Shown here in pieces: positions 1-64,000 of a stretch of DNA of 64,000 nt; position 1 is the first letter of the stretch; every line of letters starts with the position of its first letter. The DNA is from Lineolata rhizophorae. Taxonomy: Eukaryota; Ascomycota; Dothideomycetes; Lineolatales; Lineolataceae. Below the pieces are notes generated by a model. That model made no database searches, had not been told where the DNA came from, and saw nothing but the letters and a program-made list of their open reading frames with translations. Position numbers and translations under genes: made by a program. Where the stretch lies: positions 63,814 to 127,813 of the forward strand of contig MU001709.1 in NCBI GenBank assembly GCA_010093515.1. The letters run 5' to 3'.

Positions 1-600
1 GCGGTGCCTGGCCAACCCGTTGCTTCGTGGCGTCGGGCCTGGAGGCGTCGCGCACTGTGCTTCAGCTGCTCCGCGCGCGCTCATTCGACGCCCTGGCGCA
101 TCACCCTGCCGAGACAGGCCAGCCTCTTGCGCTCTCCCTTTCCGTCTGGCGACCTTTTCTGCTTCTCTCTTCCCGACTCCCCTCTGTTCCACTCTCTCCC
201 TTGGCCCGCCTCTTCTTCCTTTTCCGCGCGCGCTCCCTTTCGGACTCCCCAATTTCACCGTCGAAGGGTTAGGCCGGCCTTTTGGTGGACGCGGCGCCGG
301 CATACGCTCTCTAAACCCCCGTACACCCCCCAAACACGCCGGAACGTCAGCCGAAATTGAGGTCATGCATCCAGCCATCACACCCGCGCCAACCACGCAG
401 TCCGTCCCTTCAAGCGTCGACCTTCAGCTTGCACCCTTCGCGATTCCCTCCCTCGGGTCATGACGAGGCCTCTCACCGTCGTCGTCTAAGGTAGCAATAC
501 CGGACGGAGATACCACCGCTACGCACACGCCCGCGACTACGTGGACGAATCCCAGCACTGCAAACACCACAGCAACACACGCCCACCAACAACGATAATA
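1..600. promoter_or_regulatory. 5' flank and leader of the ERF2 gene
   Basis: No gene is supported here. The stretch from about 130 to 250 is strongly pyrimidine-rich (C/T runs), as is common around fungal core promoters and transcription starts. It is followed by an A/C-rich leader that runs into the ATG at 601. The ORFs that cross it show no family resemblance and are low-complexity readings of the C/T tract. Confidence 0.45.
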
Positions 601-3600
601 ATGTCCGACATCACATCCGCTAGCGGCGCGCCCACCGCGCCGCCGGCCTCACACCAGCAATCGCAGCACGAACTACAGGAATCGTCGCAATCACAGCCAC
701 AACCGCAGCAACAAACCGCCTCACCCCCCTCGACATCAGCACACTACCCCCCCAGCACGACCGGCCCGCCCGGCTCCCCCGGCCTCCCGCCCTCGCGCCC
801 TTCCTCCGCCGCAACCTCCGCCGCCGCCCACAAGCGCGGCAGCGCCCCCCAGCGCACGCCATCCACGGCGACCTCTCACGCGCACCCGCCGCCGCCGCCG
901 CCCTCGTCGCGCCGCGGCACCGGCCCCGGCGCGCCCACAAATAGCGTGGCTGGCAGCGTGGTGTCCGCCGGCGGCGGCGGCGGGGTGCGCCCGCCGACTA
1001 GTAGCTCCTCGTCTCGTACGCACGTGCCGTCGCTGACGCCGCACGCCTTCTTTCGGCCCATGAGCAGCCAGCGGCTGCAGGCGCAGCGAGGGCCGCGGCC
1101 GGGCAGCAGCGTCATTGGGAGCCCGCCGCCGCCGCGGCCGACGTCGCCACCGCAGCAACAGCAGCAGGGGCTAGGGCTAGGCGGAGGACTTGGCGGAGGA
1201 CTAGGAGGAGGAGATGCGGACGACGGCCTTAGCGACGCGGCGAGTAGCGTAGCCGGGTACGCCCAGTTGCAGCAACAACAGCAGGCCGCGCAACAGCAAC
1301 AGCAACAGCAACAGCAACAACAACTGGCGCGCCACAGCAATGGCTCCGCCGCGACATCAGCCGGCGGCACGGCGCCCCCGCGCTCCGTGCCCGGTAGCTT
1401 CATCCAGCAGCCCTTTCCGGGCCTCTCCGGCTACAATAACAACAACCACCAGGCGGTGGCGGCGCCGCCCGGGAGCGGCAGCAGCCCTACCACCGCCGCC
1501 GGCGCCGGCGCCGCGCCGGGCGGTCCCATGAGCGGCCCGCCGCCGCCCTCGCGCGGCACCGACTTCACCGAGCGCGAGGCCGACGCCTACTCGTACGGCG
1601 TCGACCGCACGACGGCCAACACGACGCCCACGGGCGCGGACACGGTGCGCTCGCGCGGCGAGAGCGTCACGCCGCTCAGGCCAGGCCTGCCGGGCGGGAC
1701 GGCGGCGGGCGTGCGGACGAGCGGCGGGCCGGCATCGCCTGCTGGTGGCGGACGAGGAGGCGGCGCGGGGGCCGCGGGCGGCGGAAGCGCCGGAGGTGGA
1801 GGTGCGGGGGCCGCTGAGGGCGCGGGCCCAGGCGCCGAGGCGGGCGATGCGCGCGCCGAGGACGCGAACGCGAGCGCGAACGCGAACGCTGCTGGGGCGG
1901 GCGCCAGGAAGAAGGACCGCAAGTCGGCGGGGCCGGCGCGGCTGAGTCTGGACAAGGCGCTGAAGCTGGGGGCGGGCGGTCCCGGGGCGGGTGGGAACGC
2001 GCCGAGCAAGAGCCCGCGGTCGTTCAGGAGTAGCTTCATCTTGCCGAGTCGGAACGGGCGGGGCGGGTCGGAGAGGAGTTCGGTGAGGGGTAGCGGGATC
2101 GGCATCGCGGGGATTGGGCGCACGGGGATGGGGGTCGGCGGCGGGGCGGAGAGGCATCGGGAGGGGCATGAGAAGTTGGAGAGCGAGGCGAGTTCGCCGA
2201 GGGAGGAGGACGAGGAGGGGAGGAGAGGCGCGGGAGGGGAGGGGGACGCGACGGCGGATAGAGATGAGGAAGATGATTTAGATAGGGACGTCGCGCTGAA
2301 GAAGGTCCGGGAGAGGGAGAGGGAGAAGGTCAAGAGGCAGATGCAGTTGGGCAAGAATTACGAGTACTTCACGGGCAACACGGTGTTTTGCTGGGGAGGA
2401 CGGCTGCAGAATGCGAGGGACAGGCCGATCAATATCGCCACGGGCATATTGGTGCTGGCGCCGGCGGGGCTGTTCTTTGGCTTCTCGTGAGTCGTTCATC
2501 TTTCTTTTCTTGAGCTGTGTTTGCCTGTCGAGGTGTGGTCGTAGGCTAATTGCTCTTAGTGCACCATGGCTCTGGCGAAACATTTCGCCTGCGATTCCGA
2601 TCGTCTTCGCCTACATTTTCTGCGTCTGCATGTCCTCGTACTTTCACGCGTCCGTGACAGACCCCGGAGTAAGTTTCACTCGAGCGGACATCTGTCTTTC
2701 TGGTTACATTTCCTTCATCTAACGCAAGATATCAAAACAGATCCTGCCCCGCAACCTACATCCGTTCCCGCCGCCCAACCCGCGAGAAGACCCGCTCACG
2801 CCGGGCCCGGCGACGACGGAATGGACCATGGTCATCAGCGCCACGTCGCCGTCGGCCGCTATGGAGGTGCCCACCAAGTACTGCAAGAGTTGCAACATCT
2901 GGCGGCCGCCGCGGGCCCACCACTGCCGCGTCTGCGACAATTGCATCGAGACGCAGGACCATCACTGCGTGTGGCTCAACAACTGCGTCGGACGACGCAA
3001 CTACCGCTTCTTCTTCGCCTTCGTCGCGGCCGCGACGATTCTGGGCCTAATGCTGTTTGGGTGCAGTCTGGCACAGCTGCTGGTGTGGCAGCGGCAGCGG
3101 CGGCAACCCGGCGGCGGCGGCCCGGGCTTCGGCGACGCCCTCGATGCCAACCGGGTGCCCTTCGCGCTCATGATATTCGCCGTGCTGGGCACGCCGTACC
3201 CGGCCAGCCTGCTCGCGTACCACCTCTTCCTGCTCGGGCGGGCCGAGACGACGCGCGAGTACCTCAACAGCCACAAGTTCGCGCGCAAGGACCGGCACCG
3301 GCCCTTCGACCGCGGCTCCGCGTGGGCCAACTGGGCCGCCGTGCTGTGCAAGCCGCGCGGGCCGACGTACCTGCGGTTCAAGGACCGGTACGTCAAGGGC
3401 GACAGGCGGTTCGGGGACAGACGCAGGGGCAGGGGCGAGGACCCGAGGGGAGGGAAGGGCGGGGGCGGCTCGGCGGCCAAGGGGTTGGGGTTGGGGCTCG
3501 GGCTCGCGGGGAAGGGCGAGCCGCCGGGCCTGGAGATGGTAGATGTGAGTGGGAAGGTGGCGAGGCAGGGGCAGCAGGGCGGAGGCGGGGGGAGGCCGCC

Positions 3601-3700
3601 GGCTTTCGAGGGGCCGGTGGGGAGGCCGCCGTTGGGGACGCCGAGGGCGGGGGCGGGGGGTGAGGAGGGGAGGGGGGGTGGTGGGGAGGAGAGGAGCTAG
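601..3700 (+). CDS. ERF2: ERF2-type DHHC palmitoyltransferase with very long disordered N-terminus
   Basis: Protein S-acyltransferase that attaches palmitate to cysteines of membrane-bound substrates. In yeast Erf2 works with Erf4/Shr5 on Ras at the ER. Three exons keep frame: 601-2486, 2560-2668 and 2741-3700, with canonical GTGAGT and GTAAGT donors, giving 984 residues. The first ~590 residues are disordered Pro/Ser/Ala/Gly/Gln-rich sequence with polyglutamine. The catalytic part follows: GNTVFCWGGR near the membrane entry, two transmembrane segments interrupted by the introns, the cysteine-rich domain (KYCKSC, HHCRVCDNC) and DHHC at about residues 738-741 with Cys741 as the acyl acceptor. 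Two more transmembrane segments and a TTxE motif (AETTRE) come next. The ATG at 601 is used because the open frame upstream has no in-frame ATG. Yeast Erf2 is about 360 residues, so the N-terminal extension is unusually long. The C-terminal tail is Gly/Arg-rich. Confidence 0.93.
1261..1330 (+). repeat. CAG/CAA repeat encoding polyglutamine in ERF2
   Basis: A run of CAG and CAA codons, interrupted by one Ala-Ala pair, encodes a glutamine tract of about 25 residues in the disordered N-terminal region. The mix of both Gln codons lowers slippage compared with a pure CAG run. Confidence 0.9.
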
Positions 3701-5864
3701 ATGGTTGGTTGGTTGGGAGGTCGTTCTTTGAGGCGTCTTCTCTTTCTCTTGCTCTTGCTATTCGAGTTGTGGTTTCTTTATCCTAATAATTCGTTTCATG
3801 GGGCTGAGGCGGTAGTGGTTATACCCTTGGTAGAGAGATGGAAAAGCGGAATGCGCTCTCTATTTTTATTTTTATTTTTATTTTTATTTTTCACTCTGAA
3901 CTTTCCCTCTTGCGCAGAGGTTGTATTATTTTTCTTCGTGTCAGGGCTAGCAGCCGCTTTGTTTTCTTTCTTTTTAAACCTTTCTCATTTCACGGGTTTT
4001 TGTGCCTTGTCCGATGTAAGTTTTGTCTGTATTTGTATGTACGTTGACGTGGTCCTTTGGGGGTGGAGTCCCGATTGGCGAGTCGGCCGGCTTGTACGAC
4101 GATTGAGTCCAGCGGAGCAGCTGGATCGATGGGGGCGTGTTCCGGGGGGTAATCCGACGTATTCCACGTGTAAGGCCGGTTTCCCAGGGGTAATGATACG
4201 GGTAGCGTTGTAGACCCAAGTTTAGCTTCTAGGCTAGTGCAGGCGTATGTAGTAGACTATCGCCCGGGCTTGCGCTCGCCGCCCAGGCGGGCGACAGGGC
4301 TTGCGCGTACGTCGTAGCGTTGCTTGTACAGATCTACCGTATATCCGGAGCAATTTGTGTCCAACCTTCATGCATTCCGGGGCCCACTTCCGACTAGAGC
4401 CGAGTGCTAACGCCATAGATCACGATCTTGATGAGTACGACGAGTGGTGCAAGTTTCCTTAACTAGATACTAGCCTGGATGAAAGCCTTCTGAAGTACTA
4501 GGTAAGTAGCCTCGTCTAGCCCGATTTGACAGTGATATTTTCACTATTCCTGCTATGAGCTCTGAGCCAGAGAGAATCCTCACTGCGCTCAATAGGGCGA
4601 ATAAGGCCCCCACATTACCCACTGAGCCCAAGAAGAAGCATACCAAGACCCAAGGACGTGTGACGGTCGAAGACGACCGAGTATTCACGATAAGCCCATT
4701 GATGCTCAGATTGAGCGAGAATTAGCGGAGGATGTTGCTATAGTGGTGCGGGCATGGGACAGCCTCGGAGATATGTCGTTCTGTCCCCTCCTCCTACCAC
4801 CTCCATTTTCCATCATCCTAGGTTTCTCCTTGTTCTCAATCCTACCCAATTGTTAGGCGAACCTGCATGCTATACAGCTGCACAACGCCCGCCGGTCCGA
4901 TTTTGCGTCTTGTTGTCAACCCATACTGTTACGAACGGACAATGTAGCTCTTCCTAGCCTCCATGCCGAGAAGGCGGAGCGGCTGCTGCCTGGGCGACAC
5001 CTTTTCTAACAGGACGGTAACACGGGCGAGATTGCAACCAGTATCGTCTTAAGCAGTAGCTCCTTATTGTCCAGTTGATTCCTCAGTCAATCAAGCTCGG
5101 GTATTAACGGTCTAAGTGCCGCCCAATCACGTCCGAAAAGCTGCCAAATTCTCCAGGCGGGCTATAAATTGCTGCGCTGCTGCTGTAACAGTTCTACAGC
5201 AATCAATTTCCACTTTAGCCCAGCACGAGTCATCAGAACTTCTTCGTCCCTCTGAGGGTGTCACTTCCTTACCTTATCAAATGTACCATGTGCAAGGAGT
5301 ATAGGACTACATACATCTATTCTGGGGGTGGCTGCAAGATCGGAGAATGCGACGAAATCAAGTACACGGCAGACCCATGCGACGAGAAGCCTGCCAGCGG
5401 CATCCGAAATTGCCACAGGTACCAGATGATACATTCTGCATCAACTAGGAGGAAAGGTCCGCGTCCGGGACATAATCACGGTGACCAAGGTGGAAGCTCC
5501 AGCTCGGCTTAGGTAGGTTGGTACAAAGAAGTTAGTTGAACCCGGTTGTCTGCTAGCATGTTTCTCAAGGATGTACCATCTATGAGGGGTCAAACATTGG
5601 ATGCGCCCACTATCGTCACTTGGTCAAGGTCCATTTGGCTTGATCGGCCTAAGGCAAATTGAGTGCTGGCATCGTTCGCTTGAAAGGGCGCGTATAGAAC
5701 AAGATAAGGATGAGGTCGAACGAGTGGCTCGCATTCTCATGGAACGGTCACTTTAATTGAGATTTATGTATTTAGCATTTATGTTTGAACCACGCTCGTT
5801 AGACAATATATGATTCCATCTACATCGTTTCTTGTGGGGCAAATACCCAGCACCAGAATATAGC
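3701..5864. other. Gene-poor stretch after ERF2
   Basis: The first ~300 bases are the T-rich 3' region of ERF2 and include a (TATTTT)n microsatellite at about 3861-3891. Beyond about 4200 the DNA is less GC-rich and holds only short ORFs. One at 4555-4725 (+) reads as a plausible protein fragment (starts MSSEPERILTALNRANK, lysine-rich centre), and one at 5258-5512 (+) has scattered cysteines. Neither can be joined to a complete gene or assigned to a family. Confidence 0.5.
3861..3891. repeat. (TATTTT)n microsatellite
   Basis: Five near-perfect TATTTT units lie about 160 bp past the ERF2 stop codon, probably inside its 3' untranslated region. Confidence 0.9.
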
Positions 5865-6674
5865 CTACTTCTCTCTCGTCTCGTAGGTTTCCTTCGTTTC
5901 CTTCGATCTGAAGACATTCTTGCCGTAATCGAGGATGTCTTTGGCAGAAGAAAATTTCGCCTTCCAGCAGCCCATAATGATATCCCTAAGCGGGAGGCCT
6001 TCTGTGCTCGGAAACTTTCCTTTTTCAAATAATGACTCGATGAATTCGTTGCTCAGGCCTTCGTAGGGGGTCTGGCCAGCCACGAGTTCGTAGAGTGAAG
6101 AACCCAGTGCGAAGAGGTCCGACTTTACCGTGTTATCCGCCCCAGCATCTCGAGGGAGGCAATGGCTTGGGGCCTCAAGTCCTTGTGCCGGCCTCCCTTT
6201 CAATCCAAGGTCCGGCTGGTTGTCAAATCCTGATGCGTTGAAGTCGCTAAGCCGGGCGTTGAGGCATGCGTCCAACAGCCACTGGTCGAGCCTGAGATCA
6301 GAATGCCTGACACCCTTGGAATGGATGTATGCGACACTACGGATCATTTGGTAGGTCCAGCGCTTCAGATTCGTTTCTGTGATGCTTGCCCAATGCTCTC
6401 GGATGTATTCCTTAAGGTTGCCGTTGGGATAGTACTCGAGCTCAATATATTCCTTTTCCAGACCAATAGACAAGCACTTGGTGATAAGCGGGTGGCTGCC
6501 TAGAATGAGGTAGACGTCGGCTTCCATTTTGCATGCCTCTATGTTCTGCTCTGTGATGCCTTTGTCATTACCGAGTATATGACATTCCTTCCTGACGGTG
6601 TTTCCGATGCGGTAAGTTTTGGCGCTCATGCCTACCATGAGCAGCTCGCGTTGTGGCTGCGTAGATAGTGGCAT
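5865..6674 (-). CDS. Small accessory protein kinase-like protein
   Basis: Single-exon, 269-residue protein kinase fold with a reduced N-lobe: no glycine loop is visible and the beta-3 lysine position is unclear. A recognisable helix-C region (MEADVYLILGSHPLI, about 51-65) is followed by a hinge (IELEYYPNGNL). The catalytic loop reads HSD at 124-126 in place of HRD, with Arg for the usual Lys (DLRLDQ). The magnesium motif is DFN (144-146) instead of DFG, and helix F keeps its Asp (KSDLFALGSSLYEL). The catalytic Asp126 and DFx Asp144 remain, so weak activity is possible. Proteins with this HSDLRLDQW pattern form a family expanded in filamentous ascomycetes, usually in accessory regions. A CACGTG box lies about 120 bp upstream of the ATG. 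Substrates are unknown. Confidence 0.8.
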   Translation of the reverse strand: MPLSTQPQRELLMVGMSAKTYRIGNTVRKECHILGNDKGITEQNIEACKMEADVYLILGSHPLITKCLSIGLEKEYIELEYYPNGNLKEYIREHWASITETNLKRWTYQMIRSVAYIHSKGVRHSDLRLDQWLLDACLNARLSDFNASGFDNQPDLGLKGRPAQGLEAPSHCLPRDAGADNTVKSDLFALGSSLYELVAGQTPYEGLSNEFIESLFEKGKFPSTEGLPLRDIIMGCWKAKFSSAKDILDYGKNVFRSKETKETYETREK

Positions 6675-6794
6675 AATTTAGACGTCGAGGTAAAGAATGT
6701 GTGCCGGGCCTAAGATAGGATAACGGGCAGGCGCAGGAATTACTGGTAATAGAGGCACATCGGAGGAAGTGGTTGCGGCACGAGCGTATTAATC

Positions 6795-6800
6795 ACGTGA
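6795..6800. promoter_or_regulatory. CACGTG box upstream of the kinase-like gene
   Basis: Palindromic CACGTG in the context AATCACGTGAT, about 120 bp before the start of the minus-strand kinase gene. This is the consensus of fungal bHLH factors such as Cbf1-type proteins. The position fits a promoter element, but binding is inferred. Confidence 0.4.
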
Positions 6801-7970
6801 TCTGCCCCCCTGAAGCTAAGTTAGGCCTTCTAATTTGAGATGGGGGTAACGCATGGTTTGGTTTGGTTTGGTTTGTTTCATTTACCCTGACCTCTCCCTG
6901 CTACGGGATATGCAGGCTACAACTACTCGGCTATCTCTACATGGGTCTATGAAAAGTACTAGTACATGCAAAAGGGTGGTCTATCGTGGTCTGTGGTTTG
7001 ATTGTGTGTTTGGGTTTTCGTCCGTTCTAGGTGTAGGAGAGCTCTGTGTCTGGTCCCTGTCTGATGCTCTTCCGATGAAGCGTTGTGACTCTATTGCGAA
7101 ATCCAGGACTGCATCGAGGTCTTTCTTGGGGATTTTCCATTTCTGGGCGCCTTGCCGGTTGGTCTGTTGGCGGGGTTTCCCTCCTAGCATCAACGAGATT
7201 GAGTTGAATCGCGATCCTATTTGCTGTCGTAGCCTCTGTCTGGGGGGGGCAACGCATAGGTGCCACAATTGGTCCCCGCTTAGTATGAGCAGCGGAGCGA
7301 AAAGATGTCGCCAAAAACATTTGGATGTTTTTTATTTCGCTGGATGGGGAACAGATAATTGTGTGGGGAACGCACGATCGCGAAACGATCCACCATGCGC
7401 AAGCTCCATAAAATTCCGGCCTGGTCTTCGCCGTACCCACACTTGAGATGCGAAGTCCTTAGTTCCTAACTCCCAACTCGCCTTCCCATCTTCCCTTCTG
7501 CTGCAGCCTCCCCACGATTTCTCATCCCTATGGAAGGCTACCTCATATAGTTGCCCAATGAATGCTCCCACATGTACAGTCCTCCAAAGCATCCCGCGGC
7601 TGCTGCCTAGAGCGCCGAGGTAGTGCTGCGCTCGACACCTTAGGTTCGGTCGACCGTGTAGAGAAAGAGCTCCCTTCAACAGCCGCAACAGCCACCCATT
7701 TGTTCTTTTCAAGCCCGCAGATATCACTAATACTCCATCAATCACGCGTTTGGTCGCCGCTACATATCCTAGTTGGGCGGCGCAATCTAATTGCAAAAGC
7801 TCAGTTCATCCAGAGGTTACGTCAGCCTCTTTGCGAGATCGGTACACAGAGGACGATGAGAGTAGCATAGATTCGACTTTAAGTTCATTAACCCTAGTGC
7901 AGCAAAAGACGCAGACAACTGGTTTGGCCGATCTTGGCATTGAAAGCTGAAGGAAGACACGCAGGAGGGC
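6801..7970. other. Intergenic region with unassigned ORFs
   Basis: Contains a (TTTGG)n run at about 6855-6875 and several overlapping short ORFs on both strands. The longest (7332-7796 minus, 154 codons; 6853-7446 plus, 197 codons) show no motif or splice-linked partner, so no gene is called. Confidence 0.4.
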
Positions 7971-9385
7971 CTAATACGGAATCTGATCACAACATCGCAG
8001 AATCTCCTGCACTTTATTCTCAACGGACAAGTAAACTTCGTCAGCTGATCCATTGCAACTGATCTAGAAAGCCGTTAGCGATCGTCTTGCGATGTAAAAC
8101 TACTAGTACACATACCGTCCAGAATTTCCCGCTTTGTTTGAGATGTGCTTCTATCAGTGAATTCTCCTTAAAAGTTTCCAACCTCTTCTTGAACAGATCT
8201 GGATCATCGTCGATCCGATTGGAATGCGCCGCACGTTTTCTTAGACGTTGCAGCATCACTTCCTCGGAACAATCGAGAAGAATTGTGTAGTTCTGATCAT
8301 GGATCTGGAAAAGGTGTTAATATGACTATGTTGAAGGCCGGACTAGGGCCCATTGATAACCTTTTGCTCAAAGGCGAGTGCCTGGTCCATACTCCGCGGG
8401 AACCCATCGATAAGAAACAGTCTTCCGATCGGCAATTGATCCCTCTATTCTCCTCTTTAAAAGGGTGATAGTTAACTGAGCTGGAATAATAACTGAGGCT
8501 TGTATGCTGTTGTTAATAAAGTTCCTATACTTGGACGATGGAGATTCTGCCTCATCGCGTAGGATATCACCGACAGAAATATAATCAAAGCCAAATTTCT
8601 AGGCGACTCGTATATATTAGGTTCCCTTGCCAACGCTAGGGCCTCCTATACTTCTTTAGTAGATCGTTCAACAAGGCTAATATAGACGATTTACCAAGAA
8701 TAAACAATACAAGGATATTCGTAGTCTTCCTCTACTATAGAGCCTCCCTATCCCGTAATAGGACTTCTGCCCAAGGTCTGAGTTACACGTAGCAGACTTG
8801 ATTGTAAAGGGGAAGAAAATCGTTAAGATCCTTCTAAAGGTAGCTTCGTTCCTCGTAGGTTGCAGCTTGAAACAGGTACTCCAACTTATCTAACTCTCGA
8901 ACCAACTTAGCAGCCTCGGTTTTACCTTCCTCGAACTCTAACCAGATACGTTTTGCTTCCTCGGCGAACGAAGGGTTTATATCTCTAGCGACGGTCGTAA
9001 GAAAGTCTATCGCTAAGCGCTCGCAACGATATTTCTCGTCTAGAAAAATGTGTTAGCGTATATAAAGACGCTGAAATAATGGGATAAATAGTACCTTTCG
9101 AAACTCTATCTAACGGTATAACCTAATGTCTCCGATAATTGATTCTCCTATATCGTGGATCAGTAATATACGTACGTACGATTTTCGATCGAGTTTTATC
9201 GTCAATCTGTTTGCTGGTTAATAAAGTCTAGTTTTTAAACACTAGAACGTGAAATATACTCTGGGTATTATCAGAGACATAATTGCTATCTGCTATATAT
9301 ACCCGCTGACGGTTTCGGGGGATAGGACTGCCCATTTAACCCAACCGCTTCGTGGCAGGTTTTTGAGGCGCTTAATTATGTTTAG
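7971..9385 (-). pseudogene. Decayed fusion gene: HD-domain 5'-nucleotidase plus UMP/CMP-type nucleoside monophosphate kinase
   Basis: Read on the minus strand, this is one decayed gene with four inferable introns (9040-9094, 8646-8694, 8305-8360, 8064-8115). The N-terminal part resembles HDDC2/YfbR-type HD phosphohydrolases: IKRLKNLPRSGWVKW near 9330-9385, the metal-binding HD pair in IHDIGESIIGD (HD codons at 9152-9157), then DEKYRCERLAIDFL, FAEEAKRIWLEFEEGKT and LDKLEYLFQAATYEER. After a linker in the same frame comes an adenylate-kinase-family domain: the P-loop LGGPSVGKGT is restored by removing the intron at 8646-8694, followed by ISVGDILRDEAE, PAQLTITLLKRRIEG, LIDGFPRSMDQALAFEQK, ILLDCSEEVMLQRLRKR and a C-terminus ending at 7971. 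In-frame stops lie at 8834-8836, 8783-8785, 8735-8737, 8732-8734, 8617-8619 and 8599-8601. Frameshifts lie near 9120 and 8430. It cannot make the full protein. Confidence 0.85.
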
Positions 9386-10432
9386 GAACGTAATGTTAGT
9401 AACTAGGTAGGCCATATGGCCGGCGGTGTCTACGACCGCTGAGTAGGCGCCGCCACCAAACACGAAGTTTGTAATCACGAACATCCTAGGGCCGCGCGGG
9501 CTTTGGTGGAGTGAATTGGTCCGGTCCAATTTTTGAAATTGGACGTTGGCACCATTCAGTCTCAAGTGTCCAGCCACTGTGTTGGAGATGATAAATCAGA
9601 AGTCCGCTGCCCGCCACAGAATGCATTGACACTACTACATAGTGGCGTAAACGTGAAACCGCGTCCACGGGCATGCGGCGTTATGTGACGATGGACGACT
9701 CCCAAAGCGGCAAGTCTGGCACGGCATCGTCGAACGTGGATGCGTCTTGATTTTTCATCTTCTGCTCCCGCAAACGGGACGAGAGTGGAGCCACAGCGAC
9801 TCCGCACATTACGGAGTAGTCTCTAGGCGAACTGCGCTGCACGTGATCTTAGCCGGGAGGGCGCATCACGTGCAAGCGCCCCTGCGGCACGAAGTACAGG
9901 GCGGCGTTCTCACCCTCCCCCCGAACCTCCTTGCCGACCTCAGCTTTTCACCCAAACAACGCGCCTCGCATCCAGCCCAGCGCCTCCGAACCGCTTCCAT
10001 ACGCGCCCCCGCGTGCCACAGATCCCGATACCGCTGGCTCCGCACCCCGCGCGCTTTTGCGCTGCCGTTGGGCTTTTGTTCGCCGTCGGCGCGCCGTTCG
10101 CATCCGGCGCTGGGGCAGGCGCGTGCGCGCGCGCGCGCGCGACACCTCACCAAGGCTAGCTAGCTAGCCAGCACGCGCGGTTGGAGAGGAGGAGACGAGA
10201 CGGGCGGCGACGCGAGGACGTGCGCGCGCGAGAGAGAGGGGAGGACGGGCAGTTGCGGAGGTGCGATTCGCTGGGTTGCGAGGGAAGAGATTGAAGGGAG
10301 ACGGGCTGGGAGCGCGGCTAAAGGCGCGGTCTGCGAACTTCGGTGGAGAGGACGGGGGTGCATATACTTAGGGAGAAGAAGTGAAGAGCGCATTGAGAGG
10401 TTCGAGGCGGGATTAAGGGTATTGAGGACAAG
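9386..10432. promoter_or_regulatory. Upstream region of the acidic disordered-protein gene
   Basis: No gene is supported. GC content rises sharply after about 9840. Two CACGTG boxes sit at 9840-9845 and 9867-9872, about 560-590 bp before the next ATG. A GC dinucleotide run (about 10126-10141), a GCTAGCTAGCTAGC run and G/A-rich tracts at about 10183-10250 lie nearer the start, probably in promoter and leader. ORFs across the GC run are low-complexity artefacts. Confidence 0.4.
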
Positions 10433-13400
10433 ATGGCACCGGTAAGTTTCGGGGTTTGTTCTAGCGGCGTTGCGTGCGCTCGGTTGTCTTAGCTTTTCTT
10501 CACTTCGTTTGCGTGCCTCTATCGTTTTATCCTTCGCGTTGTATCACAGCTTCACATTGCAGAACCGAGGCAGCAAACTCTCCGTGAGAGAGCACTTCTG
10601 TTGTTTATATTCACGTTATATAAGGCCGCATTTTCTATCTCTACGCTGCATCACGCTATCCATCCCGGCCGATAGGTCGTCAACATGCTCAGCATGTCCA
10701 TCCCATCTCACCATCGATCTCCACTTCTCTACTCTTCTTCCCCCGCAAACTAGTCTAACATCCTCTCTCCCGCCATCCAGTTCCGCTCCGCTGCCGCCTC
10801 GCGTAGCGCCCGCTCCGGCCGCCCCGGCGCCCAAGCCGAAGTCGACGTCTTCGAGGGCCTCCCCGTACGCCAATGGCGCCTCGCACCCACGCACGTCGGG
10901 CCGGCGCCGCCCTCGCAGTCGGACGCCTCCGGCGGCGCCGCCGAGAACATCTTCAGCGCCGCCGGTCTCGACGGGCCCAACTGGGGCGAGCTTCCCATGC
11001 CGCGCGAGACACACCTTCTTCCCGAGATAAGCCAGCAGCTGCTACGCGCGGCGCGCGCGCCTCGCCTCGCCAAGAGGCCCAGCCCCGCGCCGGGTGAGGA
11101 GGACGACGCGCCGGCGCCAGGCGCCGCGGCGAACGGCGCTGGCAAACACGGCGTTGATGACGGGGATCACCTGCTCGGCGCCGGCGGTGCCGTGGGCGCT
11201 CGCCGCCGTGACGGAGATGGCGATGCTATGACCGGATTCAAAGCGCTCAAGTGGTCCCAGGTCCCGCGCCACCTGGAAGAGTCGGAGCCGGAATATTTGG
11301 CGAAGCGGCGCAAGGGGCTTACGCGTACCATAATCGTAGATGGCAGCGGCGCCACGGCCGTGCCATTGCCTAGAACCGGGGCGAGAGGGCCGAGCGCGGC
11401 CACTGCGGCTACGACTCCCGCGGCCGCTGCGCCAGCGGGTGCTGCACCGGCGATGAGGAGGACCAAGGTCAGGAAAGTGGACGCCGATGGCGTCGCTCAA
11501 GTGTGGGACGTCCTCGTACCCGAAGGCCAAACGGTCGAGGGCGAAATCACGGAGCCCGAAGCGGGTCTCGCGCCGCCACCACCAGCATCGTCTGTCGCCG
11601 CTCCATCCGAGGGCCAAACACCGCTCGATGCGCCCGCCGACGGCGCCACGCCCGCGGCCTCGACCCAAAACGGCCTCGCCGCTCCCCCCGGCCAGACCCC
11701 GCAGGCCACCGCTCCGGCGTCCCCGCTCCCACCCATTTCTGTCGGGAGCATCCCGACCGCGTCGGCCGCGCCCGGCACCGTCATCGAGGGTGTCGGCGTC
11801 GTCAACGAGGACGGTGTCGTCGTCGCAACGGCTACGACGCCCGCCGCGCCAGGGACGCCGGGCTTCGTACCCGCGGCGGCGGAGGCGCCGTCAAGGAGAA
11901 GGCCGCCGCCGCCGAGGAGGAAGCAGAAGAAGGGTCCAGGCAGGGGGAAGAAGAAGGTTATGTTCACGGAAGGGGAGGCCGCGGCTGCAGCTGGGGCTGC
12001 GCCTGGGGCTGTTGCGGGGGCGCCGCCGGCGACTACTGCTGGTGGGCCTGGTGGGCCTCCCGCTGGAGCTCCTGCGTCGGGTGCGATGCCTGGTGCGGTG
12101 CCCGAAGCACTACCGGCGAGAGATGGGGCTGCGCAGCCTGCGCCTGATGTTGTTGCCGCTACTACTGATACCGCGGCGGCGCCGCCGAGCGTGGCACCTG
12201 CGGAAACGGCACAGCCACAACAACAGCTCGAGCAGCAGCAGCAACAGGATCCGAATCTGCTGGGCGTGCCGACGCCGGGGACCACCGTCTCGGGTGCGGA
12301 CGGCGACACGCCGATGGCGGACGTGCCGGAGGGCGACGAGGAGGGCGACGAGGAAGGCGATGAGGGTGAGGAAGAAGAGCAGCAGGATGGGGATGGCGAT
12401 GCGACTATGAGGGAGGTTAGCGAGCGTGAGAGTGAGGACACGAAGCAGCCTGCTGTTGACGCCGCGGCGGAACCCGCTCCCACTCCTACTCCCGCTTCGG
12501 AGGCCCTTGCGGCCGAAGAACAGCCGTCTACACCTATTGAGCCAGCCGCCACGGTCGCCGACCCAACTCCGACCGCGGCAAATGCTCCGCCCTCAGAACC
12601 AACGGAGCAAGCTCCCGCCATCATGGAGCCATCATCGGCTGAAGAGCAAGCGCCGCCCGCGCCGCGCACGCCGCCCCGGCTCGGGCTGCAACCGCAGCCG
12701 TCCCCACCCACAATCGCGGAACCACCTCAGGAACCCGCCGAAAAGCAGCCCGAACAGACGAGCCTGCCCTCGCCGAAGCTCGACCCAGTGGTCGCCCCTC
12801 CGGCCGCACCGCAGCTCACGTCGCCCATGGCACCGCTCCCGCCCGCCATCGTGGACGAAGCAGGCCGAGCGTCGGCGTCGCCGGCGCCGGCGTCGATGCC
12901 GGCGGAGGAGATGCAGCCTGAGGGCTTGGAGGCAGAGAACGGAGCGCAGCACGTTGCTATCGTGGAGCCGGCGCCTGATGAGGCGGCGCCAGAGCCCGCG
13001 GCCGCCACTACGTTTTCACCCGAGAAAGAGGCACCCGCGGCAGCCCCTGAGGATCGCAGCACCGTCGACGTGGCGCTAGGGTCTTCCCTCGCTGTGCCGC
13101 CGGTTGCGCCACACGAGCGCGAGCCCTCGAGCTCGCCGGACTTGCCTCTCGCGGAGTCGGCGGTGGCTGCGCCGGCGGAGGCGGCGGCAACGGAGTCGCA
13201 GGTGGGCGAAAGCCAGCAGGCGGTTGCCGATAGGGCCGCGCCGGTTGAGGTGCAGCCTGCGACGGCGGCGAGCGTGATTAGGGAGGTTGTTGAAGGGGGT
13301 GTTGCGGCGGAATTGGAGGCGAAGGGCGAGCCGCCGAACGTGGCGATGGAGGAGGGGCAGCCCGCGGTTGCTGGAGAGGGTGAGACGAAGGAAGGTAAGG

Positions 13401-14074
13401 AGGGAGGCGATGAAGTGGGGACCACTGGGGAGGGGATGGTGGAGCAGATGGATGTCGATATGCCTGAAGTGGCGGAGAAGCCGGAGGAGCAAGCGGCTGC
13501 TGAGACGGTGCCGGAGGAGAGCGCTGCTAATGAGAGCAAAGGTGAAGGGCACGAGCAGGCGGCGCCGGTGCAGGAGGAGAGGACGCAGGAGGACGGTCCG
13601 GAGGCGGAGGGCGTGACGACCGAGCATGGCGATCAGGGACGCGAGAAGACGGAGGATGTGGAGATGGCTGAGGACAGAGGAGGCGATGCTCAGCCCGCCG
13701 CGGAGCCGCCTGCAGAGGAACCGAAACCAGAGGTTCCAGTCGAGGCCGAGGGGACGAATGTCGAAGCCAAGACCGAGACTGTCGCGCAGAAGGAAGGAGG
13801 GGAAGGTGAGGAGGCTCAAGCTACGGCTTCTGATGGGGTGGCGCCTGAAGTCGCGGTAGAGGAAGTGGAAGCGAAGGGAGAGGGGGCTGAGCAGGGGAAA
13901 GGGGTGGAGGATGAGGTCGACGTGGTTGGTCCGGGGTCGGAGAAGGGGGTTGAGGCTGGTGGTGGTGAGGGTACTGGGGACGCCGCTGGCGGTAATGCTG
14001 ATACTGCGCCTGCTCCTGTGTTAGCAGAGGAAGGGGCGGCGGAGAAAGGAGACGAGAAAGAGGAGAGTGCGTGA
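10433..14074 (+). CDS. Large acidic, disordered fungal protein of unknown function
   Basis: Two-exon model: a three-codon first exon (10433-10441, Met-Ala-Pro), a 339 bp intron with a GTAAGT donor, and a long second exon 10781-14074, giving 1100 residues. I do not recognise the family. The N-terminal ~230 residues look conserved: VFEGLPVRQWRLAPTHVG near residue 30, KWSQVPRHLEE...EYLAKRRKG at about 160-182, and RRTKVRKVDADGVAQVWDVL followed by VPEGQTVEGE at about 225-255. The remaining ~850 residues are low-complexity Ala/Pro/Glu/Gly sequence with short Gln runs and acidic blocks. Basic clusters in the first third would suit a nuclear protein, perhaps a chromatin-complex subunit, but that is a guess. 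The start is supported by the continuous frame upstream of Met-10997 and the clean acceptor at 10779-10780. Confidence 0.7.
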
Positions 14075-14852
14075 GGTGCACGTTTCCTTTACGGAATTGA
14101 GGGCTTAGTCTCTGATTTCTTTTTTTTTTATGCCTCTGAGACTTTTGGATTGGAAGGTCTGACCTATCTTGTTTCTCGTACTGGTTCTCTTTTCATTCCT
14201 GTTTGAGCTCTGGGAGCAGGTCATGGTGCGTGAATTGGTCATCACCGGATGACATGGGAACTGATGGTTGGGAAGGCGGCGATAGAGTGCTGGCACTAAT
14301 TTCATAGGTAGGAAAGCAATTGTTTGATCTTAACTTTCGTGAACACGGCGTATTTTGTAAGGTGTGTAGAGTCTTAACATTAGTTTTGGTCGCGGCCGTA
14401 TATAGAAGCTTGGTAAATCAGGAACGTAATGATCACGTGTAGGATAAGCAGTAAGAGCAAAACCAAAGGACGAGATAACATGATTTTCTGCGTTTGATTC
14501 ATTGTTTGACTGTTCGCAATACAAGTCGTCTATCTACATATATTCCGCCGCCGTCGCGGCGGAGCTGAGGTTGAAGCTTGAGGACTGGGTGCGTCTCCCG
14601 CCCAATCAGCCGGCCTCGCTAAAGCCGAGTGTCGAGGCTCCGGTCGGACCTAGTAAAGCCGACGCCGACCGACCGGCTTAAGGCCATAAAATCGCCTCCA
14701 TGGATTCTCCGAGGGTTGTGACATAATTCCGCCAGACTTTCGAATCCGCTCGTCGCAACAACAACAACTTCCATCGCCATCGCAGCGCCACGCTCCAGCT
14801 GCAAAACGTTCCCTCACTTTGCCCCGACTGCTCGGTTAAGCGCTACAAGGCA
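14075..14852. other. Intergenic region between the disordered-protein gene and ISD11
   Basis: Holds the T-rich 3' region of the upstream gene and the promoter of ISD11. A CACGTG box is at 14434-14439. No coding signal beyond short random ORFs. Confidence 0.45.
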
Positions 14853-15672
14853 ATGACCACGCCGGCCAACGGCTCCGCTGCTTTCCAGGCCCGCTCCCTG
14901 GTAAGCCCGCAGTCCCTCTCCGTCTCGCCCCGCCGAGCCTTCTCCTTCCGCCTGCGCTGTTCCACGCAGCGCGCCTCTTTCCACGCGCACGGGAGAGACC
15001 CTCCACGTCTGCCGCGCGCATCGCGCCGTGCCCGCCCCCCGCGCCACCCCTTGCCCCGCGAGGAAGAAGCAGCACGTGGTCTCGGCTAACCAGAGCGGTC
15101 GCGCGCGCGACGCGGGATCGAAACAGTACCGCTCCCTCCTCCGGACGGCGAACCAGTTCGCGGCGTACAACTTCCGCGAGTACGCGCGGCGGCGGGCGCG
15201 CGACGCGTTCCGCGAGCATGCGGCCGAGACGGACGCCCGCGCGGTGCAGGAGCTGGTGCAGAAGGGGCTGAAGGAGCTGCAGGTTATGAAGGTTAGTGGT
15301 GGGAGTTCTGTTTGGTCTCGCGGTGGTGAATGGTGCGGTGGGGGTGTGGGCTGGGCGAGAATATGAGGGCGTTCTGGTCGTGCGATGCGCGGTTGAGACA
15401 TTGGTCGCGTGGTGCTGAAGATGGAGTGGTGGCGATGTGGTGCGCTTGGGCTAACTCTCCGTGGCAAACAGAGACAAACGGTGATAAGCCAGTTCTATCA
15501 GTTGGACAGGCTGGTCGTAGAAGGTGGGAAGACAGGAAAGGAGACAGGGAATGCGAGCGAGATTGTACGGCAGAAGGATACGGGGTGAGATTCCTCTCAA
15601 TTCTTGCCTTGATTGGTCCTAGTTTATGTTTTCTTCCATCCCGCGGCTAACTTTCAGTGCAGATGGGACTGA
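14853..15672 (+). CDS. ISD11: ISD11, LYR-motif subunit of the mitochondrial cysteine desulfurase complex
   Basis: Small mitochondrial LYR protein that binds and stabilises cysteine desulfurase Nfs1 with acyl-carrier protein for Fe-S cluster assembly. Four exons keep frame: 14853-14900, 15127-15291, 15472-15584 and 15663-15672, giving 111 residues. The Leu-Tyr-Arg motif is made only by splicing: exon 1 ends in ARSL and exon 2 begins [11 protein letters not shown]. The family signature continues with [18 protein letters not shown], then [20 protein letters not shown] at the start of exon 3. The last exon is ten bases and turns GTG-interrupted ...RQKDTG into a terminal DTGWD, which matches what I recall of fungal ISD11 ends. 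If it is not spliced, translation stops two codons earlier at 15586-15588. The length fits the family (about 90-110 residues). Confidence 0.92.
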
Positions 15673-18600
15673 TAGCCAAATCCGGCGCATGCCCCTTTTT
15701 CTTCTTATTAACCTTCATTTGAGGCGTTCGTGTCTACTCCATTTGAGCGGCATCCCTCTTGTATTATAGATATCGGACCTACCGGCAGTGTGTAGCCAGA
15801 CCGGTGTTGTTCCAAGGGCTGTTTCGGGTCTTAGTGGCCCGTTGATACGGTTGGAGAGACAGACATACGCAATTGTACTAGCCTGAATCACAGGGATGAT
15901 GCAATCTCAACTACTGTTAATGTGTATGCTTTATGGCTGCTTAGTGATGCATCACTTTCATGAGGAAAGCCGAACTTCCATCCTAACCAATGGAAATCTT
16001 CGTACAATTAATCGCAAATGGCAGACGCAAATCCAATAGTACCGGGTTTTCTATGCTCTATTTGGCTTTCGAGCTTGTAATATGCTGCTGTAAAGGGCCA
16101 CTGTGTCGCCAGCCCACGCCACACATTCGTAATCTACGTTCGGATTAGATCTCGATATATAGCAGCCACTGATTGCTATTGACATTGAGTTCCTCATTCA
16201 CTATTGTCTCGTTCTTCTTTTACACGATCTCTACAGAGTTGGCACCAATTGCTTATCATCGCCTCTTTAGGACCCGGAGGCTAACATTCATCCAACGTCA
16301 AGTCTACAAATTGTTTTCGACAGATAAAGCTGTGCCCTGCTATTAGTGAGCCTGATACATGGACAAAGGTCGCTTACCATGCGAAAGAGAGCGACTTAAT
16401 GTACATACCGAGCGTCTAACACTTGAGGTTCGGTTGGGCTATAAAAGGCTGAGATTGAAACTCCAGAAGCTGATCTCAATGCACTTTGCTGTAAAGTTGT
16501 TGACCACTGACCGTTTTTATCCAGTTTTGCCAGGAGTAGACACGGTAGAGGCAATGAGTGTGTTTTCTACTCAATAGAGTATGTAGAGGCGTCGGTGTAA
16601 ATACGTAGTAGAATTTAAGTATTGGGGTTGGAAGAGAAAACGAAGGAGAGAGGAACAAACCTATTTAATAACCTAGGCTTGGTACTATGCTCTCATAGCG
16701 GCGCTAGAAAGCCCGCGCGAACCTCGTCGCATACAGCCATTGCGGAAACTCCTTTTTCGGTGAGTAACGTGAATTGCCCCGGTACGCGGGATATGCAAGC
16801 ATAAGATGCGCCGCGAGGATAGGGCGCTCGTCGGGGAAAATTAACAGATGTAGTCAGACGACAGCTTAGTCCATAGGGAACTGCCGCCTGAAATGCCACA
16901 GCTTCATAGATGCGCATCTGTCCGAGGAAAATAATTTAGAGCATTCCATTGCGGCGCTAACGCTAGGCTGCTCGCTCAAACAAATCTGGTATCGGGGCGA
17001 GCCCTGAGGTTTCCTGGTGCACTCATGATGACTTGGTGGCTACTTTGTTCTCGTATGGTACCCCGCTGCAACTTTTAGCTCCCATATGAATTCTAGAACT
17101 ACGAACAGGTGGACTTATGCTTGGCGCTTGCCTTTGCATCTTCGTGTGTTCTTCCGTTATATGGTCCGAGAGTGAGCCGCCGGGAGTGAGGTACATGTCA
17201 ACAAATCTTAGCACGGCAGGTAATATTCTACCCGGGCTCGAAGGTCTAGAGTAATATCCAATGTAGGAACAAAGGAAGTTGTGCAGAATATCGACAGGGG
17301 TGTGTAGGGTCACCCGCCCTATTGCTATTCATCTTCGTAAAGGATGCCGTGACGGCTCCACTAAGCAACTAGCGGGACGGAATGGACATTGTGTGCGATT
17401 CTAGGAAGAAAGAGTCGACAGCCCTTCTCACCAATATTCGTCCTTCTTCAGTGAGATTCGGGAGATGCCTCTGTGTGGATAGATGTTGTTTTACAGTTTT
17501 CGTTGCTGCCTGCACCCGATCTGAAGAAAGGAGTTGGAAGATAGGGGGTTAGCATATGTATAGCAAGTACCAACACGTATCACTAACAAGAGCACGCATG
17601 TTGGGGAATGAAACACATTGTACGAAGGAGGCAGTATAAAGGAGGCGCTAAAATATCGTTCTCTACTTTTGTAAAGAAAATATCTGCGTATTGTTCAAGG
17701 GTATGAGCGAGCATTGGAACATTCATACTCTCCTAGAGATTACACAGCTGACTCTTTGGCCGCGGCCTTTGGTTGAAGTGCCTATAAATATCTCTAGCGA
17801 GCAAAGGTACCAATATCGCCATACTATAATGCAATCGAAGTCTAGCGGAGAGAAGGAAGCGCTGCAGAAAAGGGAGCAGGGATAAGATGCAGCATCACGT
17901 GACCGCCTATCGGTAGCGGAGAGAGCGTTTTCTTTGGCTATCCCCTAGGCATGTCCTACCTCGTCGCCTTGTTTCGGATCCCCACCATGTTCCCAGCTTT
18001 GAGCGGCGCTATGTAGGCGATACCGGATTGCATCGGCTCCGACGAGATTTTGTTCGTTGCTGAGTCGCCGATTAGCGCCCTCCGGTAACTAATCGCAACC
18101 TGCATGACCGACTTGGATCGTCAGCAAGCCAGACAGCAGTTCAATCTGCTTCTAGATAGCCCCGAATATGATGAAATGCTCGTCGAGGCATGTGAGGGCT
18201 TCTTTACTTCAGACCTTCAGCGCGTACGCATGCATATCTGTGTTGCTCTCCTGGAGCCTGCTCTCGTTCCCGGTCCGAGTCGTAAGTTACGTACCGCCCG
18301 CCACTAAGAATTAAAACTTCGACAATTACCTGTTAAATGTCCCAAGCAAGGTTAGTTAGGCAGGGTTAAGGGCTTTCCTTGACCTATTTTGCGCTCGCTG
18401 AGGCATTGGGCTTGGAGGTTTGTCGTAGCTTGGATCGTCTCCTCCGACGCTCCTGTGTGTCGCTCTAATGCTCACAAGGCGACCTTAGACATAGCGATGC
18501 AAACGGTATGAGTCACGTTAAATTCTGCAATAGCATTGCGCATGATTTCTAGGTCGATATGGTGTAATTCTTCGGAAGTCCAAACTTCCTGCCTAGATTG

Positions 18601-21199
18601 ACCCTGACAGTACCTGGCCCGGAGATTTTCTGCTTTAGCAATGACGCAGTGCTACTATCGGCAGAACCCAGGACCTTCTCACCAGAATCTAATCATTTAG
18701 CCTGATTAACCGGGATAATTTGATTTTGTCGGTCGGTTTTCATGTTCTTGAAAGGAAAGGCGCGTGTCATACAGGTCGTTGATAGCCTTAAGTTGATATT
18801 GACCAACTACACAGCCGAAAAAAGGAATTCAAGCATCACCGGTTAGAATATGCCGTAAGGGCTTGCTTCTAATTTGAATCTGTGGATGGTTCGGGGGTTT
18901 GGGGCCTCTACATTGCGCTAGCGACGTCTATATCTCTTGCCTGCTGCTTTGTTTCTGCGAGAGTATTCCCGAATTTCTGGATCAGGTGCAAAGCCGCACC
19001 AAGGCTAGAAAGCTTGCAAGACATATCAATGAATACACTCAAAATGCGTAACAATTTTGAAAGGCAGCGTTATGCCCGATTGAGAAAACTGTTATTGCTA
19101 CTGTCTTCTCCGAAGGCTTTAGAACAATTAGGGAACGTAGATACTTACGACTTCTACTAAGCGACATTATCCTCGTTCTATCTTCTGTAGGGCGTAGGTT
19201 ATTGGGAATGTTCCTTCAGTGAAGGCTTCTTTGTCGACATTCCGCGAGGATGCATCCAACTATGCAAGGCCCTTGGTCGTTCCCTAAACGAGATGAGGCA
19301 TAACCTGCGACACTATTGGGCTGCGAGGGAGCTGCTACAAGTTCATGGGGCTTTGTGCATCAACCCGTCGCAATCGTCTTTGTTCTTTGATATTCGTGAG
19401 GGCAGAACCGAACGTCGTCCACGCCGCCGAACGCATATGTCGCGATTAGGGGTATCGTCGACTCAAATAACTGACAGAACTGTGTAAGGGTAAAGATGTA
19501 CGACATAGATGGTGTCCGTAGGCATTTGGTGGAGTGTGCCAGTCTTACGTTACCGTAAAAACCCAAATGGTGGAGGCGTCACATAGCGCCAAGAACATGC
19601 GGCGGCTGCAGCAAGCTACAAGTCCGATTAGCTCAGAATGCGAAGAGATTTGTAGACATCAAACTTTTCTGTTATGATAACCGGCCGGGGGGAGCCCATC
19701 CCGATCGCGCTTTCAGTGGTAAAGAGGGGGGGGAGGGGGCGGCGATGTCATCACGATATGTATGTACCTTGCCACATGGACGAGCGTCGCTAGGACAAGA
19801 GCGCCAGGGCAACCACGTGATTCCTTCCGCTGAAACATCCCCCATTGCAAGCGCATCCGTTTATATCCTTCAGCGTCATGGGAGTGCAAGTTCCTAGACT
19901 GCGGGATTATCTGCAAAGGATACGTCGGTTCTCAGCCAGGTTTTTTGTGGTGCCGAGCTCGCATAAGCTAGCTGAAGCAACCCCGAAACAATTCGAGGCA
20001 CTCTGCTGTATAGACCGTGAAGACAGACAAACCGAGAATTTTGCACTACAGGCGGATGAGGCGGGTAGCTTGGAGCAAACTGCATTGACAACTACGCTAC
20101 AGACTGGGCGCTTGCATTATTATGTGTTGGTTCCACCAGACGTGGCCCCGTCGCGCTCCTTCTCCACCTCGGGATTTCCGCACCGCAACAAACAGAAGAA
20201 GTCTGCCTACAAATGTACCATGAACTTACTCAACGCTCGCAACATATATTCCAAACTGAAGACTGGCAGAATGACAAGTGTCAAGACGTGAGTTTTGTTG
20301 GCGGAAGACTACGCCTCCATCTCTCCGTCAACTAGGGTCATTGAGATTAATCATCATCCGCTCCTACTCTGTAGATGACACAAAAGCACGACTTTTGGGG
20401 CAAACGGCCTAATGTTCAGCCTAGGGGGCACTTTGCAATGCTTTTTGGTCACAGAGCTTCGTGTATATATCGCTGAAAGGCGCTTTGATCAAAGTGCTAA
20501 GTGGAAATTGGCCAAACCGGAAGTTCCGGCCCAGCCCAAAAAAAGGCACTACGCATACCATGGAAGAGTAATGCCTCGAGGAAAAGTTCATGTGAATGAT
20601 AAGGGGCGAAGCTTCCACAGCTAGAGACCTGCGCTCTGGCTGGAGTCGGAGCGCGTCGCTGCGGTCAGTCAAAGCATGTCAGAAGCGTGACTGAACTCTT
20701 GGCTATCCTGAATGATAATTCATAGAGCTTGAGAAAGGTGGGGGGCATGGTTATTCATATACAACGCACTCACACCCCCGGCGTGATTGGCTGCGTTCGG
20801 AACGCTAGCTAGCGGTGGTTTGTTTATATCGGGAGCAGCCGCGCGAGGCTCCAGGATCCAACCTCGCTCCCTCATCACCCCCGACTTCAACCACCTCTGT
20901 TCTTTCTTAACGAGCGGACCTCACCCCGACCCTCCGCCCCCCAACCACCCACATTTCCGCTCCTGGCGCCACCCACGCCACGCATCTTCGTACTGTGTCC
21001 GCGAGAGCCTTCCTTTATAAATTAGCTTATCGGCCCTTTTCCGCTCTCCTGTGGACGCGCATTGCGCCCGGCACTCGCTCACCCCTTGTGGTGTGCGGGC
21101 GCCGCGACTCGTCTCCACTTCCAAATTTCTCAACACTCTCACTCCCTACACCCGAGCTTTCCACTCAATCAACTGCAACGGACTGGGCAGATATCAGCT
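15673..21199. other. 5.5 kb gene-poor island with ORF fragments
   Basis: Lower GC than the flanking genes, with no complete gene model. Fragments that read like protein but do not assemble: 18104-18307 (+; starts MTDLDRQQARQQFNLLL, with a possible splice donor after SDLQR), 18882-19160 (+), 19190-19487 (+; contains GRSLNEMRHNLRHYW) and 19878-20291 (+; starts MGVQVPRLRDYLQRIRRF). CACGTG boxes lie at 17896-17901 and 19814-19819. A G-run at about 19727-19744 is a homopurine tract. The last ~400 bases are the C/T-rich promoter of the SET gene. I see no transposon termini. Confidence 0.45.
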
Positions 21200-24081
21200 A
21201 TGGCACGTCCGCCTCGCAACTCCTCCGCTCTCGGGTATTATCCCGAGGCGGTGGCTGCTGCGGAACCGGGACACGATAGCTCGACCGGATCCCCGACGCA
21301 ATCTTCGCCCATGGGCTCCACGCCTCCGACCAGCACGGGCGATACGCATAGCATCGCGTCGGACGAGGGCCCTTCTGATAGCTTGAAGCCCGTTTCTGCC
21401 GCTCCTGGACCCTCGCGCCGCAGCAGCCTTCGTCTGTCGCAGAGCGCCACGAGCTCCACCACCACGCTGACGCCCAGCTCCGCTGGTCCCGCGCAACTGT
21501 CATCGTCGCCGATGCAGCCATCGCCGCAACGAAGCACGACTCGCGCGAGCCTCGCCGAGACCAACGAACACGAAGCCGGCGAGCCGGCGACGGAAGTTCA
21601 CAAGGAGGTGGTCCAGATCAAAGAGGAAACGGCCTCAGCCACGGATGAGGGCGGACGAAGCCTGCGCACTCGCAAGAGGGCGCACGTCACGTATAACGAG
21701 GGCAAATTGGCCGGAACCAACATCCACACCCCGACGAAATATCTTCCGCGCGATGCAAATGGCATGCCTATCATGGAGCGCTCGGTGTCCGGCACGACCC
21801 TGGTGGAGACGAAGGAGTTTGATGCGCGCAAACGGCGTGTGCTGCCGAAAACGCCGCTGTCCAGAGAGGTCGAAATGGAGGATGCGCCCGAGGTAGAATC
21901 GCCAGAGCCGCAGAGCGTCGCAACGCGGCGCTCGGCGCGCGTCAGAGAGGCCGTCAAGCCGGTTTCCCAGGCCGTTTCGTCGACCATCTCGTCCCTCGGC
22001 AAGCGCGTGCGGGATGCGAAAGAGACCACCATTGCTACCTTGAAGGGTCAAGAGCGCCCCAGCAAGCGGCAAAAGACCACGCCACCCCCACCCCCCGTTG
22101 CGGAGAGTGACTCGACCGCGGACGAGCCGGTTCAGCCAACGCCGAAGCGCCAGAAGAAGTTTGTGGATTCGGGGTTGTTCCAGGGTCAGATCCGCGGCCA
22201 GACTGCGACCCAGTCAAAGGGCCGGGCTAGGACTTCGCTACAGGCCAAGTACGAAAAGGAAAACAAGGCGCTCCCGCTGCCGATGGGCTCGCTTGGGCGC
22301 ATGCTTGAGCTGCCGATCTCAAGGGATAATTTCAACGGCTTCCAACTGCCGTACTCTGTGTACAGCCCCCTTCCCCGTGCGGAGGGGCCCAAGTATGCGC
22401 AGATCTCAAAGAGTATGTCTTTCTCTAGATTTCTACTTGCGGGCATCCTACTCACATCATCCAGGCCGCACCATCGGCGATACCAAAGCCACCTTGGAGA
22501 AGCTGGAGTGCTACAGCTTTTCGTTTTGCCTCTGCACTAAAGAGGACCCCTGCGGGCCCTCTTGCCACAACCGGGCCATGCAGTACGAGTGCGACGCAAA
22601 GAATTGCAAGGTTGGGCCGGAGCTCTGCCGCAACCGGCCCTGGGCCGAGCTCCAGGAGCGTCTCCGCAAGGTCGACGCGGACGACAAGCTGCAGGCGGCG
22701 GACGCGAACCGCGATTCGCCCAACGAGCCCAAGGCGAAGAAGAAGGGCGGCCTCCACAAGAGCCTGTACAACATCGGAGTCGAGACGGTCAACACGGGCG
22801 ACCGTGGCTGGGGCGTGCGCTCGATGCGCACTTGGCGCAATGGCCAGCTGATCGTTGAGTATGTTGGAGAGATCATCGACGGAGACGAAGCCGACCGGCG
22901 CATGCGCAAGGAATACAAGGGCATGAAGGTATTGCTGACGTTGCCGTAAACTACGATATATTACGCTTTTCGGGGCCGCTAACAAGTTTGCAGAACTTTT
23001 ACATGATGACTCTCGAAAAAGACTTGATCATCGACGCGGGCCAGCGTGGCAACATTGCCCGCTTCGTCAACCATTCTTGCGAGCCCAACTGCGAGATGAT
23101 CAAGTGGAACGTGAAGGGGAAGCTCCGTATTGGGCTCTTCGCCAAGCGCGAGATCATGACGGGTGAAGAGCTCACGTATGATTACAAGTTCTCGTAAGTT
23201 TGCGGTTCCGATGCTCGCGCCGCGCACCTTTTCTTGGCCTGGGGGCACTTTTTCCCTGACTCCGCCACAGACCGTTTTCCACCAAGAACGTCCAGAAGTG
23301 TCTGTGCGGCGCGCCGGCCTGCCGCGGCTCCCTCGACTCGTCGCAACCCAAGGCCCTGCTGCCGAAGCCGGAGGCGACCAGCACGGCTCCCGCGGCCGCC
23401 AAATCCAAGGGCAAGGCCCACAGGAGCCCGAAGGCCAAAGGCAAAGTCTCCGCCGCCGCGAAGCGCGCCAAAGAGATCGCCAAGCCCGCCCTCGCCAAGC
23501 GCTCCGCCACAAACACCACCACCTCCCGCGCAGCCAAGGTGGCGATGGCTCTTTCCCGCGCCAAGCCGTCCGGGTCCTCCTCCACGCCCAAATCGACCAG
23601 GACGATTGCCGCCGGCGAGGCGGCCACCGGCAAAACGACTGCTGCCAAAGCGGCCGGCGTCACTAAGCTCAAGGGCCGCACCCCGATCGGCCCCAAGGGC
23701 AAGAAGATCTACAACTACAAGGAGCGCACCTTCGCCGCCCGCCAGGCCCAGACCGCCGCCGCCCGCCAGGCCCGCCAGACCAAGGCCGCCGCCGCCAAGG
23801 CCTCGCGCGAGGCGCGCGCCGCCGCCGTCGCCGCCACAAAGGGGCACAAGAAGAGCAGCAGCAGCCAGCCCACGACCCCGGCCTCAGCCTCGGCCTCGTC
23901 GAGCCGCAACTTGACGGCCGAGGCGCCCTCGCCAACCAGGGTCGAGGCCGTCGTGCGCAACGTGACTGTCTCAACCAGCCCGCAAGCGGCGGCGCAGTCG
24001 CGCTTCGAGAAGTTCAAGAACAACATGAAGGCTAAGGTCAAGGTTCGGCACGTGGAGGTCAAGATGGGCCAGCGCGCTTGA
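21200..24081 (+). CDS. ash1: ASH1-type SET-domain histone H3K36 methyltransferase
   Basis: Chromatin enzyme expected to methylate histone H3 lysine 36, acting like Neurospora ASH1. Four exons keep frame: 21200-22412, 22465-22928, 22994-23193 and 23271-24081, giving 895 residues. Residues 1-400 are disordered and Ser/Thr/Pro-rich with basic patches. A cysteine-rich AWS domain (CYSFSFCLC, CGPSCHNR, CDAKNCKVGPELCRNRP) precedes SET. SET motifs visible are RGWGVRSM, VEYVGEII, RFVNHSCEPNC (Asn585-His586) and ELTYDYKF with catalytic Tyr621. The post-SET zinc motif is CLCGAPACRG (Cys636, 638, 643). The C-terminal ~240 residues are Ala/Lys-rich and histone-H1-like. No WW or SRI domain is visible, which argues against Set2. 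The gene converges with the minus-strand orphan downstream. Confidence 0.88.
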
Positions 24082-24756
24082 GTTCGCCCGCTGCGTCAGC
24101 ACAGAGGCAACTTTGACTTGAAGAAAAAAACAATATACGGATGGGTTCGGTCTCTGTTCGGATATAGGATAGGACTGAATACCATAGCCGAAGCAAATGT
24201 AGCGGATTCTAGTTGACAACCGTAGAGTCCTGTTTGTCTTTGGAGCTCTATGACATCGGGCTGGTCGGTGCAATGAAAAGGCCCATTGTCTCTATTACGT
24301 GGTTTTCCAGTCTTCTCTTCTTCCTTACCCACTGTCCTTTCTTTTCATTCTCTTCCCAGGACTCTTGCATGGAACGTGTTGTGGAGTAATGGCGAGAGAT
24401 GGAAACGGACGGCGAAAGCAAGACTCGTGCACCCGCGCGAAGATCAACATGAGCTTGTGGGTGGCTTGTCTGTATTTCCGGTTATTTTCAGACAGTATGC
24501 TTTCAGTTTTTATTTGCTTTCAATTGACAGATGCTCGGTATGTATAACAGCACGTGGGAATGCCGAACCTTGAGGGTGGGCTGCAGCTCACGGGACCTGA
24601 GTCTGATGGTGGCGTGGATTTTGGACCAAGGCAACTCGGCAGACGGGAATGGAACGCGATAGAATAATCGATGCCTTTTATTGCCTATCTACCCCCTTTC
24701 CAGCGCCTCCGCTGCGTCTGTGTCTTCTCTCATCTCCCGTTGGCTCTATAGCCAGC
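24082..24756. terminator. Shared 3' region between convergent genes
   Basis: 675 bases separate the stop codons of the SET gene (+) and the cysteine-rich orphan (-). The A-rich stretch GAAGAAAAAAACAATATA at about 24119-24136 is a plausible polyadenylation-linked element for the plus gene. No gene is supported. Confidence 0.4.
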
Positions 24757-25594
24757 TTATTCGGCAGCCAACGTCTCTGAGCTCCCAGTCAACGTTTCCG
24801 AGCCGTCCGTCATTGTCGCCGAGCTGTCCGTCACCGTCCTCGAGCTCTCAGCATCACACCACGGGCCGTTCTGGCCCCCCGCGGCGACCTCGAAGACCCT
24901 CCAATGCACATAGTTGAAGGCGCGCTCGTGCCGGCCTCCCCTCGCGCAACACTCCATAGCCTCGGCAAACGTGTTGCCGCCCACCTCCATCAGCGGCTTC
25001 CCGGCGTGCAGCCCGCAGGCGAAGAAGCGGCTGCCCTCCTTGTCCCAGCGGCACAGGCAGATGGCCCAGGGCTGGGCCTCGCTGCGCTCGGCGCCCAGCA
25101 GCGACGGGCAGGTGAGGTCGGTCGTGGGCACCTCGGCGACGCGCACCTCGGCGCAGACGTCCTGCCAGCCGGGGCGGAGCGCCCAGGTGAAGGCGCCGCC
25201 GGAGGCGCCGCGGCGGCAGTGCCGCGGGCACGGCCGCAGCCACGCGAAGGCGTGGCAGCACGACTGGCTGCAGGTGTAGACCCAGGCCTCGCAGGCGGGC
25301 GGGCTGTAGATGGGCAGGCTTAGTCTCGTAGGCAGGCGTACGTGGGCTCTCTGCGGGTGTGGAATCAACTTACCGTTTCATCGCGTCGTAGAGTTGGGCC
25401 TCGGCGCGCTGGGGCGCGGCGGCTTCGCCAGAGGTCGATGGCGGGGTCGAATGGGAGAAGAGCGAGATGGTAGATGTGCGGCGGCTCATGCTCGGCTCGG
25501 CCTCGTCCATGCTGTTGATGTATTGTTGGAGTTGCGTTTCATGATGGTGGGTGCCATCAGAACGAGACAAGACAGGCTTTTCTTGTCCCGTCAT
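24757..25594 (-). CDS. Cysteine-rich orphan protein
   Basis: Two exons, 25374-25594 and 24757-25318 (55 bp intron with GTAAGT donor), give 260 residues in frame. I do not recognise the family. Residues 1-70 are polar and Ser/Thr-rich. A cysteine cluster follows at about 80-107 (CEAWVYTCSQSCCHAFAW, then CPRHCRRG), then a folded-looking region with WAICLCRWDKEG, FFACGLHAGKPLM and FNYVHWRVFEV. The last ~30 residues are repetitive Ser/Thr/Glu (SSRTVTDSSATMTDGSETLT). There is no obvious signal peptide or transmembrane segment. The cysteine spacing suggests metal binding or disulphides, but this is not assigned. Confidence 0.65.
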
Positions 25595-26495
25595 GGCCGA
25601 TCTGTATTGTAGAGCGCGCAGTAGTTGTTTAAGAGAGAAAGTGAGGAGTGAGGAAGAGAAGAAGTATGCGCGTGCGTATATGAGTTATACGCGTGTTCGT
25701 GCGGAGGGAGTTGGTTGGTGGTCGGTGATGACGAGAAGTGTGGGTGGCGAGGCGTGAAAACATGCAAACATGCACAAATATACTGTTTAACTGCGCAATT
25801 TCACATTGGGACCAAATTGGCTGCCGTACCCACGCTTCCCTCTCTCAAGCCTCACTGACTGCCCAGCAATTATCCATAGTCATCAGCGGGGCGTTGCCCA
25901 TAGAACGCATTTCCGCCTCCTTGGCAAGCTGCCTATTCCATAGCCAGAGTTCACGAACGAGCCCTTTCTAGCTGTGTTCTAGAAACATCTGGTTGGTTCG
26001 CTATCGCGGTGAGGCAAAATCAAGTTTTCCAAGCTTATATGTTTGCTATTGGAATATTTCCCTGGGCATACTGCAATAGCGGTCAAGTTGATATTTGACT
26101 TGAGCTCGTAATAGAGTGAAATGTAATGGCAAGAATGATCAAGTTTGAAAGCACTTCACGGTTTAGTTATAGAAGTTTCAAATATTTTCTAACACGGGAG
26201 ATAGAGATCTAATCTACGTGCTCGCCAAAATAAAACTGGTAAACAAATATAACCATTGCTTCCAATAGCTCCGCAATGTCCTATCAAATGCTTGCGTTTA
26301 TTCTGTCGATCTATTCCCAGGTCATTCTAGCAACGAATGGAGAGCCCGTAAAACAACAGTGCTTTGAACCGTAGCACGCAAAACGGTGGAATGTAGCTAA
26401 TGCGCAACAAATCTGGCTCTGTTAGTTTAAGCGCTTTAGTCGAGGGTGTTTCAAGGCTGACTCTGGAATTTCAATGTCGGGAGAACACCGACTCT
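25595..26495. other. Intergenic region upstream of the cysteine-rich orphan
   Basis: The first ~150 bases are the purine-rich promoter side of the minus-strand orphan. The rest is AT-richer DNA with no ORF I can support. Confidence 0.4.
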
Positions 26496-26735
26496 TCAAT
26501 GATCATCCTGCTTCTCGCCCGAGGCCCTCTCAAAGATATCTCGATCTTCTTCCTTTTCTCTCCTCACGCATGAAGGACATCGGCTCCTCTTTTGTATCTG
26601 GTTGATCGTGGGGGAGAAGCACGGCATGAAATGATGCTTCGACTTTCCGTTGCCAGGCTCCGGATTGCGACACGGGCAAACTTCTGACTGCGTCCTGTGC
26701 CCGCATTCGTAAATAAAGAGGTCTCTAGAACACAT
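26496..26735 (-). CDS. Possible small cysteine-rich protein (79 residues)
   Basis: Short intact ORF starting MCSRDLFIYECGHRTQSEVCPC and containing KRSRCPSCVRREKEED. The YxCGH opening followed by paired cysteines and a CPSC near the end is a layout I recall from many small fungal hypothetical proteins that look like degenerate zinc-binding modules. It lies alone in an AT-rich stretch. It could be a remnant of a longer gene. Confidence 0.4.
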   Translation of the reverse strand: MCSRDLFIYECGHRTQSEVCPCRNPEPGNGKSKHHFMPCFSPTINQIQKRSRCPSCVRREKEEDRDIFERASGEKQDDH

Positions 26736-27249
26736 CGCGGCTCAAAGTGAAGAGGTCCTATGGGTTAAAGGCGTAACGTAGGAACGGCGGAACAGAGTAG
26801 GAACTGTAGCTATTTGGCTAAAATATAAACCAAAGGAATATGAAGGCGAACGACATTCACACTACTGGGAGGACGTCCTAGTAAAATATATCGCCAAGGC
26901 TTAAATTAGTTGTCTCAGCTTATCAGCAATAGCTGAGCTTCCCGTGCGACCTGTTTCTTGGCCCCTTTATGCGGCCGATAATGCAAATACCCACTTCAGG
27001 CAACAAGGCGTAAAAAGGCAAACAATTCTCCAGTCGCACACAATATAACTCCTCCAGTAAAAAACAAGGCACATCGACGCTGAGGCACAATATTCAAATT
27101 ACCGGTGAAAATTCGATAGGTCTATTAATACTGATAGGCGCACACGGGCCATATTCAGCTCTTCGCTACCGAACGCATGCCAAAAACCACGCCGCCACGT
27201 GCTGTTTTAATCTGCGCCGCAGAGATCAAGCCTAAAAAGCTGGCTATGT
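26736..27249. other. 3' flank of eIF3d
   Basis: 514 bases of AT-rich DNA between the small cysteine-rich ORF and the eIF3d stop codon. No ORF or structure that I can support. Confidence 0.4.
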
Positions 27250-29109
27250 CTATTCCTCATGCTCATCCTCCTGCACCGTCTCTATTTCGGCCGCCTCCTC
27301 CTCGAACGTGTTGTCCGGCACGCTGTATAGACGCAGGATCGGCTTGTTAGGGTCCTTGACCAGCACATACTTGCCGTCGCCCATCTTAAGACACATGTCG
27401 CAAATGGTGCGCACGATACCCCAACCATTGGCCAGGTTCAGGTTCATTTGGGCGGCGAAGTCGCGCGGCTTGTAACCCAAGACGCCTAGGATGACGTGGT
27501 CGTTGTTGTTCTTCGGGTTCGCCCGAGACACGAAACTGCAAAATTATTCAGCCATGCCTGCGCCCCGCCAAACGTGGGAACGGATGGGATTGGAATCTGT
27601 ACTCACCCAAGCTTCATCATGTCTGCCTTGGCGAGAATGCTCTGCACAGTCCACCTGGCCAGCTTGCAGCTGTTGTTCTTCATCTCCGTAGCCACGACAG
27701 CGCCGCGCTGCGATGCAAGCTTCGAGCGCCAGTCGAGCGCCCCGCCAGAGCCCTGAGCTTTGTTGTCAAACTCATTGAGCGCCTTGACGACCATGAACTG
27801 GTCGTCGCCAGAAATGTTGTTTTTGACGACGGCGTCTAGTTCGGTGCGGACAACGAGGTGCATGGGCTCCTCGTCACGTTCTAGACTAAGGTCGAAACGG
27901 CGATACTTGTAGGCTTTGGAAGCCGGGGGATCTGTCTCCTCCGAGGCGTTGTAGAACGGGTGCTCGTTGGGCATATCGCGCTTCGAGGACTGGGATTCGA
28001 TGACGACTTGTAGTGGGAAGACATTGTTGATGTGCGTAGCCTCCATCATGAGGGCCGATGGACTGTTCATGGTGTCCTTGTTACCTTCGGACATCTCAAG
28101 CGGGGCGTCTGCCGCGTTTTCATTGACCGTGACCATGTCCAGCGCCGAGCCTTCGCGCTTGTCGATGAAGATCTTGCTGCCTTGCTTGATGAAGACAAGA
28201 TCCCACGAGTATACGGAGCGCGGCGCGCACATGAGCATCGAGAGGATGTTGTCTGTCGTGAAAATCGTAGCCTCGTCCTTGTCCGCTAGTTCCTGGATAA
28301 TGGGGTCCGAGGTCGTCGTGACATTGTAGGCCGCCCGTTCCAACACGTTGAGCTTGCGTTCCGAACTCTTAGCCCCAGGCTGTTTGTCGTACGCGCGGTC
28401 GTAGTAGTACAGGAAGCCATAAGCGTCGAGATCTTCGCCCTGGTCCGTCTCTAGGTTCAGTTTTGTCAATCGTGCAAAGTCAATCTCTTCCTTGACCTCC
28501 CAGTCAGGCTTGACCGTGACCGACGGATCCCTATTCCGCTGTGGCTTGTCATCACGCCAGCCAAAGCGCCGTCCGCCACGCCCGCCGCGAGAGCTCCGGT
28601 TGTCGTAGCCAGACTGCTGTCCTCGTCCGCCCACCCGCTGGAAGGTGCCGCGGCCACCACGTGAAGATTGGCCGCCGCGTTGGCCACGGCCGCGGAAGAT
28701 GGTCCCGCCACCGCGCCCGAAGCCCCGGGTGCGTGCTGAAGTGCGCGTATTGTCGACGACGGAAAAGGACGCCTCTTCCTCGGCGGCCTGAATGGCGAAG
28801 GGGTTGTTCTGAGGGTTAGCCCCGTACTGCTGTTGGTCTGTTGTTGCGAAATTAGTATAACATGATGCGGGCGTGTGCATGGCAATAAGTACTCATGCCT
28901 CTATAGTTCCGTCCACCGTAGGGCTGGCGTCCGCCGCGGTCGCGGTCTTTGCCCTCGGTCCAGTCCGCCATGCGCCCGAGCTTGTCGCCCTTTGAGTACG
29001 GCGCATAAGGAACACCGTCGAGCATGGTCTCCTTTGTCGCAGGCGGGCCCCATCCTTCTGTGGAAGGCAGCGACGATACGAGATCGACGAGAGATACGGG
29101 AGGCGCCAT
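27250..29109 (-). CDS. eIF3d: Eukaryotic translation initiation factor 3 subunit D
   Basis: Subunit of the cytosolic eIF3 complex. It contacts mRNA at the 40S exit side and has a cap-binding fold. Three exons, 28893-29109, 27607-28837 and 27250-27535, keep frame and give 577 residues, the usual family length. Diagnostic segments are GWGPP and [16 protein letters not shown] near the N-terminus, an RG/RGG-rich stretch (about 100-160), [36 protein letters not shown]-like sequence, [20 protein letters not shown], and near the C-terminus [20 protein letters not shown] and [20 protein letters not shown]. The acidic tail [17 protein letters not shown] is typical. The branch-site-like ACTAAT lies 12 bases before the first acceptor. 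Confidence 0.96.
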
Positions 29110-30350
29110 GTTGGGACAATGTCCGGTGTAAAGCGATTGCTGTGCCTGGAGACTGGTCGATATCGATATCGAAATCGCCTCGCAGGTGGCGTGTCGACCT
29201 ACTGTGTTGCGAAATCTTGGCGCATTCTCGGGGCCGGATTAACAAGACCAGCCGGGAATGTCGCCTTTCTGCAGATCGTGAGCCAAACATGATCTACTCA
29301 AAAACGAATAGCTTCGCATCTATATTGGCTAGCCAGAAACGGACAACGGATTCGAGATTCCCCGATGTAACTCTAGGGGAGAAGAATGTTTGTAGCCCAA
29401 TCAGCGCGATTCCCGTAGCGCAAATTTGAGGCTAAAAACAGCTGTGTCATAGTTCAATGCGGATATTTAAGTGGAATCTTGTACATATACATAAAGTGGC
29501 TCGTAGACTTACCCCTCTTACTCCGTAATTTCGTATCTGCCGCCGTTATTGAGGAATAACAAGCTTAGCGCTCTTAAGGAATCTTTGTACGGGCAGGAGT
29601 CTGTGAGCGCCAAGACTAGCTAGTCGTAGGCCCTGAGTCATGTACCCTGAGTCGTAAGTACTGCGTGCACCCCATCCCCGTCCACTCCGTACGCCGTAGC
29701 TTACGCAAAAAGAAAAAGCGAAATTCGGCAATGCTTCATTGGTGCCTCGGCTTACCTGATCGGCTTAGGCATTCTCACCCGAATGTGGCTAGCTACATAC
29801 ATAGCACGCTACTGGGGCGGCACTGATTGCACTTATTGCTTTAGAGCAGCGGTCGCGGGAAACTACTAGCACGCCATTCCCGACGAGTGGGAAAAGCAGC
29901 GCATGGGGATCTAAGGCGCTGAATATCCTTCCATTTTAGCCCCGAATACCTACGATATAAATACGAAATGCGTTCATAAAGTGGACGGACAGCTGCGGAC
30001 GGCACGCTACGCGAGCCCAGCTCTTAGAGTTCTGCCTATTGTCGCAAGACAGGGGCCGCATTACGGACCCGGTGATATGGAAATGCGGTGGTATATAGGC
30101 GTAAAGAGCGTGAGCGATAATACCTGCGCTGTTATATGCAGATCATCAACGATGATTAGGCGGCGTCGATATTGCCCGATAAGGTCATTCGTCTAACACG
30201 GCGTCGCTCCATTGGCCGGGCTCGTCGCAACGCTCTTGGCGCACGGTCCCTGTCGGGTCCGGCTGCCTGAGAAACATTACTTCGACGGGGACACAAAGCA
30301 TCTCTAAACAGGACTGTTCTAAAGCCTATTGACGCCTTGACTCACATCGC
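29110..30350. other. Upstream region of eIF3d and start of a gene-poor island
   Basis: The first ~300 bases are the eIF3d promoter side and include a CGATATCGATATCG near-palindrome at about 29158-29171. From about 29450 onward there are only short ORFs without family resemblance. Confidence 0.4.
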
Positions 30351-31541
30351 CCCGTCAGCACGCACTACCCCGCCGACATTAATCAACGGTCTCGCGTCAG
30401 TCTATTTGTTCCAGAAGCCACGGCATTCCATTATCGCGAGCTGACCGCTCTGCTTGACCGGAAAATCGTCCCGTTAGACTCGTTCTACCTTGCTAGATGT
30501 CCGGAAGACGAAACCGCAGAGGTGTTATTCGCCGGCAGGAAACTGCAATAGCGGGGGCGATCACGCCTGCGGCCCACGGAGATCCTGGCCCATGTCTCAG
30601 CGCCCGTGTCCAATGTCGCGGATGACGAGTACAAGGCGCAACTGCGGTCATATGTGGAATTTAGCCCAGCCGCTGAGCTGCGGGTGCCAACGAAGCGGCA
30701 GAAACGTTGACGCTCCGAGACAGTTGACAAGGAACCTCATGTAGGAGTTGATCGTTCAAGACGCGTGTCTCCATCATCTTCTGTCCCCTCGGAACGCGAC
30801 ATCAGCTGCCGGGGAAGTCCGGCAGCATAGGCACAGATTGCTGCGTCGCAATTCTCGCTCTCATTTTCTGATCTAGAATGGCGCAGGTTGCCCTCAACTT
30901 TTGTTGGGACGCCGTCAAGCTTAGATGGGCAGGGGTCATTTATAGAGGACGGTTTGAGAAAAGATGATAGGTTGCACCCCCTGTACAGGATCGGGCCCGC
31001 CCAGGAATACTATAGACGTCAGCGATGGCGAAAGTTAGACAAGGACAGGGGAGAAAATCCCATTACACCGGGTTTTGAAAATCAAACGACAAAGGAGGAT
31101 CCGGAGGATCATCCGTTAGAGACGCAAAGAGGCTTTGCCGCTTTAGCAAGCCAACTCGAAATACCTCTATCTAGCTTGGAGCCTTTGTCACACTTCAAAG
31201 GTTCGAGAAACATTTGTCAGAGGGTTGGGCAAGACTATTCCGAAGAAAGTCACCGCGAGAGTGGAGGGAGCCAGGACGCACTACCGCCGTCAGACACACA
31301 GGAAATTTTTGCGCGCGTTGAAGGCAGTGCAACTTAGCAATTGTTGTCAAGTGGCGTTTTGTCTGATGGGGACCAACTGCCGTCTCGGAGTTCGAACCAG
31401 AGTGGCGATTCCGCACTCTTCGGAGTCGAATCTAGAAGCTCGTACGAACCGGGGGAAAGCAAGCACTCGGCGATTCCGGAGTCGGATTCCCGAAATATGT
31501 CTTCTCCTCCCGGGGACTCTATGGTGCCGCGTGAAGTGTAG
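30351..31541 (+). pseudogene. Decayed protein-coding relic of unknown family
   Basis: One forward frame runs about 1.19 kb with only four internal stops (30549-30551, 30708-30710, 30828-30830, 31335-31337), far fewer than random DNA would give. Readable parts include SLFVPEATAFHYRELTALLD, then IVPLDSFYLARCPEDETAEV, RPTEILAHVSAPVSN, YVEFSPAAELRVPTKRQ, and a polar Ser-rich second half with SPSSSVPSERD and SKHSAIPESDSRN. The composition suggests a folded N-terminal part followed by a disordered tail. I do not recognise the family, and no intact start is evident. An accessory or mobile-element origin is possible but not shown. Confidence 0.5.
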
Positions 31542-32639
31542 CTAGGGCCGTGAGAGAGAGAAGCCGGAGATGCCCTCGAGGGTTCGGGTATTCTGTCTCT
31601 AGAGGAAGTACAAAAGGTTGTACGCGAGAACAATACGACAAGCATTTCATGTCAGTCGACATAGAAATCAAGGCAAGAGTTCGATTTTTCAGTTCTTCCC
31701 TTCAAAGTACATGCCCCTCCCTTAGCAGGCTCCGATGGCGTGGAGCAGATAGACTCCTTTGTAACAGAAAATCTTCGCATAGCCGCAGAGAGTGCTGATA
31801 TGGCCGCAAGCTATAGATGTCGGCAGACTCGACAGCTTCGCCGCGAGGAACGAGGACATTGGCAGCTTGACCCTTGGCCTTGGCTACCTGGTGCTCAGTA
31901 CAAGTTCCGGGAGAACCCGACTCGCGTTGCAGGAAACAATAGGCTTGGATGGGCATGGTATGTTCGAGGAGATGGCGAGTACGGCCCTGTGAACTGGTTG
32001 GGTGTTGTGAAAGTGTACAGTTGTGGGGAGATTCCAATGTATGTCTGGCTGGTTGTCAGATTCCGGTGGAAATTTGGAATGGGTAGGCCAAGTCCATTGA
32101 CATTGGAAAACGGTGCTATCTGAGGATGCGTGAATACACTTGTAGAATCCCTATCAAGGGTTGGCGAACTAGGCCCAAATGGGTCACCTGATATTCTGAC
32201 GCTGGTGACGAGGCGTTTTGAGACAAGGGTTAAAAGAAGTGGTGCACAATGGATTGATGGAGCCCGGAATGTAATAGTTCAGGCCTAGGGCAAAGAGTAA
32301 ATGACTGATAGTTCCATCGTGCACACTGTACTAAAGTATTTGGTTCTCGCCTCTAGCACTTTAGCCTTCGCAACTTTGACGGAATTTAAGGTCAGAGTTA
32401 AAGTATTGGGGCATGGGAGTGGATGATTAACATTGATTAGTTAGGATACGACCTGGTGCTTGACCCAGTTTGCAAACCCCACGAACAATCCCAGCCCGCA
32501 TACTGGACACGTGATATCGAAGGCAAGTCACGTGCTGTCGGGTAAGCGAGGAAGCTACGTAGTAAGGCGAGGCGCAAGAGGCGTCCTACTTCCCCTTCCG
32601 CACTCGACCTGCGGCCACAACACCTGCCAAAACTAGACC
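31542..32639. other. Region between the relic and REX1
   Basis: 31740-32123 (+) holds a 127-codon ORF with a Trp-rich end (LGWAWYVRGDGEYGPVNW) that may belong to the same decayed unit, but no join is clear. From about 32150 to the ATG at 32640 lies the REX1 promoter region. Confidence 0.4.
32508..32534. promoter_or_regulatory. Paired CACGTG boxes in the REX1 promoter
   Basis: CACGTG at 32508-32513 and again at 32529-32534, 21 bp apart (two helical turns) and 106-132 bp before the REX1 ATG. This spacing and position fit a functional upstream element for a bHLH regulator. No binding data are implied. Confidence 0.5.
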
Positions 32640-34851
32640 ATGGGGCGTAAGTCGAAGAAGCGCCGCCTCAACGCGGCGACAAACGATTCGGCTTCTTCGA
32701 TGCAGGCGCACGGTGGTGAGGGAGCGATGGAAGCTCACCAGCCACGCGACGACGCGACGAAGCCTGAGCCCACAGCCGAAAACGACGGAGAGTGGGAAGT
32801 CGTCGCTGAGCGCGGTAAGCGCAAGAAGCACCCGAAGCACACTGGCCCTCCATCTTTCAGTTTCTCGCCTTCGTGTCGTCTGCAGACTAGCGTCAAGTTG
32901 AACGACCTTCAGTTGCTTATCCTATATCTTTTCGAGGCCGACAAGGCGCCGACTTGGATTAGCGTGGCGAACCGCCCCGCTGTCCGCCGTATCGTGACTG
33001 TGATGGTCCCGGGTCTCGAGCGCGGCATGTTTGACGGCTCGGTTCCACTGCGCGACTCGTTTGCAATCAAAAACGAGTCGGAAGCTTCAGACACCACCGA
33101 AAAGGTCGACAATTCGACCAAACCACCTTCGCAGCCTCCAACAGGCGGCACGTCACCTGACGAATGGTATCCCGTTAAGCTTGTTGCGGGGGCGTTGCCT
33201 CAAGAACTGAAACCTCTAGCTGAGATATTCCCACTGCTGTGGCCCGTCCAAGCGCCCGGCGACGCTCGGTATAGCAAACTCCATTCGCCCATTGGCGGTA
33301 TCTTGCAAGCCAAGCGTACCGAAAAGGCGAAACATTGGAAGGGTCCAAATAACATCAATGGTAGCAAGCGGATGCCCATCACCAAATGCCTCTCCTCGCT
33401 AGAAGATCTCCAGGAAATCGACTATCCGCTTCATCCTGCTTTATTCATCACTGAAGAGGACAAGGTGCGCAACTCGTTGTCTAGACAGGATAGAAAACAA
33501 ACTACTCAATATGGATGGGCCGATTCCAGTGTCGAGAGACTAGAGGATGGCGAAGTGGCGGACAAGGACATTGAAGTGGGAAGTATCACGCAAGGCAGAA
33601 CCGTCCTCGCGATCGACTGTGAGATGTGCCAGACAGAGGAATCGTCGTGCGAGCTCACTCGCGTCAGCGTTACATCGTGGGACGGTTCTGTCGTACTGGA
33701 CACGCTTGTCAAACCTAGCTCGCATATTACCGACTACCTTACACGGTACCTATAACCCGAGCTCCTGCGAAGTGTTTCGAGACCGCTAACCATACCATGA
33801 GAGCAGGTATTCTGGGATTACGGAGGAAATGATGGCACCGGTGACGACCACTCTTGCAGACGTTCAGAGACAGCTCAAAGAAATCGTCACGCCCACTACC
33901 ATTTTGGTGGGACATTCTCTCGACTCGGATCTGAAAGCCCTGAAATTCACTCACCCCTTCATCGTCGACACGGCGTTGCTATATCCCCATCCGGTGGGAG
34001 CACCTTTGAGACAGTCCCTCAAATTTCTGGCACAGAAACATCTCAAAAGGGAGATCCAACAGAGGCACGGAACTACAGGCCACGACAGCGTCGAAGACTC
34101 CAAGGCGGCGCTGGATCTCGTTAAGCTGAAGTGCGAGAACGGTGAAGACTACGGGACCTCTGAGGCCGCTACAGAGTCGATCTTCAAACGTCTGTCGCGC
34201 CAGCGCAAGCCGGGAAACTTCGTGGTTAGCGCTAGCAATGTGTATAGAACTTCCGCGTGCGTCGACTGGGGCCAACCGCGAAAAGGACACGGCGCTTGCG
34301 CCACGGTCTCCTTTGGATGCAAAAGCGACGAAGAAGTCGTCCAAGGCATCGCCCGCGCGCTAAAAGGAGACAGTGGAATAATAAGTGCCGATAACGTTAG
34401 CGCCGTTGGCGGCGCAGCACCGCCCGGTGGGGTGGATTTTGTATGGGCTCGTCTGCGGGAACTTGAGGCGTACCGCGGATGGTGGAACAGGTCCAAAACC
34501 GTGGACAACGAAGAGCTGCGCCAGGCGGTGATTTCGACCTCGAGAGATGACACTGGCGACAAGGACCAAAACCCGCCAACCTTAGCAGAGCATGTGGCGA
34601 ATACGGTGAAACGCATCATCGAAATTTATGATGCACTGCCCTCATGCTCTGCTTTAATCGTGTATAGCGGAAGCGGCGATCCGAGGCAGGTGTCGCGGAT
34701 GCAGGAGCTTCAAAAGCAGTTCCGGGAGGAGTACAGGACCAAGAAGTGGGACGAGCTCAGCGTGCAGTGGACTGACACAGAGGAGCAAGCGCTGAAGAAT
34801 GCCTGCATCCAGGCGAAGAAGGGCATAGGATTCCTCACGATCAAGCAATGA
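32640..34851 (+). CDS. REX1: REX1/RNH70-type DEDDh RNA exonuclease
   Basis: 3'-5' exoribonuclease of the REX1/RNase H70 group, which trims 5S rRNA, tRNA and other small RNA precursors in the nucleus. Two exons, 32640-33745 and 33807-34851, give 716 residues in frame. A basic N-terminus ([10 protein letters not shown]) suits nuclear import. The region [20 protein letters not shown], near residue 80, is typical of this fungal group. Catalytic residues are all present: AIDCEMC with Asp326 and Glu328, [11 protein letters not shown] with Asp410, and [11 protein letters not shown] with His461 and Asp466. The C-terminal ~240 residues have no motif I recognise. Yeast Rex1 is about 550 residues, so this protein carries extra N- and C-terminal sequence. 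REX3 is a less likely match because of length and the N-terminal region. Confidence 0.88.
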
Positions 34852-36917
34852 CGGGTGACACTGATGTAATAATAATCAAAGGAACGACTAGGGAATAGGA
34901 TTGTGTGGTGGTTACTTGGTGTGGGGCCACCACTAGTAGCTGTACGTTAGGGAGCTTAAAAGCAAGGCATTATTTTCAGCCTCCGCACGGTTAACTCGGC
35001 CATTAGGCAGCTATTCTCGTGAGCCATCGGTTAACTTAGGATTCTCGAATTATGCGTCCGTCCGAGACAGGCTGGAGAACGGCTTGTCTCAGATCCGGCA
35101 TCCCTGCGCACCGCCCGCCACTTTGTTGCTCGTATAGGCCGCGATTTACCATAGGGGCGTCTCGGATCCGGCACGGGTTGGATCGGATTCGGCTTCGCCT
35201 GGAGAAGGCAAGAAAAGTTGTTGAGCTGTCATCTTTTGTCGCAGCCAACACGTCTCACATGAATGGGTTGGCATGTGGGCAGCGGGGGACTGGCGCGGCC
35301 AATAAGGGCGAAGGAGTGTAGGCGACTCGACGAGCCGACAAGGAGGGGCGGGCGGCGAAGGCGAGAGGGATAATAGTGTGTCTCTGCAATAGTGTCGCGC
35401 GATATTGGCGAGCAGGCGCTGAGATACCCAATTCGGGCGGCTTTGGCGTTGGCGTAGCTGCGTTGGTACCGGCCTGCCGGGCTCCTATTTGCTGCTATAA
35501 CGAACGTCGGCCCTCCTCTGCGGCCAAGTGCCAACACCCTCCCTACAGCGCAAAAGTTAAAAAAGGTGCCCTTCCTGCGCAGCCACAGCCCAGGCGCCCG
35601 CGGAAGCGCAGCTGCCTTGGTAATGAAAGATAAAGAAAGAGGGGGGTTTACTTCTGAGGCGTCTGGCTCTGGCTTCTGGCCACTGGCTACTGACTACTGC
35701 GGAGTCGTCGACGCGGTATTACGTATCTACAAGCGTCCGACACAATCTAAGTGGATGATCCCGTCTGATCTCGTGAAACGCCAACTGCAGGAGGAGTAAT
35801 CAAGACGACATCGATGCGAAAAACCTTCCTCTTTCTTCTAGTCGAGCGGCGAAGCGGACTTGCGGGCGACGCCAACGTACAAAGTTAAATCAGGCAAGCA
35901 TTCGTCAACTGCTGTCCAGCGCGCAACACCTCGTATACAGGACGAAATGCAATGAATCATCTAGGCGAAGGCGACGTTATGCGCTAGTCGACCGCACACT
36001 ATAACCTACGCAGAATGACGCCAACGCGAAAGCGGTGAAGGCGAAAGCAGGACAACAGTACTCCGTACCAACGAAGGTTTCAGCGAGCCCGGAGTATCTA
36101 GGCGCCCTGGCCCCAATGCGACCTTGGCGTAGAAGGCAAAAAGGAGAGGAGCTAGAGCAAAGAGGGGAAAAAAGAATTTCGGGCTCGTATGCATCCGATG
36201 CGCGAATCAGGACGCGAGGGGTGCAATTGGCGTCTAAATGGCCGGCGGCATCTGGCGGACGACGGCGTGCCGGCGACCAAGGGCTAAAAAGCTTGGGGCT
36301 GATGCTCGGGGGGGCTAAGATTAGAGATGAATTGCATAAGGGCCTGTAATCACTACAGTCTCTGCGGGCCAATATACGGCATTATCTACTAGTCGCACAG
36401 CCCTGCCGCATCAGGCCTAGCGCGCTCGCGGCCGCCTGTAATTCGTCGACAACAGATGCGCCCGATTGTATAAAACTTGCGCCAGGTTCATTATCACCGT
36501 CTGAATCAATTAACGGTCACATTACACAGGGCCCATGCCCAGCGCCTGAAGTGGGCCGGGCCTGTCTTTGCTGAATGGATTGTAGAGGGGAACTGGAGGG
36601 CAAAGGCTCACCGCACAAGCGCCCATTCCGGACTCGCGACGCATTAATAACTGAAAACTCTTGCCGATCCACATATTGCAACATCCACATGTATTTGCTG
36701 CACGTTGGCGGCGCCGAATTGTGAATAGTAGTACCAACCCCGGCCTCAGTTCCAAGTGTCAGCAGCCGCGCGCGCGCACCTTGGTGTGCCCCAGTGGCCT
36801 TCTTTTCACTAGGAGATCCTTATTAACTCGAGGGGAAAATCCTGTTACCCAATCCCGACGCCATAGAGGTTAGTTTATAAGGAAACGCATCGCCCGAGGA
36901 TCCCGCCAAATAGTAAA
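34852..36917. other. 2 kb intergenic region upstream of the Mis18-like gene
   Basis: No gene is supported. ORFs at 35376-35633, 35977-36372 (minus) and 36035-36349 lack motifs. GC content rises toward the next gene, and short direct G/A-rich and GCGCGC tracts occur near 36770. The last few hundred bases are probably promoter and leader of the downstream gene. Confidence 0.4.
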
Positions 36918-39900
36918 ATGGCCGGAAGGAGCATCGCTCTGGCACACTCTGCCCAAGTGGTGCAGAAACACACTCCGCACGACTCAGACGCTCCTGCAGC
37001 AAAAGCAGGAATAACCAATCCGGCGGCAGACGAGGATGAGCTGGGACAGGATCAGGCTGTTGCTGTCGCTGCCGTTGAATCTGCAGAGGCATTATCGCCG
37101 GTAAACGGCGTCGAGTCCGCTAATAACGCGGCGAGCATGACGAGCGATCCCAGAGTCACTTCCACGACAACGGACGGCGACGTTGATATTGCGATCGAGG
37201 ACGCCGCCGGCCATCGCTCGCAGCCACCGCTACCGGCTACGCCCATCACGCCGACAGAGGACGACGACGACGACTACAGCACAAGCACCGCAGCCGCCGT
37301 CGCGGCCACCGCCTCTGCCACTCCGACCTCCACCGCCAGGCGATCCACCAGAGGCCACTGCAGGCGCTGCAAGACCGTCATTGGCGAGTTCTACAACGCC
37401 TGGCGCAAGATCACCGGGTCGTACTACCTGCCGGCATTCTCCAGCAGCTACAGCGCGAAGGGCGTCCGCAAGCAATCGCAGAAGCGCGCCACTAGCAACG
37501 GCACGGCGCTCGACGAATGGTGAGTTTGATACGGAAGTACTACTACGTACTAGCACGTCTGGGGCGCGCGTGCTCCACTCGCCAGGGCCGCGGGCCAATC
37601 GACTCGACTCCGAGACCATCTCGGATCGTCGCGGAGGGCTCGTGGTAATACTTTTTGCTGTCCAATCCTTCCTCCCTTTGCGGCTGGCGACGGCCAGCAG
37701 TCTCTGCATGTTTTTTTTCCGAGTCCCTTTTTTGCTTTTTGCCTTCCTTTGCCCCTCGGTCCGAGCTGGCCGGCTTTTCGTCCATGCGCCGCGGCCCTTT
37801 TGTCTTTTAGCGCGCAGAGTCAAGCGCGCCTTGTCACGGCGTGGTGAGCACAGCGCCGTGGGGTCTTTGCCCGTTATGGGTGAGACTCGACGGACTGGGC
37901 CCCCTGCTGCAGGACGCCACGCTGCTGCGTCGTCCAGTGCTTGGATTTGTGTTTTAGCAGAAACTGTTATCCATGGATGGTTTTTAAATTGGCGCTAATC
38001 TATTCAAATTTTTGCGCTAACTCGCACGCTATATCCTAATATCGGCTATACCTCATGTTTGTTCATCCTCCAGCAGCGTCCCTCTGCCCCCTCCCCCTGG
38101 TCGCCGATGCATTTTTATTCCCTCTGTCCCCGGCGGCCCCCAGCCAATTTTTTTGTTCGAATCTTCTTTTCTCTCTTTCGCAAACCCCTCGCTCGTTTTT
38201 TCGCTTCGCTTCCCGAGTCCCGGGTCCATTTAGCTAATTGCCGGGCTGACTTTTCTTTGCTTATTGCCTCCGCCGCAGCGAGTTCCAAGTTCTCGTGTGC
38301 CGGGCCTGCAACTACAACCTCGGGCTCGTCTGCACCGATCAGGTGCCCGCCTCCAAGGCTTCCTTCAGGTGAGTCGCGAGCTCCTGTTCCTTGTTCCCTC
38401 GAGACTCCGGCCCCCTGTTCCGCCTCCAACCCAGCCCAGGCCGTCCGATCACTCTCGTTTTGCCCCAAAAGGCGGCCCCCTACTGCAGCTGGACCCCCAG
38501 CCACCCAAGCCCGCCACTGGCGCCCCTTGCCCGATCCAGCCTGCCCGCGCTCGCCTGCGGACACTTCTGGACGCGCACCGGCGCAATTGGCCGGCGGCCT
38601 GTGCATATTCGCCAACCCTTGCCCTATACTTTTTTATTTTTTTAATCATGCCATAATTCGATGATGCGGGCGTGCTTTATCGGCCGCCTGTTGGCCGGGC
38701 CCCGTCCACGCCGGCCGCGAAGCTAATTGCCTGGAAAGGGTTCGCGAGTTCTTCAAGTTGCGTCACGTATTTTTCACCGACGAGCAGAGCGGGCGCGAAG
38801 TTCCCCCGGCCGTTGAGGAGGCGCGCGACGACGCGGCCGCCGCGACTGCGACTGCGAGCCGTCGCCATCTTATCTCTCCCACCGTTGGTGCCGCTGCGGA
38901 TGTCGACGGCGTGGATCAGGCCTCCGCCGCCGTGAAGCTGCGCTCCCCATATCCCGCCAGCATGGATGCGCCGCCGGCCCAGCCTTCGGCTGCCGCCGCA
39001 GCGGCGCCCACCCCTCCAGGCGACGCGCCCGCTGACGCCGCCGCGACTCCGCCAGCAGCGGCTGCCCCCCAGGCCGCCGATCGTTCGGCTTCCGCTGGGT
39101 CTGCCGGGACGGGCGATCGCCAGACGGGCCAGGAGCAACAGCAGCAGCAGCAGCAGCAAGAGCGACGAGAACCGCAGCTAGAACGAAGCCCACGAGAGCC
39201 GCCGCCACCCCAGCCGGGCTCGTCCCGCTCGTCGCCCACGCCCGACCAGCCCCAGCCCGCGCAACGGACGATCGCTCCCGGTGACAGGGAACCGACGCCG
39301 CCGCAGACGCGGCCGGCGGTGGCCCATCCCAGCGCGCCGGCACCGGCTCCACAGCAACTGGAACATCCGCACCACCAGCCGCTACAAGAGCGTCCGCGAA
39401 TTCAACCGCAGCCACAACCACCTTCCGATAATAGTAATCCTAATGCAAGCTCGGCCGCTCCCAAGCCGCCCGTCCAGACAACCACCGCACCCCGTCCGAC
39501 CAGCCACAACACCACACCGACCTCGACTCACCATCCCCCTGCTTCCGCACCGTTCGCCAGCAATGCGCCGCCGCCGCCGCAGCTGCCCGCGCAGCAGCAA
39601 CGATATCGCGAACATGTCCCGGTGCAGGTGGTGCCTTCCAACGGCCACCAGGCCCCGCCGGCGCACTACCAAAACGGCGCCGTGCGCAGTCCGACCGATC
39701 TGAGCGGAGACCTGTTTGCGCATGTCCAGGCCCAGTTCGCGCACCAGACTGTCTCGTTCAATGCGTCGCTGCAGGTTTGCGAAGACCACATCAACCGCCT
39801 CGACGCCGCCATCAACGCGCTTCGCGTGGACCTGCACCAGACCAACGAAAACATCGCGGTCCTCCATGCCCGGATTGAAGGCCGGTCATCTGGGCCTGGG

Positions 39901-41905
39901 ACAGACGACACGGCGCTCGAGGTGATGGCGTCTAGCCTGCAGGCGACCACTCACAAGGCCAACGAAGTCGACGACGTCAAGGTCCAGCTAGAGCTGCTGA
40001 AGCGGCGAGTGAAGCGCGTAGAGGATGGTGTGTCGCCTGGGTCTGCGCACCCGAGCCAGAGCCCGTACGGCGCCAAACGGGAGTCCTCGGTGCACATCGC
40101 GCCGGCGCACCCGTCGCAAGCCGGAGGCGCTGCGCATACCGCCCCGCACCCACACGCGCAAGTCGCGCATCCGAGCGGCGCGAGCTCGCATCTGGTCGGT
40201 GGGCCGTCGATGTATCGGGGAGCGTCGGCGTCGTACTACGCGGCGCCGGGAGCCGGGCCCGACATGGCCGCACAGCCGTCGGATGCGGCGTCCCAGCAAC
40301 CGAGCGGGTGGGTGTCGGTCAACCAGAGCGTGAAACGGCCGCTGCCGAACGGGATCGCGGACGAGGCGCCGGGTCGCGGGGCGGGCGGGCCCAACGGTGC
40401 GGTTGCGCCGCACCTGGGGTCGCCCAAGCGGCCCAAGCTCGCCCCCATCGAGCCGCGCCGCTCCTACGACGCCGCGCCCGCTGGCTCCCAGCCGCCCGGC
40501 GCTGGGGTCCCCGCCGGGGCCACGGCGCCGCCGGCCGCCTCCCAAGGCCATGCGCAGCAGCAGCACGACCGCATGGACACGTCGGACGACCACCCGGTGC
40601 ACGCGCCGCACCAGCACCAGCACCAGCATCAGCACCAGCATCAGCACCATCAGGCCGTCCCGCGCCGGACAGACTCGCACGAGTCGGCGTCCGGGTACGC
40701 GGACGTCGCGCCCGCGCCATCGGGCGCCGTGCCTGGCGCGCCTTCGACCTTCATCCCGTACTCGACGCAACAGGACTTGCAGCACCACGCCGACGACGCA
40801 TGGCGGGCCGCGGCCGGCGAGGTCCAAGGCGCGCCGCTGGCGTCGCAGCCGCACCATCATCACCTCGAGCAAGTCACCACCACCCGGCGAGGGCGTGGCG
40901 GAGGCCGCGGCGGGCGTCCACGTAAAAGCAACCTAGGCATCGTTGGCGGCACGCCCGAGTGGGACATCGGGCCAGACGGCTTCTATAGCGCGCTGACGCC
41001 GGCGTCAATGCGAAGTAGTCGGGCAGGTGAGTTCTACGTTGTTCTGCTCCAAGCAGATTGTTTGTTTCGGCCGTCTAACCCAGACCACAGGCCGCGGCGG
41101 CGCGGCCATCGTGACCGCCACCTCGCCCGCGTCCCGGGCCTCGCTCCCGCACGACCCCTACGCCCACACCAAGAAGACGCGCACCAAGCCGACGCGCAAC
41201 GCCGACGGCATCCTCATCCGCAAGGACGGCCGCCCCGACATGCGCTCGCAGTCGTCAGCCGCCAACCTGCGCAAGGTGCACGCGCGCAAGGAGCAGGAGC
41301 GCTCGTCGTTAGACGCGCAAGGCTTCAGCCCGCCCTCGGCCGGGTCCTCGACTAGCGCCCCGCAGCTCCCGCTGCATGGCGGCGGCGGCGAGCATTCCGC
41401 CGGCGGCGCGCGGCAACAAGGCTTGCGGAAGAGGCTGTCGGAGCAGCGGTCGCCGAGCTCGACGCCGAGCTCGGGCGCCGAGCACGCGGCCGCCGGTCCG
41501 GGCGCCGCGTCCGCGGCCGCGGCTGCCGCGCCCGACTCCGCCGTCACCTCGGAGGAGGAGATGCGCCACGTGCGCAGCCGCCACGAGGACGTCATGCGGC
41601 AGGTGTTCCCGGGCGGCGCCCCGCCGCATCACCACGCCTCGTACGCGCGGCAGGTGTTCTCGCGGGAGCAGAGCGGCGGGAGCCAGGAGGAGGCCGAGGA
41701 CGATGAGAGGGAGGGAGGCGAGGGCGAGGGTGAGGGCGAGGACGAGCACGTGGAGGAGGAGAGCGAGGAGGACGGGGTGGTGAGGGCGAAGGTGGAAGGG
41801 ATGGGCGAGGAGGTGAGGATGGAGGCGGTGCCGGAGGCGGGAGTGCAGGGGAGTAAGGAGAAAGAGGGGGAGGGGGACGAACGGGGAGAGCCGATGGAGG
41901 AGTGA
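36918..41905 (+). CDS. Yippee/Mis18-like zinc-domain protein with coiled coils and AT-hook
   Basis: Four exons, 36918-37519, 38279-38368, 38739-41026 and 41091-41905, give 1264 residues in frame. The introns are long for this window (759, 370 and 64 bp). A zinc domain is split across exons 1-3: CRRCKTVIGEFYNAW (Cys148, Cys151), ITGSYYLPAF, then CEFQVLVCRACNYNLGLVC (Cys201, 208, 211, 219) and EFFKLRHVFF. Two CxxC pairs about 57 residues apart, with YYLP-like and NLGLVC-like strands, resemble the Yippee/Mis18 beta-tent fold. Heptad-rich helices follow at about 571-612 and 617-660, then an AT-hook-like RGRGGGRGGRPRK near 948-960. A basic segment, TKKTRTKPTRNADGILIRKD, precedes an acidic tail. 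The remainder is disordered. Assignment to the Mis18 centromere pathway is inference; a different zinc-binding chromatin protein is possible. The exon-3 acceptor (GGAAAG) is weak. Confidence 0.65.
40611..40653 (+). repeat. CACCAG/CATCAG repeat encoding His-Gln
   Basis: About seven hexamer units encode alternating His-Gln in the disordered part of the Mis18-like protein. It is a potentially length-variable coding microsatellite. Confidence 0.85.
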
Positions 41906-44169
41906 AGTCGCGTGGAGAGGGAGTGTACAGTCTCTTGATGTGTGGAAGAAATTGGTGACATTTCCTCTGTAGGCGGAAAAATTGTTGCGTGGTTACGGAA
42001 CCTGGGTGTGGGACAAGGGGCGAAAACGGGTGTTTATTTGCTGATGTCTTGTGCTTTTAAGCTTCAAGTCTGTGGATGGAGCGACTTCTTATTTTCCGCA
42101 CAGCTCGATACCCTACTGATTGTTGTCTTGTCTGCTGGTCTTCTGCGGATGCGCGTATACGTTGTAATCTCGACTGGGGCTCTCTACATTATTGCCTTTC
42201 CTATCCTGTATTGTCCATTCTTGCTTCTTCTCGCCTTTCTCCTTCTCGATACTACGTTGTGCTCTACCCTTCCCTCTGCTATTCACTGTTTCAAAGTAGC
42301 GGTTGCATTTGTTTTCTCCTACCGAAAACACGGAGGACTCATTCCTTTTGGTTCGGCGGCTTGCCGAGGGCGATTGTTGTGCAAGGCGTTTGCAAAACAT
42401 TGGTGGCAGCTTGTGGTTCAGATTGAGGGCTTCAAGTCCCGGGTCAGGAATTCGTGGTTTAGATGGTCTAGTCAGTGCGTGCCCTGCCGCCTGGATGGCC
42501 TCTCCACCCTCAGTGGCTTCTTTGTAGCGAATTATATTGATACGCACGAGTAATGACCCGACGGTGCCTGATGGTGTAGTGTTTCGGTGTTCTAGCGAGT
42601 CACAGTGCTGGGTCGGTGCACGTGATCGGGACGGTTTCGGTATTTTCGGCGTCGAGCCAATGGGAGAATTTGGAGCTAGCCCAGGCAGCAGACTCAATGT
42701 GTGCGCCATTGGAGAACGCTACGTAGACATCGCGACAATCAGTCGGGAAGCACTCTGGATCGGCAGGAAGTGGCTGCGACTCGGAATGTGACCGTGGTGC
42801 GCCGCATCCCCGAGTCCTCAGCCTTGCCTTGGTGCCTAAGCCCGGTCTCCCTCTCCGTCTCGCCCCAAACCTGCGGTGTTGGGGCCTGCAGCTCTTGGCA
42901 CCAAACACGCGGCCAATCAACGCGCCCCGTTTCGAAGTGCCGCGGGCGGGCCCCCGGCCGTTCCTGAGCAACCGTCGCCCGCGACTTTTGTGTTCCACCA
43001 CCTCCACCCGCTCGGCCGCCGCTTTCCTCGACGACGGTGCATACCTCGCTCCACGTTTTCTTGCCACTCACCACCGGGCACGCTCCGCAGATCGACGGGC
43101 TTTTGGCACGATTTCGGCTCCTTTTTTCGGTCTCTGCGGTTTGGCGAGGCGCTTCGTCGGGCGGGCTGAGGACTGCTCGGGACCGGCCCAATTGACGAGG
43201 GCGGTGACGGGTCGACGACGGGCTGCTGGTTTTGCGCGTGCTCGGCTAGGTGCGCCGACGACGCCGACGACGTCGACGACGCCGACGACTGCGAGGCAGA
43301 CGATTGCCTGATTGCGCGGTCCGAGAGGCCGGCCGCGCAACCGGACCTTGGACGAACTATAAAAAGGGCGCCGCGTCGCTCGTCGCCGCCTCGCCTTTTC
43401 GACGTCCCTTCGAGCTCCCCACCGCCGGTCGTGAAACCGAGCGAGAGGTGGAAATAATATTCTGGAAAAGAGGATCTGGGAATAGTCTTGAGAAAGGAGG
43501 TGGAACAACTGGCGCACTCGAGTCTAGAGGTCTCATCTGCCTTCTTTGAGCCTGCATTGGCGTCAAGTGGACATTTGTAGAAAGCTCCTCAAAATAGCTT
43601 CGACGCCTACCCGCCGAGAGGTCTCGCGGTCTCCGACGACGCCTACTACCCTTTATCCCCATAGCGGCCGTACACCCCAGGGATATTCACAAAAGCACAC
43701 ACGCTGCATGGGCCGGGGAGTGAAGCTGCTGGATTGGCGGCACCGAGCGCCGTCACGCCCGGCCCGGCTGAGCTGCTCACCTCCCTTGGGGCCTGATCTA
43801 TAGGCGTGTAGGGGCGCGTCGGCCGCGTCGCCGTGACAATACCCTTCATTTGCGTTTCGATCTATCTTCGTATCTTTGGTAGTTGTTTCGTGTGTTCTAT
43901 TCACGTTATCTACGGTAGCCTGGGATAGAGCGCCAAGATATCTATCCCTCACATTGCTTGGGTGGGGAACCTATCAGTACGGTGGAGCAAGCGGGCATAC
44001 CTGGATCCTCGGGCTCGGCATCCTCGCGTGACGCCTTGCTTATGACTGTGTTTCTCTCATCCATACTGTCGAATGCTAGTCTCAAGGATACAAATGTGAG
44101 CGTGCCCCACCTTGTTCTCGTCTTGTTCTCCACTTGTTCTCCGCTGTTCCCCATCGGTTCTAACACACG
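41906..44169. promoter_or_regulatory. 3' region of the Mis18-like gene and upstream region of RAD53
   Basis: From 41906 to about 42600 the DNA is T-rich and transcribed-tail-like; its long ORF (41942-42553) starts at a GTG and looks like chance hydrophobic reading of T-rich sequence. A CACGTG box is at 42619-42624. A GACGAC-type triplet run lies at about 43256-43290, and a TATA-like CTATAAAAAG at 43357-43366, about 800 bp before the RAD53 ATG, may mark an upstream transcription start or an unannotated short transcript. No coding gene is supported. Confidence 0.4.
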
Positions 44170-47100
44170 ATGCAAGACACCGAAGAAATAATGGATGAAG
44201 AGCTCACGCAGCCCAACACGCAACGAGTAGTCGATCCGCGCCGCGAAGGGCGGAACAACTCTGGGCTACGGGACATCGACCTCGCCGATGTTATCTGCAT
44301 CCTGCACCCGACCACTCCGGCTGCTTTCCGCACCGTCCAGGGCACGGCCGCGCAGGCTCCTCAGCACATCTTGCAGAACGATGACTACCTCGCTCTAGGG
44401 AATGGAGACGTGGAAGAGCAGGAAACTTTCATCCTCGGTAACGATGCACGTGATCCGCCTCTAGATGAGCCACAAGACTTGGCGCTGCGCTTCTCGTCCA
44501 AGACTAGACGGCAACACATGGGCTTCTGCTTTGGACGGAACCGAGACTTTTGTGACATCCTCATTGGACAGACGCCCGCGGAACAGCGGCGCGTCAGCAA
44601 CGTTCACTTTCGTATTTACGTGAACAGAAACGGAATGTTGATGTTGCAGGACATGTCGACCAACGGGACGCTCGTCGACGGCAATTTCCTCAAGGGGAAA
44701 GGCAACAACAAGCTCTCGCAACGCATGCTCAATGCCGGCTCGTGCATTGAAATCCTGAACCCTGACCCAAAACAGACGTACAAGTTTGTTGTCCGCATTC
44801 CCTCCCGTGGAGCCTATCAAGCGGAATACGAGGAAGCGTTTCGCAAGTACATGGCCGAGGTGGAGCGCGCAGAGAAAGAGGCTATAGATGGCGCTCCCGC
44901 GGCCGAGGTGGCGCGCGTGACGAAGCCAACCATGGTGGGCAACTCGTATGCTATCGGTATGCACTGGGATGGCGGGAAGGTTTACAATCCCGTGCGCCAG
45001 ATCGGCAAGGGGGCGTTTGCTTCGGTGTATCAGATCGCACGGGTGGATGACGGCGAGCTGATGGCCGTAAAGGAGTTGGAAAAGCGGCGCTTCATGAAGA
45101 ACGGGCAGTTGGACCAGAAGCTTGACACCGAGATGCGCATCATGCAGCAGATCAAGCACGAGAACATTGTCAAGTTCGAGGATGTGCACTACGAGAAGGA
45201 CTACTTCTTCATCATCATGGAGTACGTGCCGGGCGGCGATCTGAGCACGTATCTGCAAAAGCACTCGGTTCTCGACGAGCAGATGGCCAAGTGCATGGCT
45301 CGCCAGGTGCTCGAGGCGCTGGCCTACCTGCACAGCCTGCAGATCACGCACCGCGACATCAAGCCGGACAACATCCTGGTCGCGTCGTACGACCCCTTCG
45401 TGGTCAAGCTGTCCGACTTTGGGCTCTCCAAGGTGGTCAAGAACAACGAGACGTTCCTCAAGACGTTCTGCGGCACGCTGCTCTACTGCGCTCCCGAGGT
45501 GTTCCCGTGGTACGACAACTACGTCAACACGCGGGGCACTAAGCGTCGCCGCGGCGCCTCGGCCAAGAAGTTCCACTCCTACAGCCAGTCGGTCGACATC
45601 TGGTCCTTTGGCGCCGTCCTCTGGCAATCGCTGTGCACGCTGCCGCCATTCGAGGGCGTGGCCGACCACAACGGCATGCTGGATCAGATCATGACGTCGT
45701 CGCTGGATCCGTCGCCGCTCAGGGCCCGCGGGATCTCCGAGGAGTGCATCGACCTGCTGGTGCAGATGCTCGACACCAATCCGGCTCAACGGCCCACGGA
45801 GAAGCAGTGTCTGCAGCACCCGTGGCTCGCCGAGGGCGAGAAGCTTGCCGAGGATGATCTGGGTCCTATTGTGGAAGAGGACGAGGAAGAGGCCGAATAC
45901 CAGTTGTCCCAGCTTAGCCTGGAGGAAGAGGGCGAGGAGCTTCTGGCCACGGAGCAGGATCCGCCGGGCGACTATGAGCCTTACGAGAACCGACGGCGTA
46001 GCCGCGCGCACGAGCACCCGTACGTGCGCAGGTCGAAGCGCGTCAAGCCGGACGTGCTGGCCCCGCGGAACCAGCCGCGCGGTCGGGCCGAGACGGACGA
46101 AGACGACTCTAGCGAGGACTACAACGGCCGCACCCAGCAGCGCGACTTTGGTAGCGCTGACGACGACAGTTTTGTGTTGCCCCGCGGCGCGGGTGAAGGC
46201 CTGATTGGAGCGCCCACCGCGGGTCGCTTGTTTGGCGAGATCGGGCGGTCCGCGCTGCAGAGCTCGGGCTTGCTGGGCCAGCATGCCAAGGCCGCGCTTG
46301 ACACGGCCAACGGGAACGGCGACTCGAGCGCGCCCGGCGCGTGGATCGGTAGCTCTGTCGTGGAGCCGCGGCGGCCCGACGACTCGGACTTTGGATTCGC
46401 CCACAGCTGGGCGGCGCTGGACAGCTGGGCGGCGCCCGCCAACGGGACGGCGGACGGGCAGGCCGGCGCCGGCGCCCTGGATTCGGCGGGCAGCCTCATG
46501 GGCGCCGAGTCCATGGTACGGGGGCTCCACATGGCGTCGACGGGCTCCTCGTCGGCGGGCAACAACTCGCCGCCGACGTCGCCGGCCGAGCCGGACTCGC
46601 CCCGCACGCCGCCTCCGCCGGGCCAGAAGGGCAGCCAGCACTCATCGCGGCCGCGCTCCGAGAACAGCGACGAGGTCACGCCCAAGGCGGGCGCCGCCGC
46701 TCACTTCCAGCATCGCCAAGCAGCGTCCCAGTCGAGTTCACACTCGTCCCAGCCCACGCCGCGCGCACACCGTCCGCCCCTGGGACGGCAGGTCACGGCC
46801 CCGCCCGCGACGTCGCTCTACTTCGACACGCCGGACCGGCCCATGCCCGTGGTCGAGCACGCGTCGCGCTCGTCGACAGGCCTCTTTGCCTCTGGATTCG
46901 AGTCGCCTGGGCACGTGACGGCTTCCGAATCCGCAAGCATGCAGGCAGGCGCGGCCGAGGCCGGTGACTCACAGGCCGATGTCGGAAATGGCGATCTCGG
47001 TGCGGGCGCGTCCGGTGCCGAAAACGGAAAGCGAGACGGCGCGAAAGGGAAGGCGGCACCAGCGCCGGACGCCGCGCCTCCATCGGGCGCGGGCCTGGCG

Positions 47101-47721
47101 GATTCGGCAGCGTTTGTCCGGCCGCGACGTCTCCTCGGCAGGCTCACCACGACGCCCGACTCGTTCCGGCCCTTCACGTTCAAGCTCGAGCAGCAGCTGT
47201 ACATACGCTGGGGGCGGTCGCCGCACAGCCACCTCGTGCACCCGGATCCGACCGACACGCGCGTGAGCAAGTCGGCCTTCGTCATCTTCCACCACGCGCC
47301 CGGCATCGAGCAGGCGGACCGCGCCGGCGAGGACTGGACCAAGCTGCCGGGCCTCTACACGGGCATCGTCGCCTTCGCCCGCGGCGGCGTCTGGGTTAAC
47401 GGCGTCCATCTGCGGGCTGGGCCGGGGCCCGAGACCCAGGACGGCGGCGCTCAGCCATACGGTAGGCTGCATACTGGGGATGTCATCACGGTGTTCCATG
47501 ACGTGAGAGGGTCGAGCGCGAGTGCGAGTGCGAGCGGGAGCGGGCCCGGCGGTGGGAGCGGCTCGATGGCGCCGGGGGCGTCGAGCGATGGCAGTAGGGC
47601 CAAGGGAGAGTGCTTGAAGTTTGTGTGCGAGTTCTTCCACGGGGAGGCGGCAAGACCGCGGCCCACGGGGCAGGGGTTCAAGGTTATGGTGGAGGGGGGG
47701 AATTCGAGGGAGAAGGCCTAG
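44170..47721 (+). CDS. RAD53: RAD53/CHK2-type checkpoint kinase (FHA - kinase - degenerate FHA)
   Basis: DNA-damage and replication checkpoint kinase, related to yeast Rad53, fission-yeast Cds1 and the Neurospora CHK2 proteins. Single exon, 1183 residues. Order: two TQ sites in the first 18 residues (Thr13, Thr17), candidate targets of Mec1/ATR-type kinases; FHA domain at about 110-215 with FGRNRD (Gly122-Arg123), RRVSNVHFRIY and DMSTNGTLVDG; kinase domain at about 275-560 with GKGAFASV, Lys301 in MAVKELEK, HRDIKPDN (Asp396) and DFGLS (Asp416), plus the T-loop KTFCGTLLYCAPE. An insert, NTRGTKRRRGASAKK, gives a basic patch. A long disordered region follows, then a second FHA-like fold at about 1020-1165 (IRWGRSPHSH, SAFVIFHH, VWVNGVHLRAG, GDVITVFHD). 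The second FHA keeps the strand pattern but lacks the canonical Asn-Gly at the phosphothreonine site, so it is probably degenerate. Confidence 0.92.
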   Translation: MQDTEEIMDEELTQPNTQRVVDPRREGRNNSGLRDIDLADVICILHPTTPAAFRTVQGTAAQAPQHILQNDDYLALGNGDVEEQETFILGNDARDPPLDEPQDLALRFSSKTRRQHMGFCFGRNRDFCDILIGQTPAEQRRVSNVHFRIYVNRNGMLMLQDMSTNGTLVDGNFLKGKGNNKLSQRMLNAGSCIEILNPDPKQTYKFVVRIPSRGAYQAEYEEAFRKYMAEVERAEKEAIDGAPAAEVARVTKPTMVGNSYAIGMHWDGGKVYNPVRQIGKGAFASVYQIARVDDGELMAVKELEKRRFMKNGQLDQKLDTEMRIMQQIKHENIVKFEDVHYEKDYFFIIMEYVPGGDLSTYLQKHSVLDEQMAKCMARQVLEALAYLHSLQITHRDIKPDNILVASYDPFVVKLSDFGLSKVVKNNETFLKTFCGTLLYCAPEVFPWYDNYVNTRGTKRRRGASAKKFHSYSQSVDIWSFGAVLWQSLCTLPPFEGVADHNGMLDQIMTSSLDPSPLRARGISEECIDLLVQMLDTNPAQRPTEKQCLQHPWLAEGEKLAEDDLGPIVEEDEEEAEYQLSQLSLEEEGEELLATEQDPPGDYEPYENRRRSRAHEHPYVRRSKRVKPDVLAPRNQPRGRAETDEDDSSEDYNGRTQQRDFGSADDDSFVLPRGAGEGLIGAPTAGRLFGEIGRSALQSSGLLGQHAKAALDTANGNGDSSAPGAWIGSSVVEPRRPDDSDFGFAHSWAALDSWAAPANGTADGQAGAGALDSAGSLMGAESMVRGLHMASTGSSSAGNNSPPTSPAEPDSPRTPPPPGQKGSQHSSRPRSENSDEVTPKAGAAAHFQHRQAASQSSSHSSQPTPRAHRPPLGRQVTAPPATSLYFDTPDRPMPVVEHASRSSTGLFASGFESPGHVTASESASMQAGAAEAGDSQADVGNGDLGAGASGAENGKRDGAKGKAAPAPDAAPPSGAGLADSAAFVRPRRLLGRLTTTPDSFRPFTFKLEQQLYIRWGRSPHSHLVHPDPTDTRVSKSAFVIFHHAPGIEQADRAGEDWTKLPGLYTGIVAFARGGVWVNGVHLRAGPGPETQDGGAQPYGRLHTGDVITVFHDVRGSSASASASGSGPGGGSGSMAPGASSDGSRAKGECLKFVCEFFHGEAARPRPTGQGFKVMVEGGNSREKA

Positions 47722-48450
47722 GGTGCTAGTGGCGCCTTGCGTGGAACAAGCACAGGTGATTGCGATTCTTTGGGTGAGTTTTTGGTGTTTGTTTGGCTTA
47801 TTTTGCTTTTCCTTTTACCTCTATTTTCGGTTTGGTAATTGAGGCTAGGGAAGGGGTCTATGCGACTACCACAGCCGCACTACTGCTGCTCTTCACTTTC
47901 CTTTCCTTGCGGTTACTTTGGGCGGCGTAATTTTTTTTCGTGCGAATTAGAAAAGGCTAGCGTGACGGGCGAGACCGATGCGAGAACGATTATGATGAGG
48001 TTGATGAGGGGATGGCGGGAAGAAACAGGAGATTGATGAGGTTGAGAAGCGAGGCCTGAGAGCGTGTTGAGAGCGGCTGGCCGTCATGGCGTGTGTGTCA
48101 TGGATACGCTAGTGCTCTATGTAAATAACATGAAATTGAATGGACGAATGCAAAGGGAAGTGAATCGGTTCAGGATTGCGGCGTGCGTTGTGACGACGTT
48201 GACGTGATGGGCAGAATGGTGGAATTGAGTCCGACAAACGCGACGAATCATTTGCAAACTACTCCACAAATGATGTCGACCATTGAGACTAGCCAGCCGC
48301 TCTCTGATCGTGGTGCATATTTCCATTTCAGTTCGTGTGCCTAAGGTACTCATTGATGACCCGTGGTCGTGACTCGCACTCGCTCCGCTCGCGCCCGGCC
48401 CGACCCACCGAAAAACCTTCAAACGCACGTCCGACAGCTCTCCGCCAACG
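47722..48450. other. Intergenic region between RAD53 and ELP6
   Basis: T-rich 3' region of RAD53, then the ELP6 promoter side. No supported ORF or structure. Confidence 0.4.
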
Positions 48451-49831
48451 ATGCCCATCTCACCCCTGCTCCAGCCCTACGTCTCCGCGCAGCCCGAACA
48501 CTCCCTCACGCTCCTCACGGGCGTCCTCGGTGCCAGCACCAACTGGCTGGTGCTGCAATTCCTGGCCGGCGCGCTCGGGGATGGGCGGCGGGCAGCGCAC
48601 ACCGCCGCGGCGACGGCACGGCGGCCGCGGGTAGGAGATGATGATGCTGATGAGAGGAGGACGGCGCCTGGGGGTGCGGGAGGGGATGAGGAGCAGAGTA
48701 AGAATGTGAGAGCTGTGGTGCTGGTGAGCTGGATGCGGGATTGGGCATTTTGGCAGAGCGAGGCGCGAAGGGCTCATGTGAGTTGGGGATGCGAGCTGCC
48801 TACCCCCTAAAGAATCTGTTCAATCCAAAGCGGCGCGCCTGTGGCTGACATGAAGGACGTAATTAAAGGGTCTTGACCTCGCTCGCCTGGCGCAGAACGG
48901 CCGCTTCGCCTTCGTTGACGGTCTGACCGAATTGTTCGTCCCGCCGCCGGAGCACGTGACTAGTTCGACGTCTCCTTCACCACCGTCCGAGTGTGCGAGC
49001 GCGAGCGCGGGCGCGGGCGCCACGACGTCTCCGCCGCCGTCTCCCACCCATTCGAGCCTTCCTCTGCGCGGTGCTCGTAGTATCACTCCGAGAGCACCTC
49101 CCACAGCACCACCCCCACCCGCCTCGCGCGCCACTGAACCCTCACCCAACGCCAAACCCCCCGGCATCTTCCCCCTCACCTCCCCCGCCCTCCCAGACAT
49201 CGAGACCGTCATCCACCACGCCATCGCCCACGTCGCGAACCCGCACCCATCGCAAGACCCGTCTTCCCCGTCTCCTTCGCCCCGGCCAAACAACGTCCTC
49301 CTCGTCCTCGACGCCCCCGACTTCCTCCTCGCCGCCACGGCCGACGACCCATTCGCCGCCGCCGCTGCCGCCGACCAATCGCCCCCTCCGAAGACGACGC
49401 CGTCGAGCATGCTCGCGCTCGTGCGCGCTCTCCGCGCCCGCGTGCACGCCGCCGTCGTCGCGCTCGCGGCCGACGCGCCGCTCGTCGCGCCGGCGGGGGC
49501 GGCGGGGGCGGCGGGGGCGGCGGCGCTGGCGGCGCATCCGCAGGCGCAGACGCAAGCATACACGCCGCTCGAGGCGAACCATGCGGCGTTGACGGTGGGG
49601 CTGGCGCACACGGCGCGCGTGGTGATGGGGTTGAGGGTCCTGGGGACGGGCGTCGCGAGGGATGTGAGTGGGGTGTTGAGGGTGACGAGGGGGGCGGAGG
49701 CGGGAGGTGAGGAGGAAGGTGAGGAGGAGGGGGATGGAGAGGGCGGTGGGGGGGGAGTGGAGGAAAAGGAGGTGTTGTATTTTGTGGGTGGGGATGGGGG
49801 GGCGAGGGTGTTTTTGAGGGGAGAGGGGTGA
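48451..49831 (+). CDS. ELP6: Elongator complex subunit 6
   Basis: RecA-like subunit of the Elp4-Elp5-Elp6 ring, the half of Elongator that binds tRNA during wobble-uridine (U34) modification. Two exons, 48451-48777 and 48869-49831, give 429 residues in frame. Matches are PLLQPYVSAQPEHSLTLLTG and GASTNWLVLQFL at the N-terminus, VVLVSWMRDWAFWQSEARRA, and directly after the 91 bp intron GLDLARLAQNGRFAFVDGL. A later hydrophobic strand, NNVLLVLDAPDFLLAAT, is the Walker-B-like strand, and there is no P-loop, as expected for Elp6. Insertions of Pro/Ser/Ala-rich sequence (about residues 130-230 and 300-320) and an acidic Gly/Glu tail explain the length relative to yeast Elp6 (about 270). Confidence 0.85.
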
Positions 49832-50570
49832 GGTTTGGGAACTGGAGGTGGAGGGGAAGGGAGTTTATCTTGTGCTTGTTTGGGTAGAAGAGAGGGGGGC
49901 GGGTCGGTCTAAATGGACGGATATTGCAGTTTTTTGATTGCTGGATATGTTCATGATGGTGAAATACGGTCTGTGGTCTGAATAGCAAACTAGGTATGTG
50001 AGCAAGCTATTTAGGTACCAGTTCAGTACAGCAGAATTGCTGCTCACTTCTTTTGTCTTCTTCTATTCTCAAGGTCCTAGAGTTGCATTTTATGTGGGTT
50101 CGGGTCTGAATGCAGACAGAAGTATTCTGGATGTTCACAGGGCCAGATCGGCTTCCGATGTATATACTACTGGTTGATGGTAATTTGGCATAAATATTGG
50201 CTGCTCGCGGGGTTGCAAGTATATGGTAGCCTAGGATGTATAAGGCTCTGTTGCCTGCTGTAAGTGCTCTTTGGTCCTCTTCACACCGTCGCCGCTCGAA
50301 ATCACACTGCCGGCACCACGGGCTTTTGACCTACCTTTTTTCTCTTCCGCACCTCAGCTTCTCTCATACGTCTTGTCTACCACCGTCGGCCTCAGTTTTC
50401 TGTACAGTTGGTCCCGCTCTATTTCCTCACACTCTTTAGCCGACACGACAAAGCTTTGCCACTGTTTCTATCCGCTTCGAATCACCTAACCTCTTACCGT
50501 TGCAATTCGCCCGTGCAAGAGGAAGGTTTCGTGAGCGCGTGTGGGTAGGTTGTTGCCACGCACCGCAACA
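49832..50570. other. Intergenic region between ELP6 and a cysteine-rich orphan
   Basis: AT-richer DNA with a C/T-rich stretch at about 50330-50450 that fits a promoter of the downstream gene. No supported ORF. Confidence 0.4.
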
Positions 50571-51163
50571 ATGTCAGACCCCAAACAACCTCCACCTACG
50601 AAGCCTGCACCTACTCAGATGCAGATTCCAGAAATCATCATCACACCTCCGCCAGAAGAGGTGTTGAACCCTCAACTGTGAGCATTTCCTGCCTTTCAAA
50701 ATTGTCTCCGAGCATGCATGCAGTAACACCTCGTCTATCCAGGTTCTACGAGATGGAGCAGCTCTGCCCCGACACGTGTCGCGCGATCCAGTTCCGCTGC
50801 GACTGCGCCTCTCACCACCGGCACGCGCACACCGAGTTCGTGCCCTGCCACAAGCACGTATTTCAGGTGCCACGCTGCGACGGCTGCTACGACATCTGCC
50901 TGGACGTGCAGGTCATCGAGGTGACGGATCCGCAGCCGGCGTCCTGCGGCGGCGCGTACAAGGGCTGCTGCTGCATGATCAAGCCGCCCGCCGGCGTGTA
51001 CCTGTACGAGAACGGGCTGTTCTGCCCGCAATTGCTCTTCGTTTGCTCGGAGCATAGGTGGTCCAGCCACTTCGAAATGGGGCCCGATGTCTTTTGGCCG
51101 CCGGACTGCGACGCCGATATCGACGAGATTGTGGGTGATATCTGGGGGTCTGCGTCTGGGTAA
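50571..51163 (+). CDS. Cysteine/histidine-rich orphan protein
   Basis: Two exons, 50571-50677 and 50743-51163 (65 bp intron), keep frame and give 175 residues. The N-terminal 35 residues are Pro-rich. The body carries many Cys and His: CPDTCRAIQFRCDCASHHRH, then FVPCHKHVFQVPRCDGCYDI, CGGAYKGCCCM, and in the last third FCPQLLFVCSEHRWS. The layout suggests one or two zinc-binding modules or a disulphide-rich cytosolic domain. There is no signal peptide. I do not recognise the family, and the acidic end (CDADIDEIVGDIWG) is not diagnostic. Confidence 0.65.
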
Positions 51164-52041
51164 ACGATTGATCAACGGAGGATTGGAGGCAGGCTTTCCT
51201 ACTTGCGTAAGGAATTCAGAACAGATCACAGACGCGGCGCGTTTCTAGAATAGATGCAGCTGAATATCCAGCTGGTTGGTCATTACGCATTCTAGAGCAC
51301 CGCTAAGACTCTCTCCGTGCCAACGTGAAAGTAGCCCAATATATCGGCAACAAACATAAAGTCTAATGCTTTGAACACTACACATATTGCATTCCTTTAA
51401 GCTCTGCATGTACCATCGGAGTTTGGATTTGTATGATTCTCGTGTATAGGCTATTTCACATGTAGGCCATCGTGTTCACACGCCATGGCCAGAGATTCTT
51501 GTTTTCATTCCGAGATGGCCGCATCGATGTTCGTGCTGCCATGCGCGTATTGGGACAAGGTGAAATGACGGGGCCGAACGAGATTAAGTTGATCCTACGT
51601 AAGCTAGGATAAGGCGTCCTACCTTGGCTGGTGGAGAAGTAAAGCTTTAAGAGTTAAGTGATTCTAACGGCGCGCATAATCCCATCAGCTAGTAAGCGCA
51701 AAACGCTGCCACGAAATGCGCATCTTGGCGTTCATCGATTCCTCACCGTCCTGCTCCTCGTCAAAAGGGCAGGTGCATGAGCTCGAGTAGTGTTCGAAGT
51801 TCCTGTCAGTTTGCCTCTAGCTCTCTATCAATTGGACAGCCAAACGCAGTCAAGATGAGATCAATCTCAGCAGCACTCATAGCTAGAAATTGGTCCCAGT
51901 GTAATCGGGAAATTGATAGACATTTGCGCTAGTTGCAGTCACTCCATGTTACTAAGGTAGCAGCCTTTGTCACTTCATGCTCCATATATGCGCACGAGCT
52001 GCGCTTTCTTCGCGAGCTTGATCGTATTATGCGTTGAGAGA
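51164..52041. other. Intergenic region upstream of the minus-strand ankyrin locus's 3' end
   Basis: Nothing supported. Moderately AT-rich DNA between the ends of a plus-strand and a minus-strand locus. Confidence 0.4.
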
Positions 52042-52272
52042 TCATCGGCATGAGAAATTATGGAGCAGAGAAAATGGGTTGGACTTCTGAGCTACAGTTC
52101 CATCAGCAAATTTCTCTTCTGTACATTCGATGCATTCCCACCCACCACTTGACCATTGTGCATGCGGAAAGCCTTCCCATTTATTTCTCAGTTTCACGTA
52201 CGTGAGCTCGGCCTCCGCCAGGGCGGTAGGATCCCTTTCGCATCGTACTTTCTCCTTCCAACCCTCCAGCAC
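52042..52272 (-). other. Protein-like fragment downstream of the ankyrin gene
   Basis: A 76-codon ORF with protein-like composition (WKEKVRCERDPTALAEAEL, then NKWEGFPHAQWSSGGWECIE). It might be a former terminal exon of the ankyrin gene just upstream on the same strand, since a GTAAAA donor overlaps that gene's stop and a TTCAG acceptor precedes this ORF. The phases do not match by one base, so it is not joined here. It may be a decayed exon or a remnant. Confidence 0.3.
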
Positions 52273-52466
52273 TGAATCATATAGACGAAAGTAATGATAA
52301 TGGGAAGTTCTGTGGCGACTGTTACATCCTAGCTAGCCTATATAATCTATACAACTCTCTATATTACTGTAATCGCTAAACACATCGGTCATCGATCTAA
52401 GTAATGCGCGAAAGGCCTTGCTAGTCCATCCGCTTGCTCTCCAACGCATGCCATATGCCTAATCTT

Positions 52467-54569
52467 TTACGCGACGAAATTCGCTATATCCATTTGGGCC
52501 TCAGAAATTCCAGACCGACGCAAACGCAGCCGAAACTTCCGCTCGCATATTTCAGAAATGAAACGTGTCATCACTGGTGATTGGTGCCAAGTGGCATATT
52601 CAAGTGAAATCCCCCCTATAAGACTCGATAAAGTTTCAGCAGACATATGCTGGGTGAACGAACTGGAGGTACAAAAAGACATTAACATGTGGAGCATGTG
52701 CGCCAATCTTTGCGGATCGTCTGCAACTGAATGCAGCAAACTCCAAATCTCATCCATCGAACAACAAGCAAGTTTGGCAGGACTCCACTGCCAGTCGGGA
52801 TTTCCAGCCCAAGGCGGGTCAAGGAAAGTTTTGAAATAGTGTATGGCCGCGCAAATGGCATCACTGACGGCAGGGCCGTTGTCATGGACTGATGTAGAGC
52901 AGAGATGTGGAGGGTCGCAGATCTGGCTTAAGAAGCTGACTAGATCATATTCCGGACGGCAAGAGGTTATGAAGGACTGAAATAGCTCTTTCAGGCTTTT
53001 CGCCTTTGAGGATTCTAGAAGGCCCTCTGCCGGGATGATAAATTCACACTCCAACTCTAATTTTAATAACTCCCTAAATATTCACACCTTGTGAGTAATT
53101 GCATCTTTCGGCGCCTTGATTTGTGGGTCATTATGACATACCTTAAGCCCGAGGGCTTTTGCGCTACTGTCATAGACCACGGGTCTGCTCCATGCTCTAA
53201 CAGGAGCCTGCAAACTTCAGGGCAAATGCCATAGAATGCATACTAGCTCCAGAATGTTAGCTTCATGGCTATGTGGGTATTGGCGATGCAAAGCCACTGA
53301 CTTCTAGGAGCGTTCTGCCTTCCGGATCAACGTCATGGATTGACGCCTCTCTGTGATGAAGAAGGGCTCGCACACTGTGCACATCGTCGCTTTTGCAAAG
53401 TCGGAAGATTAAAGTGTCGTAGGGTCGAATCTGCATCACTGACAGTCAGGAAATAAAATCAAAGGAAGCGTGTAGAGCTGCGTTCACATACGCAGACAGG
53501 TTTCAGAGATATGTTCCAGCCACTGTGATCTGACCAGCCAACGGACGTTCGTATGAGCTTTCTCAACCCGAGCTTTTGAAGCCACCATGAAGGGACTAGT
53601 ACGGTCTTGGTTTTGGTCTCCGAGCCGTTACAATTTTCACCTGGGTTGTCCTGGTGGTGCACCGTCGACATTATATACACATGACCCAAGATGGACACCC
53701 AAGATGAGTACGTGATGCTCTTTCGCAGTTCCTTTGACTTTGCTGGACCCCGTGGGCTTGCCGTTCGGGGGAATTGGTCGTGAACTGGGGCTGGGTCGGT
53801 TGATGATATTGCCAATGCTGCCTTCGCATCCTCAACGATAGCTGTCCGATGCTTCCCCGGGGATGAAGCGGGGAATTCGAGAAGCCCGGTGAAATGATGG
53901 TCGGGGGAATATCTCGCTTCGGTTAAGAATTGCCCTGAGGGGCTCTTGTCGGCATCACTTTGCGTCGATATTTGTGCAAGGGATGCGGATAGCTTGAGCA
54001 ACATGTCTTGCTGAGAATCGAAGCGAGACAATTGCCAGCGACTAGAGACTGTCAGAGTCTTCCCTTTGGATGTACACGAGACGAAGACCTCCTTACTTGG
54101 AGACATGTTGGTAAGCTAAAAGCAGTGTCATCTTGGCTTCGCCAAGACCTTTCTTGAATTCCTCGACGCCCTTGGCTTTGACGACGAAATTAAAGGCAGC
54201 ACGCTGTCGATCGAGACGGCTCGGACTCCCGATTCCTGCCCTAAACTTGGCCGTGAAATTCGACAGGACGTTTAGCCGCTCCCGGCAGGACACGAGTGCG
54301 GAGTGAATGGCCTCGCAAGATCCATGGAGCTCCGTGCTCGAGCGAATATCCTGCAGGATGATGGCGAGGGTGTTGAGGTCTTGGATGACGGCAGCACGCT
54401 CCTCCTGCGCATTCTGGACCGACTTCAGGAATGTTTTGCTGCCATGCCGTGCGGTCAGCCTCTCCGAGCCTCGTGCGTGGTATTAACTAGATACTCACAG
54501 CTTGAGGACCTCGTTACTAAGCTGAATGGCGATCGACACCACTGCGAGCACGCTTGCTGCGCCGTCCAT
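52467..54569 (-). CDS. Ankyrin-repeat protein with fungal STAND-type N-terminal domain
   Basis: Six exons keep frame: 54499-54569, 54097-54438, 53492-54041, 53302-53430, 53142-53242 and 52467-53073, with introns of 55-68 bp, giving 599 residues. The N-terminus (MDGAASVLAVVSIAIQLSNE, then AAVIQDLNTLAIILQDIRSS and SCRERLNVLSNFTAKF) resembles the helical fungal N-terminal domain placed before NACHT or ankyrin parts in STAND/NLR-like proteins. No P-loop or NACHT is visible. Ankyrin-like sequence appears in exons 4-5: DTLIFRLCKSDDVHSVRALL, ASIHDVDPEGRTLLE and EVCRLLLEHGADPWSM. The C-terminal ~200 residues (exon 6) are helical and unassigned. Such genes are numerous in filamentous fungi and are linked by family context to self/non-self recognition; that role is inference here. 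The donor GTCAGT of intron 4 is non-consensus. Confidence 0.75.
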
Positions 54570-55038
54570 GGTGGCCGCAACGGCACTTAAAAGCCTACTG
54601 AACGACCCGTAATGGCTTTAAAGATCGATGATGTGCCGACGGGAGGAAAGATAGACGCTACACTAGAACGCCTCCATGGGGTGGCGGGGATTTAAGAAGC
54701 TCAACTCCACCGTCCCGGCTCGTGCAAAAGCCAACACAGCCAACATAGCCACGACAGCATCCCACCGGCGGCGACGCCGCGATTGGACAGTTAGAGACGG
54801 GAGCAAGGCTGCCTAAGTTACAATTTGCAAGCTCTCCACCCTGCTCTCACGCCACGAACGGCCTCGCCGAGAAGACGCATCGCAAGGCATACTTTTAAAT
54901 TCCGTAACCATGCAATAAACTGGTGCTACAACACAAAAGCCCGCCGCCCCCACCGAACCCGCAGAAAATGCCAAGATCGTTTCGTCCGCTTTTTCCACTC
55001 TTGTACGCGTGCTCAGGCGTATGGGCGCCAGGTCTGAC
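54570..55038. other. Intergenic region between the ankyrin gene and PEX6
   Basis: Promoter side of the ankyrin gene and 3' side of PEX6. The canonical GTAAGT at the PEX6 stop codon (CCGGTAAGT) could be used as a splice donor for an alternative C-terminus, but the encoded ending at TAA is family-like. Confidence 0.4.
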
Positions 55039-58000
55039 TTACCGGTACAGTTCCTCGTCGTCCATGCCCGCCGCGTCTTGAAAGCCGTACTCGCCATCCT
55101 CCGAGCTCGCACCAACCTTGCCATTACCTTTGCCTTTTCCTTTCCCCTTACCCTTGCTTTTCCCCTTCGCACCCCTCACATCAGCATCCTCGTCAGGCAG
55201 GTCCGCCGCTGAAGCATTTGATTCCTGCGGACCCGTCCGGATGATAAATTCGTCATCATCCGCCTCCTCTCTCCGGCGCTCCAGCACAGGCCCATCCTCC
55301 GCCGGACCGTCCTGCAAAAGCACCGCCTTGCCTTTGCCCTTGCTCTTCGCCGTAGCTGCCGCACCGCCATTGGCCCCTCCATTAATCTTCATGCGCTGCC
55401 TCTCCTGCTCCTCCTCTTTCCTCCTCCCCTCGCCTTCAAACGCCTTCCTCACGCGATCATAATGCGCCAGCTCTTGCACACTCACGCTGGGCACGAGCTC
55501 CTTGCGGGCTGCGACGAAATCATCCTCGGTAACCACGACCGCGACGTCGTCCGGCTGCGCGATATGATCGAAGAAGTGCGCGACCGTAACCTTGCGCTGC
55601 TTGTTTGCTGCCGCCTCGCGATTGAGCTGGGCGACCTTCTCATCGACGTGGGTTGCTTGGCGGGTAATGGCTTTGAGCATGGCGTCGGAACAAAGGGCAT
55701 AAAGGTCGGCGCCCGTGTAGGTGAAGGGAAGGGAAGCCGCGATCCGGGCAAGGGAGAGGGAGGGGTCAAGCGTGAATCTGTAGACGAAGTCAGCATCAAG
55801 TTAAGCACCAGTATATGTATGAGAAGCGCTGCCTTCACATTGGACGTGTATCGAGTCTTGAGAGCGACACGCTCGCTTTCATCGCGGGATGTGACTCGAA
55901 ACTGCAAAGCACCCGCTCGCCCAAGACGTGAGGAAAAAGGAGAAATAAAACGTACTTCCTTGTCAACGCCTCCAAAATCGTCCTCTGCTTGTCGTGGGTA
56001 TCCGCGACGCCCAAAAACAGCATCTTGTCGAACCGCCCCGGTCTCAATAGCGCCTGATCTAGCAAATCCGGCCTGTTCGTCGCCCCAATCACAAACACAC
56101 CGCCGGCCCCTTCCTCGCCCTCGCTCATGCCGTCCAGCTCTGCCAGCAGCTGGCTGACGATGCGATCCATGACGCCGCCGCTGTCGCCCTGGTTACCGCG
56201 CTTGGGCGCGACGCTGTCGAGCTCGTCGAAGAAGACGACGCAGGGCCGCGCGTCGCGCGCGCGGCGGAAGACGCGCCGCACATTGGCCTCGCTCTCGCCG
56301 ATGTACATGTTGAGCAGCTCGGGCCCCTTGACGCTGAAGAAGTTGAGCGAGAACTCGGTCGCGATGGCCTTGGCCAGCAGCGTTTTGCCCGTCCCCGGCG
56401 GGCCGTAGAACAGGATGCCCGACCGCTTCTTCATGCCCCGCGCGAACAGCTCCGGCCGCGTCAGCGGCAGCTGAATCGTCTCGATCACGGCCGCCTTGAC
56501 GTGCGCCAGCCCGCCGACGTCGGACCACGACACCGACGGGATCTTGGGCGCGCCGATGGCGTCGGCGAAGTTCTTGCGCGCCGCGTCCACGGCGGCATCG
56601 AAGTCCGCCTTGGTGACGCCCAGCGTGCTGGCTCCGCCCGCGAGCTCCACGTCGCGAAGCTTGACCTCAACGCCTTGCTCCCCGCTCTCTTCCTTCGCAG
56701 CTCCTTCTACGATACCCTCGAGCCGCTCCCTCCGCGCCACCACCGCACGTTCCACCACATCCACCAAGTCGCCTGCCACCAACGCCGCCGTCTTGATCGC
56801 CACCTGTCCCAACTCCACATCCGCCGCGAGCCTGACGCCCAACTGCGCCACAATGTCTCTCAACAAGCCCTCCCTCTCCCCCTCGTCCGGCGCGCCCATC
56901 TCAAACTCGTGTGTAAACAACGCCCTCACCTCATCGGGCACCTTGTCGACATCGCTCGTGGTGGCGATAAGCACCGTGCACTCGGCCAGCTTCTCCTTCA
57001 AGCTGGCCGCCACCTTAGCCGCGCCCGTGCTCGCCCCCGCCAATGCGTCCACGTGCCTGACGACGACGACGGTATTCTGCTTGCCGCACAGCAGCGCGCG
57101 CTCGACGCGAGCCTCGAGCAGGCCGGCCGTCTTTGCGTCGCCAGGCGGCGCGCCCGCGCCCTCGGCCAGCGCGTCATACGCGTCGAGCGCGAAGCTGTGG
57201 AGGCCGAGGTCCTCGCACGCTGCCGCCGCGAGCGTCGCCTTGCCGACGCCGCGCTGCGTCGACGTCAGCAGCACGGCCAGCGGCGGCATGTGCAGCCGGA
57301 GCGCGCGTGGAGACGTCGCGGCCGAGAGGAGCTCGCGCAGTTGGCGGCGGAGCGGGGAGACGTAGGGTCGGGGCGGTTCGGGCAGGCCGTTGCCGTACTT
57401 GGACGGCTCAGCCGAGGCGGCCTGGGACGACGTCATGGGCGGGGCGCGGCGGAGGCCTAGGTAGTAGGGCCAGGTGGACTCCATGGTGCCCGGGAGGCGC
57501 GCCTTCTCACCGCCTTTGTCGCCGTAGCGGCCCTTGGTCGTCGTGTTGACCGAGTCGACCGAATAGACGCCGCCCCAGACGGCGGTCGCCTCGTCGTCGC
57601 CCTCCTGCTCTGCGTCGTTGCTGCTGCTCCCCACGTTGCCCACCTTGAACCACGCCACGCTCCGCCCGCCGCGCGCCGCCTCGCAGGCCGTCGCGCCCTT
57701 CAGCTTCGCCAGCATCTCGTCGACGCCGCTGTTCGCCTCCTCGTCGCCCGCGCCCTGCACCAAACTGCGCACCAGCGCCTCGTCTACTGGCACGCCGAAC
57801 ACGTCCCCGCGCTTCACGATACGGCGCTTGCCTTCCATGTGCTGCCTTAAGGCGGAGAACAGCACCGGATTGAAGAAAGCATTGGTGGAGAAGGGCGTCA
57901 GGATGTTGAGCAGCTCCATCTCGCGGGCGAACGGAGGCGACGCCGACGCCGGGATGCGGTGGCTCTTGTGGCCGTGATGGCGCCCGGCGAATTGCTGCTG

Positions 58001-60004
58001 TCCTGACGGCGGCGGCGGCGGCGGCGGCGGCGACAGGAACGAAATGCGCAGATGCGACGGGGAGCCCAGGTTGGCGAGTAGCAGCGGTGAGAGATGGGCT
58101 CTTGGCGTGACATCTCTCGGCAAGTGATGCGGGAGGATATGCGACATGCTTCTCCTGTGCCCTGCTACCGCCTGCTGCGTATGGGCCGCCGACGCCGACC
58201 TATGCACTGCATACCGCTGCGGTCTCCTGCTAAGCGCCTCGGGTAGTCCATACACCTTGACAGCCCTCCACTCTCTTTCCTCCTCCTCTTCACCCAATGT
58301 CCTCCCTCCGCCCAACCCCATCCCCATCATCGCGTACTCCAAGGCATCCAGCCCGCTGCCCGCGGGTGCTGGCTCCGCCGCCCCTTCGACGCGTACCCAG
58401 TCCCCCGAGAACACGCCCAGCTTGACCAGCGCGCTCGTATCCACATAGACCCTAGCCTCCTCATCCTCCTCGGCGCCCGGCCTCGGATGCAGCAGCTCTT
58501 CCGGGACCCGCTCGAGCAGGCCCTGCGCCTTGAACACTTTCCCCCCGATAGCGGCGGCGGCGCCGCCGCCGCCGCCGCCGCCGCCGCGCACCGTGCTCGC
58601 CGCGCTGAAGACGGAGCCCGGCGTGGCGATGCCGTTGGTGTAGCGCGCGCGCGGCGTCGCCGACGTGAAGGCCGAGAGCGCGCCCGACGCCGGCTCCGTG
58701 GCCAGCGCGGGCGCGTTCAGCGAGATCATGTCGTCCGGGTCGTCGGACAGGTTGCCGCCGGACGAGTCCTCGGTGACGACCGAGGACGCGTCCGACTCGT
58801 CCCCGCGACTAGCGTCGGCGTCGGCGTCGGACTCCTCCGTCGGCGGCGACGACGCCGTCGAGTCGGCGCCGCGCTCCTCGGCCGCCGAGTAGAACTGCTC
58901 CGTCGACGTGTCGTCGGCGTCGTCCTCTTCCGGGCCCGTGGGCTTCAGCGTGCCATTCATGATCGGCTTCTGCGCCAACGTCGGGGACACTCTGCGGCCC
59001 GCCGCCGCCGCCGCCGCCGCCGCCGCCCCGCCGCTTCCGCCAGGCGGCACATGCAGCACGACGACGCGCGACGACGCGCGCAGCCGGCCCTGGGCGACGG
59101 GCTCGCAGGCCGTGACGCGGGCCGGCGGCGCCGGCACGTGCGTGATGGGGTGCGCCGGCAGCGGCAGCGGGACCTCGTCGCCGGCGTGCACGAGCGGCGC
59201 GGCTCGCAGCGCGGCCCGGAGCGCGGCCATCCAGGCCCGAAGCTGGGCGGGCGTCACGCCCGGTTTCTCGTCGGCGCCGGCGCCTTTGCCCCGGCCGGCT
59301 GGGGGACGTTGCGCACCCGTCGCTCCGGCCAAGTGCAGAGGCCTCCCGGGGCGCCCGCCGAAGCCGCCGCCGAACTTGGCCTGCACCTCGTCGGCGCGCC
59401 TGAGCGCGTCGACGTCCAGCGTCACGTAGACGGCGGAGAGCGGCACGGGGGCCGCGTCGAGGATCCGGATCTCGAGCGGGGCGTCGCGGCGCGCGGTGGC
59501 GGCGTGGCTGGGAGCAATGGCTTGCAGGGTGCGGGCGAAGGACTGGAGCGCGGGCGAGGAGGCGCGGAATTGCAGCGAGGAGTGCGGGCGGGCGGAGTCG
59601 TCGGCGGCGGAGCCGGTGGTGGAAGACGAGGAAGAAGGCGGAGGGCGCGCGGCGAGAATGGTCCAGGGAATGTCGGTCGCGGGAGACGAGGTGGACGGTA
59701 TCCAGGGCGAGATGGCGACGTGGAGGATTGGTGGTGTTGAGCTGTCTGCGGAGCCGAGGTCTTTTGTTAGCCGTGCGTTGCGACACGAATTAGCGTAGAA
59801 CTCTGCGGTTGTCGAACCGGTTGTCTCCTTCTTCAGACCCGGGAACAGGTCCTCGACCAGATCGTGGGACAGGATCCCGGCGTCGCCCTTCATGCGCTCG
59901 TCGAGCAGCAGCCGCGCGGACACGGGCGGCCGGTCCGCGGCGCGTCGTCGGCGCCGCCTGCGCCGCGGGAGAGGGGCGGCGAGGGAGGCGGTCGGGTCGG
60001 CCAT
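55039..60004 (-). CDS. PEX6: Peroxisomal AAA ATPase PEX6
   Basis: Type II AAA+ ATPase that pairs with Pex1 to pull the ubiquitinated receptor Pex5 out of the peroxisomal membrane. Two exons, 55956-60004 and 55039-55777, give 1595 residues in frame. The N-terminus RRRRRRRRAADRPPVSARLL followed by DLVEDLFP matches fungal PEX6. The D1 module is degenerate: TQRGVGKATL in place of a P-loop near residue 915 and VVVVRHVDAL without the Walker-B acid. D2 is intact: GILFYGPPGTGKTLLAKAIA with Lys1207, VVFFDELDSVAP near residue 1260, and GATNRPDLLDQALLRPGRFD. The first exon includes long Ala, Gly and Pro runs (for example PPPPPPPP near residue 670) that inflate length over the usual ~1400. The tail has a Lys/Gly-rich run (KGKSKGKGKGKGKGNGK) and ends DDEELYR. 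Confidence 0.95.
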
Positions 60005-61183
60005 TTTGCCGTTCCGCTCGGTCTGAGGCTCCGGCCGGCGAGGCGACGGAGACGTCGCGACGTGCGTAGGGTGGGGAGGTTGTGCGAGCCGGAAGGAGAG
60101 TCACGGGAGCTCGCGGCCGAAGCACGCGTCGAGCCCGTTGGAGGTTGCCGGCTCGGCTGCGCTCAGTTGCCGAGGTTAACGCAGCCGAGCATTGGCGTGT
60201 GCTCACTCGCTCGCGGCGCTCGTTCGCTTCGTTGCTCGGCGGGTGGACGCGGTGGAGGCGGTGGAGTTGGGATGGCCATGCTTTTCTCCCTCGACGGCGG
60301 GCAGACCGGTGGCCGGACGCACGGCTGACGCTTGCAAGTGCGCGGACTCTCCCGCCCCACGAGGAGCAGGGAGGGCACGTCCAGGATCCGGCGCCAACGT
60401 GCGGAGAAGGACGGCCGCTCCGGCATCTCCCCACCCTCCATCCACACACATACCCGACGCAGTGGAGGAACGGGGGCGCGAAGCTACACTCAGGTGGTTG
60501 CGCTCTCAAAGAACGGGCTCTTGGATGGCTTTGCCGGCGGTCGTCTTCGCTGCTGCCCGACCGGGGCCCAGGTGCGCTGCGGCAACCGGCGAGGCGACAT
60601 GTGACGGCGCGGATGGCGGCGACGTAGTCACGTGCACCTGGCCCGCCTGGGCGCGGGCTTGGCGCCAAGCGCGAGGATCGGATCGACGCCGGGCCCCGGC
60701 CGCGTCGTGGTGACGCCCGCGGCCGCTGGCGCGCCGCGCCTCGCCCAATGCCACGCCTTCGGGTCGGCGGCGGCTGCGATCTGGATGCCGTCGGTGGCGC
60801 GCGCCTTCGCCGCCACCGTCCGGCGAATGCCCGCCGTCGCGCCCTGGAAGCCCTGTTGTCGAACGCTGTCCCGCCGGGGTGTGGCCGGCTGACATCATTG
60901 GGGATCGCCGCCGCCCTGATTTTGCGATTTTCCTCCCGGCGCTATCACTGGACGATCTGCTAGCTCGCCTGGACGCGCATCGGCGTTCCTGATGGAGGGG
61001 GACGAGCTGGGCTTCTGTTCTTTTCTCCGCGGCGTGCTGTGGAATCTCCATCTTTTCTCCTCAATTGAAGTCTCATTCAATGATACACTTGTCACAACAG
61101 TCGCTACTTCTCCATGTTAATGTCTCATACACGTTGCTGATATACACCAACAAGCGCTCTTCCACCTCCCCTCCACGACCCAA
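60005..61183. promoter_or_regulatory. Divergent promoter region between PEX6 and the lipase gene
   Basis: 1.18 kb separates the starts of PEX6 (-) and the lipase (+). The stretch is GC-rich and carries several out-of-frame ORFs on both strands without motifs. From about 61040 it turns AT-rich, consistent with the lipase leader. Shared control is possible but not shown. Confidence 0.45.
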
Positions 61184-63736
61184 ATGACCCCCTCAATCGA
61201 CTCCACAACGTCCGCCACGTCCTCCTCCAACCATGGCTCCTCCTCTCGGGCCTCCAAGGCTAGCACCGCCATCGCCTTCGCCCACCAAGCCGAGCGCCTC
61301 GGCCAGTACACCAGCAGCCAGGAGCCCGCCGCCTCGGCCGGCGCCTCGACGCAAGCCGTCGAGGCCAAGTTCATCACGCCGCAGGACCCCGTCATCGAGA
61401 CGGCGTCGGGCGGCCGCCTGCCGGCGGTCCCCCTCGCCGAAGCCCAGAAGCTCAACGCGCTCAAGGACGACATCGAGGGTTGCCGCGACCCGAGCGTGCA
61501 TGGACCAAAACATGCCAACGTCGTCCGCCAGGCCAAGGACGGCACGCTGCACGGCGTGTCGCCCGAGGTGCTCAGCGGCGCGGCGGAAGCGACGGGCATC
61601 GAAGAGGTGCTGTCCGGCTCGACCCGCGCCGACGACGGCGGCGGGACCCGGAGAAGGGAGAGCGCGGAGTCGTCGCACCAGTCGACCGAGCCCGGCGCGC
61701 CGCTCCGTCTGGCGGTGCCGCCGTCGCGCACCAACCCGCTCTTCCCGCCGCTGCCCATGTACGGCCCTCCCACGCTGCTGCGCACGCTGCAGTGCTGGAG
61801 CTTCCGCGCCAGCTCCGCCGTGCTGTCGCTGTGCTTCCTACTCGTCATCATGCTGGGCGCAATCTTCACGTCCATCGGGCCCGCCATCGGAAACGCTTGG
61901 CTGCGCGTCACGTTTAGGGATCCGCGGAAGCTGAGGCCGTTTTACGAGGAGGAGGAGCGGCGGAGGCGGGAGAGGAGGAGAGAGGAGAGGGAGTGGAATC
62001 GGAAGAAAGGGAAAGCGGCGGGGCAGCAGCGGGGGAAAGGCAAGAGGAAGGTAAAGAGCGTTGACTTGGCGGATGAGAGGCACCGAGGCGAGGATGAAGA
62101 GGAGGCCGTGTCGTCGGACGAGGACGAGTTCGTGCCGACTGAGGGCGGACCGGACAAACTGCTCTGCGACGTCGGCTATTACGCCCGCCGCGTGGGTCTA
62201 GACTGCGAGTCGTACTCCGTCCAGACCGAGGACGGCTTCATCATCGACCTGTGGCACATATACGACCCGCGGCGGGAGCGTCCGGCCCCCAAGGACAAGC
62301 GCCGCGAGCGCTCGCCCGAGGTTTTCATCGAGCACGACGACGCTGAAGGCCGCCGAAACTCGACCCGCGCGCAAAGAAGCGGCGGCGGCTCGGCGTCCAA
62401 AGCCAAGCGCAAGTACCCCGTGCTGCTCATTCACGGGCTGCTGCAGTCGGCGGGCGCGTACTGCACCAACGACGACGACAGCCTGGCCTTCTACCTAGCC
62501 AAAGCCGGCTACGACGTATGGCTGGGCAACAACCGATGCGGGTTCCGGCCGCGGCACTCGCTGCTGTCGTACAATGACCCGCGCATGTGGGCCTGGAACA
62601 TTCGCCAGATGGGCGTGCTGGACCTGCCCGCGCTCGTCAGCCGCGTGCTCGCGGAGACGGGGTTCCCCAAGCTCGCCCTCGTCGCGCACTCGCAAGGCAC
62701 CACGCAGACGCTCGTGGCGCTGGCCAAAGAGCAGCGGCCCGACCTGGGCGAGAAGATCTCGGTGTTTTGCGCGCTGGCGCCGGCCGCCTACGCCGGGCCC
62801 CTCATCGGCAAGATGTACTTCAAGTTCATGCGCGTCATCTCGCCGGGCATGTTCCGGGCCCTGTTCGGCATCCACGCCTTCATCCCCTTCATGATGCGCA
62901 TGCACGGCACCTTGCCGGCGAAGTTCTACGGCGAGATGGGCTACCGCATCTTCAGCTTCCTGTTCAACTGGACCGACGACCGCTGGGAGCGCGACCTCCG
63001 CGCCCGCATGTTCCGCTTCGCGCCCGTGTACGTCTCGGCCGAGAGCATGCGCTGGTGGCTCGGCCGCGAGTGCTTCGCGAAGCAGAAGTGCATCCTCGCC
63101 ACGCGCCAGGAGGCCCGCATCGAGGACGCCGAGGACCGCGAGGAGGACCGCGGCGCCGCCGGCGCCAGCGACAGGGAGGAGCGCTACTTCGACGAGGGCG
63201 AGACGCATCCGTCCGAGGGCACGCCGACGCGCACGCTGCAGCCGCCTGCGAACGGCGACGTCACCGGGGAAGGGAGCGGCGGCGGCGGAAACGGGAATGG
63301 CGGCGGCAAGGCCGACGACGACCGCGGCCGCTTCGCCTGGTACGACGCGCGCGCGCCGCCCATGGCCTTCTGGGTCTGCGGCGCCGACGGCCTCGTCGAC
63401 GGCCGCCGGCTGCTGCGCCGCTTTGAGCGCGGCCGCGAGCCCTTCGTCGACGTGGTGCATGCCAAGATCATCGAGGGGTACGAGCATCTGGATGTGCTGT
63501 GGGCGGTCGACGCGGTGGATAAGGTAGGCCGCGAGATCAAGGAGGTGGTGTGGCGGACGGCGCCCGAGGAGGTGAGGGGTAGTGTGAGGGTGCCAAAGGG
63601 GTGCGAGGAGGTGGATATGGGGCGGGGGATGGGGGGTGGGAAGGGGGAGGTGAGGGTCGGGTTGGATACGGGGGCGGGGGAGTGGAGGGAGGAAGTGAAG
63701 AGGACGAGCGAGGTCAGTGGGGAAAGTAAGCAGTAG
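61184..63736 (+). CDS. Membrane-anchored steryl ester hydrolase / acid-lipase-type enzyme (TGL1/YEH family)
   Basis: Predicted lipid-droplet or ER/plasma-membrane hydrolase of steryl esters, as for yeast Tgl1, Yeh1 and Yeh2. Single exon, 850 residues. A Ser/Thr-rich N-terminus is followed by one transmembrane segment at about 210-232 (SSAVLSLCFLLVIMLGAIF), then a highly basic stretch (RRRRERRREEREW) and an acidic patch. The lipase domain starts near VGYYARRVGLDCESYSVQTE, with oxyanion HGLLQSAG, GNNRCGFRPRHS and the nucleophile elbow AHSQGTT (Ser503). Asp735 (CGADGLVDGRRLL) and His768 (YEHLDVLW) complete the triad. A disordered insert at about 645-720 splits the triad region, and the tail is Gly-rich. 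Tgl1 is less likely than the Yeh group because the anchor is preceded by a long N-terminal region. Confidence 0.88.
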   Translation: MTPSIDSTTSATSSSNHGSSSRASKASTAIAFAHQAERLGQYTSSQEPAASAGASTQAVEAKFITPQDPVIETASGGRLPAVPLAEAQKLNALKDDIEGCRDPSVHGPKHANVVRQAKDGTLHGVSPEVLSGAAEATGIEEVLSGSTRADDGGGTRRRESAESSHQSTEPGAPLRLAVPPSRTNPLFPPLPMYGPPTLLRTLQCWSFRASSAVLSLCFLLVIMLGAIFTSIGPAIGNAWLRVTFRDPRKLRPFYEEEERRRRERRREEREWNRKKGKAAGQQRGKGKRKVKSVDLADERHRGEDEEEAVSSDEDEFVPTEGGPDKLLCDVGYYARRVGLDCESYSVQTEDGFIIDLWHIYDPRRERPAPKDKRRERSPEVFIEHDDAEGRRNSTRAQRSGGGSASKAKRKYPVLLIHGLLQSAGAYCTNDDDSLAFYLAKAGYDVWLGNNRCGFRPRHSLLSYNDPRMWAWNIRQMGVLDLPALVSRVLAETGFPKLALVAHSQGTTQTLVALAKEQRPDLGEKISVFCALAPAAYAGPLIGKMYFKFMRVISPGMFRALFGIHAFIPFMMRMHGTLPAKFYGEMGYRIFSFLFNWTDDRWERDLRARMFRFAPVYVSAESMRWWLGRECFAKQKCILATRQEARIEDAEDREEDRGAAGASDREERYFDEGETHPSEGTPTRTLQPPANGDVTGEGSGGGGNGNGGGKADDDRGRFAWYDARAPPMAFWVCGADGLVDGRRLLRRFERGREPFVDVVHAKIIEGYEHLDVLWAVDAVDKVGREIKEVVWRTAPEEVRGSVRVPKGCEEVDMGRGMGGGKGEVRVGLDTGAGEWREEVKRTSEVSGESKQ

Positions 63737-64000
63737 GAGATGCTGCTTCATTGTGGCTGGCAGAGTGACATTTGAAATGTTCTAGACGCGGTTCAGCATA
63801 TAGACGGCGTCGGCGGAGTTTTTGCGATTCGACTGCGGTACATGATTGTATGAAATACATTAACCGTTCCTATCAGGGTATGACCCGCCCTCAGGGTATG
63901 ACCCACACCCGCGTCCTGACGCGTCCCCCAAATTCAACCCTCAATTTTTCCACCCACGATGCCTCGACACCTTCCAAATGAAGCAGATATTCTCCTTGCT
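63737..64000. other. 3' flank of the lipase gene with a short direct repeat
   Basis: Contains CAGGGTATGACCC twice (63874-63886 and 63892-63904, 18 bp apart). No gene is supported before the window ends. Confidence 0.5.

Follow-up and report, generated by a model that had tools for sequence, protein, structure and literature searches.

Probable relic of a single fungal gene combining an HD-domain hydrolase and a UMP/CMP-type kinase in Lineolata rhizophorae

Introduction

Enzymes of the HDDC2/YfbR type remove the 5'-phosphate from (deoxy)nucleoside monophosphates, and the metal-binding set of HD_3 or HDDC2-type enzymes is H...HD...D. UMP/CMP kinases transfer a second phosphate onto nucleoside monophosphates with ATP as the donor; their signatures are a GxPGxGKGT-like P-loop, a DGFPR motif and the LID arginines. 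Neither enzyme type reverses the other: a 5'-nucleotidase takes NMP to the nucleoside, an NMP kinase takes it to NDP, and the two compete for the same NMP. The closest described systems are yeast Ygl101w and human HDDC2 for the HD domain and yeast uridylate kinase, within the UMP-CMP kinase family (TIGR01359), for the kinase. The YGL101W and HDDC2 chains comprise 215 and 204 residues, respectively, and include no kinase, whereas the copy described here continues into a kinase and is dead.

A fungal pathway in which an HD phosphohydrolase is paired with a kinase domain is that of the cordycepin cluster. According to a review (PMC8869658), Cns2 is an HDc phosphohydrolase, Cns3 combines a nucleoside/nucleotide kinase with HisG, both act successively on one nucleoside, and the Cns3 kinase acts on the 3'-OH of adenosine. 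The parallel concerns the pathway and not the sequence; compared by description only, the cluster differs from the present locus in that Cns2 and Cns3 are separate proteins and the kinase is fused to HisG. No description of an HD plus NMP-kinase fusion was found among the papers listed by full-text literature searches, at the level of titles and abstract openings, with subscription journals and protein databases outside its scope. The two families are known and their combined architecture was not found described, with real doubt on this point, as domain databases may already contain it without comment. Here we present a description of a locus in which both domain types are found in one frame, and which is quite likely the relic of a single fungal gene for an HD hydrolase plus a UMP/CMP-type kinase, now dead.

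Genome and surroundings of the locus

The stretch of DNA analyzed, hereafter the window, has a length of 64,000 nucleotides and corresponds to C40:63814-127813; the genome scanned comprises 30.97 Mb in 48 contigs. A preliminary description, made from the sequence of the window, had placed an HD hydrolase followed by a UMP/CMP-type kinase on the minus strand at 7971-9385, and profile scans agree with both the coordinates and the order. Domain order, frame, near-completeness of the domains, introns and damage can be read directly at the locus.

Seven ORFs of the region 490-28892 were scanned against Pfam, four of which yielded matches; no other nucleotide enzymes were among the seven. A DHHC palmitoyltransferase (2723-3700) is a neighbour of the relic, while AWS/SET and eIF3 zeta genes lie farther away. 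The fourth match is a protein-kinase-like ORF on the minus strand (5865-6677; 270 residues, uninterrupted, PF00069 with 68.8 bits), which adjoins the relic. Its PF00069 match begins at profile position 39, leaving the glycine-rich loop outside the match, and HSD and DFN occupy the places of HRD and DFG, the motifs usual in protein kinases; the ORF is predicted to be pseudokinase-like. A nucleoside biosynthesis cluster, considered as a possible setting, receives no support from these four matched ORFs (DHHC, protein-kinase-like, AWS/SET and eIF3 zeta). The GC content per kb is 0.43-0.54 at 4-10 kb, compared with 0.61-0.75 in the four kb on each side; equally low values occur elsewhere in the window, e.g., at 16-20 kb and 51-54 kb.

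Domains and gene structure

The pseudogenized HD half, of the HDDC2/YfbR/Ygl101w type, occupies 8738..9385 on the minus strand, as delimited by PF13023 and the alignment to YGL101W. A six-frame scan of the genome placed HD_3 (PF13023) at window positions 9373-8831 (C40:73186-72644, minus strand) with 59.4 bits, in a match that contains four TAG and two TAA. With X set at the stops, the score was 66.7 bits (cut-off 22.5), covering profile positions 2-142 of 165. The HD_3 match proper thus spans 8831-9373 on the minus strand, and the conserved C-terminal part continues to 8738. No NCBIfam model matched the HD half at E <= 0.01. The closest solved structure is that of S. cerevisiae YGL101W (5yox; E 2.9e-17), to which the HD half aligns near full length (residues 30-210 of the 215-residue chain), followed by human HDDC2 (4dmb), to which it aligns in three pieces. 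The HD pair and the later D of the metal-binding set are retained; the first H, which lies within SDHM in both YGL101W and the other copy in this genome, is replaced by Y.

The kinase half (7971..8645, minus strand) was delimited by PF00406, TIGR01359 and 1uky and terminates at a TAG (7973-7971). In the six-frame genome scan, ADK (PF00406) matched C40:72462-72250 (window 8649-8437), adjacent to the HD match and on its strand, with 38.8 bits. With X at the stops, the N-terminal kinase piece reached 69.1 bits (cut-off 26.8), and the C-terminal piece alone, with 18.4 bits, remained under that cut-off. Among 24 NCBIfam matches for this half the top one was TIGR01359, covering positions 1-183 of 185, i.e., almost the whole domain, with 147 bits. 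This score is under the curated cut-off of 207.6; the kinase differs from the members of that family in being broken and preceded by an HD domain. The closest solved structure is that of yeast uridylate kinase (1uky; E 1.8e-33). From the sequence and the 1uky alignment, the motifs GGPSVGKGT (P-loop), SVGDILRDE, DGFPRSMDQA and NRIDDD are present; in the P-loop, S and V occupy variable places of the GxPGxGKGT-like motif.

Four GT-AG introns of 49-56 bases, all on the minus strand, agree with the homologies on both sides. The intron at 9040..9094 (55 bases) lies within the HD part, and its flanks join homologous stretches. The one at 8646..8694 (49 bases), as the preliminary description had proposed, has GT...AG ends, lies between the first strand of the kinase and the P-loop and splits the latter, so that its removal joins ILG to GPSVGKGT. 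Within the kinase, removal of the intron at 8305..8360 (56 bases), which contains ATTAAC before its 3' end, joins MDQALAFEQK to IHDQNYTILLDC. The fourth intron (8064..8115; 52 bases) is located near the kinase C-terminus. The introns at 9040-9094 and 8064-8115 each contain GCTAAC, which we take to resemble the fungal branch-site consensus.

The junction (8695..8737, minus strand) consists of two tandem TAG, the four residues RKTT and the kinase's initial beta strand (NILVLFILG), which extends to the intron. The alignment to YGL101W stops at residue 210 of 215, at the first of the tandem TAG, and the TIGR01359 model begins, at its position 1, eight residues past the last HD-aligned residue, with the frame unchanged. 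The linker therefore comprises only a few residues, and the end of one near-complete domain meets the start of another in one frame. Most of the linker of about 50 residues proposed earlier belongs to the conserved C-terminal part of the HD protein, with eight residues left between the domains. The translation shows no in-frame ATG from the C-terminus of the HD part to the P-loop.

Stops, frame changes and RIP-like mutation

The damage is unevenly distributed. The frame of the HD half (9499-8695) contains nine stops, all of them TAA or TAG, and zero TGA. Five of the nine (9295, 8836, 8785, 8737 and 8734) break homologous sequence or the junction. Those at 9244 and 9220 lie within an insertion relative to YGL101W, which may be an unrecognised intron, the one at 9112 is located where the homology runs in another frame, and the one at 9055 falls inside the 55-base intron. 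The HD half also shows one frame change. In the kinase half, two stops follow shortly past the P-loop and a frame change is located near 8419. Given these stops and frame changes, a functional product from this copy is very unlikely.

Counted over all six frames, TGA accounts for 13 of 106 stop triplets in 8580-9420; the corresponding figures are 24 of 60 for 7980-8579 and 44% for the window as a whole. Because TGA is scarce over the six frames of 8580-9420 taken together, its absence from the HD frame is a property of the composition of this block.

The block (8580..9420; GC 0.41) is defined irrespective of strand; in it lie the HD half and the junction, as well as the linker intron and, probably, the beginning of kinase exon 2. 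Its TpA/ApT ratio is 1.41 and its (CpA+TpG)/(ApC+GpT) ratio 0.58, yielding a composite index of +0.83. It thereby qualifies under the published RIP criteria of PMC7882544, which ask for a product index >1.15, a substrate index <=0.75 and a composite index >0. When 800-base windows were moved along the 64 kb, 6 of 633 qualified under these criteria, all starting at 8301-8801, i.e., the block is the sole such stretch. In steps of 120 bases, the signal weakens near 8580 and near 9420.

The signal is carried by the junction together with the kinase first strand (8737-8695; 6 TpA, 4 ApT, no TpG) and by the linker intron (8646-8694; 8 TpA, 5 ApT, no TpG), and it is weak in the 66 bases that open kinase exon 2 (8580-8645; 8 TpA, 6 ApT, 4 CpA+TpG, 4 ApC+GpT). 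The position of the edge is uncertain, the counts being small, yet the edge does not lie at a domain border. With the junction and the kinase first strand inside the block, whose edge falls away from the domain border, the halves were probably joined before the block was mutated. The earlier claim of a single dead gene with an in-frame join accords with these observations, i.e., near-complete domains arranged end to start within one RIP-like block.

With 7700-9700 as the query, a genome-wide search at the DNA level found this region itself only, hence no repeat partner of the block; an old, lost or diverged partner may have existed. Among the DDE_1 transposase matches in the genome, 13 of 21 are without an internal stop, and the remaining eight contain stops of all kinds (7 TAG, 3 TAA, 4 TGA). 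RVT_2 yielded one match, with one TAG. Because no repeat partner was found and most transposase matches look sound, the block is termed RIP-like only. There is no clear sign of strong RIP across the genome, and we infer the cause of the damage. Short RIP-like patches were observed near DDE_1 transposase matches in four of 16 transposon regions (L061, L065, L071 and L073), these being the regions with any stretch that passed the RIP criteria; five of the 16 contain N runs. The patches suggest that RIP in this genome is patchy or past.

Relatives of the two halves

In six-frame scans of the genome, PF13023 was found at two places, the window and C19 (183.5 bits, no stops), and PF00406 in nine matched pieces on five contigs; within the genome, HD_3 and ADK share a contig only at the window locus. 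These scans revealed no intact fused HD-kinase copy, the window copy being broken, and family, DNA and protein-piece searches for other fused or partial copies detected no second fused copy in the genome. Apart from the window itself, the matches comprised the HD gene on C19, the kinase on C20, a weak kinase match on C5 (E 0.136) and the other ADK-family pieces. The C19 (HD_3) and C20 (UMP/CMP-type kinase) genes belong to the same families as the two halves but differ from them in being uninterrupted matches on different contigs.

The HD half and the C19 protein are identical at 25% of 220 aligned columns (37% in the best piece), and C19 reads without an intron through the position of the 55-base intron. 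For the kinase half the nearest kinase in this genome is that of C20, on a third contig, with 39% and 41% identity in two pieces. The preliminary description had named as its refutation the presence of the two domains in relatives always as separate genes. Within this genome the homologues are indeed separate and on different contigs, but their identity to the halves (25-41%) is too low for recent parents. Given the 25% and 39-41% identities and the missing intron in C19, it appears unlikely that the halves are recent copies of resident separate genes. Their divergence seems more in keeping with a separate lineage of some age than with resident genes joined recently by accident. The fusion, or both of its parts, may represent such an old lineage or have come from elsewhere.

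Searches of IMG/VR yielded 25 loci for the kinase piece and 0 for the HD piece, and prokaryote genomes yielded 10 loci for the kinase piece. With the window HD half or C19 as the query, no HD match at E <= 0.01 was found near these 35 loci, in a test that is weak because it used diverged queries and open stretches of at least 60 residues in flanks of up to 4 kb. The highest score against the window kinase among the 35 loci was 85.1 bits, obtained for an NMP kinase from a Planctomyces MAG (L040, 851-1993). This exceeds the 77.1 bits of the best single open stretch of the C20 kinase, an uneven comparison, as C20 matches in two stretches. The L040 ORF has a long stretch ahead of its P-loop, and its contig contains no HD match.

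Alternative readings

The arrangement could also have arisen from neighbouring, separate HD and kinase genes, or from two inserted fragments, that were merged by deletion or insertion during decay and came to share a frame by chance. The other HD and kinase genes of the genome are separate, one of the tandem TAG, which lie exactly at the HD C-terminus, could in principle be the original stop codon of an independent HD gene, and the composition of the HD half differs from that of most of the kinase, a difference that also fits patchwork histories. Such a merger, however, requires breakpoints that fall only a few codons from where one domain ends and from where the next begins, as well as the correct frame, which chance would provide about once in three; it leaves the kinase without an in-frame ATG, and the RIP-like block crosses the junction and the kinase first strand. 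We regard a merger during decay as unlikely, though it is the most serious competitor of a single ancestral gene.

It is far less probable that the gene is alive and its stops are bypassed via further introns or recoding. The kinase motifs are well preserved, and of the nine HD-frame stops four lie in or close to stretches that could be bypassed by splicing or by a change of frame. The other five, however, interrupt HD homology or the junction; a further two come after the P-loop, both halves contain a frame change, and the histidine of SDHM is substituted. That neither domain is real, the relic being over-read from a chance resemblance, might be argued from the stops and frame changes in both halves. 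The probability of this is negligible, as HD_3 reaches 66.7 bits over a cut-off of 22.5, ADK 69.1 over 26.8 and 1uky an E-value of 1.8e-33, and the six-frame whole-genome scans put both domains over their cut-offs without any joining by hand; the PF13023, PF00406 and 1uky scores already refute it. The reading as one former gene is therefore the one followed below.

Proposed function and significance

As a single gene, the ancestor would have encoded one two-domain enzyme, with an N-terminal HD-superfamily 5'-(deoxy)nucleotidase and a C-terminal NMP kinase separated by a linker of <10 residues. The HD half would convert nucleoside monophosphates to nucleosides and phosphate, and the kinase half would convert nucleoside monophosphates to diphosphates with ATP. 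It had been proposed that such a polypeptide couples the removal and the addition of phosphate; judged from what is known of the two families, this wording is not supported, because both reactions consume NMP and neither undoes the other. Since both halves would act on one NMP pool, the simplest role for the fusion would instead be that of a branch-point enzyme, deciding whether (d)NMPs, or some modified nucleotide, are disposed of or salvaged. As to the death of the gene, the HD half was probably struck by RIP or a similar C-to-T process, which would have produced the TAA and TAG stops, and one frame change per half may have occurred before or after the RIP-like mutation.

We tentatively suggest, while holding the opposite to be somewhat the likelier, that the locus is a dead member of an undescribed fungal lineage of bifunctional proteins, in which an HDDC2-type nucleotidase and a UMP/CMP-type kinase with a near-zero linker would form an NMP branch-point switch, possibly for modified or toxic NMP. 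In the genome at hand only a relic is preserved, and its immediate value is as a pointer for where to look. If intact relatives exist, they would represent one polypeptide with two enzymes competing for one nucleoside monophosphate, and would offer a clean test case for the balance of nucleotide disposal and salvage as well as a marker of nucleoside-analogue metabolism in fungi.
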